DNA of 64,000 bases from assembly GCA_963920525.1 (NCBI GenBank), contig OY986437.1:57679330-57743329 (forward strand), in the 5' to 3' direction. The position numbers were made by a program, and so were the translations under genes. Positions 1-64,000 of this stretch are shown here, in pieces. The stretch is from Dichetophora obliterata (taxonomy: Eukaryota; Arthropoda; Insecta; Diptera; Sciomyzidae). How positions within the stretch are numbered: position 1 is the stretch's first letter; each line of letters opens with the position of its first letter. The notes under the pieces were generated by a model that made no database searches, had not been told where the DNA came from, and saw only the letters and a list, made by a program, of their open reading frames with translations.

Positions 1-1977
1 CATGATAAATAAATGTCATTAAAATTTAAAAATGTATTTCAATTAACGCAGAGAAATGTGACAATCGCCTTTAATTCGTACTGTACCGTAGTCCTAACAG
101 AGTGTTTGTTAAAACTCATAATTTTATTTTGGTGAAACATAACAAAATTTACCATCATGTTAAATTTTAAAAGCGTGTTAGCTAAAAGAGCGTTAAATAA
201 ATGTTGGTGAAACCGGGCTGAAGAGATATTATATTAAATATTTTTATAATTTGCTCATTTTTTTTGAAAAATTTAATTTTTTCTTTTGGCACATATTTGT
301 TTTAAGTATTTTACATATCTATCTATTGAACCTTTGGTAGAAGTTTAGGAAGCCAAAAAACTACTCCTTGGGTGCGGACCTGGCCTATTATCGAATATTC
401 GATAATCGACTCTTACGTAAAAGAATAAAAAAAAAATAAAAAAACAAATAAGATTTCGTTCCGTCTTTATATAAGTCAATGAATTATTTCAAAAGAAAAG
501 GTTAAGTTGGGTTTTAAGAAATAAAAAAATTTATTTTAATTTTAGAGTCCTCGAAAGAAGGACAAAAATAACATAAGACATAAATAACTTTTAATAATAT
601 ATATAATGTCCTAGCCATGATATGCTCTAAGCTAAAGCTCCTAAAGAAATCTGAAGTATCAAAAAGAAGTAGCACAACAACAACTACAAAGACACACCAA
701 CAAGGGTGAAGCAGAACACGATGAGTTGGTGCCGGCGTAGTCCACTCGCTGGTTACCTTGGTGCTTAGAGAAGTTTGGCAATTTTAACATTTCTGCTACT
801 TTAACTGCTGTTGTCGTTGTTTTTGTAGTTGTCATAGGGACATATTTACAGCAACAAAAACAATACAACATCCTTTTTATTTTGATGCTATACACTCGAA
901 AGCAGCAACTCAGCATGTTGCTGCTATTACAACTGCTGTTTATGTTGCTGTGGACGTTGCTGTCAATTGTTTCCAGGAATTTTCAAATCAAATCCCTGAA
1001 GCAAAATGATTGTCAGTGGCAACCGGAAGAGCGCAAAAAAAAAAAACTAAACTCAGCAAGCGGTATTTTGTAGCTTGGAATGGCATCCTGAAGGTTGGGA
1101 GCATTAAAACTGATGCTGATGGTGATGGAGGATGCAAAATAAAACAATACAAATAGCGGTACATTCACAATGGATTAATCGATGGGGAGCAAAAACTCAA
1201 GCAAAAGCAACCCTTAGCTGCTGTTAATGTTGCTGTTGTTATGGTATTTCTTTTTTTGTTGCTGACAGCAGGGGATACTCGCTGGTGGGCAAGGATTTAA
1301 GCGAATCCAGGCAGAGAGCACTTAAGCTGGAGCCGAAGCATGCGCAGTGCAGTCACGAAGGAAAGCCGCTGGGAATTCATGGAAATGGATAATGCAAGTT
1401 CCAATGAATAGGTGTAAAATTGTATGAAGCACAATTTTCAGTATCATCAGATAGGCAAATCAGCTCTTTAGTATTTAAAGGCACGATAAAAGATTTAATT
1501 TTATATTTTCGAAAGCAATTTCGTTGCTTTTCTAAAAACTGATTTTCTACGTTTTGCTTTAATGTTTGGATAGAATCAGGTTATCATATTTAACTTAACG
1601 TTTCATTTTCTTAGCTCCTTAATTTTCATAACTTTAAATCGATATTTTTTTTATCCCACACATATTGACTTCATCGTTTTCCCACGTTTCGCTTGCGACA
1701 TTGGGATTATTATTGAAAAACGTCAACGTTCACAATATTGCCACTCATGGCCATAAAATGAATGCGTGCGAGATTTTCTTGATGAGGTTTAATGCAAGTG
1801 TTTTTCTCGTAAACGGATTTTGAAAATTTTCTTTTTTTCTGTTTGTTTATATTGGTATTTGTGAGATAGTTGTTAACGAGGTTTTTGTGAAGACTTTTCA
1901 ATATGCGATTTTTTTTTGTTTATAAAAAAAGGGTTAAAACATGTGTAAAGGTATAGCTTTTACATTAACATATATAT
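1..1977. other. AT-rich non-coding stretch, probable otp intron or flank
   Basis: No coding frame, RNA gene or element end is convincing here. Around 660-1260 there are scattered CAA/GTTGCTG-type triplet runs that give short spurious open frames on both strands. I see no promoter or conserved block. The assignment to otp intron or flank is inferred only from the otp exons lying to the right on the minus strand. Confidence 0.4.
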
Positions 1978-2520
1978 TAGGGCGGGTCAAATTGTATGGA
2001 ACGATTTTTTTGATGAAGCGTATAGCAAAAACGTAATCTATAGGTGATTCTGAGAAATTTTGCTCAAGAGACCATAGGCCCCCCAAAATTTCAAAATAGA
2101 TATTTTTTCATATATACATAGAATAATTTAATTAAATTCGTCATAAAATCGGATAGAATTATAGTAGATTTCTCAATCGGGGCTTGCTTGAAAGGTATTT
2201 TTATCACCTTTCAGTATCTGTATTGATACCTGTGCGCACGCAGTTTGCCAAAATACTTAAATAAAAACTCGGTTATCGCAATACCAATATTTTTTTTTTT
2301 TTAAATTTAGTGTGACTCATATCAAAGATTGCAGTGATAATATCAAAGTTATTATGGATAATCAAGAACCATCAACATCGTCTGCGGTGTCTTCGCAAAT
2401 GGAAACAACAACATCAACAAGTTTTGAGTCTAGATTGACTAACATGCCTCATCAAGATATTGTTGTTTTTGGTTTAGCAAGTGATTTAAATGATCTTAGT
2501 TTGCCTACTAAATAAGACAT
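1978..2520 (+). pseudogene. Possible mobile-element fragment with a short Ser/Thr-rich open frame
   Basis: An open frame at 2312-2515 (ATG at 2354) encodes a short Ser/Thr-rich segment that reads MDNQEPSTSSAVSSQ and ends DLNDLSLPTK. It follows a polypyrimidine run ending in TTTAG at about 2309, which could be a splice acceptor. The Ser/Thr-rich start resembles amino termini of insect transposon proteins, possibly of the transposase-like family seen at 11.7-14.5 kb, but I cannot show this. The upstream 1978-2110 stretch, with a run of six C at about 2081, looks like repeat DNA. It could also be a chance frame. Confidence 0.25.
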
Positions 2521-2554
2521 TTTAGAATATTATTTTTTTTAATTTTTATACAAA

Positions 2555-2885
2555 TTATCACTTTTTGAATGACCTGAAGAACTATTAAAGTCACGAAAGC
2601 AGAAACTTTGGAAGTCATCAAGTACGTCATTTGAGCGACATGTGCTAAAATTGAGTGCGATTGGCCAAGTGGGCGTGGTACCTCCCATACAACTGGAACA
2701 CATATTTCGCAATATCTGGAGAACCAGTAAAGCCATGAAAACAAAATCTTAGGCAGTCATGAAGTACGTTATTGGAAAGACAGGTGCCAAAATAAGGCGT
2801 GATTGCACATGTGGGCGTGGTTCCTCCCATACAACTGGAACACATTTTAAGAAATATCTGGAGATCACATTGAAAACAAACTTAA
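2555..2885. repeat. Two-copy tandem repeat, about 142-bp period
   Basis: The block containing CCTCCCATACAACTGGAACA occurs at 2681 and again at 2823. The flanking text (GGGCGTGG before, AATATCTGGAGA after) also repeats, so the unit is about 142 bp. Related sequence with CCTCCCA and TTTCGCTATCG or TTTGCGATATCG is seen near 38.18 kb and 53.71 kb, so this belongs to a dispersed family. It is non-coding. Confidence 0.75.
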
Positions 2886-3339
2886 AAATAGACTTTCAAT
2901 ATAGAGAGATAAAAAGAACAGGGTAATTTCGATTATGAAAAAGTCATCGTTTACATTGTAGTTGCATTTATAGTTGCTGAAGATGTTTATAGAAACTGTT
3001 TATTGAATTATGTGTCAAAATGAAGCTATTTTTGCAGATAAATGATATGACATATAAAAGAGTGTTGGAAAAAGAAAATTAAAAAAAAAATTGACAACAA
3101 AAACAACTTTTGACCTACTTTTTGAGCAAAATTAAATATTTTAGAGGTTGTTTGAAAACAATATAATACATTGAATTGGTGAGGTAACAGTAAATATTTT
3201 CTTATTTTTTAGAGCCATTTTATTTAACTTTTAGACAAACAACCTCTGATGAAAATCGTTCGAAAAATGGCTGAGATATTTGCTTGCAAAAATAAAAACT
3301 TCAAATTTAAATTGTTTTTTCTCATTCTGAAGCAATGAC

Positions 3340-3565
3340 CCTGCTTCAAGGAAATGCATTCTACTGAAAAATCTACAGTTTTTGAGATATTGCAAGCATT
3401 TTGATGTCATAATTACCGGAAATTGTTTAACATACTATCCGTGAAAAATATTCCAATGACTTTTCTTACAAAAATACGTTGTACTGAAAAAACGTTGTAC
3501 AGTTTTCGAGATATCGTCATAGTTTTGATGTCAAAATAACGGGAATTTTTCAAAATTTACTGTTA
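3340..3565. repeat. Diverged tandem duplication, about 130-bp period
   Basis: The pair of motifs CAGTTTTTGAGATAT and TTTTGATGTCA, followed by a CCGG or CGGG core, occurs near 3377-3421 and again near 3498-3543 with substitutions. A third diverged occurrence lies near 60379-60412 (TAGTTTTTGAGATGTCG, TTTGATGGCAAAATAAC). This is a dispersed non-coding repeat of unknown class. Confidence 0.55.
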
Positions 3566-5339
3566 GTATGAAATCTCACAATCCCAATACATATTCGTAA
3601 CGGGTACGTAAAAAAATGCTTATTGTAGGGTATCCGTAAGAGAAAGCGGGAAATGTTTGACATATTTTTTGTACATATCAGCAATGTCTAAAATTTCCTC
3701 TTACATTGTGTTCTTCCATCTCTTATAACTAAGCCTTTTTTAAGGAATTCTGTATTGGACGCTCATATTCATTTGAAAGAAAATAGGTTGAGAAACACAG
3801 GAGAAAATGGTACCGAACTGTTTTTCCTACGCTTATTTATATATAGATTTGTATAAAATAAGACCATAAAGATATTAATTTTAGCCAGCAAATGCAAATT
3901 TAGCTCAAATTTATGTATTTTTTATAAATATTTTCACAAAAATCTTAGAGTGTTGGTCAAGGAACAAATCTGTATAGCAGCAAATTTAGAAATTTATCTT
4001 TTAAAAAACAAGTTTGTAGTCGAATTTAACCAAAAACTAATTGTTTCCTAATTTATTGAAATTTGTATAAGTTTCTTTCATGGAAGGTTTGAGTTTATGT
4101 TACCTTCGCGGAGAAAAAAAAAATTACAACTATGAATTTTTAAAAATCTGCGATCAAATCATTATACGTATGTCATGTTTTTCACTGAGAAAATAAAAAA
4201 TTTCGTCAAGTTCTACGTTTATTTTTTTTATTATTGTTTCTTTTAAAAATAATACTAGTGTAAGAGTCTTAAAACAGTGTTCAATATTTCATTTAAAAGC
4301 CCTACTTAAAAATTAATATAATGTGTTATATGTTTTCATTCTTTGCACTTTACACCAAATGAGCAAGCCTTGTATTTGATTGTACATTTCCACCTCTTGT
4401 ATATCCAACATTTATCTAGCCCTATATTCATGCTTACAACACACACACACACACGCACACACACACACACATACACTCATACACACATTCATATCAGCCA
4501 TTTTGCCGGTTGATACATAAAAGTTTGTTTTTATTTTATCCCCAAAAATCTTGCTGTATTAAATTTTAATCAAAATGTCATTTTGAAAAGCATTCGAAAA
4601 CCTTTTTAACTCTACATAGAAATTTCATAAAGCTACAAAAAACAACAGAAAAAGAAAAATAAAAAAAAAACACAAAAAGCGTAGAAACTAAATGAAATAT
4701 TCAGTTTTTTCTGCATTTAACTTGTATGTGTGTGCGTGTAAATGTTTGTGTGTTCTTTTTTTTTATTATTCATTCCCAACCCACTTTAATATTCCACTTC
4801 AGTCTGTTTTGCGAGCATCTTCTGCCTGGCACATCCTGCCGTTTCCTGCCATTCAACATCCTGTCAACTGCTCTGTATGGCCTCCCCAACTGTTTTGCCT
4901 CCACTAAAAATAAAAATACCAACAAATGCTCAAAAGCTCTTCCAATTCGCTCAAATGTTTAAACGTTATTTTTTTTTTATATTTGTATTTTTCTTCTTCT
5001 ATTTTCCATTAGTTTTACGAATTTTCAATGGAATTTCATAGAAGCTAAGAGAAAAAGGAAGAAACAGCGCACGCAACGCCATCTTGTATATCCATGGTAT
5101 CATATTTTAATTTAATTTTAAATGAAATGCCATAGAAAAAAATGGCAACATAAAAGATAATGTCATAGCAATGAATGTTTGTTTGTTGTTGATTTTGCTA
5201 TTGTTGCGGTTCTTGTTTTTATTATGATTCCACGTAAGTCCACCTCTTAAGCTTTTAAGTTTTTGTTTTATTCATCAGAGTTTTATAAAAATAGGCTGTT
5301 CTAGCTTCTATTAAGCTTTCAACAAGCTTGGAAGAAGCT
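3566..5339. other. AT-rich non-coding stretch with a (CA)n microsatellite
   Basis: A (CA)n tract with a few interruptions lies at about 4437-4490. The remainder is AT-rich with no open frame of coding character and no element ends that I can pair. Confidence 0.5.
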
Positions 5340-5650
5340 ATTTACAAGAAGTCTTACTTCTATAAACTTAAAAGTAAAAAGTCGATATTTAAATAATTTT
5401 ACTTTATAGAAACTATTCGGACTTCTTTTAACCTATAGAAAGCAACTTATATAAGACTATTCTGAAAGAATAATAAAAGCATTATCGAATCTCCATATTA
5501 AGACTTATTCACAAAAAGTCTTACTTCCAATCTTACTTCTATAAGCATTCGTTATTACTACCATAAAAGTAAAAAGTCGATATTTAAATAATTTTACTGT
5601 ATGGAAGCTATTTCGAATGCTTTTAACTTTTCGAAAGCAGCTCAAATAGC
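5340..5650. repeat. Direct duplication, about 195-bp offset
   Basis: The block AAAGTAAAAAGTCGATATTT plus the following AAATAATTTTACT occurs at 5371 and 5566. Flanking segments (AAGTCTTACTTC before, GGACTTC or GAATGC TTTTAAC after) are also shared with divergence. The unit is non-coding and of unknown class. Confidence 0.6.
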
Positions 5651-5699
5651 GTACTTCTAAAATTAACAATAAAACTATCAAAACTGCAATACTGGAAAA

Positions 5700-5830
5700 A
5701 AATAATATTTTCGCTTGGTTTCGATTGGGTTTGAACCCGCGATTAGTATACGATTTGAAACGCATGATTAGTATACCGTTCACTCTGTTAAACTATTGAT
5801 AGACATAGAAAGAAGTATCTAAACTTAATC
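5700..5830 (-). repeat. tRNA-like module (SINE-like), minus strand
   Basis: Read on the minus strand, this block has a B-box-like GGGTTCAAACCC (plus-strand GGGTTTGAACCC at about 5728). Upstream of it a degenerate segment reads AGTTTAACAGAGTGAACGG and resembles a tRNA D-arm/A-box region. No complete cloverleaf with acceptor stem is visible, so it is more likely a tRNA-derived SINE head than a functional tRNA. Confidence 0.4.
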
Positions 5831-6599
5831 AGCTTATGCTTATGGATTTTTTTTCAATTCAGTGCATATTAAAACTTGTTCAAATAACAACAAAATTCAC
5901 CATAGATAATTATATTTAATCAAGGAGTAAGTGGTCGCTATCTATGACATATGCTCAATCTGATATTTTAAACTAAAATGTTGCTTAGTTAACGTGTATG
6001 ATGAAACAGAACTCTCAGAGAAGTTTGACGCAGAATATGGCAATAATAGTAGCAACCAAAAAATCACTCATATTTGATCACTCATATTTTTTCTATTCTA
6101 CGTGTCCTTAGCTTCAAAATGAGCCCTTATATTTTTAAAATAAAACTTGCATTCAACTGACTCTATTTAGTTGATTTTTATCGTTTTTTCTCAGAACTGA
6201 AACGGCCTCTAAACTTAAAACTTCTCTGTGTTTCTGTGTGAACTTTTATTTAGAACAAATATATTTTTAAATAGAGAGCTCCACAAAAGTGTTCATTTTA
6301 CGCTCACTCTTTTTGAGCAATAGATCATATTTTTTATTCTTACCTACAATTTTTTTTCAAATTCACGAAAATGAGAATTTTTTCTTTATCTTTTGAAAAG
6401 TTTAGTTGTGAAAATTGTTTTAAGGTTATTTTTTAAAATTTATTTTATAAGAGCTAATTGAAAAGAATACAAATATTATTGAAATTGATACGTTAGCAAT
6501 TTTGTTTTTCCCACTTAGTAAATTTGTAATTGTAAATAATTCCTTATGAGAAAGTTCTTTTAGGCCAAAGTAATTTGACTGAAATTATTTTTAAAAAAA

Positions 6600-6960
6600 G
6601 GTAAAAACGAAATTTACCGATCATTAAAATGTTCTCATGTTCTCTATTTTTTGGATCTGGGTCTCGAAACATAGACTCTTGTATCATATCCCAACAATGT
6701 TCAACTGGATTAATGTCTAAGGAATTTTCAGGCCAATCAGTTTAAACCTCTTTAAAAAAGCATTTTGCGAGCTTTATGCTGTCTTTGGCGGTATGTCACC
6801 GTGCTCCATCTTGCATTAAAATGGGAATGAGAAATCTTGAATTATTAACTTTGGTGAATACTCCTTTTGATATGTACCTAAATATATCGTGATTGGATTG
6901 AAACTTACATTGTGATATTTTATTACTGTACAGAACCACCCTGCTAAAATATTTACAACA
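6600..6960 (-). pseudogene. Tc1-like transposase remnant
   Basis: Minus-strand translation gives a recognisable Tc1-type C-terminal catalytic region broken by stops. ILMQDGAR carries the second catalytic Asp region, followed by HTAKDSIKLAKCFF. Then WPENSLDINPVEHCWDMIQ carries the characteristic DxNPVEH block with the final acidic catalytic residue. In-frame stops replace the Cys after GAR and interrupt the segment before WPEN. The frame seems to shift upstream near 6850, where a segment reading YQKEYSPKLI may continue it. It is a dead fragment of a Tc1/mariner-superfamily DNA transposon. No terminal repeats could be paired. Confidence 0.8.
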
Positions 6961-7809
6961 CTTGTACTGGTACGTTTCCTATTTGCTCTGAGAGCTTCAT
7001 AAAATATCATAAAAACTGTTATGATTTTATGAAAAATTTATGATTGCATTATAATTATCATAACTACTGTGCGTTTTTTTGTAAATCAGGCAGTTTTATA
7101 GATTACTATTTTGGTTTTTTATATTTGTGTTTTGTAGTATTAAGAAAATTATGTATATTTTTTTTTTTTATAAATTATAAGGGATAGTTTTCTATGATGG
7201 GACCCCTTCAAATGTGGGACTCGAACGTTTCTCCGATATTTTCCACAGGCATCACCAATGTTTTGACATTGACAGTGTAGCCTCGATGCGCCATCTCTCA
7301 ACGTGTGAATTTGGAGAGAAAATACGCATTTTTTATACTCGTGCCAATCATACATAGTAAAAAAATTTCAGAAAAGATTTTTTCATCATTATATTCAATG
7401 ATAATTTTGTCATAATTTTTTGCGCCACTATATCAGGGGAATATTTTCCATCAAAAAGCTTATTTTTTTTTGTCTGAACAAAACTTTTATACGAAAAAAA
7501 GGGTTTTTTTGAATTATGAGGTACATTTGGACCATAAGAGTTTGGTTTCGAGGGTTAAACTGTTCAAAGAAATTATTCTCCAGGTAATTCGTAATGTTTC
7601 ACTAATTGACATAAAGACGATAAAGTTAATGAGAAAAAAGTTTTTCTAACACAAACTGCATCAACTTTGAACCTTCAATTTCTCGAAAACGGGCCAAAAG
7701 CTTAAAAAACGGTAAGTGCCATGAAATTCAGTGTCCTCGAATTATGATGAAATGATATGTCCCTAGCTTGTTAACAAAAAAAAGTGACCGATTCATGCAC
7801 TGTGTTATT

Positions 7810-7930
7810 ATTGTACTTAAATACAATATAGCTGCGAGGCCTCCAAAGTCAATTTACAATTTTCAATTACATTTGCTCGAACATGGCCTCTAAACACCGA
7901 TGACATACGCCTTACACGGTAAGTGATGGG
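7810..7930. repeat. Dispersed repeat, copy shared with about 30800-30905
   Basis: The sequence around AGCTGCGAGGCCTCCAA (7831-7847) matches about 30811-30830, with AATTACATTTG and CATGGCC further on in both. Divergence is substantial but colinear for about 100 bp. The 30.8 kb copy lies inside a Helitron, so this may be Helitron-carried or an independent SINE-like unit. Function is unknown. Confidence 0.6.
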
Positions 7931-8477
7931 AGTAGATATCAGACGCACAAGATAAGAGAAAAACAGAAAATCCTCTTCACGCCAAAAACACAAAAAAAAA
8001 AAGGAAAAAGAACACTGTGAAAGGAAAAAAACGAAAGCAAATAAAGTCACAAATTATTTTCACAAGAATTTTACGATTCAATATCGAACGGAGTTATCTT
8101 TTTCGGAAGCATTTCACAATTTTTGATTAATAAAACCTTATTTATTTTATAATTTAAACTTTGTTCTAGCTTAAAAAAAAATTAAAAATGTTCAAAAATC
8201 AAACAAACAAAAAAACACTTAAACTGAAGAAATTCTGGTTAGAAAATACGATGCAGCTACATAGACGAATAAAGTCAAACTGGTGTCTTAGCAATAAAAA
8301 AAACTATCGATCTTACGAAAACAAATCGGATTTTGTCTCATGCCACTTACAGTTCTACATTACAATGTCATTACCGACAAATTTTTATAAGCAGGATAAT
8401 ATACTGAAAATAGGCAAATGATGCCACAAACTTTGCTAAACTAGCGTTAAATTGTAATAACTCATTCAAATCACACA

Positions 8478-9023
8478 TTAACCCATTAATGAAAACGTAT
8501 GATAGATATGTCATACGTGTTAAAAGCATTTTTTTAAAATTCCTCAAAAATCCGCAGCCACTGTAAAGCTTTTTCTTCCAACAGTGTGAGAAAGCCAAAA
8601 TGATGCTTTTTCCAAAAAAGTTATAAAACTGACATTTAAAGCTTTTTTGTTTACTTTTTCGAACTAGCGCGATATAAAGTGCAGTATTAAAAAAAGCGAA
8701 AAATGCTACTCAAGTGAGTTATTTTGTTTTATAAAGATCAAGAACAAATAAAATATAATTAAAAAAAGTGCGTTAGGTTAAAGTTGAATGCCTACGCTAC
8801 GAAATGAATGTATAGCAATTTGTAATTTTTCTAGGTTTTTTAATTTTTTTTTATCTACTTACAGACCCCTTATTCGTTTATTATGATACGCTTCGCCACA
8901 CCCAAATCCTTTGAATATATTTTTTATACTTCATAGTGTTCCGTCGTATATGTATACAAATTTATGCTTAAAATTTCAAAAGCTTAACTCAACGGGTTCT
9001 GGTAGTGAGCATTAATGGGTTAA
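8478..9023. mobile_element. piggyBac-type MITE, 538 bp, TTAA target duplication
   Basis: The element starts CCCATTAATG at 8482 and ends CATTAATGGG at 9019. A TTAA lies immediately outside each end (8478-8481 and 9020-9023). CCC termini and a TTAA duplication are the signature of piggyBac-superfamily insertion. It has no transposase frame, so it is non-autonomous and would have depended on a piggyBac-like transposase elsewhere. Confidence 0.85.
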
Positions 9024-11500
9024 ATACAAAATTTTAAAAATGACAACTAGAAATTGCATCGATTTGAAATGTAAAAAAAACAATTTTATTCGCAGTAGGC
9101 GGCCATCGAATGCAAGTGAAAATGAATTTAAATAAATTTAGAACTACGCTAAATAACGACTTCTTACACCAGTGTTGCTTTTTTATACGCACAATAATAA
9201 CAGCAACTGACAGCAAATGACAGCTTGTGTCAACGACATAACGTATAAAAAAAGCAACAAAAACAGCAGGACATCAAGTCTTATACAAATGATTGTTGCC
9301 TTTAAACGAATAGCATTTACGTGGTCGATGATGGTCAATAAAGGAGATGGTGTCATTCGTGTTTCTGTGGTGTATTCGACAGAGGAGGCGTTTGAGGAGG
9401 ATTGAGTAGTGATTATGTTATTGTGAATAGCAGGAAAGGCTTACACTCTCTCATTGTAGTGATCTCATAAAGCTGTTGAAAGGATAATCATAAATCTTAA
9501 GTCACTGTTAAGACCTTGCTACTTTTGGTTTCGTATTTAATCACCTTGTCTCCTTCACCGTTTATTAACCACCTCAGCCTGAATTTCTTTCACTCGCTTA
9601 ATGTCTGCTATGTTATTAATGGCGCATTTAATCAGGAACATTCATCACTTCTTTAGGTCCTCTTGTCGAAGTTTGAGACAAGTTAATAATCTCAAAATAA
9701 ACTTCATCGTTGTTTTGTTTATTTGTGTGTGTGTTGTCGGTATTGGTCTAATGGTATGTATACCACTTGTCTGTGCGCTTGTGAGTGTGTCGAACCTTTA
9801 TTTATTATTTTACCAGCAGTCAGGGGAACTCATTATTAGCAGTATCATTAATTTTATTTGCTTGTTTCTTAGTCTCTGTGTGTATGTGTGGGAGAATAAA
9901 ATTAGTTGTTTTGTTGCAGAAAAACAAGCTGAAGTTGAGCTATGATTCAATTGTGTTAGCATATAATTTGAGCACAATCTAAGCAATTTTCGAAATAAAA
10001 CTTTAAGTTTTTTGGAAAAAAAGCGAAGTAAAATTTGAAAAAAACCTACAACACAATCATCAGCAACGCACAGTTTGATACCATCTGTCAGACAACATTT
10101 TGCATAACAGAAATTAAAATGACCAACAACAACAACAATTGCAAAAACATAAAACAACCATCGTATCCCACACAATATTGCCCAGTACTGCGTGCGTGGG
10201 GGAATTTTTTAATTTGTTTTTGTTCCTTTAGCTTGGAAGTTTTCCGCGTGCGCCTTCTCCTCTGAATAAGACAATTATAACAAAGACAACAACAAAATAA
10301 CTAAAAACATATTGCCCATGACCGTCTGTCTATCTGTCCGTGTATCCGCCGGTTTGAATTTTATTTAAGAATTAAGTTTGCGCGACCTCCTGGCAGGCCG
10401 GGCAATTTTGCGGTGTTGTTGACACGTGAACAGTTGCTGTTGAACAGTAGAAAAACAACAACAAACTAAAGCTGAATAAACACGGGGATAAAGTGTATCT
10501 AGATATACACAGGGGCCCAAAATTTACTTAGCAGAATTTTTCCACTGCAGTAGCATTAAACATTTTATGTGTTGTTGTTGCTTGCATGTTTTTGTTTTAA
10601 TCATATTGTTGTTGGTTTTTTTTCACTTTTATTGGTTTGTTTATTAAATTTGTTTAAATGTTGTTTTCTTCATTAATACAATTGTTGCTGTAGTTGTTGC
10701 TGCACCATTACCAGTGTTACCAACACGTGCCACAGTTTTTGCACTCAATGAATTTTTCATGATTAATTTGTTGCCGTCGGCAACACATTAACTTTTTTGT
10801 TACTGTTGTTCTAAATATAGCATGTTTCATGCAGTGTTGCCATGTTATTCTGTAATTTGTGTGATTTAGGTTTTTATTTGAAAATGTGTCTAAATATATT
10901 TTTACCAAATTCACTTTGTTTTGAGTTTTAAAATGTTTTGAAAATAAAGTATTTGAATATCGGTAATTTTATGTCAAACCTTTGATAACACAGTTCTGCA
11001 AATAAAAAACTGCATAGGTTTTTATACACTTTCTTAAAGATTTTGATGTCCTAAAATCGAAAAAATATTTAAAAAATTCCATCTCATCAATTTTTTTTTT
11101 GTACAATACTAAATACTAAATTTTTTATTTTTGCAGTTTCTTACTTGCAGACCTGTGTAATTTAGTGAAAGGGGGGATAAAGAATTTCTGGTGTTAGGCA
11201 GACGGTTGCATTAATTATCGTGTCTAAACAGGTTACGTGTTTAAAACGTGTCTAAAACGATTGAACATGTTTCAGCGTGTTGCAGTTGGGTTAATCATGT
11301 TCCAACAGGCTAAGTTCATTATCTAGATGACCCTGTCTTGTCACACTCAGTTGACATCCATCATTCAAACGCTACTGTGCTCTTGTTTTTACATATGTAT
11401 GTGTTATGGCTCATATAGGTTGTGTAATTTCTCCGGACTGCTTCTGTTATATTTGTGGTGAATATACAGTAAAAGTCAACAAAGAAATATAAGTTATTTT
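9024..11500. other. Non-coding stretch with simple triplet repeats
   Basis: (CAA)n/(GTT)n-rich segments occur around 10110-10140 and 10440-10720. Two open frames near 9.6-10.2 kb owe their length to low-complexity composition and overlap each other in several frames, so I do not call them genes. No element ends were paired. Confidence 0.45.
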
Positions 11501-12437
11501 GTGAAGAAGGTTTATTTTGCTTACTTTAAATTAATACTTGGTGATCAAGACAAAGCATGGGCTTTTCATAAGGTGTGCCCATAAGGTTTAAGGGTAAGAA
11601 AACTGCATTTCGTTTTGGCATTCCTATGATATGACGTGAACAGAAAAATCACTCAACCGACTGCTATGAAAATATCTTACCCTTACCTTGATTCAGTTTT
11701 TCGCTCAGTATCTAAAATAGCTCTAAAATACCAGTTCCGCACCTACCTCCTAATTTAGATGACATCCTAAGTAATGCAGAGGACTCAGAAACGTTTGCTC
11801 CCCAGAACGAATCTAGCTCAGATTTTTCAGTTGACGAAGGATTTCAACTTTTTTCTCAGATTGAGCTCAATGGCCTCTTCAGAGACTTGTGTCTTTCAAA
11901 AGATGCAGCCGAATTGATAGATTCAAGGCTAAAAAACAAAAACCTTTTATCATGTGGTACCTCATTTTCCTAGTACAGACATCGAGAGAGAAAATTTACT
12001 CAGTATTTTTTCACTAAAGAGGGAAATCCAATTTATTGTAATGATGTTCGTGGTCTCATAAAATGCTTTGAAATACAATATGATTAATCAGAATTGCGCT
12101 ATTTCATTGATTCATCCAAAACAAGCCTCAAAGCAATCTTGCTGCAGAATGGAAATGTATTTGCGTATCTTCCAATGGGACACTCAGTTCACTTGGAAGA
12201 AAACTACAATAGCTTAATTACGATTCTTGAGAAAATCAAATATCAAGAACATCAATGGATGGTTTGTGGAGATTTTAAAATACAAGCAATGCTGTTGGGT
12301 CAACAGTCAGGTTATACAAAATTCCCTTGTTTTGATTCCGCCAGAAAAGGTTTTACTGCCACCTCTTCATATTAAATTGGGGCTAATGAAGCAGTTTGTA
12401 AAATCATTGCAAAAAGATGGGGATTGTTTTAGATATA

Positions 12438-13917
12438 CATTGTTGCGCAAAACAATAGCAACAAAATAAGTGCGCTGCAACAAAATCGTGTATCTTTTTT
12501 AATATTGGGGACATACAAAAATGATTATAGGAATCAAAGCATATATTCATACATCATAAATAAAACAGACCAAACTCAAATTTGGTTTTGTTTTTTTTTT
12601 TAATTAAATTTCAAATTAATGTGGCTACATTCAATTTGTCTGAGAGCAAAACAAAAGCAACAAAACTTGAAAAATGTAAAAAGAGAAAAGAAGTTCCAAG
12701 AATTACCGGTAAAGATCCGTTATTTTAAATCACGTAATGTTTGTAAGTCATAAACATTTAAGTTTGGTTTTGTTTTTGCGCTAGTTGTGACATTGACTGT
12801 TCCATTTATAATGGCACGTTTTAAATACTGTGAAACTCTTAAATTGAAAATTATTTCCGAATATAAAAACGGAAATTCACAAATGTCTAGCGTGAAACAG
12901 TTTGATATTAATCAGTCAATAGTTTGCAGATTAATAAACAAATATAGATACCATCACAAAAGACGTAACAAGGGTACATTAAAGAGAGCGGTCGCGGAAG
13001 ACATTACAATTTAAAAATTTCTGTCTAAAATTGTGACAACAAGTTGCAATTTATTGTTTTTTAGACTCAGTCTTGCAAAAGTGCACCTAAATTAGACCGT
13101 TCAAAAATCGAAAACCGCTTTTTTAACGATGAATCAAAGTTCAACTTGATTAATTCTGATGGGATGTGCACGGTATGGCGCCACCCAGGTACACGACTTG
13201 AAGCCCGAAACTGCAAATTAATTTTAAGCACGGAGGCGGTGGCATTATGATCTGCACTTGTTTTTCCTATAATGAAGTTGAACCATTTCAAAAAAAAACG
13301 ATGGAATTATGGATCGATTTGTATATAATGACATTTTAGAAACCAAGATGCAACCACATTCAGAGTGGAATATGTCGCTTCAGTGAACGTTTCAGCCCGA
13401 CAACGACCCGAAGCACACTTCAAAGCTCATCAAAGATTACATTAGAGGCAATGGGATTCAAGTCCTTGATTGGCCGGCACAGTCGCAATGACTTGAATCC
13501 TATTGAAAATCTTTTTGGGATTTTGAAGGTAAAAGTTTCTGGTCAAAGGTTTTCCAATAAGACTGCACTGTATGAAGCCCTGAAAGTTAATTGGGAACAT
13601 ATACCTAATACCAACATATCTAATTTAATAGAGTCGATGTCACTCAGATGTGCAGCGGTTATGAAGAATAATGAATCTTACACCAAATATTAATTATGTT
13701 GCTTTTGTTTTGCTCTCAGACAAACTGAATGAAATCACATTAATTTTAAATTTAATAAAGAAAACAAAACCAAATTTTAATATGATTTGTTTTTAATATG
13801 ATGTATGAAGATATGCTTTGGTTCCTATAATCATTTTTGTGTGTACCTAATATTTAAAAAGTTACACGATTTTGTAGCAGCGTACTGATTTTGTTGCTAT
13901 TGTTTTGCGCAACACTG
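12438..13917 (+). mobile_element. Tc1-like DNA transposon, 1480 bp, TA target duplication
   Basis: The ends form a long terminal inverted repeat: left starts CATTGTTGCGCAAAAC, right ends GTTTTGCGCAACACTG. Pairing continues inward for more than 60 bp (GCAACAAAAT, then TGCGCTGC or GTACGCTGC). TA dinucleotides flank it at 12436-12437 and 13918-13919. Inside are a helix-turn-helix-like N-terminus (12811-13010, KLKIISEYKNGN) and a degraded catalytic core: FFNDESKFNLI (first Asp region), a frameshifted Asp-Asn-Asp segment, and DLNPIENLFG (final Glu). Several frameshifts make it inactive. It lies exactly inside the transposase-like gene around it. Confidence 0.92.
12811..13692 (+). pseudogene. Tc1 transposase, frameshifted
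   Basis: The N-terminal DNA-binding part begins with ATG at 12811 (MARFKYCETLKLKII) and reads to a stop near 13013, including a CENP-B/HTH-like repeat. The catalytic part follows in shifted frames. DESKFNL at about 13130 and the tract at about 13390-13435, which in another frame gives Asn-Asp-Pro-Lys-His, correspond to the DDE Asp residues. The terminal open frame 13451-13693 carries DLNPIENLFGILK. A full Tc1 transposase is about 340 residues and the total here is similar, so decay is by small indels rather than large deletion. Confidence 0.8.
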
Positions 13918-14899
13918 TATATGTTTAAGTTCCCGAAATTATCTGAAGCAAAGTTAAAAGAAGGAGTTTTCACAGGCCCCGACACAAGAATACTTTTGAC
14001 TGATCCCCTCTTTCCAGAATCAATGGGAGAAATCGAAAAAGAAGCATGGGATTCTTTCAAAAATGTAGTGCAGAAGTTTTTGGGCAATACTAAGGATCCC
14101 AAATATAAAACTATTGTACAGCGCATGCTGACAGCGTATAAAGCTCAAGGGTGCAAGATGAGCTTAAAAGTTCACTTTTTACACTCCCATATTGAATATT
14201 TTCCTGAAAACTTGGGTGCCTACAGTGAAGAGCAAGGTGAAAGATTTCACCAGGATGCACGTGATATCGAATGAGGTTCCAAGGAAGTTGGAATGTCAAA
14301 CTATTGTATGTTATCGGACTACTGTTGGATGCTTAAGCGAGAAACCAAAGAAGAAAACCAAAAACGAGTTCGGAGGAGCATCAAAGAAAATAAGAAAAGG
14401 TTTCACAAGGAAAAAGAGTAAACATAAAGTTGTGTTTAAAAATTAAAATTAGAAAAATAATGGTCGATAGGTTTTGTTAAATATTATGCTGTGTGCTTGT
14501 TGTAATAAATAGTTGATTTTTTCACCATTGTGTTTTTATTTTGCAACTTTTTTTATATCTTTTATACTATACGTGATGGAGAGTAATGGAAGCTATGTTT
14601 GAAATCAGCGTACCTTAAAACATATAATTCAGCAAAAATATCTCATGCAGTTAAAAAAATCTTCTTTTTTTGCAGACCTTTGTAATTCAACTTAAGCTAG
14701 CAGTCTGGTTCTGTTTAAAAAAAATCAATTCTCGAAAAAAACCTATTTTTAGATTTTAGATTCTTAGAAAACTGCTATGTACTTGATACCTTTAGATATA
14801 TTATACAACATCTTATTTAAGTCACCGAGCTGGAGAAACATGTAGAAGATACTTATTGAGTCTAAAAACGTCTGCACTATAAAAACCATTCAACCGATT

Positions 14900-15790
14900 G
14901 GTCTAAAATTTAGACACATAATTGTGCATTAAATCGCCTCACGCTCCTCACGCAAATGCTCAAAATAATCCTTGGTTTATGTTATAATGATTCCCCAAAT
15001 ATTTCGACTCTAGCAATAGCCATCCGTGAGATGGAATGCGTTGAAATAACCTCTAAAAATAGACTTTTTTTTAAATACTGGCTGGTTTAATAGTTTTAAA
15101 AAAATTAACTCAGAAATTATAGGCCGGAAAAAGCTCTTACAATCTTCATCAAAAAATTGTAAAGGTTTGCAATCAGATTAAAGATAACGCTGTTTTTCAC
15201 GCATGTTTTTGATATTTTTTTAATTTATTTCCATACAAAAACATTCAAAATTCAAATAACGTCATTACTTTTATTTTTTTTTTGTTTGTCAATTTCTTAC
15301 AATATTTTTTTGGTAGGTGTTTATTTAATAATTAATCCTTTTATTTTAATATACATACATGAATTTAAGCAATTCTGACTAGGAATCCATGCGAGCACTC
15401 AAAACCTTTCCAACGATATCTTGAAAAGGAGGATCGCATTAGAAATAATTATGTTTTTGAATTTTAGTGAAAATAAATTTTTTAAAAAAATGCATGAAAA
15501 ACAGCATCATCTTGAATCTGGAAACAAAAATATGAAATTTTTGATGCAGATTGGAAGAGCTTATTTCGGGTTGTAATTTCTGACAGTTTATTTTTTACAA
15601 GTATTACATAAGCCAATAAGGTTATAAAAAAACTCGATTGTTAGAAGTTATTTCAAACCATTCCAGTTCACGGATGGCTATAGCTAGAGTCGATATACTT
15701 GGGGAATCATCATAACATAAACCAAGGATTATCTTGAGCAACTGTGCCGAACAGCTTTTTTTTGCGTGCGGCGCTTTATTGTACAAATGT
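14900..15790. repeat. Foldback element (imperfect palindrome with long arms)
   Basis: The left arm at 14955-15065 contains ATAATCCTTGGTTTATGTTA and AGCAATAGCCATCCGTGAG. The right arm at 15640-15735 contains their complements (TAACATAAACCAAGGATTAT, CACGGATGGCTATAGC). Pairing extends inward (TCAGAAATTATAGGC with GGTTGTAATTTCTGA; AAGCTCTTACAATC with GATTGGAAGAGCTT) and weakly outward to about 14920 and 15780. The centre is near 15330. No coding capacity. Termini and target duplication were not resolved. Confidence 0.7.
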
Positions 15791-17240
15791 GGACGCAGGC
15801 ACGAACGCAGGGTGTTTTGGGGGTTGAACCCATTTCCCCCGAAATGAACTAATTTTAACGAGCCTCGAGAGAAACACTCAGAACAACATGGCAGCCGTTG
15901 TGTTTTTATGGTCACGACAAAGATCTTTAGATGATATTTCACATTGGAAAAAAAAAAAATAAAAAGACTCAATTTAAAACATTTTTTGCGAAAAGACTAT
16001 ATAAAATAGACTTTAAATTTTTTTAAGTGCACTGAAGGAATATGTGTTTAAATGTAATGAAATTGTGTTCATATTAAACGAATTTATTTTTGAAATAGAG
16101 CTTGAAACAATTTTATTTAATTTAAACACAAATGTTTGTACAGTTCAATTTAAAACAAAAGTTCTGTTTTCAAAACAATGTTTTTAAATATACTTTTAAA
16201 GTAAACAATTACAGTTTAAAACATTAATTTAAAAAAAACTTTAAACAAAAACTTTAGTATAGAAAACAAATATTTAAAAATATTATTTTAAAATATCGTT
16301 CTTAAATTAAAAACAATCAAATTAAACCGCTATTTTTTTAAATTTTTTCGAGGTTTCTACGTCATATTCGTAATCAGCAACCCCCGGAATTCCTCAAATA
16401 CCATATTTTACCTCCATTCGACGAAGTTTGCATTTTATTGCGAAATAAATTGGTTTTTATATTATCTAATGCTCATTATTTGTAAAATCAATTTAAGAAA
16501 TATTTTCACACAATCAAATGTAAAATCCGGGTTTTTCTCAGCTTGGTCTCAATTGTCTGGGAATTATTATCAAAGATTCCACTGCACATAATTTTTCAAT
16601 TTAATCTCAGATAGTGACGTATTTTTTGTTATTGCAAAAAAATAATAAGAAAAAAATTATAAAAAAATAAATGAGTTTATAGTTGAAAATTTAGTACACT
16701 TATTTTTAATTTTGTTTTGTAGACACGCAAAAGTGTTTAATTTCTATTTTAAAATTTTTTGTTTCATTTTAAAGTATGTTTTTATTCTCAGTGTAAATAA
16801 TATAAAAAACTATTCCAAAATAAATTTTTTGTTTATTTTTAAATGCTTCTTCTTCTCGATAGGTGGCATAAAAAAGCAGTCCTTTTCAGCCGGTGTCATG
16901 ATATTTTGGTCCCAATTTATCGAAAACAAAAAATCAAAGTGCATATAAATAAAGGTACTTGTAGCCAAGGGCGTAGGCAGGATGAAAATTAGGAGGGGCC
17001 AAGACTTTATAGCATTTTGTTTACCATATCTTTCATTCATGCATTTGACTTAAAAAAAAATCAACAAAAATTAACAAAAACTCAAGCCAAGGAAAACTCA
17101 ACAATATAATTAAAAAAGTTAAAGTAAAGTAATAAAACGAGAATTAAGGTGCAAAAACACAAAATACGAAATACCAAGTACACTGCTCCAACTCACAGAG
17201 TTAGCGCTGACTGCTAACAATATGGCCAGAGCTGAGTTGT
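15791..17240. other. Very AT-rich stretch, no gene
   Basis: AT-rich sequence with many TTTAAA motifs (about 16000-16330) but no coding frame. At 16970-17020 a GGGCGTAGGCAGGA/GGAGGGGCC segment resembles the end of a hAT-type MITE. A GGGGGCCCCTGCCCCTGCC segment at 18270-18292 could be the matching opposite end, but I could not confirm a clean inverted repeat or an 8-bp duplication. Confidence 0.35.
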
Positions 17241-17254
17241 AATGATTCCTTTTG

Positions 17255-17960
17255 AAGTTAATTCCACCTCAATTCCAATTCCTTGGAATTAGAATATGGT
17301 TAGTGTGCATCTTAATTCCTCAGGAATATTATTGGATAACTTCTCAATTACATTTCAGGAACTGTAATTGGACATCTCAATTCCTCAGGAATGGAATTGG
17401 AAAAAATCGTCAATTCCATTACTGGCATTGCAATTGAACACCTCAATTCCTTGAGAATAGAATTGGAAAAAATCGCTTTGTTGGTAGAATAATGAAATTT
17501 TGTACAGGGGTGTGAGTGTTGTGTATTAAGCCAGGTAGCGTAACAGCTCTATATTTTGTTCTAACTTAAAATCTGGCATGAAATTAAAAAATTTGTATCT
17601 TCAATAATACATTTATATGCAAATATTTTATAAACCGATTAACGCACTGAGCCAAATAGAGTTTTCTTATAAATAATAAAGTAGTTTTGAGTCAATGACA
17701 AAGTAATTGAAATTTTAACTTTTAGTTACAATTCCTGTAATAGATTTGACGATTTTTTCCAATTCCATTGATAAGGAATTGAAGTTTTCAATTACCAATT
17801 ACAATTCCTGTAATGGAATCGACAATTTTTTCAATTCCATACCAAGGAATCCCTGTATTGGAATCGACGATTTTTGTCCAATTACATTCCTGAGGAATTG
17901 AGAGGAATTTTTTCCTAATTCCAAGGAAAAAATGGAAGTGGAAAATATTTTGAAGCAGTT
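17255..17960. repeat. Repeat-armed element built of GGAATTG/CAATTCC units
   Basis: Left arm (about 17258-17470) and right arm (about 17725-17955) are each arrays of CAATTCC...GGAATTG units alternating with AAAAAATCGTC-type spacers. The orientation is inverted between the arms. The outer ends pair: ATTCC ACCTCAATTCC...TTGGAATTAG on the left against CTAATTCCAAGG...GGAAGTGGAAAAT on the right. About 250 bp of unique DNA lies between. This is foldback-like architecture with subterminal repeats. No transposase frame. Confidence 0.65.
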
Positions 17961-20880
17961 CGAAATTGGTAATTCCCAGCTTTATGCGGACACTACCGAT
18001 ACTCAAACCTCCACTACAAACGGTACTAAAAATAGGTTATTTTCATTTTCACAAAAAATAAAAATGTTCATATTATCTACTCCATGTAAACATCTAAGTT
18101 TTTAACTTTCCCTTTGAACAGGATAAATTTCTATAAAATATTAGGCACATACTAACCGGCTTGGACAAAATTATGCAATATCAATTATAAAAAGGTAAGA
18201 CCACACAATAAAAAGGATCAAAAATAGAAACAACTTAAAAAGCCATCGATTTAATAAAAATCTCAGATTTAGGGGGCCCCTGCCCCTGCCCCTTCTTCGA
18301 CTTATACTAGAATTATTAAGAATGGTTACAATTTGTCCCAGCTACAGCGATCTTAAGGGTTGAAAATTATATTTATTTTAAAAAAGACGCGGCCCAAACT
18401 TATTAATTTTAGTATAGGTTCTAGTACCCTTATTGATATGCACTTCGATTTGTTTCCGATATATTGGGTCTAAAATATCTTGATCCCGGCTGAAAACGAC
18501 TCTTTTTTTCGGCGCGATTAAAAACTGTTTTTTGTATTATTTATGCAAAAAAATTTCAAGTGTCTATGTTTTATAGTCTTTTCACAATAAATGTTTTAAG
18601 TTGAGTCCATTGTTTTTTCCAAACGTGTTATTATTAAGCAAATAATAACACAAGAGAACATATATATAAATCGAAAAGAGTGGTTCATGTTTTATTGTTC
18701 GCACGTTCTGAAGGTTTCTTTTTTGGGTTGACGAACTACCCACACCGGGCAAACGCGATCTGCCGGGCCTGGTTATATATATTAGCATATCCCGTATTTA
18801 TAATACCTTACCGATCTCATGCCAGCGTTATTTAATACCCTATTCATTGATGTCACTTTTTCTTCTGTCACTTAGAAAATGCATTTGCCAACGCACTTTT
18901 AGTCAGTTGTTAATTTTTCCTTCGCGCTATGCAAAAACCAAAAAAAAAAAAAATATGTACCAACAACAATAAGAGCGCATAAAAAACCATCTACTTAACG
19001 ATGCTGATGACAACGTGCAGTAAGTAAAATTTTGTTAGGTTTTGCTACTTCATGTTTGGATAGCTAATAAATATGTAGGGAAGCCAATACACAATTCTTT
19101 TAATAGATTATTGCGATCAACTGTAACATTGCTTCAGTTAATACTAAATATTGTACTAACCACTTTGCGTAACAAAGCATTTTAGATTTGTGGGTAGCGT
19201 GTAGTGGCATCGAATTGGTATGAGTTCCATTTTCATGGCTTACAAAGAAATATTTTTAATATTCTATTTTCTTGTTATCAGAGACGCAAGCAAAAAGCAA
19301 TATCAATTAAAAAAACGGTGTCGGAAAAAATGCCTTTTTTGAGATTCCAGTCAAGCAGATCACACAAAGATTCGTAAAAACCTTATCTTAAAAAGAAGAT
19401 ACAGTTTTGATAGTATCATAGGTATAAACGTATAATTCCTTTTTATGCAGTAATAGAGAAAAGTTCTGTTTTTTTATTTATATTTTTCAATACTATTTGA
19501 AAGCATTTCATCTTCTAAATAAAAATTATTCAAAAACAAATTTGTTGTTGTTGTCCTTCTTCAAACTTTCCTGATCTAAAAAGCTCACATTTAAATTCAT
19601 GTAAAAGTTGGTTTTGTTTTGTAAAAAGTTTTCGTTTGATATTTTTGTTGATGAATTTGTTGTTCTTGTTCATTTGTTTTGTTGGTTAAAACTCAATTTA
19701 ATTCAAAGATATTTTTAATTAATGGACATAAATATGGGTAAATTTGAATTATTTATTTTTCCTGCAGTAAAGAGTATATACATATAAGTTTATTTTAAAA
19801 GTTATTTAAAATTAAAATTTTGTTAATAAAAATACATTTTTAATATGGAAAATATATAATGCATAGTATAAATAATTCGAATTTATTATAGTACATGCTT
19901 ACAGCTCAATTCTGGTTTTTAGCTTAGCAAGAAATAGTTAATGAGCTCTTGTTTTGTTATGTAGATGTAAGTATTCTTAAAAATCATTTACAACATAAAA
20001 GCTTAAAAAGCTTTTAAAGTTCACCATGCATGGTGGAAATCGATATGCCTATTGAAAGAAGAGATGTGCAATATGAACAGGTGCTTCGAGTGCAGCTTGT
20101 GGCTTTGCAAGGGCTTGAAAAATTTGCCACGTCTACTGAAAGATTTCATTACCAACATTTAAAATAAGTAAAAATTCTTCCATTTTTCAGTTTAATGTAT
20201 TTAAACTCAATATAATATTCGAATTTTTTTTTTTATTATTTGCACAACAATTTTCTATAAAAGCACATAAATTTCATTCAAAATTGTAAGGAACAAAATT
20301 GTAAGGAAAAGAGCTTTTAAATTTGTAGCAGAATACGAAACCTTAACAAATTGTTAATATTAACTATTTTGTTAATGTGCTGAGCTTAGTTAAGCTGCCA
20401 GAATAGGGCTGTTAGTAACGAATGCGTTACCAACTCATGGCAGAATAACCAGGTAGGGCCGACTCGGAGAGGAATGAAGTAGAAAGCAGAGAAAAGCGAA
20501 CTAGTTGTCGAAATCAGCTGTCCATGTCGAGCATGGTATAAGGATAGAGGCAGCTGCAGCGCTGACTGTGCTCTCTTTCCATACTGCCATGTCTGTCAAA
20601 TTCAGCTGTATAGCGAATGGAAGCAAAAGAAAAGAAATAAAAAATTTTGCTTCGTTTTGACATTTCCGGCAGTATGCTCTCATCTGGTGCATCTACCTGT
20701 ATTCTTCTACCATGATGTCGAGTAAAAATTAAGAACATCTAAAAAAAATTTCAGCTAATTGAACCAACAACAACTACCAAGCAAATCTAAAACAACGACG
20801 CACAGAGAAGAGCAAGATCACAACGGTTGAGGAGAAATAGAGGGGATGAACCGAATCGTCCGGAGAAAATAAACAGTACT
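17961..20880. other. Non-coding stretch, no gene recognised
   Basis: Mostly AT-rich DNA. A small GC-rich hairpin (CCGGGCA ... TGCCGGG) lies at about 18743-18770. A GC-richer block at 20450-20700 gives short overlapping minus-strand frames without recognisable domains. Nothing here supports a gene. Confidence 0.4.
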
Positions 20881-20884
20881 TTGC

Positions 20885-21262
20885 TTACTATGGGGCATGT
20901 CATAATTAGCGAACACGGACAAATTTGTTGTTGTTTTCGCGGGTAAAATAAAAAACTAGAAATTGAGAGAGCTTCTTTTACCCACGAAAACAACAACAAA
21001 TTTGGCGGTGTCCGCTAAGTGTGACATGCACCTTAGTCCCGCTTTTCACTCGTCACACACGAACATTCTCGAGAGCAATAATTTTCTAGCTCTGGTAGCA
21101 AGATCTCTTTGTCCCGCTTTTCACTCGGCAATAATTGCCTTTGCCGCAAGCAGTTTGTCGATTATTCGCCCGCATGAGGGGGTTTACAAAAGTTTCCGTT
21201 AAACCCGAGTAGTCAACAAACTACTTGCGGCGAAAGCAATAATTGCTCATAGAATTGCCCCT
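20885..21262. repeat. Composite inverted repeats
   Basis: One hairpin pairs ACAAATTTGTTGTTGTTTTC (about 20919) with GAAAACAACAACAAATTTGG (about 20986), extending to GCATGTCA...TGACATGC at the outer edges. A second pairs CGGCAATAATTGCCTTTGCC near 21127 with GGCGAAAGCAATAATTGCTC near 21229. CCCGCTTTTCACTCG is repeated directly at about 21038 and 21114. It looks like a small foldback element with subterminal repeats. Confidence 0.6.
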
Positions 21263-21339
21263 TGCAGCGCATGCAGAACCAAAACAACAATATCAGCAGC
21301 TAGTAGCAACATTGCCAGTAATGTTGGAAAAATCCCATT

Positions 21340-21765
21340 CGTGGTAATTTTTAATTGCCCTTAGGAATTTTTGTTTTTGGAAATTCCTATTAAATTTTTT
21401 AATTCAGAGTGGTATTTTTTAATTGGCGTGGGAGTTCAGTGAGGTATTTTTTTAATTTCCGGGGGAGTTTGGTAGTATTCTTCTTAAAAAAATTTTTCTT
21501 TTTTAGTAAGCAAAATTTCTTTGTGGTATTTCTAAATGTTTTTTTAAATTATTTGGGCATATGGGACTTATTGTGGTATATTTTTAATGCGAATGATATT
21601 TTTGTGGCAATTTTAAATGCATATGGAATTTGTGGTGGTATTTTTAAAACGCGTGGTATTTTTGTGGTCATTTTTAATGATCGTGGGATTTTTTTGATAT
21701 TGTTTTATAGCGGCAGAAACTTTTTTGTTTATCTTTACCATGGTAATTTTTGTTGTATTTAATTT
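21340..21765. repeat. Degenerate G/T-biased tandem repeat
   Basis: The plus strand is a run of variants of a short unit of the type GTGGTATTTTTAAT with interposed GCGTGGGA, GCATATGG or GATCGTGG. It stays open in one frame (21409-21762), giving a Phe/Gly-rich product, but the openness follows from repeat composition (few A-rich stop contexts). I regard it as non-coding. Confidence 0.55.
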
Positions 21766-22294
21766 ATGTTACTGTGAAAAAAGTAACTTTTTGTCGGAAT
21801 TATTTCAAATTTTAACTGGCAACCTTGGTTAGTAGTAGTACATTTTTTGTACCCACATACTGGATCTCTAGCTACGTGAGTCTGTATTCTATATTGTATT
21901 AAAACCCAACAAGCCATGAATGTAATTGTTCCAGCTATACGGTACTTAAAACGGCAGCGTCTGATTTGCTGGTGTGAAGACGACAGGTTTTTGTACCTTT
22001 AAACGGTTTTTACATAATTGTAAAGTCCTCTTTTATATTTATCAAGAATCGAATTGAAATTTGTGTCATATTCGCTTGATGCGTCGTTTGTTCTTGTCTT
22101 TTTCCCCTCTCTTTTTCACTCGTTCGCCTAAACACTCTGAAATATGCATTGAATCTTGTATTGAAATCAAGGTAGTACAGTTGAGTTGCCGTTTATTGTT
22201 TAGTTTATTGTTGCAACTTAATAAAAACCATTTTAAGAAAAGGTTATAATTATTTAACAACAAATAAAATTAATACACAATACAAGTTTTCTGT

Positions 22295-22705
22295 ATGACC
22301 TTGTTATTTATAATGTTGATTTTCTATGATTTAAATACAAATTCTAATTGGTTGATAGCTTAAATCATTCTTGATTTTAAATACAAATTCTAGTTGCTTG
22401 ATAATTTAAAATCGTTTATTGAGCTTTTGGTCAGGTTACATCAAGTAATTGCTCTAACAAGTTAATCAATCAGCTAACTTATTAATCAGCTAGTGATGTT
22501 TTCCTTTTCATATTGAAAATTTTGTTTTTGTTGTTTCTTTGAAAAAAATTCGTTAGAGCAATTAATTGTTTTAATCTGACCTAAAGCTCAATAAACGATT
22601 TTAAGCTATCAAACAACTAGAATTTGTATTTAAAATCAAGAATGATTTAAACTATCAAACATTTAGAGTTTATATTTTAATCATAGAAAATCAGAATTAA
22701 TATAC
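22295..22705. mobile_element. Foldback MITE, about 400 bp
   Basis: Two inverted arms of about 155 bp: the left contains GATTTTCTATGATTTAAAT, TCATTCTTGATTTTAAATAC and TCGTTTATTGAGCTTTTGGT. The right contains their complements (GTATTTAAAATCAAGAATGA, ACCTAAAGCTCAATAAACGA, AATCATAGAAAATC). The arms also carry an internal direct repeat of AAATACAAATTCTA. The central spacer is about 70 bp. No coding capacity; the outer boundary and target duplication are not certain. Confidence 0.75.
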
Positions 22706-23936
22706 AACTTGATAAATGGTACGCTTATTTGAAATACACAATGCCTAGTTTGCTGACAACGAAACGTTCCGTTTCAGTGCTTTTAAAAGTGCACACCGTT
22801 TTCAACCGAACCGATTGGTTATCTGGGAAACGAAATAAAATTTAAGCAACTGTTGTGTATTTATATATGTATTTCTTACATACATATTAAAAAAACAACA
22901 ACAACAAGAACAAAAGCAGCACAACAACGAACGACATGATTACGAACCAAACGCACACACACAACAACAACAACAACCATAAAAACAGCATAAGCAGCTA
23001 CTGTAGCAGCTTGTGCATTTCTCATACGAATATATGAATTTTGTTTCTTCTAAGATTTGGCTTTTTTATTAGATATTCGTTTTAAAGTGTCAAATATCAC
23101 TTTGAAAAAATTTGTGAAAATGACCCCCACACAAACCGCGCTGTAAGACGTAATTCTACGTCAAAAAATTTTTCCAACTTCAATCTGCTGTCATTATCTT
23201 AATTAAATAATTCAGTTTAAACATTTGCTGTTGTTATTGTCCCACTTTGAGAAAATGCACGACTAGTAATATTCATACGTTTATCCTAAAGTGACTGGAT
23301 TCGAAACATACATAAGCACATACACACACACACACACACACAGCAGACTCATTCTCATGCAAAAACACACCTACGCCCACACATGAACAAAGAGAATACG
23401 TGTGCTGAATATTATATTAAGGCTGAGTATATGAAGTAACAGCAAAAACAAAAGAAAAAAAAGTAGAACTTGATTTCCTTTAAATGTTCATGCGATTTGG
23501 TTTTGATATCCTGTCATTAGCCATAAATCCTGTTAGATTGATTTAAGGCGCTACGTGCTATCTACGAGCAAGTATGTGTGGGTAAGGGTGTTAGGTGAGA
23601 GTGAATGTGTGAAAGTGCGTGTTAAATAAAGGCATTTTTAATGCAGCCAAAAAGTATGCCTCTAAAAAGTGCATCCATAAATAGCGGCGTTAATAATTCT
23701 ATGGCTAGGATTTCAACTGCGCTTTCCTGAAACTTAATTTATATGCTAATTTTATTAACAACCTACACTTCGTTTTCCCTCTCTTCTATTGCTACCCTTT
23801 ACTGTGTGGGACCGTGGGTTCGTCCACCCTGGTTCATGACTAAGCGCGCAGCTTAAGCCAACGACAAGCTGATACATTAAGCTGCAAATCAAACATATTT
23901 TGTAATGTGTTAATAATATGGCAACACTACGTTAAT

Positions 23937-23970
<34 letters not shown>

Positions 23971-25100
23971 CCACCCTTGCCGCTGACCGGCGGCAATACA
24001 ACCCGCAGTGACAATTATTAAAACAATTTATCACTGAAACCACGTGAGCAGGAAAAACTTCCGCAAGTCACTGGAAAGGAACAAATAAAGGTTGTTCTTA
24101 TTTGTATGCAGCCCAAAAGCAGACTAGATACATAGTATATGCTCTAGAATGACTTCCTTAGTTTCATTTTCTAAGTTGGACTATTTTACCACTCATTGCT
24201 AAAGTCGGCCTATTCTTCGCTTCACTCTATGTATTAGAGATGAGACTCACCTATTTGCAGTTTATTTATTTGGCTAACTTAGGTGTATTGCACAGTTTTA
24301 GGTTTAATTAGCCACCTGTTTGTTTCAAACTAATATATGATGCGTTTAAACAAATGTTGCTTTTGTATTTGTTGGCTAAAATGGTTATTGTTGTAGGGCA
24401 TTACACTGCTGATTTTCAATCGGAAAACTATTTCATTTTGCCCAAAACTTTTGTCATTTATTTAAACCACAGCGCAGAGTTGGTCATTAATGTTTGTCTT
24501 TTGCTTTCTGTCCTCTATGCTTACTGTTGTTGTTGCTCCAAAACAGCACACACGCACACATGAGCTGCATGCTAGGAAACGAGTTTATTGTTGTCCTGTA
24601 CAAAAACAACAGTGCTAGCAGTGATAACAGCAGCAGTCGTTCAAGCAACCAAAGCAAAGTAAAGCAAGACTAAATTTAATGAAGCAGTAAATTCGATTGT
24701 CGCATAAACAACAGCAACAACAACATTAACAACAACTTCAATAGCAAACATACGCAGCATACAAGCCAGTGTAGCAATATTAGCAAAAAGGATAACACCG
24801 CAACAAATCCAACAACAACAATACATGTCTTTAGACAAACCATGCGTTGCTTTTCCTAGACGCTTTTAGCAACAAAACCAAAAGAAACTGCACCAAAAAA
24901 GCAAAAAAAAAAACAAGTCGCTGAAATGTAACTTTATGTATTAAAATAAAGTCTACTTTAAGGCTGAGAGCGTTCGGATGAAGTCGTTTTTTTGTGGTTT
25001 GCTGAAATATATGACTTTTTCCTTATGGTTTTTATGTGCATTGAAAGTGTTGACAGGACAGGTGAAAGCATTTAAGTGATAAGCTGTTTTAAATTAATGT
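22706..25100. other. Non-coding stretch with CA and CAA microsatellites
   Basis: (CAA)n-rich segments at 22890-22980 and 24700-24830, and (CA)n tracts at about 23320-23342 and 23938-23970. No protein domain, RNA gene or element termini recognised. The composition resembles ordinary fly intron or intergenic DNA. Confidence 0.45.
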
Positions 25101-25125
25101 TTTAAATAAAAATCTTACGGTTTTT

Positions 25126-27579
25126 ATGCAGGTTATAATTTGCTTACTTGCTTTTAACGGTTTAGAATCCTGCATCAATGAGCCAACGCGTATAACACCT
25201 GTATCCAAAACTTGTATTGATCATATTTTTGTGCGTCTTCAAAATTGCAACAATTTGTCTCTCCAAAGTTCTGTCATTGACCTAGAGATTTCTGACCATT
25301 GTATGACGTGTCTAAGTATTGGAAATGTGTTTCTTCAAAATGATTGCATAACTAACCCGCCTGTCGAACATTCAAAGACTGATTTTGATAAGTTAAATAA
25401 TTCCCTCTGCTTTGAAAATTGGGATCATGTTTATAATGAATGTGATCCTTCTAAAGCCTACAATATGTTCGTCAAAACACTTCTTATACATATTGATGGT
25501 TGTTCGACAATCATAAAGAAAAAATGTGATAGCATGAAAAGATTGAAGCCATGGATCTCAAATGAACTGCTGAAAAAAATTAAAACTAAAAATAATTTTT
25601 TTAAAAGAAAAAAGAGATGCCCAAATGATGTACAAGTTCGCGATTCTTATAAATCCCTTTGTAAAGAGATTTCGAAAGAGGTCCTTCAATGCAAAAAAAA
25701 TTTTTACTGCAATGAATTTCAGAAGGTTCAGAAGGTAAAAGGTGATATAAGAAAGGAATGGAAAATGGTAAATAATATTCTTAATAAAAGCAACAAAAAT
25801 GAACGTATTCAGTGTCTAAAATCTGGTGATGTGGTTACTAATAATCCTAAAATGTTAGCGGAACAATTTAATAAATACTTTACTTCTATAGGATTAGAAG
25901 TGGTTGCTGAAAATGCAATGTGTTCTAATCAGTGTAATTGTTTATCTTTTGAACCTGGTCTATCTGAGAGCTTTTTTTATATACCAATTTCTTCCTTTGA
26001 ATTATACAAAATTATAATGTCATTAAAAAACTCGAATTCTTCTACATCAAATAGTTGTTCAAGTAATTTTTTGAAAAAAATAGCATTCAACATTTGTGAT
26101 GTATTAAGTCATTTATTTAACAAAAGTGTAGAAACTGGTATATTTCCTGAAAATATGAAAACAGCGGAGGTAATTCCTTTGTATAAAAAAGGTGACCGCG
26201 CTGCTACTATCGTTTTCCAAGATTTTTGAAAAAGCAATGAAGATGCGAATCGTAGAATTTTTAGAAAAAAATAAACTTTTGAGTAAATTTCAATTTGGAT
26301 TTAGGTCTGGGCTATCTACAGAAGATGCACTTATGAATTTCTGCACTAATGTGTACTCTGCACTAAATGACAAAAAGATAACTGCGACTCTTTTTGTTGA
26401 TATCACAAAAGCTTTTGACACAGTTGACCATAAGATTTTGTTAGATAAATTATTGCGATATGGATTCAGAGGTTCAATTCATAGTTGGCTTAGTTCATAT
26501 TTATTTAATAGACAACAAAAAGTAAAAATCGACAGCCACTTAAGCTCTCCTTTACAATCTACTTTAGGTGTCCCTCAGGGATCAGTGCTTGGACCAATTC
26601 TTTTCCTTATTTTCATAAATTCATTGTTTTCTCAAAACTTTAAAAGTAGTATAAATGCCTTTGCTGACGATATGGCTTGTACTTTTTCCAGTGACTGTCC
26701 ATTAAATCTTTCGGCGGATATTAATAATGACCTGGAAGTTTTAAGTCATTGGTTCAAAATCCATAGAATGGTACTCAGTGATAAAACAGGAATTATGTAT
26801 TTCAATGCTTTAGGAAAGGATTTAGACTTCGGGCCGCTTCACTTTCACGGTGGTAAATGTGAAAAGTATTTGTACTGTAAAAATGTTTGTTTAGCTTCGT
26901 TGTGCTCACAAACTTACTGGGATGATCGTGTTTGCTCCCCTAAATGTGTTCCCATTGAATGTGTAATGTCCTTTAAGTACCTTGGGTTGCTACTTGACAA
27001 TAAGATGAGTTGGTCTGACCATACACAAGCGCTTAAGAAATACCTCATGGCTGCGGTTAGAAATTTATTCCTTTTAAAATCTTTTTGCTGTCTTAAACTT
27101 TTAAAGTGCATTTATTATGGTATTTTGCATTCAATTTTTTAGCTTGCTGGGTTGGTACTAATGAAAATAAAATAAATCCACTGTTAATATCGCAAAAACA
27201 TGCCATTCGCCTTATTTGCAATAAATGTCGCCGTGACAGCAGTCTGGGACTGTTTAAAGAACTAAATATTTTGCCACTAAAACATTTGTACTATTTTAAA
27301 GTTTTAAAAGTATTTTTTTTTAAATCTGGCTATCTGGAAAGTCGATATTCTATTAATTACAATTTAAGAGTAAATAATCAAAATTTTGCAACGATACCAC
27401 AGCATTCACTTCAATTATTCCTTAATTTTTACACTGCAGTTGCCCCTAGACTTTTTAACAACTTGCCTGATTGCATAAGATCCATCCGTAATAAATTCAA
27501 GTTTCTCAACAATGTAAAAATGTGGCTTATGAATCTTAACTATAATGATATAAATGTTCTACTATGTATTGTTATTTAA
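25126..27579 (+). pseudogene. LINE ORF2: endonuclease C-terminus plus reverse transcriptase, two frameshifts
   Basis: The first frame (25126-26229) holds the endonuclease end and the linker up to VIPLYKKGDR. A small deletion with frameshift at about 26200 removes the NYRPI-type motif. The next frame (26192-27142) contains SKIFEKAMKMRIVEFL, FGFRSGLSTEDAL, DITKAFDTVDHKILLDKL, GVPQGSVLGPILFL and the catalytic AFADDMA, then a Cys-rich insert (CEKYLYCKNVCLASLCSQ). A second frameshift at about 27130 leads to a C-terminal thumb/connection region ending near 27579. A functional copy would read through as one protein; this one cannot. Confidence 0.88.
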
Positions 27580-27855
27580 TGTAATTATATTCAGTTTTTG
27601 CTTTGAGTTTCTTTCCTATCATTGGTAATAATCGTTTTTGAGTTTTTGAGTCTTTACTGATTTTTGTATTTATTTATTTTTTTTTTGATTTCCTGCATAT
27701 TTCTTAGCATTTCTTTAAATCATCATATATTTTTATATTTTTGTATTTAAATTTTCTAATATTTTTAAAGTTGTTTTTATTCATTTAAAACTTAAGATAC
27801 CTTATTGTTACTACATGCATTTTTAATATCGTTTGTAATTAAAATATTTATTGAT

Positions 27856-27898
27856 ACTGCTATCGCCTCTAGTTCCTTGGTGAACTATAGATAGCAGT
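27856..27898 (+). other. Two-part stem-loop in the LINE 3' UTR
   Basis: ACTGCTATC (27856-27864) pairs perfectly with GATAGCAGT (27890-27898). Inside it TAGTTC (27870-27875) pairs with GAACTA (27882-27887). About 85 bp downstream the ATTCAAAA tail begins. Non-LTR reverse transcriptases of this group commonly recognise a 3' hairpin of their own RNA. That role here is inference. Confidence 0.6.
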
Positions 27899-28422
27899 TC
27901 TTTTTTCATTTAAATTTGTAACTTTTATGTGAACTTGCGATTGTTAATTATTATATAAAATTGTAAATGAAAAAGAATACAATAAAATTCAAAATTCAAA
28001 AAATTCAAAATTCAAAAAAATTATTTCTTTTTTAAAAAAAATTATATAATCTTTAAACAATGTCTTAGCCAAAAAAAAATTTTAAATTATGTTTCATTTA
28101 ATCCTTTAGGGCAGGGGTGCGCACACATATACATACACATTTTTATGTTTGTGTTGTAAAGCTTTTGCTTTTAAAGTATGCACTTGAAAAAATCACGAGT
28201 TCAACAATGAAACGAAAGCTACAAACTTTCAGTAGCTGTCCAGACTTCATGCTGGTAGTTTGCGGTTGCTTGCTGTTTTTTTTGTATGAGCGATCTAAAT
28301 GAGTTGAAAATGGAACTCAACAAACTATCGTTGAATCATTTCTTGTTGTTACATATATTTTTTAACTCTTTTTTTTTTTTTTTTGTAACCGAAAATAAAA
28401 TATATTGAAATATTTTTAATTT

Positions 28423-29734
28423 GAGGCGCTCAGAAGCAAAGTGGTCTTACTCACAAAAAATTGTTTTCGGGTTAATGCGACCAGACACGCTTACTGACGT
28501 TATATTTTGTGAGGAAAATCTGTTCCTTAAGATTTGGCCTTTATAATATACTGAAACTGTTATAATAAATAGCTTCACTTTGTCTTTTTTTAAATAATAC
28601 ATTATGAAAATGGAAGAATGGTCCAACCCACGTACTGAAAATTGTGTATGGGTTGGACCACTTAACCATTTTCTAATTGAAAATGCTATTGAAAGTTGAA
28701 CTTAGGTTTAAACGAAAAGCAAAAAAATTCATCCAAACATTTTAGTTCGTGATGATTGGTTGGAGGGGATTAGGCAAGTAAGAAAGACTTAACCATTTAC
28801 TGTTATAGAAATTAGAAATTAGAACTGAACATTTTATTTCTATGACACAATTGCAACACCAAACAACAAACCGAAAAATTACAATGGATTAGAATAACTA
28901 ATGACAAGTTATTTGTAATGAGAAGCAGGTTTTCCAAAGAAGCAAAAAGAAAACAAGCATGCCAAAAAGAAACTATTGCTTAAACTTTTTCCAAATGGTC
29001 GGGAAATTCACAAAAATTTCCTGCCATTGCTACCGAAAGTCTTTCAGAAATTCTATGATCCATTGAAAGCATTTGGAGATTCTGAGGACTTTGGTATATT
29101 TGGCGATGACATTTTTGTAAGGTACATTGTAAATGCTTTTCTTTGTAGTTTCATTCCAAGAATAACATATAAAAGATTTCGCTATGCGCATGCACGCCAT
29201 CTTTGTGAGCACGAGAATGTGACGTCAGTTGTGAGAAAGAAGAGAGTGTTAAACCGACTGAAAAAGGACGTAGTAAGAATTTGTTTATAGGGGATTAAAT
29301 TACAAAATCTCTTATTTTCTTGATGTACTCTAGATCTACAAGATGTACTCTCACATGTTACGTAGGCTGTGCAATAGATTTCCTTTTCCGTTTATTGCTG
29401 AATCTTTTATATATTATTCTTGTTCTAATTCCATATTGATTTCTCTACTCTCCAGCATCTCGTAACACAATCACATTTTTATGTTTTATTTAAAAAAAAA
29501 AAATATATTTAAATCAAACAAATTATTGTTTTGAAGTTTGTTCGTTCTATTATAATTTCAAAGAAACAAAGATATGAAAATAATAAATTGGTCCAACCAA
29601 AATTTATTTATTAATATTGGCAAAGTTGTCCCACCCACAAAATTTTTTTTAACAACAACGAATAAAAAATTTTAATTTCATTAAAATTCGATTATTCAGT
29701 ATGTGGGTTGAACCACTTTACTTCTGAGAGCCTC
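28423..29734. mobile_element. TIR DNA element, 1312 bp, ATTT target duplication
   Basis: The left end reads GAGGCGCTCAGAAGCAAAGTGG and the right end is the complement of GAGGCTCTCAGAAGTAAAGTGG. ATTT lies directly outside each end (28419-28422, 29735-29738). GGTCCAACCCA/GGGTTGGACCA repeats occur subterminally (about 28620-28662, 29591, 29703). A 104-codon open frame lies inside. The superfamily is not recognised; a 4-bp duplication is shared by several families, so I leave it open. Confidence 0.75.
28976..29290 (+). CDS. Uncharacterised open frame inside the ATTT-flanked element
   Basis: A 104-codon frame encoding a basic C-terminus (VRKKRVLNRLKKDVVRICL) and a central acidic patch (DSEDFGIFGDD). 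The first codon in the frame is not ATG (TTG at 28976), so the true start may lie upstream or the frame may be an exon or remnant. I recognise no domain. Its position between the element's subterminal repeats suggests it belongs to, or is a relic of, the element's own protein. It could also be a chance frame. Confidence 0.25.
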   Translation: MLKLFPNGREIHKNFLPLLPKVFQKFYDPLKAFGDSEDFGIFGDDIFVRYIVNAFLCSFIPRITYKRFRYAHARHLCEHENVTSVVRKKRVLNRLKKDVVRICL

Positions 29735-30264
29735 ATTTATACAAGAGTTGTTGTGCTGACATGTTTAAGAACTATTTTTTGACTTTTTAATCTTAAGCCC
29801 TTATAAAAAAAATTAATTAACTTTATTACATTTATGATACTTTGTGTTTTTATATAACGTTAATATATGCTTCAAAAAATATAAAGAAAAGAATGAACGT
29901 TTTTTCAGTAAAACTGCATTTATAACCTTTCATCTTTGTTCAGTTTGTACACGGAGAAAACTGTTTGCTGAATTTGCACTGTGGTTAAGCAAAACTTGCG
30001 CTTGAATCTCAGCCACTACAAAATTATGCTAAATTTCAGCAAAAATTAATCAAAATATGCTATTCCAGCTTATAATAAGTATGCAAACTTGTAATTACTT
30101 TCAAGCAAAATTTTGCTAAGTTATTATTAACTGCTAAAGCAAATTTTTTTATTAATTCAAGCAAATATTTGCTTAGTTATTATAAAAAGGAATAGCAAAT
30201 TTTGATTAATTTTTGCTGAAATCTAGCATATTTTTGAAGTAAAATAATTATTAACATTAAATTA

Positions 30265-30352
30265 AATTGAAAAATTACCATTATCCGGAGGCATGAACCT
30301 CGACTGCGTGAGTATAAGTCGAATGGGCTTATCCGTTCGACTATCGCAGTTG
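30265..30352 (-). repeat. tRNA-like module inside the CACGGAGA element, copy 1
   Basis: On the minus strand it reads AACTGCGATAGTCGAACGGA (A-box-like region), then GCCCATTCGACTTATACTCA, and a B-box-like GAGGTTCATGCC. The corresponding block in the second copy (45850-45930) is better preserved: GATGGTCGAATGGATAAG and GAGATTCAAATCTC. It is likely derived from a tRNA gene carried within the mobile element. No complete acceptor stem is seen. Confidence 0.45.
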
Positions 30353-30380
30353 TTAATCAATCGTTGCCTAATTTTCTTCA

Positions 30381-31342
30381 TCTATACTATTATACAAAAG
30401 GCTTCTCACGTATCTGCGACGACGCTAAACTTAAAAACTACTGAACCGATTTTAATAATTTTTTTCACTTATATAAAGCTACATATTTAACTTAAAATCT
30501 TGCAACCTTTATTTTTTAAAACCGCTTTTAAAAGTTAGTAAAATTTAAATTTATATATTAGCCAAGAAAACTTAACATAAAAATCATTGCCTCATTAAAT
30601 TGTTAGACACACAAGCAGCATAAAGATTTATCTCTCTTTTCATCTGCTATAGAGTTTTTCATTATTTCTGTTGCGGTGTCGGGTAGCCTTGCACATTTAT
30701 ACTCTCCCATATTAAGAATGAGTATGTACTAATGAGCTCTTTAAAGAGCACACTGAAAACTACCCAGTGGTAAATGGACACATGACGTAACCAAGTATTA
30801 TTTAAATACACTGTAGCTGCGAGGCCTCCAACACCTGTATACAATTCTGAATTACATTTGTTCAGGCATGGCCAAACAACTGATGACATCTACCTAACAC
30901 AGTATACTAATTTAGATAATTTAGAATACAGGTAAATAGAAGGACATGTAAAAATGCAGACGAATAGTGGAAAAAACAAATATTTTTAAACTGGAACAAA
31001 AACTGACACACGAATTTACAGTAAGGTGGAGCAAAAACTATTTGTTTTTTGCAAATTTTATTTTGCCCTGCCATAGTAAAGTTGAGAATGAATGTAAAAC
31101 TTATTATAAAGTGTGTGCACATTAGTTAGTAGCTATTGCTCAGAAAGTATAGCCAGATGTGATGTCAGGAAATTCATTAGTAAAATCTTTAATATAAAAT
31201 TTTTGTAACAATGTATAAACCAAAACTAATTATTTTATTTCGTGTTTAATAAGACAAAATGAAAAATACTTTAATTTTAAGATTTAAAATTTTTATATGG
31301 TGTTATATTTTTATCGCAGTTGAAGCAGCGGGTATTTGCTAG
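30381..31342 (+). mobile_element. Non-autonomous Helitron, 962 bp
   Basis: It begins TCTATACTATTATACAAAAG and ends GCAGCGGGTATTTGCTAG, with A before and T after, as expected for Helitron insertion between A and T without target duplication. The copy of the host element at 45.95 kb has the uninterrupted site TTCTTCATTAAGAATAA, confirming both ends to the base. A short GC-rich hairpin-like motif (CGC...GCG) precedes the CTAG. ACTACTGAACCGATTTTAAT near the left end is typical of insect Helitron 5' regions. No Rep/helicase is encoded. A 100-bp block at 30800-30905 is shared with 7.8 kb. Confidence 0.9.
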
Positions 31343-31869
31343 TTAAGAATAAACGTGTGCTCGTGTGTTTAGAAGAAATTTGCTTAGGTTTAGTAAAAAT
31401 TTGCTATTCGAGTTTATAATAACTTAGCACATATTTGCATGAGTTAAGTAAAAATTTGCTATTTGAGTTTATAATAACTAAGCAAATATTTGCTTGAGTT
31501 AAGTAGAAATTTGCTTTTGCAGTTAATAATAACTTAGCATAATTTTGCTTTTTCCTAAATACATGAGGAGTGATTTTAATTTAGCAATCTTTTTCTAAAA
31601 TCACACCGTGATTGAGCAAAGTTTTGCTGATTTGCTTTTAAGCAAAACATTTGTTGATTCAAGCAAAATAATTATCTCCGTGTATCTCCTTTTTTTGAGT
31701 GCATTGTTTCCCTAAAAACGAGAACTATTTAAGACGCGAGCAACTGAAACTTGCTTGCTTGAAGTCTGGAGAGCTACTGAAAGCTTTTTATTTTTTAATA
31801 TCAACAAATGAGTGTGAAAGCTCTCCGCACAGGATGGCCTTTTGCGCACTCCTGCTTTAGAACCCAAAC

Positions 31870-32062
31870 AGAATCAAAAATCGTTCCAAACGGCGATCTT
31901 CTCTAGTCACCAGATACAGAGAACCCGTCCAGAATGAGAGCCCGAACAGAATCAAAAATAGTTGCGGTTCACGATATCGCAATTCAATATAATACATGAA
32001 AATATATGAACCAGTCCAGAATGAAATCGCAGGTCATCAGCCGCAACGACTAATCGCGGACT
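31870..32062. repeat. Inverted partial copy of the neighbouring foldback MITE core
   Basis: GAGCCCGAACAGAATCAAAA (31940-31959) is the reverse complement of the segment at about 32341-32361 in the adjacent MITE. ACCCGTCCAG and CAGCCGCAACGAC also match its centre. Another CAGAATCAAAAATCGTT copy starts at 31869. The region is a rearranged or duplicated fragment of the same element family. Confidence 0.55.
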
Positions 32063-32144
32063 TGGAACATATTCTATTTTTTCTCTTACGACCGACGATT
32101 TCCTCTCTGAGTACAATTAGTGCTGCCATATTTTGCTAGCAATT

Positions 32145-32510
32145 AGGTATGTTCAAAGCCAGTTTCATAGCTTTTGCTATGTTCTCACGTTTCTTTTTTG
32201 TTTTTGTTGCATTACACAACAACAAAAACATAGCTCCTAACAAAACTATGTCATATAAAAGCAACCCTGCATCGCTAGTCGCAATCGCTGGACGGGTTTT
32301 CTGCGTCTGGCGACCAGAGAGGATCGCCGGTCGTAACGACTTTTGATTCTGTTCGGGCTCTGAAAGCGATTGCGGCTGACGAAAGCAGGGTTGCTTTTAT
32401 ATGGCATAGTTTTGTAAGAAGCTATGTTTTGTTATTGTGTAAGTGCAACAGAAACAAAAAAGAAACGTGAAAACATAGCAAGAACTATGAAACTGGCTTT
32501 GAACATACCC
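32145..32510. mobile_element. Foldback MITE, 366 bp, likely AATT target duplication
   Basis: The arms are about 160-180 bp inverted repeats. GGTATGTTCAAAGCCAGTTT at the left pairs with AAACTGGCTTTGAACATACC at the right. Inner pairs include ACGTTTCTTTTTTGTTTTTG and ATATAAAAGCAACCCTGC with their complements. AATT flanks both ends (32141-32144, 32511-32514; CAATT is possible). The insertion lies at the left border of a jockey-type LINE fragment. Confidence 0.8.
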
Positions 32511-33650
32511 AATTCAGCATGGTTTTGTTACTGGTGGATCCACTGTATCTAATCTCTTTGATTTCACTACATTCTGCTTAAAATCTATTGATTCTGGTAG
32601 CCAGGTCGATTGAATTTACACTGACTTTTGCAAAGCTTTTGATAAATTACCACATAGTCTAATTTTATTTAAACTTAAATTAATGGGATTTCCACAATAT
32701 TTTGTAAACTGGATCAAATCGTATTTGATGGAGCGATGTTATCAAATACGGTTCCGAGACGAGTTGTCTTCTGAATTTGTTGCAGAATCGGGTGTTCCTC
32801 AAGGAAGCCACCTGGGTCCACTTCTGTTTATTTTGGTAATTAATGATGTTACTCAAATCATCAAACACTCTCATTTGCTTATTTATGCAGATGATATGAA
32901 AATATACAGAATAATTTATCCTAATGACAATTCAGACCTGCTCCAGTCAGACTTGAAATCCTTTTAGGTTGGGTGTTATAAAATTAAGATGTTTTTAAAT
33001 TCAGATAAATGTCAAACTATGACCTTTTCGCGTAAAAGGAACAATTTTATTTTTGATAACAAAATTAAAGATATTGCCTTAAGTCGTGTAACTACCTAGA
33101 ATTTGTAAAAAGGCGTCTTCTATGCTTGGTTTTATTAAACGGTGGGCCAAAAAGTTTGATAGCTTTATAAAAACTACAACGCTGTATTATTCAATTGTGC
33201 GTCCTCACTTGGAGTACGCAAGTCAAGTATGGTCCCCACATTACAATGTGCATGTTGATTGTATAGAAAGAATTCAAAAACGTTTTGTTCGGTTTGCTCT
33301 GAGAGGCTTGAGTGGAACTGACACATTTAACCTTCCTCCATATGAGGATCGTTTGAAATAATTAAAGATGCAATCTTTAAGTGAGAGAAGAAAATCTGCT
33401 AATATCGTCTACTTACACCAATTCATAACTGGTGTATTCGATTCTCCAGAACTTCTTTCTCTTATAAATTTTAACACTAACCGTAGAAGCAGTAGAAACT
33501 TTAACAACTTGATTTATTTACCATTTAGTAGAACAAATTATATGTTAACTGCTCCATCAAATCGCATGAGTATCTTTGTTAACAATTGAAGCGTGTTTGA
33601 TGTTTACTTGTCGAAAGGTCAACTCAAAAGTAGGTTGAAAACTAATGAAT
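32511..33650 (+). pseudogene. Jockey-clade LINE reverse transcriptase fragment
   Basis: Starting at 32513 the translation reads QHGFVTGGSTVSNLFDFTTF, then YTDFCKAFDKLPHSLI, then in the open frame 32683-32967 GVPQGSHLGPLLFIL and the catalytic LLIYADDMK. The C-terminal connection (SIVRPHLEYASQVWSPHY, IQKRFVRFALR) is in the next open frame, 33122-33361. Stops and frameshifts occur near 32610, 32965, 33100 and 33360. The 5' part is missing: the copy starts at the finger region, directly at the foldback MITE border. It is dead. Confidence 0.85.
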
Positions 33651-33759
33651 GATAAGATCTATGTAAACGCATGGTTAGTTGCTATGTCTTGTGTTGTCCC
33701 TGAGCCCAACCCATATTATGGTGAGTAAATTTTTCTCCCTTTTTGTTTTTTTTACCACT

Positions 33760-34860
33760 TTTATCGATATCTTTGAGATATTTCAATGATATTTGGGTTT
33801 TAATAAACAAAGGTTTAGGTAAAACTATCAGCAGTAGAGAGAAGGAGGATATTTCAAAGCGCACTCCCTACATCGATCTACCAAGAGACGATATAGTTAA
33901 AAAGTACATCTTCGAAATTAAGCAATTAAAAACCACACATCCAATGGTATACGGATGGCTCCAAGACATTGGAAGCATAGGCGCAGGGGTGTACGGGCCA
34001 AGAACCAGGCACTTCGAACCTATGGGGATATCTTCCAAGCAGAAATCCCAGCAATACAGCTGTGTGCACAATTCAACCTGGACCGGAAATACAAAGGTTA
34101 GGACATAATTGTTATAGACAGCCAAACAGCAATTAAAGCATTAGTTTCCTGTGAGATATCATCGAGAATGATATGGTAATGCCTAACAAAACTCAATGAA
34201 TTAGGCAAGAATAACACTTTTACTATACTTTGGGTCTCAGGACACAAAGAAATATAGGGTGACGAAGAAGCCGATGGTCTAGCGCTACAGTGTGCAGCCA
34301 CAAAATTTAAATGACCAGAACCATTCTGCGGATTGGGCACACATTCTATAAAAGAAGAACTAAGAAGAGAGGAGAGGCATAAACTTTCAAAACTTTGGAA
34401 AAGTCTCCCAAAGCTAAGACAATCCAAATTGCGCCTCAGAGATTTTAACACTTGGAAAGCAAAATTGTGCATAAGCTTAGGTAAACCGAATCTAAGGATT
34501 CTAACGGGGTTTCTTATAGGACACTGTAAACTTTAATATCACTTGATGAAATTGGGCAGAGAAATCGATACTAACTGCCGTTTCTGTGAAGAAGCAGAGG
34601 AGACTCCAATAAACCTACTTACAAACTGCGACACCGTGGCTCGCAGACATAAACTAGCACTGGGGAACCTGGGAAACCTGAGTCTATAGCAGGTTTCATC
34701 ACTTGAAACTAAGAATATTCTCAAATTCATTAGAGAAATAGGGCTGCATGAAATTCTCTAATCCTCCAACCCAGCGGAGCTTTGAGAAGGAGGTACAATA
34801 GATCTCGTTTAGGTCGCAGTACGCATCTCCACCATACAACATTAACATTAACATTACCAC
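33760..34860 (+). pseudogene. RNase H domain and 3' end of an I/LOA-type LINE
   Basis: In shifting frames the DNA encodes GAGVYGPRTRHFEPMG, FQAEIPAIQLCAQFN, DIIVIDSQTAIKAL and LWVSGHKEI followed by DEEADGLA, the usual order of an RNase HI domain in RNase H-carrying non-LTR elements. After it come CRFCEEAEETPINLL (a CxxC zinc-knuckle-like tail) and FIREIGL. The copy ends in an ACATTA-type repeat at about 34838-34857. At least three frameshifts and stops are present. The clade is inferred from RNase H presence and tail type. Confidence 0.75.
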
Positions 34861-34996
34861 TCCTGAGTGACACTCAAAAATTCAACCACAAAAATTTCTG
34901 TGGTTGACTTTTGAATAACGAATACACACACGTTATTCATTTTTAATTTTCATTTTCATTATTCATTTTGAACATGAGTGTCACTCATGATCGCTA
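34861..34996. repeat. Small inverted-repeat unit bounded by GAGTGACACTCA motifs
   Basis: CTGAGTGACACTCA near 34863 and ATGAGTGTCACTCATG near 34974 bound a segment with two internal hairpins: TCAACCACA...TGTGGTTGA at about 34883-34910, and GAATAACG...CGTTATTC at about 34914-34940. This could be a very short MITE. Confidence 0.4.
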
Positions 34997-36904
34997 ATGT
35001 TTACCCAGCTTTAGGGGAACAAGTACACTGAAAAAAAGCTTTTTTTTATATCAACCAAGATTTGGTTACAGTTAACAAACGAAATTTCAAATAAATATTT
35101 TGTTATGAAAAGTAAATTACTTTTCTAAGCATTCTAGTTCAATCAAATGTTTTTTTGGTTATTGTTAATAAAACACTAAATCCATTCTTGAAAATATTAT
35201 AAAATTTTATATATATCTTATCTCTCATGTATATTTCCGTGGAATTATTTCATTTTATAAATTTTTTTTGACAGCAGTCATTACGATATTAAACTTTAAA
35301 AAATATGTATATTTTAACTTTAAAAGAAACAAAAAAGGTCTTAATTCAAGCTATTTTCAGTTATAGCTTATCATTAGCTCTCTCAAGGTATTAACTATCA
35401 CTAAATCCTTATTAGTTATTACTAATGCCAAAAAGTGAAAAGCAATATACTTTACATTACAGTGGCTCTTAATTATATGAGGCAAAATTTTTTTTTCTGA
35501 TCTTTAATAACGGACGTTTTGTTCCATCACAAAACAGAAGTAAACTGTGAAATTTTCAAAAAAAAAAAATATTGATATATACTTAAAAGTGCCGCCAGTA
35601 ACTTTAAAGTTTAAAATTTGCTTTTCAAAAAATCGCTATAAATTCCTTTCGAGCGTAAAGTGTGAAAATGATTGATACGCAACTCATTTTTCAACACATT
35701 TTTCTTCAAAATGAGATATCAAACACGAAAATTGGACAAAAAATACATATTATTTTCGAAAAAGATCCTCTTTTTTAATGTTGTATTTAAAAAAAACAGC
35801 AGAAATCCAAATATGACAGTATTTCATATCTAATTTTTTAATCAATACAATTTATTGCAATATAATCGAAACAAAAAATTATTCAATAACGTTGAATAAC
35901 CAGGTCGTTATGAAAGCTTTTCCTAGAACCGTACGATATAAAAGTTTCGTGTTCGAGTATTTTAATGACAAAAAAATCCCAAAAACTCAAAAAGTCCAAA
36001 TTTTAAAAAAACAACATCACGTATTGTTATGAAATAGTCTTAAGCTTTTTTGTGCAAAAAATAAAATAAAACTAAATTTTGGGAAACAAGTTATAGCTGT
36101 ATAGTGTGTTGTTTTTTCAAAATAGCCAATAAATGGCGTGAAATTTCACAACATTTATGCAGTGATTTTTCAGTATGTTTTTAGAGTGTGGATAATGTGA
36201 TTTAAGAATACAATTAGCTGTTGTAATGTGCCACAATAAAAAGCATTTACTAAGAGAGTTGTTTTTAAATTTTCTTAAAATATTTAAAAAAGGCATAGCA
36301 AAATATACACTTTCTATGTATTTAAAAAAGTTTTTAAGATTGACGAATATATTAGCAAAATTCCAAAAACTTTAAAGAAGACAGCCTTTTTGACATGAAG
36401 TGTCAATTCATGTAACAAAACCGCAAAAATGTAGCAATGACAAAATATTGACCACTGACGAATGAATGTTGCTGTAACGAACTGATTGACAACAGCAGCA
36501 GCAACAGTAACAGCAACAACTACAACTAGTAAACTGTTTAGGAATGTGAAAGAACTGCGGTTGCAGTAAAATAAAAGCATATTGCCAACAACAACAACAA
36601 CAACAATGACAACAAATGTTATGTCAAACAACAATCAAAAACCAGTGACAATAAACGAAACATTGAATAAAACAAAATCGTACACAACCTAGAACAGAAA
36701 CTGCGGTTGCATGACCGAACTGAGGTGATATTTAATAAAATGGCAATATTTTATCAGTTGAACGAAATAAAATTTAAGTTGAAAATATTATGGAAAAAAA
36801 ATTAAATATATAAGAGTATATTTAATTGAAAGATTTTAACAAAAATAAATAAAAAAGCCTCATTAACTAACTCATACTTTTAAAGTAGTTTTGAACTGAC
36901 TCAC
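34997..36904. other. otp downstream intron (minus-strand sense), AT-rich
   Basis: This lies immediately 3' (minus strand) of the homeobox exon. It contains a (CAA)n-rich block at 36480-36620 but no exon completing the homeodomain. No sequence encoding the Trp-Phe-Gln-Asn-Arg-Arg block was found here. Confidence 0.45.
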
Positions 36905-37063
36905 CTGAACACGTGACTCCGTCAGACCGATGCGCATCGCAATTTCCTCGCGCATAAAAATATCCGGATAGTGCGTTTTGGAAAAGCAGCGTTCCAGCTC
37001 ATTCAGCTGCGCAGGCGTAAAACGCGTGCGATGCCGCTTCTGTTTGTTGTTTTTGTCCGAATT
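36905..37063 (-). CDS. otp: orthopedia homeobox exon, homeodomain residues 1-46
   Basis: Minus strand, 159 bp, 53 codons. It enters after CTGTTGCAG and leaves at CGTGTTCAG|GTGAGTC, so both splice sites are canonical and both phases are 0. The protein begins [20 protein letters not shown] and runs to TESRVQ, covering homeodomain helices 1 and 2 and the start of helix 3. The conserved Phe8 and Leu16 of the fold are present. The run [20 protein letters not shown] followed by [19 protein letters not shown] is what I recognise as Orthopedia. The intron before V47-W48-F49 is the common paired-class position (46/47). Otp is a nuclear transcription factor of hindgut, nerve cord and brain development. 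The Trp48/Asn51 exon is not in the window. Confidence 0.95.
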
Positions 37064-37623
37064 CTGCAACAGAACAGAGACGAGGGTTAAACGAAAGTTC
37101 CGAAATTATTCAACAAAATTTGGAAGCATGCAATTTTTTCTTTTTCATTAATGCAAGAAAGTAAAAAATAAAAGGAAATTTAAAATTTTAAAAAACTACG
37201 AGTGAAAAATTTTTAATTTGAAACATGCAGTTATGAAAAATACTCATTTTAAAACTACAAAAAACTATGACTAATTTTAGATATTTTTTTTTCAACTTGC
37301 ATTAATTAAATTTTAACAATTTTCTTACATTTATAATATAACACTTACTTTTTTTTGTTTTTATTTTTATTTATGCAACATTCATTCATTCATTTCATTT
37401 ATTATTTTCAACGTTTCAATTTTAACGGTTTTTGTGTTTAAAATTGAAAACATTTTAAATATATTCGGTTTTATTTTTGTGTTATATATGTTTTGTTTTT
37501 TTTGACATGAAAAGAAAGAAAGAATTTGACAGAAAAACATCGAGAAAAAACAGAAAGAAAAAACATTGATTAATAGTCTGGTTTTGCATAGCGTATCCTT
37601 TTGCGAGGAAGTACGATGCTCAC
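37064..37623 (-). other. otp: otp intron, 560 bp
   Basis: It starts GTGAGCATCGTAC (minus strand, after CAG at 37624) and ends TTCTGTTGCAG before 37063. Both flanking exons join in phase 0. Content is AT-rich with no embedded element. Confidence 0.9.
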
Positions 37624-37919
37624 CTGATCCTGTTGCATGGCGCTGCTGTTGTTGTTGTTGTTGTTATTGTTGTTGCCGTTCACGCTGTTATTGTTGACGT
37701 TGCTGTGGCTATTGTTGTTGTTATTGTTGTTGCTGTTATTGTTGTTGTGATGTAGATTCGGACCCTCACACAGCCCGGCGGAAACATGCAAGCGACCTGT
37801 TCCACCGTTTAGCCCAACATCAGCCACGTTCGAGGCGTTTGTCGGCAACTGGCCGAAGCTGTTGACTCCAACGTGCAGTGCTGAAAGTGCTGCCTTCGGT
37901 AGATCGCAATCTTTAGGAC
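37624..37919 (-). CDS. otp: orthopedia upstream coding exon with Asn-rich tract
   Basis: Minus strand, 296 bp, from the acceptor TTTCTATTCCAG to the donor ATGCAACAGGATCAG|GTGAGC. It begins with two bases of a split codon (phase: one base from the upstream exon), then PKDCDLPKAALSALHVGVNS, and ends SSAMQQDQ, joining the homeobox exon in phase 0. The middle is an Asn-rich stretch encoded by AAC/AAT repeats with a few Ser, His and Val, typical of fly transcription factors. GRLHVSAGLCEGPNLHH precedes it. There is no ATG at the 5' edge, so the initiator lies in an upstream exon to the right. The gene identity rests on the adjoining homeobox exon. Confidence 0.88.
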
Positions 37920-37974
37920 CTGGAATAGAAATGAAGAGAAATAAGATCCATTAAATAACTGCAATACTCTTGTC

Positions 37975-38368
37975 TAAAGCTAGGGAGCTGTTTTTCGACC
38001 AACTGATCGAATCTATGTATATATACAAAAATAAATGTTTATATGTGAGTATATGGGTATGTGTGTATATCACGTATAGACTCCAAAACCGCTGAACCGA
38101 TCTTTATGAACTTTTCAGGAAAACTGTAGCAACATCTTGAGAGTGTTTATTTAAGTTTGGTTTTGATTAAACAAGGTTTTGTGATACCTCCCACACAATG
38201 CAAAATTTCGCTATCGCCCACAAGCCAAAAATGCTGTGTATCTGATCTTAAAAAACTAAAAATAATATCTTTATTTGATGGACTTATTGATCCGTATTTT
38301 AAATGCAATTTAAAACAGTTTTTGGTACAGACCAACCTTTCCTTGACTATTTATCAATATCATACAGG
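37975..38368. repeat. Dispersed repeat related to 53.5-53.95 kb
   Basis: TGTGTATATCACGTATAGACT, CCGnTGAAnCGAnCTTTATGAA, CATCTTGAGnGTGTT and CCTCCCAnnCAA occur here (38062-38200) and in the same order at 53582-53735. This looks like a non-coding mobile-element family; the ACCGATnTTnATGAA phrase resembles insect Helitron-associated repeats. Confidence 0.6.
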
Positions 38369-39918
38369 CAGTGGCGTAAAAAGCGGGCCCGCAGAGCCCG
38401 CGTCGCGGGCTGGCGCAACAAAGTCAGGGGCGCCTTCAAGCACTTTGATGATAAATTTGTTGGAAGTTTCCAAAACATTCAAGAAATACGAAAATATTTA
38501 ATTTATAAAATATATTTATGAAAGAAAATATTTTAAAAATATTACTTTTGTAATAATTTATAATTTTTGAACAAAAAATAGTCTCTTCTTGTTCTCTTTT
38601 TTGCCAAGAGTTCTCTTGTTTTGTCATACGCTCAGAGGTAGATTTACTGCAGTGAGCGCCCTAGGCTTGAAAAATGTGCCGTCCTTATCGTGTTATCGTA
38701 AATCTTTATTTTGTCGTATGCTCATAGCAGCCTTCAGATCTTTGTTGGTATCTCGACAATGACTCAATTTTGATATTATTATTTTATTTTAAATACCAAA
38801 ATATTTTGAAAAGTTGTAATTTAGGTTTCAAAGTAGGGTAAGCAGTAAGTTGTTCAAAGTAGTTGTAAGTAGGGCTTCAAAAACAATTTATAGAAGAAAC
38901 TCTTTGTCGCCGCAAGAGCGTGCGAAAAGTCTCTAAACAAATTTTTAGACTACTTCCGCGGCACAAAATACAAAACCAATCATAAAAATTCGAAAAAAAC
39001 TTAAAGTTCTCATTTTAATAACTTCAATAATTCTTAATAAAATATTTTTAATTTTTTTCCGATTTATTGAGATTTCGTTTTTGTGTTCGATTGGCCAGAA
39101 AATGCCACTTTAAGGAATTTAATTGTGGCAAAAAACATTTCAAGACTACGTCATAACGACCCGTGATGTTGTTTTTTAATATTTGCATTTTTGGAAATAT
39201 TTTTGTTAAAATACTCAGAATCGAAATTTTCTAAACACTTCTAGGAAAAACTTTCATAAAGCCCAGGTTATTCAAAGTAATCGTAAAATTTTTCGTTTCA
39301 ATATTATCCTTAGCTTCACAAAATATTTCCATTGTACTCAATTGAAAAACTGTGATATTTAGATTTAAGCAATTTTTTAAAGAACAAGAACAAATTAGAT
39401 TTTTTTTCAATACTTAAAAATTACAACTCTGATAGTTTTTGCCTAATTTTCACGTTAAATATATCTTTTTACAGAAATTTTTTTTTTCAAATTCATATTG
39501 CAAGACTTGTAAATGCGATTTTTGTGAATAAAAAACATTTTTCCCATAAAAATTAGATTTTCAACTTTAAAGTCACTTACAGCATGTTTAAATATCAACA
39601 TTTTTGTCTGAAAATTACAGTAAAGGAACGAATCACCGATCTGTCATTCGTAACTTTCAAGAACTAAGAATAAGAACAATTCTAATATTTTTATTAACAT
39701 ATAAAAATTTTCTGCTCCGAAAAATTTATAGCAAAAAAAATATTGCCTCCCCAAAAAATGTTCCGAACTAGGCTGCAGTCTACATTCAACCTAATGATAA
39801 AATCACCCCGCCTATGCTTCTGGTAACCTTAGTTATAAGACAGTTTTACTCAAAATGTAAATAGCAGGACGTTTTTAGAAATCTTCGGGCGGGCGCAGAA
39901 AATATAGTTACTCCACTG
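38369..39918. mobile_element. hAT-type non-autonomous element, 1550 bp
   Basis: Ends are CAGTGGCGTAA on the left and the complement of CAGTGGAGTAA on the right. Flanking 8-mers are CATACAGG (38361-38368) and CCTACAGG (39919-39926), a 7-of-8 match. An 8-bp duplication with CAGNG ends is the hAT signature. GC-rich subterminal sequence (GCGGGCCCGC, GGGCGGGCGC) is also typical. The interior is AT-rich with no transposase frame. It inserted into the 37.98-kb-type repeat. Confidence 0.85.
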
Positions 39919-39926
39919 CCTACAGG

Positions 39927-40540
39927 TACCATTTTTATTGGATCTTAAAATTTTGTTAAATTTTTTATATAACACTATGTGCCAAAATCATAAAAAATTT
40001 TTACACGGTATCCCACTATACTTTTCTTATAAATTTGGGAACTCTTATCACAAAAAAAAAAAAATTATAAATACTTTTTTTTAAATTTTTTTTATTTTTT
40101 TGTTTTTTTTTCGAGTAAAGTTTCATATATTTAGACATATCTGGGATACCACTTAACCAGTTTTTATAACTGAGACCAAAAAATTAGGCCTAATAAAATT
40201 TTCTACATGTTTGTTAAATAAATTTTTTCATTTGGATGAGTAGTTTTTGCGCTATAAAAATAAATAAATTGAAAAAATCATTTACTTACGCAAAAATGCA
40301 AGACAAAAATGTTTTCGAAAATTCATAAAAAAACGAAAACTGCAAAAAGTTTCAAGTTATTTATTTTGATATAAAAAATACATTTTTTGTTGAGAAAATA
40401 AAATCTCGCTGAAAGAAATTTAATCGAAAATAAGGACAGAAAATGCATTTGAGTGAAAGTACTTAAATTTGAAATTTTACTGTTTTTTATATTTTTGATT
40501 TAATTTTACTTTCAATGAATTTTTTTAAAGAGTTCTTTTG
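39927..40540. other. AT-rich stretch, no gene
   Basis: Low-complexity A/T runs (for example 40050-40110) without coding frames, RNA genes or paired element ends. Confidence 0.4.
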
Positions 40541-40930
40541 TTCAATAGTTTTCAACATAGTTCTTAGTTCTCTTTTTCCTTCTGTAGTTTTCCGGATTTG
40601 TTTCTCTTATGAGAAACCCAATATAATCCCCCATCATGTTTTCATTCCAGGTTCTTTGATAGCGTTGCTCCATGCTTTTAACCCTTAACTGGTACTCCTG
40701 GTTTGTGGGACCAGAAGAAAAAATCAAAAGATTATATTTCTCTAATAATTCAAAAAATAAGCAAAGACATTTTTTCTTAAAAAAAACCACATGGATTTTT
40801 AACTAAATTTTGTGGTTATTTAGTATTTTAGTTGGTGTGGTCCCTGGGACCAGATGTTAGTGTATTTTTTTTTAAATGTACCAGTTAAGGGTTAATTTGC
40901 TGAAATAAAACAAAAAGCAAGCAATCAGTG
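40541..40930 (-). pseudogene. C-terminal fragment of the transposase-like family, interrupted by a TTAA MITE
   Basis: Minus strand: immediately right of the MITE (about 40896-40915) it reads FQQI, and left of the MITE KSMEQRYQRTWNENMMGDYI followed by GFLIRETNPENYRRKKRTKN. The Met-Glu-x-Arg-Tyr-Gln...Trp-Asn-x-Asn-Met-Met-x-Asp-Tyr block matches the C-terminal motif of the family whose longer copy is at 11.7-14.5 kb (there FHQD plus DYCWMLKRETKEEN). Removing the 210-bp MITE and one TTAA restores a continuous frame. The rest of the gene is absent. Confidence 0.75.
40678..40895. mobile_element. piggyBac-type MITE, 210 bp, TTAA target duplication
   Basis: The element starts CCCTTAACTGGTAC at 40682 and ends GTACCAGTTAAGGG at 40891, with TTAA at 40678-40681 and 40892-40895. 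Inner GGGACCAG/CTGGTTTGTGGGACC motifs are partly symmetric. It has no coding capacity. It interrupts the transposase-like fragment at a TTAA within an Ile-Lys codon pair. Confidence 0.9.
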
Positions 40931-41279
40931 ACATGGCACTACGGATCTGTCCATATCATTGGTTTGACAATATTTCATGTGTCGTCTGAAAATAAAATAA
41001 TTCATACGTTCTGATAGATGCAAATTTATAAAAACTTTAAAAAATATAATTTTGTTTTCCCGTTCAGGAAAAAGTTGCTGTTTTCATACAGACAGAAATT
41101 GATAAAGCAAATCAAGCTTAAGGATGTAGTGTAGTGCTCGAGTTTTAAAAATTTTGTTTTTTTTTTCATGAAAGTAAAATATATTGAGAGTATACTGTAA
41201 AAATTTTAATTATACATTTTGGGTTATAAAAATAAATGTAATATTTCATGTTTTACCTCATTTGAGTATTTAAGTTTTT

Positions 41280-41650
41280 TGTGCAAGTCTTTACATTGTT
41301 TCTGCACTGTTAAAAATCTTGGACTAAATTTTAAACTTTTTGGATTACATATAGAGCAATACCGAAAAAGATTACTTTGTAATCTAAGGAAAAGTAATCC
41401 GCAAAAAATTTAAAATTTTAAAAACGCATGTAAGCAAAAAGAAAAACAATATAAACATTAACTTAAAATCATATTTCGCACTGACCATCTCTCGATTTGA
41501 ACCCATGTCCTCTCGTCTGCTGGTCCGACATCTTATCCTCTCGTATATCGCAGTTGCTAATAAACTTTCGCTTATTTTGTTTCATTACGAACTCAAGTAA
41601 GATTTCGGAACGTGGGTTCGAGTCCCAGCCCGGACAAAGAATTGTATTTT
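41280..41650 (-). repeat. Dispersed repeat with tRNA-like module, related to 63.28-63.5 kb
   Basis: TTAAAATCTTGGA...TTTTAAACTTTTT and AGCAAAAAG..AAAA..CAATATAAA.AT.AACTTAAAAT occur in the same order at 63300-63430. The right part (41480-41560) on the minus strand carries GCAACTGCGATATACGAG, then GGACATGGGTTCAAATCGAG (B-box-like), resembling the tRNA-like modules at 30.3 and 45.9 kb. A second B-box-like GGGTTCGAGTCCCAGCCC is on the plus strand at about 41612. Confidence 0.5.
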
Positions 41651-42640
41651 TTTATATATCTAAATTTAGATTTCTTTTTTTCATAAATTTTCTGTTTTAA
41701 TTATTATAAATAATATATACCTTGAGCAAAAAATCCGTTTAGCTAAAATTTTTCTACACGTGTGGCAAATTAAACTTGGTGCCCAATATCAATTAATATT
41801 TGTTGGTGGTATAACAGATAACAATAATTATAATTGATTGCAATGCATACGAGACAATCACAAGTACGAAGACCGATCACCTCGACCAAAGTTCAAAACA
41901 GGTACCGATGATTATCCAAGTTAATAATAACTTTAACACAAACAAAATTTGAAATACAGGCCTTCTCTCAGAGATGAAACCCGTTTTAATGTACAGATAT
42001 TTCTACAGTAAAATGTCGAATTTTTTTACCTTCACTCAAATGGATCTTCTGTCCTCATTTTTGAACGAATTTTTTCAACGATAGCTTATTTTCTCTACTA
42101 GTAATATACTAGTAATAATACTGCTTAGACTAGAAGAAAAAAATTAAAAATTAGAGTCCCCAAATCTATAAAAAAAATATAGTCGGATGCCGTGTAAAAA
42201 AACAGTGCAGCATAGTGTAATAAGCCCATCAAATAAGGAAATAATCTTACCTAAATTGATTAAAATGAATAGTATTGCTCAAATGGTTACTGTTGTCCAA
42301 AAATGGGCGTGGCCACTCTATATGTACGCCCACTTTTTAAATCAGCCTTGTTCCTGAGTTGTCAACGTTTTAATAGTGTAACTTGGTGTCTTGGTACAAT
42401 GGGACCAAGTGGCGGTCTCTACATATACTACACTATATGCCACGCCTACTTTTACATTAATTTATTTATACATAAAAAAATTTATGTATGTATATTAAGC
42501 CCTATCGATTTATATGGATAAAAATAAAGTCATCCGGACACCGACTAAGGAGTTAGAGGGAGTCTTAACCCTTCGCGGTCACGCTATAGTAGTTTTCCAT
42601 AAAAGGCACGTTGGGTGTAGTGTACCCAAGAATTTTCGAT
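41651..42640. other. Non-coding stretch, no gene
   Basis: AT-rich, with two GTGGGCGT/GGGCGTGGCC-type motifs near 42305-42335 that resemble other repeat families in the window. No coding or RNA signature. Confidence 0.4.
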
Positions 42641-42644
42641 TGCT

Positions 42645-43715
42645 TATTAGAGTGTATCGAAAATCTGACCCTGATTCCAATACCAAAATTAAATAGCATA
42701 TAAAAAATACATTTGATTGGTATCTTTTTTTTGGTCTGAACCAATTTTGGCGTCCTCGAATTGCATTTTTGTGGATTTTTGAGCAACTTTTGTACTGGAG
42801 ACCAACTAATGGTTGATTTATAAAGTAAATTTTGCTTTTCAATCAATTCCTTAGATACTTAAACATAGAACTGCAAATTTTCATATCATTTGAAAATTAC
42901 TTTAGTGAGATTTTGCGGTCTTGTTAAAAAAATCTACTTGTTTATTTTAATTATAATTTTTTTTTTGTATGTAAGAATTTTATTCTGTTGAATGTATGTA
43001 TTTTTATTTAATGCAAAAGTAAAGTGCATTCTGGAACTGTTAGGGTTTACAATATAAAAACAATTATTTTTTAAAATACTGTAAAGGAAATTTCTAGTGA
43101 CATGATGGACGATGATGATGGTCGAAGTTCGACAGGTACCTTGCCACTTTCAGGACACTGAGAGGCAAGTTAAGCTCATCACGTAGGCGTCAGTGGCAGC
43201 TGCCTCTACAGAGCGAAAAATTAATAATGTTTTCTATTTTGGAGGGCAGCGTTAAAAGGCTGAATTGTAATTGTTCTTATTTTGTTTACAGAAATAGTTC
43301 CAATATATACTTACCCTTAGCATTAAACTAAAATATATCAAATAGTTTTGAAAAGCTTTCATATAAAAAACAAAAAAAAATATAATTAAATTATAAAACA
43401 AGTAGATTCTTTTAAAAAAACCGTAAAATCTCGTGAAAGCATTCGTCAAATGGAATGAAAATTTGCAGTTATTATATTATGTATCCAAGGAATTCATTGA
43501 TAAGCTCGATTTTAATTTTAATTAACCATTAGTTGATCTCCAGTACAAAAATATTTTTGAGCAATTTTTTTGAGCACAAAAATGATAATCGCGGGACGCC
43601 AAAATTGGTTCAGACCAAAAAACAGTATACCAATCGAATGGGATTGGTATAAAATTTGACCACCCACCGGAATTGGGGGCCAGTTTTTTTCCATTAAAGC
43701 CTATACACTCTATTT
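42645..43715. mobile_element. Large foldback element, about 1.07 kb, arms about 400 bp
   Basis: Left-arm segments TTGGTCTGAACCAATTTTGG (about 42730), TACTGGAGACCAACTAATGG (about 42792), GAGATTTTGCGGTCTTG and AATCTACTTGTTTnATTTTAATTATA are complemented in the right arm (AATTGGTTCAGACCAAAAAA at about 43603, CCATTAGTTGATCTCCAGTA at about 43527, AAAACCGTAAAATCTC, TATAATTAAATTATAAAACAAGTAGATT). AGAGTGTAT/ATACACTCT mark the outer ends (42650, 43704). The unpaired centre (about 43080-43230) is less AT-rich. No transposase frame. Confidence 0.8.
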
Positions 43716-44132
43716 CTTATATCTCCAATTCTAACTGTAATATTGATTTGATTTTTTCCATCAAACCATCAAACGATGTAGAGAATAAATATTAAATAGA
43801 AAAAACATGAAATATATACTTTTTATGTTATTAAATAAAAATCACTAAGCTTTAAGAAAAACTGTTTGTTCGTCTATCGATTACAGTTTATCTAAAAAAT
43901 AATATAATCGAGTTTTCCCAACGGTGTTCTCGACATATTGAATCACATTTTTCAGAAAAATATTCAATATTATATAACTGCTATAAAAAGCTATTTATTT
44001 GGTGAAATGAAACTATGCCTATTTATGGAGTAAAAACACAAATTTAATTATTATAAAGAAGTTTTTTATTTTAAAATCAATTTTTTTAATAAAAAAGTAA
44101 ACTTACATATTCAAATAATAGAAATTATAACT

Positions 44133-44271
44133 GTGGACTTTTAACAAAACAACCTAAGTCTATCTGAATTTCATAGACAAAACAGCGTAAGTCTATATGA
44201 ATTTTACATCAACTTAAAAGGTTTTGTCTATGAATTTCAAATAGACTTTAGTTGGTTTGTTAAAAGTCCAC
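44133..44271. mobile_element. 139-bp palindromic MITE plus nearby partial copy
   Basis: GTGGACTTTTAACAAAACAA at the left pairs with TTGGTTTGTTAAAAGTCCAC at the right, and AAGTCTATCTGAATTTCATA...GACAAAAC pairs further in. Arms are about 52 bp. A partial, diverged copy (GTGGACATTTGACAAAACAA) starts at 44450. Target duplication not resolved. Confidence 0.75.
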
Positions 44272-44499
44272 TTACAAAACGAAGTTCGCAGAGTCAGTCG
44301 AGTTTTAGAACACAGAATATACAAAAACACTTTTGAATTGTGAAGCCAAAAATTTTGATTAACTATAAATTAAGAGAAATCAAATGAACTAAATGAAATA
44401 ATAAAAGCATTGCGTATTTATTATCTCTAGCTTCACATATACATATATGTGGACATTTGACAAAACAACTTAAGTCTATCTTCTTTGTATAGTTGCCGA

Positions 44500-44885
44500 A
44501 AGTAAACATATGAACTAAATTACCAAATTTAATTCTAATACAAGACAAACCGTCTGATATAACGCCTTGTCACTAATTTGCGGGTGGTAAAGGTGCGTGA
44601 AACCCCAATTTTCGTACAGTTGCCGACAGTAACCATGCAAATTAAATTGCCAAATTTTAGTCTTAAACGGCCCAAACCGTCTTAAATATAGCATTTTTAA
44701 TTGATTTAGGAGCGGTAAAAAGGGTTTGCCAAAAAAATTTTCCCTAAACCTGAAAAAAAACAAAATGGTTTCAGGCCAAGATTTCAGGTCAATCGGTCCA
44801 GTAATTTTAGGGTCTAAGGACATCACACAGACAGACAGACAAAAAGACAGTGTTTTCCTTTTTATATATATACTAGTGGGCCACT
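44500..44885. repeat. Repeat-like block with direct internal duplication and ACAGACAG tail
   Basis: The phrase AGTTGCCGAnAGTAAnCATnnAnnnnAAATTnCCAAATTT occurs twice (about 44491-44530 and 44620-44660), each followed by a CCGTCT motif. The block ends with ACACAGACAGACAGACAAAA and TTTTTATATATATACTAG. Similar ends (query-strand complement of TCTATACTA-type starts) are common at Helitron-related insect repeats. Class not proven. Confidence 0.4.
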
Positions 44886-45849
44886 GTTGTATTTGTCTCG
44901 GACGTTTTTTTAATCAATCTCAGTATATGTCAAAGAAAAAAAAAATGTCTCCTTAGGTTTTGTTTTGTTTTGTTTTAAAGCACCGCTCTGCATGTATTTG
45001 CATGTATCTTACTTACTTGCCTTGCCTTGATCTCATTTGTTTTTTGTTGCGCTGTACTAGCTGAGCGTAAAAAGAAAAATGAAGAAAGCAAAATGCAGTT
45101 AAATGAAACTCTCGCAACACTAATACGTGAAAGAAAGGATAAGTAATGCGTGGCAGCTGGAATGATTTCTTAAAAAACTTAATACTTTAAGTACTTCACT
45201 TTTTTTTAAAAAATTTGAAAGAAAAATACCCGTAAATAAATTTTCAGCACAAATATGATACCATAAGAATTGGCCCAGTACTTTTGGAGTAAAGTGGTAA
45301 CATAGTGGTAATAAATAGACGATTTGAACGTAATATTCCTATGAATTTGTTCAAACATGTGTGAAATAATACGACTTTAACAGTAAGACTTTACGACATA
45401 CATAAACTACTTTAAAAGTAAAGTGGTAACTTTGAATTTACACTTCAATTTTATATAATAGTATAGATAGATAGATAAGCAACAAACATTACTCACAAGT
45501 TTTTGCAGTGTGCTCTTTGCACGTAAGCAAATCACTCTACTTCAGTCCTTATTATATCAAATATAGCACGTGCACGGAGAAAACTGTTTGCTAAATTTGT
45601 ATTGTGGCTAAGCAAAACTTGCGCTTGATTCTCAGCCACTTCAAAATTATGCTAGATTTTAGCAAAAACTAATCAAAATTTGCTATTCCAGTTTATTTTA
45701 AATTTTTAACTAAGCAAATTTTTGATTAAATTTCTACTTAATTTAAGCAAATATTTGCTAAGTTATTATAAATTTGATTACTTTTTGCTGAAATCTAGCA
45801 TATTTTTGAAGTAAAATAATTATTAACATTAAATTAAATTGAAAAAATA

Positions 45850-45932
45850 CCACCATCTGGAGATTTGAATCTCGGCCGAGTGAGTGTAAGTGCATGCATG
45901 GGCTTATCCATTCGACCATCGCAGTTGTTACC
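45850..45932 (-). repeat. tRNA-like module inside the CACGGAGA element, copy 2
   Basis: Minus-strand reading: CAACTGCGATGGTCGAATGG (A-box-like), ATAAGCCCATGCATGCACTT, ACTCACTCGGCCGAGATTCA and AATCTCCAGATGG. GATTCAAATC is a B-box-like core flanked by pairing GAGA/TCTC, as in a T-arm. It is homologous to 30265-30352, more distantly to 41480-41560. It is embedded in a mobile element, so a tRNA-derived module rather than a host tRNA. Confidence 0.5.
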
Positions 45933-46077
45933 CAATTTTCTTCATTAAGAATAAACGTGTGCCCGTGTGTTTAGAAGAAATTTATTTTATTTATTTATTT
46001 TACTTATTTATTTGAGTCTTTGGAGTATTAATTCCTTACAGACTTAGATTAACAAAAAGTTATTATAACATATAGTA

Positions 46078-46537
46078 CTAAATTAAAAATAAACTATTTA
46101 ACAAAAATTTAAAACAAATTTTTGACATTGAGAAGTCAAACAAAACTCGAAGCGATAAGTCATTAAATAAGGACAAAGCTCTCTGAATCGGTTCATTCCG
46201 CGCATAGTTGGGTCTATGAAATTGAATATAGAATAATTTAAAACATCGCAACTGTCTTGAAGGAATATTAAAATGTATTGAAGCCCAAAGAAAAAGACTA
46301 TCAATGTAACCTGAGATAATATCATAAATTACAATAAGAGACTGAATTTTTCTTCGCGTCTCTAATGTTTTTATGCCTAAAAGCAAACATCTTACATTAT
46401 ATGAAGGAAGATCATCATGATGGTATAACGAGCGAAGAGCAAACTTTGTAAATCTTTTTTGAATTTGTTCCAACCACAACGAATGAATAATTTGGATTCC
46501 AGATGAAAGATGTGTATTCAAGTTTCGACAGTACAAA
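46078..46537 (-). pseudogene. Jockey LINE RT, C-terminal part
   Basis: The frame reads LSKLEYTS...WNPNYS, then (shifted) LEQIQKRFTKFALRSLYHHD, RCLLLGIKTLETRRKIQSL and RALSLFNDLSLRVLFDFSMS to a stop at 46078, the usual jockey C-terminal connection. It continues the frame broken at 47692 (LLNAF). One frameshift occurs near 46460. Confidence 0.8.
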
Positions 46538-46814
46538 CCCAATGTGCACAAAAACGGATGCGGATCCGTTACGAACCCGTTACGAGTCCGTCAGTACGCA
46601 CTACGCTCTCTTATGTTTCGACGGACCCGTTACGAACCCGTTTCGTATATGAAGTCCGTTGCGGATTCGTTTCTGAAGTCCGTTCTGAGTTCGAGGCGGA
46701 TCCGAAAAAATGGCAGAAGCCATTCGTATTTTTGAGAGGAATTGCTCTTATGTTTACCACAACGTTAACATAAAAGACAGTCTTAAATTTGTTTTACAAT
46801 TTCTTATTTTATTT

Positions 46815-47380
46815 TCAGTGGATTAGGAATACGAAATACAATTGTGTACTTATTTTTATTTTAAAAAACTTTTTTAATTCATTAGGCTCGTGCTCCTCAA
46901 GCTCTCCTTCAAATCGAAGAAAAGTACTTGTCAGAATTTTTAAATAATTATCATTATAGATCAAGTTAAATGTGACTATAGCCGTACACAAGATATAGCC
47001 GTACACAAGATATTTTTCGGAAACCTTTTTAATTGCGTGAATTTTGTACCCTTTGTCATTATAGCAGTAAAAGTTATTGGGATGCTTCAATGAAAAATAA
47101 TGTTTAGCTGTTTGAAGAAACAAGTATGAGCCATCCTGGAACTCACCAACATTGTAACCGTTTGTTTGATATTTTGAATTAATTTTTTTACCATTTAAAC
47201 TAGCCTCCACTACTCTTATAAATATGAATACAAAAGAATTTTTTTTGTTTTAATTTACGTTTAATTTCCTTCAAAAAGTTTTCGAATTTGAATGCGTCAA
47301 ACTTGTTTAGAGAACCTATATTTTTAACATCTGTAGCTAAATGCGTCAAACGAGTCCGTTGCGAGTTCGTATTATTTAAA
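46815..47380 (-). pseudogene. Transposase-like C-terminal remnant (TNP2-related, inferred)
   Basis: The minus-strand frame at about 47380-47210 contains LTHLATDVKNIGSLNKFDAF followed by KFENFLKEIKRKLK. I recognise the pattern THL..DV...GSL..F.AF.FEN.L..IKR from transposases of arthropod elements related to TNP2/EnSpm. After a frameshift near 47210, 47210-46815 continues (EFQDGSYLFLQTAKHYFSLK, FYCYNDKGYKIHAIKKVSEK). Upstream catalytic regions are missing, so this is a deletion derivative. Confidence 0.55.
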
Positions 47381-47412
47381 AAAAAAGAGTCTGAAACGTC
47401 TGTTTCGTATAT

Positions 47413-47572
47413 GAAGTCCGAAATGGATTCGTATCTGAAGTCCGAAACGGATTCGTATCTGAAGCCCGAAACAGATTCGTATCTGAAGTCCGAAACGGAT
47501 TCGCATCTGAAGTCCGAAACGGATTCGTATCTGAAGTCCGAAACGGATTCGTAACTGAAGTCCGTAACGGAG
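47413..47572. repeat. 24-bp tandem repeat, six copies plus a partial
   Basis: The unit is GAAGTCCGAAACGGATTCGT followed by ATCT, tandem from 47413 to 47556 with one to three substitutions per copy and a partial seventh. Because 24 is a multiple of three, it is open in several frames and yields repeated octapeptides (FRTSDTNP-type) on the minus strand. It is the subterminal array of the surrounding DNA element, not a protein repeat. Confidence 0.9.
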
Positions 47573-47691
47573 AGAGGAATTTCATACGAAAAAGGATCCG
47601 TTCCGGATGCGAAACGCAATCCGTTTCGGACAAAATGTACGAAGAAGTGAGTTCGTTACGGATTCGTAACAGATCCGTTTGGCACACTGGG

Positions 47692-49020
47692 AAGGCATTT
47701 AAAAGTGGCTTTGCTGTATGAGGATCAGAAAAATCTGAACTATTTCTGGGTATAAAGGCTAGAAGAGAGTACGCTTTAGGAACAAAAAAATGAATATGTT
47801 CATTAAAAGAGAACTTTAAGTCAAATATGACACCAAGATCTTTAATAGATTCAACACTCTTAAGAGGAACTTTAGAAAGATAGAAGGAATTTGTTAGGAA
47901 ATTATTGCAAGTAGAAAATGTAATGTGGAAGCATTTAGAAATATTTAACGGAAGAGCATTCAGTTTACTCCATAGCATCATCTTATCTAAATCAGATTGT
48001 AAAGAAACAACGTCAGAGATGCTAGTAACCCTCTCGAACAGTTTAAGGTCATCAGCATAAAGCAAAAATTTTGTGCTGCAGAAGATTTTATTTATATTAT
48101 TGATAAATAATATAAATAGAAGGGGGCCCAGGATGCTGCCTTGCGGTACACCCGAAGAAGCATGAAAAATGTAGGAATTAACGTCATTAATAGATACATA
48201 ACAATATCTACCAGTAAGGTAAGATTTAATCCATTTTAAAAAAGTCGAATGAAATCCCATTTTAAAAAGTTTAGCAATTAAAATATTATGGGCAACCTTA
48301 TCAAACACTTTAGAAAAGACTGTATAAATGGTATCAACTTGACAACCTAGTTCAAAGGATGATATGCAGTATTTAGTAAAAGTAGCTAAATTAGTAACAG
48401 TTGATCGACGAGAAATGAAACCATGCTGTTCTTGGCAAAAATGACGTTTAACAAGAAAAATATCTTATTTTGAATGATCCTCTCGAAAATTTTAGAAATA
48501 TTAGACAATTTTGAAATGGGTCTATAGTTAGAAATATCATGTTTTTGATCCAGATTTAAAAACTGGAGTAATATGAGAAATTTTTCAACTATCCAAGAAA
48601 ACACCAGATGCTAATGACATGTTAAAAATATGGCACAGGGGAGCAGACAGAGCATGAGCACAATTTAATAAAAGAATTGGGGAGAATCCGTCGATATCAG
48701 CCTTCACAGAGTTCTTCACTTGACATAACGATTCAAAAACATCGAACTCACAAAACATTAGGGAGTCTAAATTAAAAAAAGAATCGATGTTTGTTAAAAC
48801 AGCACAGTCTAAACTCGAATCATTAGCATAGTTCGCACTAAAAAAGCTAGCAAAAAGAGTCACAGTATCAATAATGGAAAATGACGATAAACCATTCAAA
48901 TTCATTGCTGTTGGAATATTTGAGCAAAATTTTTTTGATTCTATGAAATTCCAAAAAGATTTTATATTTACCTCAAAACCAATATTATATTGCTTATATA
49001 AGAATTTATTCCACAATCGC
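47692..49020 (-). pseudogene. Jockey LINE RT, N-terminal and catalytic part
   Basis: Minus strand from 49020: NKFLYKQYNIGFEVNIKSFW, VKADIDGFSPILLLN, then stops and frameshifts near 48590 and 48400 (ISNYRPISKLSNISKIFERI; QHGFISRRST). The frame from 48308 has FDKVAHNILIAKLFKMGF, SGVPQGSILGPLLFILFINN, the catalytic FLLYADDLKLF and IKDLGVIFDLKFSFNEH, and is broken at LLNAF by the DNA element. Confidence 0.85.
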
Positions 49021-50301
49021 CACAAGAAAGGCGATCCCACTATCTGTGCCAATTACCGTGGGATAAGCCTTCTTAATATCGCATATAAGGTCCTGTCGAG
49101 CGTTTTATGTGAAAGATTGAAGCACATTGTAAACGAACTGATCGGACCTTATCAGTGTGGCTTCAGACCTGGAAAGTCCACCATCGACCAGATTTTCACG
49201 CTACGACAAATCTTGGAGAAGACTCAAGAAAAACAAGTCGACACCCACCATCTTTTTGTCGACTACAAAGCCGCCTTCGACAGCCCAATAAGGAAGCACC
49301 TGTACTCCACTATGTCTGAATTTGGCATTCCTGCAAAACTAATACGACTTTGCAGGATGACACTGAGCAGCACCAGCAGCGCAGTTAAAATCGGGAAGGA
49401 CATCTCCCCACCATTTATTACCAAACGAGGTTTCAGACAAGGTGATTCCTTATCGTGCGACTTTTTCAACCTAATGATGGAAAAGATAATCCGAGCTGCT
49501 GATCTGAGACGTAGTGGCACAATATTCTACAAGAGTGTTATGCAGCTTGCGTATGCTGATGACATCGATATCATTGGCCATAATACGCGCATTTCCAGAT
49601 TAGAAAGAGAGTCAAGTCGAATGGGTCTGTCAGTGAATGCAGATAAGACGAAATACTTAGTGTCAACAAACAAACAGTCCCAGCGACTTTTAACCCACGT
49701 TACCGTTGACAATACCTCCTTCGAGGTTGTGAAGAACTTCGTTTATCTGGGATCCAGCATTAATTCAACCAACGACATCAGCATTGAGATCAAACGAAGA
49801 ATAACTCTTGCCAACAGGTGTTACTTTGGGCTCAGTAGGCAATTGAGAAGCAGAGCCCTCTCTCGACGAACGAAAATCACGCTCTATAAATCGCTCATCA
49901 TGCCCGTCCTACTTTACGCATCACAAACCTGGACGCTGAGCAGTTTAGATGAAAAGACTTTAGGAGCATTCGAGAGAAAGATTCTTCGTAAGATCTACGG
50001 ACCAATCTGCGTCAATGGCGAGTACCGAATACGGTGGAATGATGAACTGTATGAGCTGTACGCTGACATCGACATAGTCAAGCGCATTAAAATCGAGCGG
50101 CTTCGCTGGCTTGGTCATGTTCAGCGCATGAAAGACGATGCTCCAGTGAAGAAAACATTCGATTCGGTACCCAGCGGCGGTCAACGCAGAAGAGAACGAC
50201 CGCATCTTCGTTGGAAAGACCAAGTAGAGGACAACCTGACGAAGCTTGGAATTTCCAACTGGCGCCAGCAAGCGAAAGACAGAAATGGCTGGCGCCATTA
50301 A
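49021..50301 (+). CDS. RTE-type reverse transcriptase, 5'-truncated but open
   Basis: About 426 codons of uninterrupted RT sequence. In order: KKGDPTICANYRGISLLNIA (RT1/2), GPYQCGFRPGKSTIDQIFTL, LFVDYKAAFDSPIRKHLYST (first catalytic Asp), RGFRQGDSLSCDFFNLMMEK, QLAYADDIDIIGH (catalytic YADD), NFVYLGSSIN, then the RTE-typical C-terminus with YASQTWTLSSLDEKTLGAFE, ERLRWLGHVQRM and RPHLRWKDQVEDNL. Forty-nine codons upstream (from 48874) are open but are antisense jockey DNA and do not belong to it. The endonuclease domain is missing, so it is not autonomous. Confidence 0.88.
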   Translation, partial: HKKGDPTICANYRGISLLNIAYKVLSSVLCERLKHIVNELIGPYQCGFRPGKSTIDQIFTLRQILEKTQEKQVDTHHLFVDYKAAFDSPIRKHLYSTMSEFGIPAKLIRLCRMTLSSTSSAVKIGKDISPPFITKRGFRQGDSLSCDFFNLMMEKIIRAADLRRSGTIFYKSVMQLAYADDIDIIGHNTRISRLERESSRMGLSVNADKTKYLVSTNKQSQRLLTHVTVDNTSFEVVKNFVYLGSSINSTNDISIEIKRRITLANRCYFGLSRQLRSRALSRRTKITLYKSLIMPVLLYASQTWTLSSLDEKTLGAFERKILRKIYGPICVNGEYRIRWNDELYELYADIDIVKRIKIERLRWLGHVQRMKDDAPVKKTFDSVPSGGQRRRERPHLRWKDQVEDNLTKLGISNWRQQAKDRNGWRH

Positions 50302-50304
50302 ACT
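49021..50304 (+). mobile_element. 5'-truncated RTE-clade LINE
   Basis: It starts in the fingers (HKKGDPTICANYRGISLLN) and ends a few bases after the stop at 50301, consistent with the very short 3' UTRs of RTE elements. It is in the opposite orientation to the jockey copy it interrupts, which resumes at CTCTTATACAAAA (51453). The copy has one long undisturbed frame, so it is younger than its host LINE. No clear target duplication. Confidence 0.85.
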
Positions 50305-50424
50305 CTCTTATACAAATTAATTAATTTTTATGATCTATTGAATAATTACATGAATTAAGATTGTGAGCTTTAGATCAAGTGAGTTTTCAAGAAGGCAACA
50401 ACAACAACAACTCTGTATAGAGTC

Positions 50425-50496
50425 AATCACTTAGCTGACTAGACAGTCTGTTTCGGAAATCGCTACATATTCCTCATCAGTAGTCTTTGAGTGATT
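50425..50496 (-). ncRNA. Type I hammerhead ribozyme motif, unit 1
   Basis: Minus-strand reading, 5' to 3': outer stem I AATCACT, loop CAAA, inner stem I GACTA, core CTGATGA (50480-50474), stem II GGAA...TTCC, core GAAA (50454-50451), a 3-bp stem III (ACA/TGT with loop GAC), cleavage triplet GTC, then TAGTC (inner stem I), AGCTA and AGTGATT (outer stem I). All conserved core bases are present, including the 10.1G-11.1C pair. Predicted cleavage is between minus-strand 50442 and 50441. The minimal stem III matches the form known from Penelope-like elements. Activity is inferred. Confidence 0.85.
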
Positions 50497-50999
50497 AAGC
50501 TGTGATCAACTCACTGTTTAAACTAGCATATGAATGGGCAGATCCTCTAATTCATTCTCATGAATTGTATGGCTGCTAATCATATGACACTTCAAAGCAG
50601 GAGGCCATTTTAGATCACCGCCATCAACTCTATCAAGGGTTGCCATCTGTTCTAGTTGCTTCTTCATTTATTTCAATATTCATTGGTGTTCGATTGTTTG
50701 TCGAAATGCACCATAGAAATGAAACGAGTTTTTGCTTCGCCAGAAGCTAGTGTTCTAACTGAAAGGTGGCTACTTTCACAACCAAATGTTCAATTACACA
50801 TGACTTTGACCGAAAAATTGATCAATTATTAGATTATTTAATTAATTTGACATTAATTAAACTTATTTGGCCGTGCTCTGCCATATTTAAGTTAATTAAT
50901 TTTTATGATCTATTGAATAATTACATGAATTAAGATTGTGAGCTTTAGATCAAGTGAGTTTTCAAGAAGGCAACAACAACAACAACTCTGTATAGAGTC

Positions 51000-51071
51000 A
51001 ATCACTTAGCTGACTAGACAGTCTGTTTCGGAAATCGCTACATATTCCTCATCAGTAGTCTTTGAGTGATT
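51000..51071 (-). ncRNA. Type I hammerhead ribozyme motif, unit 2
   Basis: Identical in arrangement to the motif 575 bp to the left: CTGATGA, GAAA, GTC, both parts of stem I and the tiny stem III are intact. Two self-cleaving motifs in direct tandem would release a unit-length 575-nt RNA between the cleavage points if transcribed from the minus strand. Confidence 0.85.
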
Positions 51072-51313
51072 AAGCTGTGATCAACTCACTGTTTAAACTA
51101 GCATATGAATGGGCAGATCCTCTAATTCATTCTCATGAATTGTATGGCTGCTAATCATATGACACTTCAAAGCAGGAGGCCATTTTAGATCACCGCCATC
51201 AACTCTATCAAGGGTTGCCATCTGTTCTAGTTGCTTCTTCATTTATTTCAATATTCATTGGTGTTCGATTGTTTGTCGAAATGCACCATAGAAATGAAAC
51301 GAGTTTTTGCTTC

Positions 51314-51367
51314 AAAGACTACTGATGAGGAATATGTAGCGATTTCCGAAACAGACTGTCTAGTCAG
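51314..51367 (+). ncRNA. Hammerhead motif in the inverted tail
   Basis: Plus strand: GACTA (51317-51321), CTGATGA (51322-51328), stem II GGAA...TTCC, GAAA, ACA/TGT stem III and GTC ending at 51360, then TAGTC. The core and inner stem I are complete, but the outer stem I 5' strand is missing because the inverted copy begins inside the stem I internal loop. It faces the opposite direction to the two tandem copies. Confidence 0.75.
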
Positions 51368-51887
51368 CTAAGTGATTGACTCTATACAGAGTTGTTGTTG
51401 TTGTTGCCTTCTTGAAAACTCACTTGATCTAAAGCTCACAATCTTAATTCATCTCTTATACAAAATAAATATTTTGCTTTATGGTCAGCATCATTGGTGG
51501 ATTTAAACAAATTTAAATTTGCTTGAATTAAGTAAAAATTTGCTATTTGAGTTTATAATTACTTAGCAAATATTTGCATGAGTTAAGTAAAAATTTGCTA
51601 TTTGAGCTTATAATAACTTAGTAAATACTATATGCTTGAATTAAGTAGAAATTTTCTTTTGCAATTTATAATAACTTAGTAAATATATGCTTGAATTAAG
51701 TAGAAATTTTCTTTTGCAATTTATAATAACTTAAATTTAAGCAAAATTTTGCTTTTTCCTTAATACATGAGGAGTGATTTCAATTTAGCAATCTTTTTCT
51801 AAAATCACACAGCGATTGAGCAAAGTTTTGGTGATTTCCTTTTAAGCAAAACATTTGCTTGATTCAAGCAAAATAATTTTCTCCGTG

Positions 51888-53490
51888 TGGAACGTTCCAA
51901 TATGAACTGTAGAAATATTAGAGTTAAAAAAATTGCAATACTGAAAAGTGCAGTGGAATTTTTCTTCTCTTTTACAAAATTCCAAAGTAGTTCGATGCAC
52001 AAAAACACTAACAAAATAACATAACAAAGATATTTTCTCAATAATGTCTTTTTCACTTTGTACGCTGGGTGTGTTATACCTGACAAAAAATTTATAATTT
52101 ATACTAAGCGTAATTTCTAGAGAGTTAATTAAATGGAGTCTCTAGCCTTACCTAAGGGTAGTCGGGGGTCCATATTTTTTTCCAGAACCACTCTAAAATC
52201 CCTTACTCTAACTACTTGCAAACACCAAGTGCAGTAAAATTAGGCTCGGGTATCGCATAACCAGGGTGCACTTTGAGGGTTAAAAATTATTTCGGCATCA
52301 TTTTTTTTTTTGGATCGAAGAAATCCCCATGGAGCGGTTTTGGTTCTCCTGAACCCCTTTTTTGGACAAAAAAATCATGTGTTTTGCATGCAACTCTTTT
52401 TTCTTCAGAATGCATACCCAAGATAAGCAAAGTAATAAGATTTTGATTGTACACATATTTTGGTAAAAAAAATATTTGGAATTTTTTTCTTAACAAACTC
52501 TTTTGAGGCCCCAAAAAATCGAGATTTCGTTATTTTCGAGAAGGCGGTTTTTTTAAACATCTATAAAATATGTATTTTTATGGTATTCGCATTAATTCTA
52601 GCTCATTAGAAAGGTATTGAGCTCTTCTTTCCATTGATATATCGCATAGTCCCATTTCTCTTAAAATGTGACGTCAATACCAAGGTTTTTATGTATATAC
52701 AGTAGGTCTCCATTCCAAAAAAGAAAGTGTTTGATAAACTCGGTCTAAAATATTCCTTGGCTTATTGTAGTACCCTCCACTAAAGAATTTCGCGATGTGT
52801 TAACCCTTAGGCTAGCTGGATTTTTTTTTAAAAGTGCCTTTTGAATGGACTTTTGTATGGACAAGTTTTTTACTTCTATCAAATGTCCTTAACAAAAAAA
52901 AAAAAAACAAAAATTAGACTCCGAAAATTTTTACTATAAGTATGCAAAATGTTGAGAAATCTGTTCGTTTGGGATTTTTTTACGACTTTTTTTGGATACA
53001 TTTCGACTTCACTTTCCATAACTACGCCATTTATCGTCCGATTGTAATCGTTTAGCCACCGTTGGTAAGGTAATAAAATTCCCTACTAGGGCTTATTTGT
53101 ACATTTTTAAACAAGGCTAACCCATTGAGGAGCTCTCTTCAAAGGAATCAATTGGTACCGTAAATAATTTTTTATATTATTTTTTATATTTTTTATTTAA
53201 TTAAAAAAATTAAAAAAAAAATTAATTCCTATCAAAATTGGACTATTATGGCAGTCATTTAAATCAAAATTCAACAAAAGAAATCAAAATTTAAAAAACT
53301 TTTTAAAAAACTTTTATTAAATTTTTTAAACAGATAAAAACAGATTATAATTTTTGGAATTTTTTGATTTTGACAATTCATAGAAGCAACAAAATTGTCC
53401 AAGCAAAAAGTTGTTTTTTGTCCCAAAAGGCACTTTCTTCAAAAAATTCCATAAGACCTAGTTTATAAAATTATTTTTCTCGACCCGGCC
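51888..53490. other. AT-rich stretch, no gene
   Basis: The minus-strand frames near 51.8-52.5 kb are short and without domains. TTAACCCTTAGGCTAGCTGG at 52799 resembles a piggyBac-type MITE end, but no matching opposite end was found. A-rich and T-rich runs dominate 53160-53400. Confidence 0.4.
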
Positions 53491-53494
53491 TAAT

Positions 53495-53995
53495 GTATAG
53501 TCTTTGTATGTATATTTGTTCATGAGTTATAGGCATTTTAGTGAACATACCTGTACTAGTTCGTATCTGGCGTATGTGAGATATGTGTATATCACGTATA
53601 GACTTTAACACCGTTGAAACGACCTTTATGAAATTTTTAGGGAAACTAAAACTGCATCTTGAGTGTGTTCCTGTGGAGTTTGGTGTCGATTAGATAAGGG
53701 GGAGTTGAACCTCCCATTCAACCAACATTTGCGATATCGAATAGCTTTTGAGTTATAGGTCGCACAGTTTCGGAATTAAGTGTTTGACCTCAATTTACGC
53801 ATGCAATTTCACTTATAAATTTTAATAGTCGTTAGTCATAACACCTTCCATACAATCTAAGTTTGCTATATTGAATAGCTTTGGAGTTATAGGCCGCACA
53901 GCCTCGGAATTCTGTATTCGAACTCAATTACACATGCATTTTCACTGATAACATTCAAAAGGCATTGGACAAGGGGGCGTGGCAGCAATGCGCCG
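53495..53995. repeat. Dispersed repeat with internal duplication, related to 37.98-38.3 kb
   Basis: TATCACGTATAGACTTTAAC, CATCTTGAGTGTGTTCC and GAACCTCCCATTCAACCAAC match the 38.06-38.2 kb block in order. ATATCGAATAGCTTTTGAGT at about 53731 and ATATTGAATAGCTTTGGAGT at about 53871, each followed by TATAGGnCGCACAG and CGGAATT, form an internal tandem duplication of about 140 bp. Confidence 0.65.
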
Positions 53996-55664
53996 GGTTT
54001 CAGCTAATTTCTCATAAAAACGTAAAAATAGAAGTACTCAAGCTATTTCGAAAAAATTTTATCTATAGCATAAGCAGTAAAATTTAAAATTTACTTGATT
54101 CACAAAATGATTTTTAAAAAATATATTTTCCATCTTGAACTTAAAACATTTGTAATAAATGTACTTTGTGCTAATTAAATAAGTAAAGAAACATTTTTTA
54201 AATGTTCCTGGTTTTCACTATTTCTTAAAAAAAAGTTAATTAAAAATCATAGACAATTACTGGATTTTTTTGGAGAAAATGTATTTTTTCAAAATGTTGT
54301 TTTTAAATTTTTTTATAAAATAGTACAGATTTTAAAATACTTTTGGTGAAAGAATGCTCTTAGTATCTCTTAACAATCAAAAGCTATAAATAAATATATA
54401 TTTCCATACCATTTCATTACAACTTTTTATTTTATTAGCATACGGACGCTGTACGAAAGCTGTCGTACATTTTTTTAGTATATATTATAAAAGGAGGAAT
54501 ACACAAATGAGCAGAAACAAATTTGGACTTGTGTCCAAAGGAAACAAAGCCCTCGGTTCTCGCGAAATTTGTTACGTTTTTATATCAAATACAAGCAGAA
54601 CAAAGCGCTCGGCTCTCGCTATGATTTCATATTTTCTACAACAGGAACGGAGCGCATACATCTGATGACATACATGCCCAGTAAAAAATTTTGATGCGCA
54701 TTACTCGTATGCTCATTAAGAGCGCTTTCATCCCCTTGCGTATAGTGCTATTTGTAAAGCGCTGCGTTTGGAGCTCTTTCCATAGTGATAACGTAGCACT
54801 AGCAAACTAATCTTAGAACGTAAAGTAAAAAAAAATAAAAAATAAATTTTTGAAAAAATCAAAAAAAAAAACTAAAATTAGAGCCCGTCACATTCCATTA
54901 TTTTGCTTCAACCATCGTCCATAAGTCCAGCGAGCACATCACATATCGCGCATAACGACTGCGAGCTCTATCGCGCCTGTCATTCCCGCGAGCGCATTAA
55001 GTACCGCCCTTAAGTCCTGCTAACCCCTAAGTTCTGTATAGTTCTTGCGGCATCCGTGCTTTCATACGCGTAGTCAACAAAAGTAAGTTTTAATTAAAGT
55101 TTTAAATGCAAAAAGTAAAATGGTGTTATATTTTTATAAAATTAAAAGTACTGCATCGAAGTCCTGCGAGATCGAGTCTATCCAGCGAGTCCTCATTTTA
55201 ATACGCGAAATTCATAAAAGTAAGTATTTAATAAAGTTTTATTATCAAATGAATAAAAGTGTTTTATTTTTAAAAAAGGGCAAGTACTGCACCAAAGCCC
55301 TGCACCAAAGCCGTGCGCGACGACATCATACTGCCCCTCCGCATCGAGTCTATCCAGCGAGTCGTTGTTCCGTTACCAATGCTAATATGTAGCTTTAGGT
55401 TAGTAAAAACAAATTGCAATCAAGATATTACTTCAGTAAGAGTAAAAACTGTATGTATGTTCGATTCTTGAATAAAGTTCGTTAATGCCATTCTATCTTA
55501 CTAGTATAAGAGATGTATAGGATTTAGAATAAATTCAAGATAAAAGACAATTTCTTTTATTTTCTTTTTATAGAAAAGATCAACAATGAAAATTTAAACT
55601 GTCCTCAGCAAATTTAAATTGACATTTTGGATTTGAACAAAGTTTTGCTTCTCATCGGGTCGTA

Positions 55665-56215
55665 ATGGATAACATTTTAGAGAAACTTTTCCTTAAGAGA
55701 ATCAACCTGCAAATACTTCCATTCAATAAATTGGATGATGTTAAAAATGAGGACTCTTTTTTGACATCTCATCTCAGGGATGACTTAGTATGAATCTTTT
55801 ATATTTTCCTGCGTAATATTTTTAAAAATAACTTATTTTACAGATATCATACGCGCAGTCAATCGAAGGCAACATACCAGTACGAAAAGTGTTGCATTTT
55901 CTTTTTAAAGAGGAAGCACTTGTACACGTAAACTGGGATGGACGCCAAGAAAAGTTTGCAGTAAAATCTTTAAAATTTTTAACTGAAATTGTGTTTTGTA
56001 AGTATGAGTCTATTAACTCAAAAAGACTTAAAAAAATGAATAAATTTTTTGTCATAGTTGCGGTAAATGGGCCAACAATGTCCCTAGAAATATTTGAAAA
56101 GGAGATGAAGGCAGGATTTCGCTTTTACAAAAATAAATTTTACAGAGATGTGAGCAAAACCAAGAAAAAACATTTCAACAGCAGAAACTTTACAGTAAAA
56201 GTGTTTTTTAAATAA
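55665..56215 (+). CDS. Spliced 164-codon gene of the 54.5-56.8 kb element
   Basis: Exon 1 (55665-55787) encodes MDNILEKLFLKRINLQILPF then NKLDDVKNEDSFLTSHLRDD and Leu, ending at TTA|GTATGA. A 56-bp intron (55788-55843) ends TTTTACAG. Exon 2 (55844-56215) resumes in frame ISYAQSIEGNIPVRKVLHFL and contains VHVNWDGRQEKFAVKSLKFL, then a Lys-rich C-terminus (SKTKKKHFNSRNFTVKVFFK) and stop. No stop or frameshift interrupts it, and both splice phases are 0. The FPxNxLxDVxNxED / W-x-GR layout recalls DUF4806-like insect transposon proteins, but this is weak. It may be an accessory protein or a transposase remnant. Confidence 0.55.
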
Positions 56216-56402
56216 ATGTACTTTCTTTAATTAATTAATTATTTATTTACTGAATTTTTGTTCTTTTTGATCACGTTGTGAATTTATAAATTCAGTTCTT
56301 ATTGTTAAATATCACCAAACACAAAAAAAAAACATTAAATGCATAAATGCAAAAGAGTCAATTAATGTACTATTTATTTGTTTTTTTAAAAGCTAGTTTT
56401 TG

Positions 56403-56543
56403 TATTAACTACAAGGGGAAAAAGAGCTCGGTTCTTGCTACTTTTTAGTATTAACTACAAGGCGAACAAAGCGCTCGGTTCTCGCAACTATTTCGTATCA
56501 ACTATAAGGTGAACAAAGCGCTCGGCTCTCGCTACGATTTTAT
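56403..56543. repeat. Three tandem units of about 47 bp
   Basis: Units start at 56403, 56449 and 56496 with TATTAACTACAAGG/TATCAACTATAAGG, each followed by AACAAAGCGCTCGG (first unit AAAAAGAGCTCGG), TTCTCGC and a T-rich end. The same unit type occurs twice at 54538-54640. These are likely subterminal repeats of the enclosing element. Confidence 0.8.
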
Positions 56544-56554
56544 ATTTAGAACAG

Positions 56555-56826
56555 CGAGAGTGGAGCGCATACATCTGATGACATGCTAATGCTAAAAAAT
56601 GCGCTATACGCAAGGAGAATGAAGCGCTCTACTGTTTTTTTTGAGCGCTTCAGTTGCGCTAGTGGAGCGCTCGGCTTCCTACTGGGATGACACCCAGCAG
56701 GGAAGCAAGCGCTCCATTTGCGCATTTAAAGCGCTCCAAAAAAAAAACAGTAGACTGCGGCATTCTCCTTGTGTATAGCGCATTTTTTAACATAGTCATG
56801 TCATCAGATGTATGCGCTCCGCTTAT
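56555..56826. repeat. Long near-perfect palindrome, about 270 bp
   Basis: GGAGCGCATACATCTGATGA on the left pairs with TCATCAGATGTATGCGCTCC on the right. Successive segments (AATGCGCTATACGCAAGGAG, GTTTTTTTTGAGCGCTT, GGAGCGCTCGGCTTCC) pair with right-arm complements. The tip is CTGGG ATGACA CCCAG at about 56678. The whole could extrude as a hairpin. Confidence 0.8.
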
Positions 56827-56830
56827 TATT

Positions 56831-57990
56831 AATCAACATCATAATTATTATTAATCTAAAACTAAGCAATTCTGATTTTTTATTTTAAACATAAGTCCTT
56901 GATGCATTATTTCTCAACAGAAAAAATATATTGAAAGTACAAAAATATTTAAGGCTTGGTAAAGAACAATGAAAACTACAACTATTTTCTAAATTTTAAT
57001 TTACAATTTGAAGTAAATGTTGTAGAGTTTTTTATTTGTTCTAACAAATACAGCACATCGCTAAAAATCAAAAGCTTTTTTGTCAAACTTTGAGCTTTTT
57101 TAAAAATATTCAGTTTTTTTTTTGCCAAGGAACTAATATTATTACAATGATTATTAAAAATGAAATTTTTCTGAATGTTCTTTCACGATTTTTTTTCTAG
57201 CAAACAAAATATGTGTTAATAAATAAAAAATTTTTTGTTTACACCAAAAAGAATTTTTACAATTCCTTTAAGTGGGTTTTTTAAATGAACAATTCCCAGT
57301 ACTTTCTTGATATAAGGTTTATTATTAGATATTAAAAATATCACAAACACGACATTTTACCATAAATTCGTGGAAAATTTTACATAAATGCTTCTAATTG
57401 AAACAAGTTATTTTAAGAAATATATAAAATCCTAAAAACTAGAAAAGTTTTGTTTAAGCAAATTCATACCATTATTTTCAAATCTAAAATTGCAGGACTT
57501 ATGTGATACTTGATTAGTTTTCTGTAAAAGTATTCACGATAATTGTAACTGGTGATTGTAACTACATAAAAAATTAAAAATTTATAAAAAATGTTGTCTT
57601 TATGTTGGATATTTTTTTAAGAGCACAACATTTTTTTAAGTCGTATTTTCCTTAAACCAACTAAAATTTTTATTTCAATATTTGTTCAAAAAGTAACCTT
57701 ATGTCTTTAAGCTCCTTTTTGATAGAATAATCCAATTAAAGCGTCGAGTTTAAGAATTTCCAAAGTTTTTGAAGGTTTTTAATGTTATATTAAAAATAGT
57801 AAAATTTTTGTGTTATAACTAATTTTGTTTTTAAACTTAAAAATAAATGAATCATTAAAATTATTTGAAACATACACTTCTCACTTTCTTTAACTTTCAG
57901 TAAATTTGTTTGAGTAGAATTTTCATAAAAATATAAAGCTTAGATTGATATTTTTTTTTTTTTTATTTGCCTTTTGTCATTTCTTTTTTA
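56831..57990. other. AT-rich stretch, no gene
   Basis: Very AT-rich DNA with no coding frame and no paired element ends. Confidence 0.45.
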
Positions 57991-58870
57991 ACAAACTGCC
58001 ACCGAAGTCGCGTATCGCGTAACGTGCACTGAATCAATCAATGGAATTGATATCATCAACAACCTGTCGGTTCAAAAACAGAAAAATCAACATATACGAA
58101 TATACAAAGATGCCTAGGAAAAACACACACACACGCACAAACAAAATCGCTAATATCCCAAAAACTGAAAGAAATACTTAAACAACAACAGCATCGAGAA
58201 GACTTCGCAAACTGAAGCTCAGAGCCTAAACTGACCGACCCTCCGACGCGGATACTAAAATCCGGCGTGTTGGTAGAAAAAACAAAAAAATCTTAGAGAC
58301 AAACTTAAGAGAAGAAGGTAGGAAACGGTAGAAAACTAAAAAAAATTAACATCAAGCAAACAAACAAAAAATCAAGTCAAATACGAAAACAACAACTAAC
58401 AAAAAACAATACAAAAACTCACAACAAATAGGAGTAGATGTATAACTTTAGAAGGTAAAAATATCTACAACAAAAAATCGGAATTTTTCACACATACATG
58501 CGATTGACTCATGCGTCAAACTCGAAAAAACGGCAAATGCAAGCTGAAAGATACATATAGTACAATACGTAAAAAAACAACTCAAAGCTGTAGCGAACGG
58601 ATTGAAATTGTCTGACTTTTTTTTTGTTTTCTTGTTTTCAGGTCCACACACTAACATACATCGTATTGCTTAACTGTAGCTAAGTCAAACATTTACAAAT
58701 CGCTGGTAGATGTGAACTCCGCATTCGAACTCACATCTCTGAAAGACAGCAGCTAAAAAGGTTTGCGCAGCTACAACGCTCGGCGTTCCAATGGATGGAT
58801 TGAAAAATTCAAGTCGTCAGTTTTATGACGAAATAAAAATGTTGAAAATGTTTGTCCATAACTATGATTG
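57991..58870. other. Higher-complexity block, possibly a non-coding exon region
   Basis: Composition differs from the surroundings: fewer A/T runs and several GC-richer segments (58000-58080, 58190-58280, 58680-58800), with no detected repeat match in the window. On the plus strand a polypyrimidine tract ending TTGTTTTCAG precedes GTCCACACAC at about 58640, and a GAAG|GTAGGAAAC donor-like site is at about 58316. On the minus strand an Inr-like GGTCAGTTTA occurs at about 58235. No long coding frame. It could hold 5' UTR exons of otp or of a neighbour, or simply be older unique DNA. Confidence 0.25.
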
Positions 58871-60760
58871 TTTGCTCTGAAGCTGTAATAGTGCACCACC
58901 CTCATGCGATGCCATGTCAAAGCAAAATTGCTTAAGTCCAAAGTTACATTTTTAAAGAAAAAAATGCATGTTTTGAGTGTTTATATTATCTCTTGTCTCT
59001 TGGAGAGCATTTGTTTATTTAATCAGATGTCCTTTTTCGAGTTCAAAATTGTTACTAAACTCAATATTTTTACTATTAATTTTATAATTAAAAAAAATGT
59101 AAGTTTTTATTTACATAAATATATTTTTATCTACATAAATTTGTAGGAATATTTAAAAAAAGAAATAAATTGGAGAAACTAAAGTTATTTTATAATTGCA
59201 ATTTCTATAGAAAAATTTATAATATATTGGTTATATGTGTCTATCAGAGTAAAAGGTAATGTAGTCCACCTCAAAAAACATTTTAGTTATGATTTTTTTT
59301 ATAAATGCTATCGATGAGTATATTCAACGTTTGCCAAAAACAATTAAATGCTTAGCAAATTTGACACTCAAAATAACTCTTTTTCAAAGTTTGTTATATA
59401 ATTTGATAAGTTTTTATTTTTAAAAAATTATAGTATTCTTAGAATTATATTTAAACTTAATGGCTAATAAGTTCATGAAGCAACAGGATGTACCAAAGAC
59501 AAGTTCCTTGCATAACAAACTACCAAACAGACTAGACAGCTGTTTCGTCGATCGATACATTAACTGTTGTTGTATAAAATCTTTTTACTTTTATATAAAT
59601 ATTGATGTAGGTCTGATCTGCTTTTTTCTACCAAACTGCTTCTTTATGGCCCATAAAACATCCTTTTTCTCTCAATTAAATCAACATTTAGCATTCTTTT
59701 TTGCTTGCTTCTACACGTATTTATTGCTGCTTAAGTGCTTCAAATTGCTTATATCACGTTCTCTTTCCATCAAATGCTTGTCATCTCTCTCTCTCTTTCT
59801 TTTTTTTCTACCTTTGTCGGTATGTGTGTTGGTATTGTTTTTGTTCAGAGTTTTATGGCATTTTGAACAAAAGTGTCGAAAAGGTGGCATCAATGATTTT
59901 TATTGTTTTTAATTAACTTGTTATATTTTCGGCAGCTTTTAACTTTTATCGTTCGGCAACGGCTTCGTTCAATATATTTTGGGCGGTGTTTTTGATTCAA
60001 CTTTTGAAAATTTTCTCTGATTTGTTGGTACTGCACAAACAGTAGCTAGCTATGATAACTCTTTGAGGTCTTGATTAGTTGCTCTCTGTTTAAATTCGTC
60101 GTATATTAAAGTTCGAATGTTGGTTATTATACAACAAAATACTTTGCTAAATAATTTAAAAATATCTTTAACTTTAATCAATATTAAATTAAAAAACAAT
60201 ATTTGTCATTCAATAAAACTCGTCATTTTTAAGAAACCTAATTAAAATAACTTGAATTTTTAATGCTTAAAAATTGGCAAATAATATGATACAAAGAACT
60301 TTGGAATATAGTTGTGTTGTGTGTAAAATACAAATTTTCTTAGCATATAAATGTTCTAGGCTATGCTGAGAAATCTATAGTTTTTGAGATGTCGCCACAA
60401 GTTTGATGGCAAAATAACATGCACCAAATTTCACTATATATTCACAACATATGAATGCTATTGTAGGGCAGTGTTAGGCAAGAATAATTAAAAAAAAAAT
60501 AATAAATCAATTTTGATCATTAAAAAGTTTGAATAATAATTATTTGATTGAATTTTTATTTTCAAATGACGAATAAATATTTTTTATTTATTATTTTTAT
60601 TCATTATTCAAACATTTTGAAAAAATTTACAACAGATTCTTTAGTAGATTCTTTTAACAGATTCTTTAGAAGGTATTCTTTAAAGTTTTAATTTTTACCA
60701 ATATGGTCCGAAATTTTTTGAGAACGTGGAAGATTGACCATAGTTGCATTAAATAAAAGA
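58871..60760. other. Non-coding stretch, no gene supported
   Basis: A 150-codon frame at 59460-59912 is rich in Phe, Leu, Cys and Ser because it crosses T/C-rich simple sequence ((TC)n at about 59785-59810), and other frames overlap it. A repeat match to 3.38/3.50 kb lies at about 60379-60412. Nothing else is recognised. Confidence 0.4.
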
Positions 60761-60765
60761 CTAAA

Positions 60766-61361
60766 CATGAATTTAAATGTGAGATTTTTAGATCAAGTAA
60801 GTTGGAAGAAGGCAACAACAAAAACAACAACTCTGCATAGAGACAATCACACAGCATACGAGACAGCCTGTTTCGAAAATCTCTACATTTTCTCTTCAGC
60901 AGTTTTGAGTGATTCAGCTGTGACCAACCCACTGTTAAGTGTTACATGATTTCACCCTTGTTCGAAAAAATTCGTATGAACTTTAACGTTTTCATCGGCA
61001 ATTTAATCATATGACATTAAAACAGTTGCTATTTTCAGATCAAGTCTACCAGGGTTGCCGTCTGCTCTAGTTGCTTCTTATTTTTTCAATATTCATTGGA
61101 GTTCGACGAGTCTGCCGAAGTACATCTTAGAATTGAAACGAATTTTGCTACGCTAGAAGCTAGTGTTTAACTGAAAGGTGGCTATTTGCACAACCAAATG
61201 TTAAATTATTTATGACCTTGACCGAAATCGATCAATTATTCAAGATTATTTAAGTAACATCAAATTAATTAAAATTATTTGGTATGGCTCTACCATAGAA
61301 AGTTTAATTTGATAACTAATTGTGATCTATTGTTTGAATTTTTACATGAATTTAATTGTGC
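60766..61361 (-). mobile_element. Diverged Penelope-like pseudo-LTR unit
   Basis: This is colinear with the 575-bp unit at 50317-50891 along its whole length but circularly shifted. It starts at CATGAATTTAAATGTGAG and ends at CATGAATTTAATTGTG, so the terminal 16-18 bp are repeated. Matching landmarks include TAGATCAAGT, AAGGCAACAAC, TCTGCATAGAG, TCATATGACA, CAGGGTTGCC, CTCTAGTTGCTTCTT, AGAAGCTAGTGTT and TGATCTATTG. Divergence is much larger than between the two units at 50-51 kb, so it is an older insertion. Confidence 0.8.
60845..60914 (-). ncRNA. Diverged hammerhead ribozyme motif
   Basis: Minus-strand core CTGAAGA (60899-60893; an allowed variant of CTGANGA), stem II GAAAAT...ATTTTC (6 bp perfect), GAAA, 2-bp stem III with loop, GTC. 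Outer stem I AATCAC/GTGATT is preserved. Inner stem I has lost its perfect pairing (ACTG against TCGT). The core has survived while stem II changed to a new fully paired sequence. Probably weak or inactive now because of the inner stem I mismatches. Confidence 0.7.
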
Positions 61362-61745
61362 CTGGTGCTGATGATGGGGTTGTTGTATCGAATTTTTTAA
61401 AAGTCTTTCTAATTGCGGAATATTTAGATAGACAACCTGGCGTTGTGTCAGCTTCCGCAAGATATTTCAGTACCTTTCATTACCAAATTTGAATTAAAGA
61501 AATTGTATATAAAGAAAAAAGTACTTGTTACCTCGAGTTCAAGTCCATTAGTTGATAAAAAATTTAAAAACTCATCCTTATTCCAACTTTCTTAGCTTAT
61601 AGCTGTGGATAACAGCTTGTTAGCCATGACATCGTTTTAAATGGGAAACGAAATTTGAGAAAGAATTCAAGGATCCTTAAATTAGAACTAAAAGAGGCTC
61701 ACAATTAGCACAAGAAAAACTCATGTGGCCATCATTTTCTTGACT
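61362..61745. other. Short non-coding stretch between two elements
   Basis: No open frame, RNA gene or element end recognised between the Penelope-like unit and the Tc1 element. Confidence 0.4.
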
Positions 61746-61747
61746 TA

Positions 61748-62620
61748 CACTGGCGGTCATGAAAACCGCACCACTTCAAAAAATCTTAAAATTTTGTAAT
61801 GGTACAGATTTAAATTAAAAAAAACTAATTGTTTTGCATTGCCGGCATAACTGCCACTTGAAGGCATGTACCCAACAAAGTCCTTAAGTGTTTCCTCGGT
61901 AAGAATAGTATGCCAAACGTTTTCCAAGGCCGATATTAAGCTCTTTCTTGTTATGGGGTTTCTGTTTTGCTACTTTAGGTTTCAAAATGTGCCATAAGTG
62001 CTCGATTGGGCTTAGGTCGGGGCAGTTTCCCGGCCAAGTCAAACGTGAAATTCCGATTTCTTCAAACACTTTTACCAGCTGTCAAAAACAGATAATTATT
62101 ATTAATGTTTTCTTTGTAATTTTATGGTTGGGGAAGATGACACAATCGATATAAATCATTACTTATATATTTAGCTCGGTAGCATGGCGCAGAGTCGTTT
62201 TGAAAAATTGCGTCCGAAGTATAAGAAAAATGCTCTTCGAGAGCCGGGACCCAAAAGTCCTTTATAACTTTCCTTCATAACTTTCCTTAACTACGAAAAG
62301 CATCTCCAGACCATCTGACTTTGGGGGAGCTTGACGGTTTTCACAATACACTGTTCCCTATGTCGCTCTCCATGAAAGTGGCATACGTACGGCAAGTTGT
62401 CAGCAAATCCAGCGGAAATCCTTTTTTCCGCTCCAGGACCTCAAAAGTATTCTTTTTTTTTTTTTGTTAAAAACGCACTATAGTAGAGTGTATGCAGCCT
62501 ATTTTCTTAGCAATTATCCTATAAGACAGTCCTTCCGTCACCAACGCATCAATATCAATTTGTCATCACGGTCCAACTGCTTATATTTTGCACCCATTTC
62601 GCTGTTTTTCACAGCCAGTG
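61748..62620 (-). mobile_element. Tc1-like DNA transposon, 873 bp, internally deleted
   Basis: Left end CACTGGCGGTCATGAAAACC at 61748 and right end the complement of CACTGGCTGTGAAAAACAGC at 62620. TA flanks both (61746-61747, 62621-62622). On the minus strand the start reads MGAKYKQLDRDDKLIL (about 62599). Towards the 3' end (62069-61884) it has EEIGISRLTWPGNCPDLSPI and EHLWHILKPKVAKQKPHNKK. The latter includes the DLSPIEH block with the final catalytic acidic residue. The region between is frameshifted and shortened. Confidence 0.88.
61884..62602 (-). pseudogene. Tc1 transposase remnant
   Basis: The N-terminus MGAKYKQLDRDDKLILM lies near 62600-62550, followed by a degraded helix-turn-helix region. 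In the middle, at about 62235-62195, FQNDSAPCYRAK matches the second DDE Asp (DSAPCH-type motif). After about 120 bp of extra or rearranged DNA, WPGNCPDLSPIEHLWHILKP follows. The protein cannot be read in one frame. Confidence 0.75.
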
Positions 62621-62622
62621 TA

Positions 62623-63275
62623 TAATTTTTAAACATTAACCATTTAAATTTACAAATTGAGCAATCCCAAACATATTTTGGGAGACCAAATGGCACCACG
62701 AGGACAGAAAGCCCCTTTTGTGCTATGAGACCAACCTGGTCTCACATGGCACTTTACGTGTAATGCACTAAAAAATTGGTGGCCGGTAGGTCCCCATTTT
62801 TTTCCTATATAGCTAAGCACAAGTGATTGAGGACTAGACCTACGAGGTTTATGCCGACTCCTTGCAGCTTCTGTTGCTTTCCATGGCAAAAAAAAATGTG
62901 TACTCTCTGAGCTTTATCATGATCAGAGTGCTTCAAAGCCTAAAAAGTTGGACTGAAATGGATCCAACATTTTTTTTATTTTTAAAATCACATTCTGCAA
63001 AATTAAACGCCTGAAATACCTATTTCATCCCAAACATTTAGTATAACTTTTTTAATATGTGACAAATATAGATGAATGTGAAAAATAAATAAATTTTTTT
63101 ATTCATCAATTCTGTAATGTTCGGAGGCCAATCCAATGATTCTACATCTGACACTTTAAAAAAAAAGTCATTTTTATTTCGAAAGATAAAATTTCTTTTT
63201 GGACATAAAGATTTCTTTAAGTCCGGGAGCTAATTGGACCCCATTGATATATAGAATTTATAGAGAACATTAAAT
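62623..63275. other. Non-coding stretch, no gene
   Basis: A GC-richer block at 62670-62890 includes AGACCAACCTGGTCT (a short palindrome at about 62729) and gives a short minus-strand frame without a domain. It may be an old repeat; I cannot classify it. Confidence 0.35.
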
Positions 63276-63279
63276 TGTA

Positions 63280-63520
63280 TTCCCAATGTCTTGTACACGG
63301 TTTAAAATCTTGGATATAGTTTTAAACTTTTTTGCATTACTTATAGGACAACACTAAAAAATATTAGTATTATTATCGCGAATTAAAAGCAAAAAGTTAA
63401 AAAAAGCAATATAAATATCAACTTAAAATACAAAAATCACTCTGACCAGTTCATGATTTGAGCACACATTTCGCCGCAAATTATATCTAAATAATGGAAT
63501 TCGCCGCAGTTGCAAAATTG
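63280..63520. repeat. Dispersed repeat, second copy of the 41.28-41.55 kb family
   Basis: TTTAAAATCTTGGATATAGT, TTTTGCATTACTTATAGGACA and CAATATAAATATCAACTTAA match the 41.3-41.47 kb block in order. The following ACTCTGACCAGTTCATGATT and CGCCGCAGTTGC correspond to its tRNA-like part, but are too diverged here to show a B box. Confidence 0.55.
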
Positions 63521-64000
63521 AGTTTAACATAAATTTTTTAGCAAAAATTTTCATTTATTTAATAAATTTGTCACCTTTTCTCCAAATTGCTATAAATTGT
63601 CTTTCATATCTATGGCTTCGAACTAAAACACTTAGTTTAGATATTGTAGAAATTATTTTTTCGAAAAGAGAAAAAATTATGGAAAATAAAAAGAAGTGAA
63701 AATAAATCGTGATTTTTCTGCAAAAGCAAGAATTTCATACCCCAAAACATGCCCCAGAACAAAATGAATTTAAGGTATGTGATGCAAATTGATGATTTTT
63801 GTCATTGATCCCAAAATCGATATCTATTGTCCTTCATACCGTAAAATGGACTTGAAGTAAAATTCTCAGTTAAAAAAAAATATTTTTAAAAAGAACAAAA
63901 CTATAAAAGGTGAAAACATTTAACTCTACATATATGTTAAACAAATTTATTTTAATGTCTTTGACCTAATGGCACTATGCTTAGGTCCCGCTCTATCGTC
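63521..64000. other. AT-rich end of window, no gene
   Basis: No coding frame, RNA gene or paired element end is visible up to the window edge. Confidence 0.4.

What the first reader, a model, noticed from the sequence alone, without database searches (positions are those of the whole stretch)
50425..51071. Tandem type I hammerhead ribozymes in a 575-bp fly repeat
Seen: on the minus strand both units hold CTGATGA, GAAA and a GTC triplet. Stem I is 5 bp plus an outer 7 bp (AATCACT/AGTGATT) separated by an internal loop, stem II has a 10.1G-11.1C closing pair, and stem III is 3 bp. Known: minimal-stem-III type I hammerheads occur in Penelope-like elements and, in tandem arrays, in retrozymes. 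Inference: transcription of the minus strand would self-cleave into 575-nt monomers. The units carry no protein gene.
Basis: partly seen in the sequence, partly recalled or inferred. Interest (0 to 1): 0.9.

Follow-up and report, generated by a model that had tools for sequence, protein, structure and literature searches.

The report
Ribozyme repeat copied by Penelope machinery
A likely fly genome carries a gene-free 575-base repeat with a predicted self-cutting RNA (a hammerhead ribozyme), scattered as copies up to six repeats long whose ends are built like those of Penelope jumping elements in the same genome, so it probably spreads as an RNA circle or multimer that Penelope enzymes would copy back into DNA.

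Summary
In detail: two 575-bp direct units carry identical minus-strand type I hammerheads; a descriptor scan finds three in the window and 2 in 300 shuffles. The block is one insertion, not a satellite. In the 1.3-Gb home genome I read 25 young insertion sites. Where a duplication fixes the borders (16 sites), all 27 RNA 3' ends fall at two sites 33 nt apart, 92 and 125 nt past the predicted cut. 15 of 25 sites are head-to-head inversions; 12 of the 15 have one end of each kind, none two alike. Arms run up to 6.3 laps; laps within an arm differ less (0.76%) than between sites (2.03%). Two Penelope-like families read in the same genome have hammerheads and the same paired 3' ends (31 and 39 nt apart). 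So this is a retrozyme-type, non-coding element with Penelope-type ends, probably copied in trans from circular or multimeric RNA. Retrozymes are known; which enzyme moves the animal ones is open, and this family makes it testable. Cleavage, circular RNA and the exact partner are untested.

The parts
50305..50316 (.). left target-site duplication CTCTTATACAAA
   Evidence: 13 bp if a shared T is counted
51453..51464 (.). right target-site duplication CTCTTATACAAA
50317..51313 (-). long arm of the insertion, RNA sense on the minus strand, 1.7 laps of the 575-nt unit; 3' border 50317 = outer site
50317..50891 (-). reference 575-nt unit (unit position 1 = 50891, 575 = 50317)
50425..50496 (-). hammerhead 1, predicted cut 50442/50441
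51000..51071 (-). hammerhead 2, predicted cut 51017/51016
51312..51452 (+). inverted arm, 141 bp, with hammerhead 3 (5' side of outer stem I missing); 3' border 51452 = inner site
50317..50349 (-). 33-nt tail between the inner (50350) and outer (50317) 3' ends
50331..50377 (-). predicted stem TGATCTA (50377-50371) / TAGATCA (50337-50331) enclosing the inner site
60766..61360 (-). older relative of the unit, about 77% identical, one lap plus a short overlap
19542..19604 (+). 3' fragment of a relative, ending near the inner site
48874..50301 (+). target: LINE reverse transcriptase ORF; the insertion lies 3 bases past its stop codon

Best explanation
The repeat is a dispersed, gene-free 575-nt retroelement with a predicted hammerhead ribozyme and Penelope-type 3' ends, which is probably copied in trans by Penelope-like reverse transcriptase from circular (or long multimeric) RNA. 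Shown: 24 of 25 young insertions read have a border at the outer 3' site and the other one at the inner; 12 of 15 inverted insertions have one border of each kind; arms run up to 6.3 laps; Penelope-like elements with hammerhead cores, two of them with the same paired 3' ends, live in the same genome. Inferred: minus-sense transcripts self-cleave, a host ligase closes the monomer to a circle, a Penelope protein (perhaps a dimer) cuts both strands of an AT-rich target, one DNA 3' end starts cDNA at the outer site and the other at the inner site, each runs round the template until it stops, and the two cDNA ends are joined head to head, leaving a short target-site duplication.
For: Borders: 16 sites with a duplication (8-19 bp, maximal match) give 27 3' borders, 15 outer (570-575 or 1-3) and 12 inner (539-546). 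Inversions 15 of 25, every one with 3' ends outward; 12 outer+inner, 0 alike (exact p 0.0015). Laps: 25 of 40 arms longer than a unit, maximum 6.3; within-arm difference 0.76% (84 pairs), between sites 2.03% (2893). Penelope-like elements in the genome: 150 matches; hammerhead cores in 17 of 19 loci read; families A and B have paired 3' ends 39 and 31 nt apart, 64/103 and 69/100 nt past the cut as I read it. Printed Penelope anatomy is the same: head-to-head, 31-bp tail optionally on one inverted end (PMC3846280 passages); two adjacent RT starts, both DNA strands extended (PMC11167929). Hammerhead above chance.
Against: No cleavage, circle or expression data. An alternative fold beats the hammerhead without tertiary contacts. 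The Anolis Penelope hammerhead needs protein to cut and is not needed for insertion in vitro (PMC11167929). Constraint on the hammerhead among young copies is not significant (0.31% against 1.18%; 13% of equal windows as low). No Penelope family with clearly homologous ends was found: the 3' 80 nt score above shuffles for B (8 of 1000 as good) and C (2 of 1000), not A, D, E (uncorrected). Three of 15 inverted sites have a second end at neither site (L036, L041, L052). Six sites have laps that differ within an arm by 1.6-2.9%, and 4 of 13 two-arm sites share no variant between arms.
Confidence: 0.7

Rival explanations
1. Penelope enzymes do insert it, but the template is a linear, uncut multimeric transcript of existing arrays; the hammerhead is vestigial or only trims 5' ends.
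For: Heterogeneous laps within an arm at L032, L041, L044, L052, L054, L055; one 5' end at the predicted cut, L040 (449-452); in Anolis the unprocessed RNA is the main substrate in vitro.
Against: Up to 6.3 laps would need transcripts with many uncut hammerheads; laps within an arm are mostly more alike than laps of different sites and L032, L033, L037, L049 share 3-6 variants between both arms. A homogeneous source array would look the same.
Confidence: 0.3
2. It is only a deletion derivative or loose pseudo-LTR of an autonomous Penelope-like element, not a separate non-coding element.
For: Hammerhead followed by paired 3' ends is the Penelope pseudo-LTR layout.
Against: BLASTN of the unit against the fetched pieces of families A-E gave no convincing match; none of the 25 sites was seen to carry a Penelope ORF inside the arms, which align to the unit throughout; units repeat head to tail.
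Confidence: 0.2
3. Satellite or tandem duplication by unequal crossing-over.
For: Head-to-tail 575-bp units.
Against: Dispersed sites on at least five contigs, target-site duplications at 16 of 25, inverted arms, fixed 3' borders.
Confidence: 0.03
4. SINE-like element moved by a LINE, with twin priming making the inversions.
For: Twin priming makes 5' inversions; LINEs abound here.
Against: Both borders of inverted copies are fixed 3' sites; neither arm ends in poly(A) at the borders printed; the paired-end layout is that of Penelope.
Confidence: 0.05
5. DNA transposon or MITE with 141-bp terminal inverted repeats; hammerhead by chance.
For: A perfect 141-bp inverted repeat at this site.
Against: Arm lengths differ from site to site and the hammerhead is far above chance.
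Confidence: 0.02

Closest known systems
Metazoan non-LTR retrozymes (PMC7229834; review PMC7761336)
   Same: Gene-free tandem repeats with type I hammerheads, low GC, no LTRs, patchy in animals including insects.
   Different: 575 nt against about 170-400 nt for the RNAs described; borders here are paired Penelope-type 3' sites with head-to-head inversions, which the sections I read do not describe. Expression as circles is shown there, untested here.
Penelope-like elements (PMC3846280 passages; PMC11167929 parts 1-2 of 4)
   Same: Hammerhead, two adjacent 3' ends about 30-40 nt apart, tail on one of two inverted ends, head-to-head arms, short target-site duplications, partial tandems.
   Different: No RT/GIY-YIG gene; stem III has three pairs and a loop, against the minimal stem III I read in this genome's Penelope families.
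pDo500 satellite of Dolichopoda cave crickets (PMC2808323, seen in a search listing only; hammerhead and size of about 500 bp recalled)
   Same: Insect repeat of similar size with a hammerhead (recalled).
   Different: Described as a satellite; insertion borders were not compared here.
Plant LTR retrozymes (PMC4918200, search listing only; features as given in PMC7229834)
   Same: Non-autonomous, hammerhead-bearing, spread through circular RNA.
   Different: Type III hammerheads in LTRs, 4-bp duplications, Gypsy machinery.

Membership tests
metazoan non-LTR retrozyme | type I hammerhead core with its three stems | tested here: met
metazoan non-LTR retrozyme | gene-free repeat occurring in tandem, dispersed in the genome | tested here: met
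metazoan non-LTR retrozyme | unit size in the described range (150-450 bp repeats) | tested here: not met
   575 bp; size is descriptive, and PMC7229834 allows circles from 150 to over 1000 nt from such repeats in principle
metazoan non-LTR retrozyme | self-cleavage and circular RNA in cells | not testable with these tools
   no RNA data
Penelope-like element | paired 3' ends (tail), head-to-head inverted arms, target-site duplication | tested here: met
   same in families A and B
Penelope-like element | ORF with reverse transcriptase and GIY-YIG endonuclease | tested here: not met
   no ORF of 80 aa or more in the unit; hence works like, and is probably moved by, a Penelope element but is not an autonomous one
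plant LTR retrozyme | type III hammerhead and 4-bp target-site duplication | tested here: not met
   type I; 8-19 bp
Rfam Hammerhead families | score at or above the gathering threshold | tested here: inconclusive
   no match, but none on 5 Penelope-like loci with hammerhead cores either

The most novel reading that the evidence does not exclude
Each insertion is made by a paired Penelope complex that starts one cDNA at the outer and one at the inner site of a self-cleaved RNA circle and runs both around it: two-strand rolling-circle target-primed reverse transcription. Penelope-like elements would be the long-sought engine of animal retrozymes.
Probability: 0.4. Interest if true: 0.82.

Novelty: new variant of a known kind. 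Interest (0 to 1): 0.64.

Why it matters
The sections I read say that animal retrozymes show no conserved motif that tells which autonomous element moves them, and name Penelope-like elements as the strong candidate on grounds of shared hammerheads, tandem copies and co-occurrence (PMC7761336, PMC7229834). This family carries such a signature: Penelope's paired 3' ends on multi-lap inserts without Penelope genes, beside Penelope-like ORFs in one genome. The one-outer-plus-one-inner rule gives a concrete prediction of how a Penelope complex uses its two RT start sites.

Tried and rejected
Rfam scans gave no Hammerhead family; the control on 5 Penelope-like loci was negative too, so the scans do not decide. 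A DNA pattern in the viral and the prokaryote collection: 0 hits each. PF01541 in the own genome found one locus; the Penelope RT motif found 150 matches, so the Pfam search misses these endonucleases: on fetched ORFs the model hits family A below its cut-off and C above; in B, D and E I read the GIY-YIG by eye. The MAFFT alignment of 3' stem-loops misplaced families D and E and was not used; stems were read directly. Whole-unit folds are more stable than shuffles on both strands (z -2.5 and -2.8), so they do not single out the minus strand; short hammerhead pieces do not beat shuffles. Satellite, DNA transposon and LINE/SINE readings: see rivals. Hammerhead covariation in the older subfamily and an exact copy count could not be tested: the sequences and the pattern search never came.

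Not done: of the older subfamily only the window's own copies were read; L064's 3' end was not read; families C, D and E were fetched only between neighbouring RT motifs, so their ends are unknown; L066 looked like low-complexity sequence without a visible Penelope ORF; no search for a Penelope ORF flanked by this unit.

Full report
WHAT IS THERE. The two direct units (50317-50891; 50892-51313, the second cut short) are 575 bp apart and differ at 1 of 425 compared positions, which is the insertion border. Each carries a minus-strand type I hammerhead; all 19 base pairs of the drawn structure are standard. A core-plus-stems descriptor (stem I at least 4, II at least 4, III at least 2 bp) finds 3 places in 64 kb on both strands, and 2 in 300 dinucleotide shuffles taken together. 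The third place is an inverted copy, 51312-51452, 141 bp, 100% identical. CTCTTATACAAA flanks the block on both sides. So 50317-51452 is one insertion. An older relative lies at 60766-61360 (about 77% identical; core CTGAAGA...GAAA...GTC; one stem II pair changed on both sides; stem I partly decayed) and a 3' fragment at 19542-19604.

RFAM. The test named in the finding is negative. It is also negative on five Penelope-like loci with hammerhead cores, so it reflects the models' reach rather than absence.

GENOME. The home genome (1.31 Gb, 76 contigs) gives 52 matches at 93-100% identity, with only 40 of 1605 first-look candidates scored. I read 25 insertion sites with flanks: the window's and 24 others, all the sites in that list (L042 is a shorter duplicate of L055 and was dropped). 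At 16 of them a duplication of 8-19 bp (maximal match, so shared bases are counted in) fixes the borders. In RNA-sense unit coordinates (1 = 50891, 575 = 50317, predicted cut 450/451) the 27 3' borders at these 16 sites fall at 570-575 or 1-3 (outer, 15) or 539-546 (inner, 12), and nowhere else. The other 9 sites lack a duplication that I could use (matches of 5-8 bp or none); by BLAST extent all 9 have an outer border (575 or 1-10); L053 pairs it with an inner one, while L036, L041 and L052 have a second 3' border near 177, 343 and 526. In all, 15 of 25 sites are inverted, each with both RNA 3' ends facing outward; 12 of 15 have one outer and one inner end and 0 of 15 two of a kind (exact probability of full discordance for 12 such pairs 0.0015). 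Of the 10 single-orientation sites, 9 end at the outer site and L031 at the inner. The 15 arm junctions show overlaps up to 8 bp or up to 21 extra bases. In the older subfamily (67 matches, 40 of 6150 candidates scored) the 7 neighbouring opposite-strand groups that I count in the listing are also head-to-head; their sequences were not read.

LAPS. Of 40 arms, 25 exceed one unit, 12 two and 5 three; the longest is 6.3 laps. Laps differ by 0.76% within arms (84 pairs), 1.46% between the arms of a site (63) and 2.03% between sites (2893) (pairs are not independent). In L037 five variants run through both arms; L033, L032 and L049 share 6, 5 and 3 between arms; of the 13 inverted sites with two readable arms 4 share three or more, 5 share one or two and 4 (L045, L053, L054, L055) none; some of these variants are common in the family. 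Six sites (L032, L041, L044, L052, L054, L055) have laps that differ by 1.6-2.9% within an arm. Repeated reading of one circle explains the uniform arms; a uniform linear multimer would look alike, and the mixed arms point to multimers or later decay. Among the 5' ends and junctions one (L040, 449-452) coincides with the predicted cut.

PENELOPE. I read 19 loci, L057-L075. A hammerhead core lies past the RT-GIY-YIG frame in 8 of the 10 loci L057-L066 (not in L065; L066's match is another motif) and in 9 of 9 loci L067-L075. I sort them into five families A-E with different, paired stem II sequences. RVT_1 is found in the four families scanned (A-D); GIY-YIG in A (below cut-off) and C (above), by eye in B, D and E. 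Of 5 family B ends read, two are outer, two inner (31 nt earlier) and one 14 nt shorter still; of 8 family A ends, 3 are outer and 5 inner, 39 nt apart (read by eye). Distances from cut to inner/outer end are 64/103 (A), 69/100 (B) and 92/125 (this repeat), the Penelope cuts being my own reading. The Anolis element starts cDNA 111-118 nt into an ORF whose cut lies at 26, hence about 85-92 nt past the cut (PMC11167929). A 7-bp stem encloses the inner site here, and 6-7 bp stems of similar span occur in B, C, D and E; 58 of 5000 shuffles of this repeat and 99 of 5000 of B do as well in that geometry. The 3' 80 nt score above shuffles against B (8 of 1000 as good) and C (2 of 1000), not against A, D or E (uncorrected). 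This is suggestive and does not name a partner.

READING. The anatomy equals what is printed for Penelope-like elements: head-to-head pseudo-LTRs, short duplications, a 31-bp tail optionally on one of the inverted ends (PMC3846280, passages), two adjacent RT starts and extension of both DNA strands (PMC11167929, parts 1 and 2 of 4). The unit itself is gene-free and hammerhead-bearing like animal retrozymes (PMC7229834: Results parts 1-2 of 3 and Discussion; PMC7761336: two sections). Those authors name Penelope as the likely engine and say that no conserved motif tells. A search for retrozyme, Penelope and target-primed reverse transcription together found no paper, and the listings for hammerheads with retrozymes and insects, or with Diptera, show no title on such a fly element; the library is open-licence only, and the 2014 Penelope-hammerhead paper was not held.

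LIMITS. Cleavage, circularity, expression and the partner are inferred. Hammerhead constraint among young copies points the right way but is not significant (0.31% against 1.18%; 13% of equal windows as low; core set 7.8%). On paper another fold beats the hammerhead. The 25 sites are the best-scoring and so the youngest.

Noticed in passing
L057-L075 (Penelope-like families A-E of the own genome): In the five families the hammerhead has one extra base between CTGATGA and the closing G of stem II, which this repeat lacks (read by eye); whether it affects cutting is unknown.
   Followed up: no
G000 contig C8, 91612-168379: Six Penelope RT matches at a regular spacing of about 15.3 kb on one small contig, as if a large unit with a Penelope element were tandemly repeated.
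   Followed up: no
window 51517-51733 and 31388-31548: Two arrays of similar 55-bp tandem units (TTAAGTAAAAATTTGC...), one just beyond the insertion.
   Followed up: no
window 47404-47571: Seven copies of a 24-bp repeat next to a second, oppositely oriented RT ORF.
   Followed up: no
L040 positions 1664-2951: One copy whose 5' end falls at the predicted hammerhead cut (unit 449-452), as if a self-cleaved RNA end had been copied to its end.
   Followed up: partly
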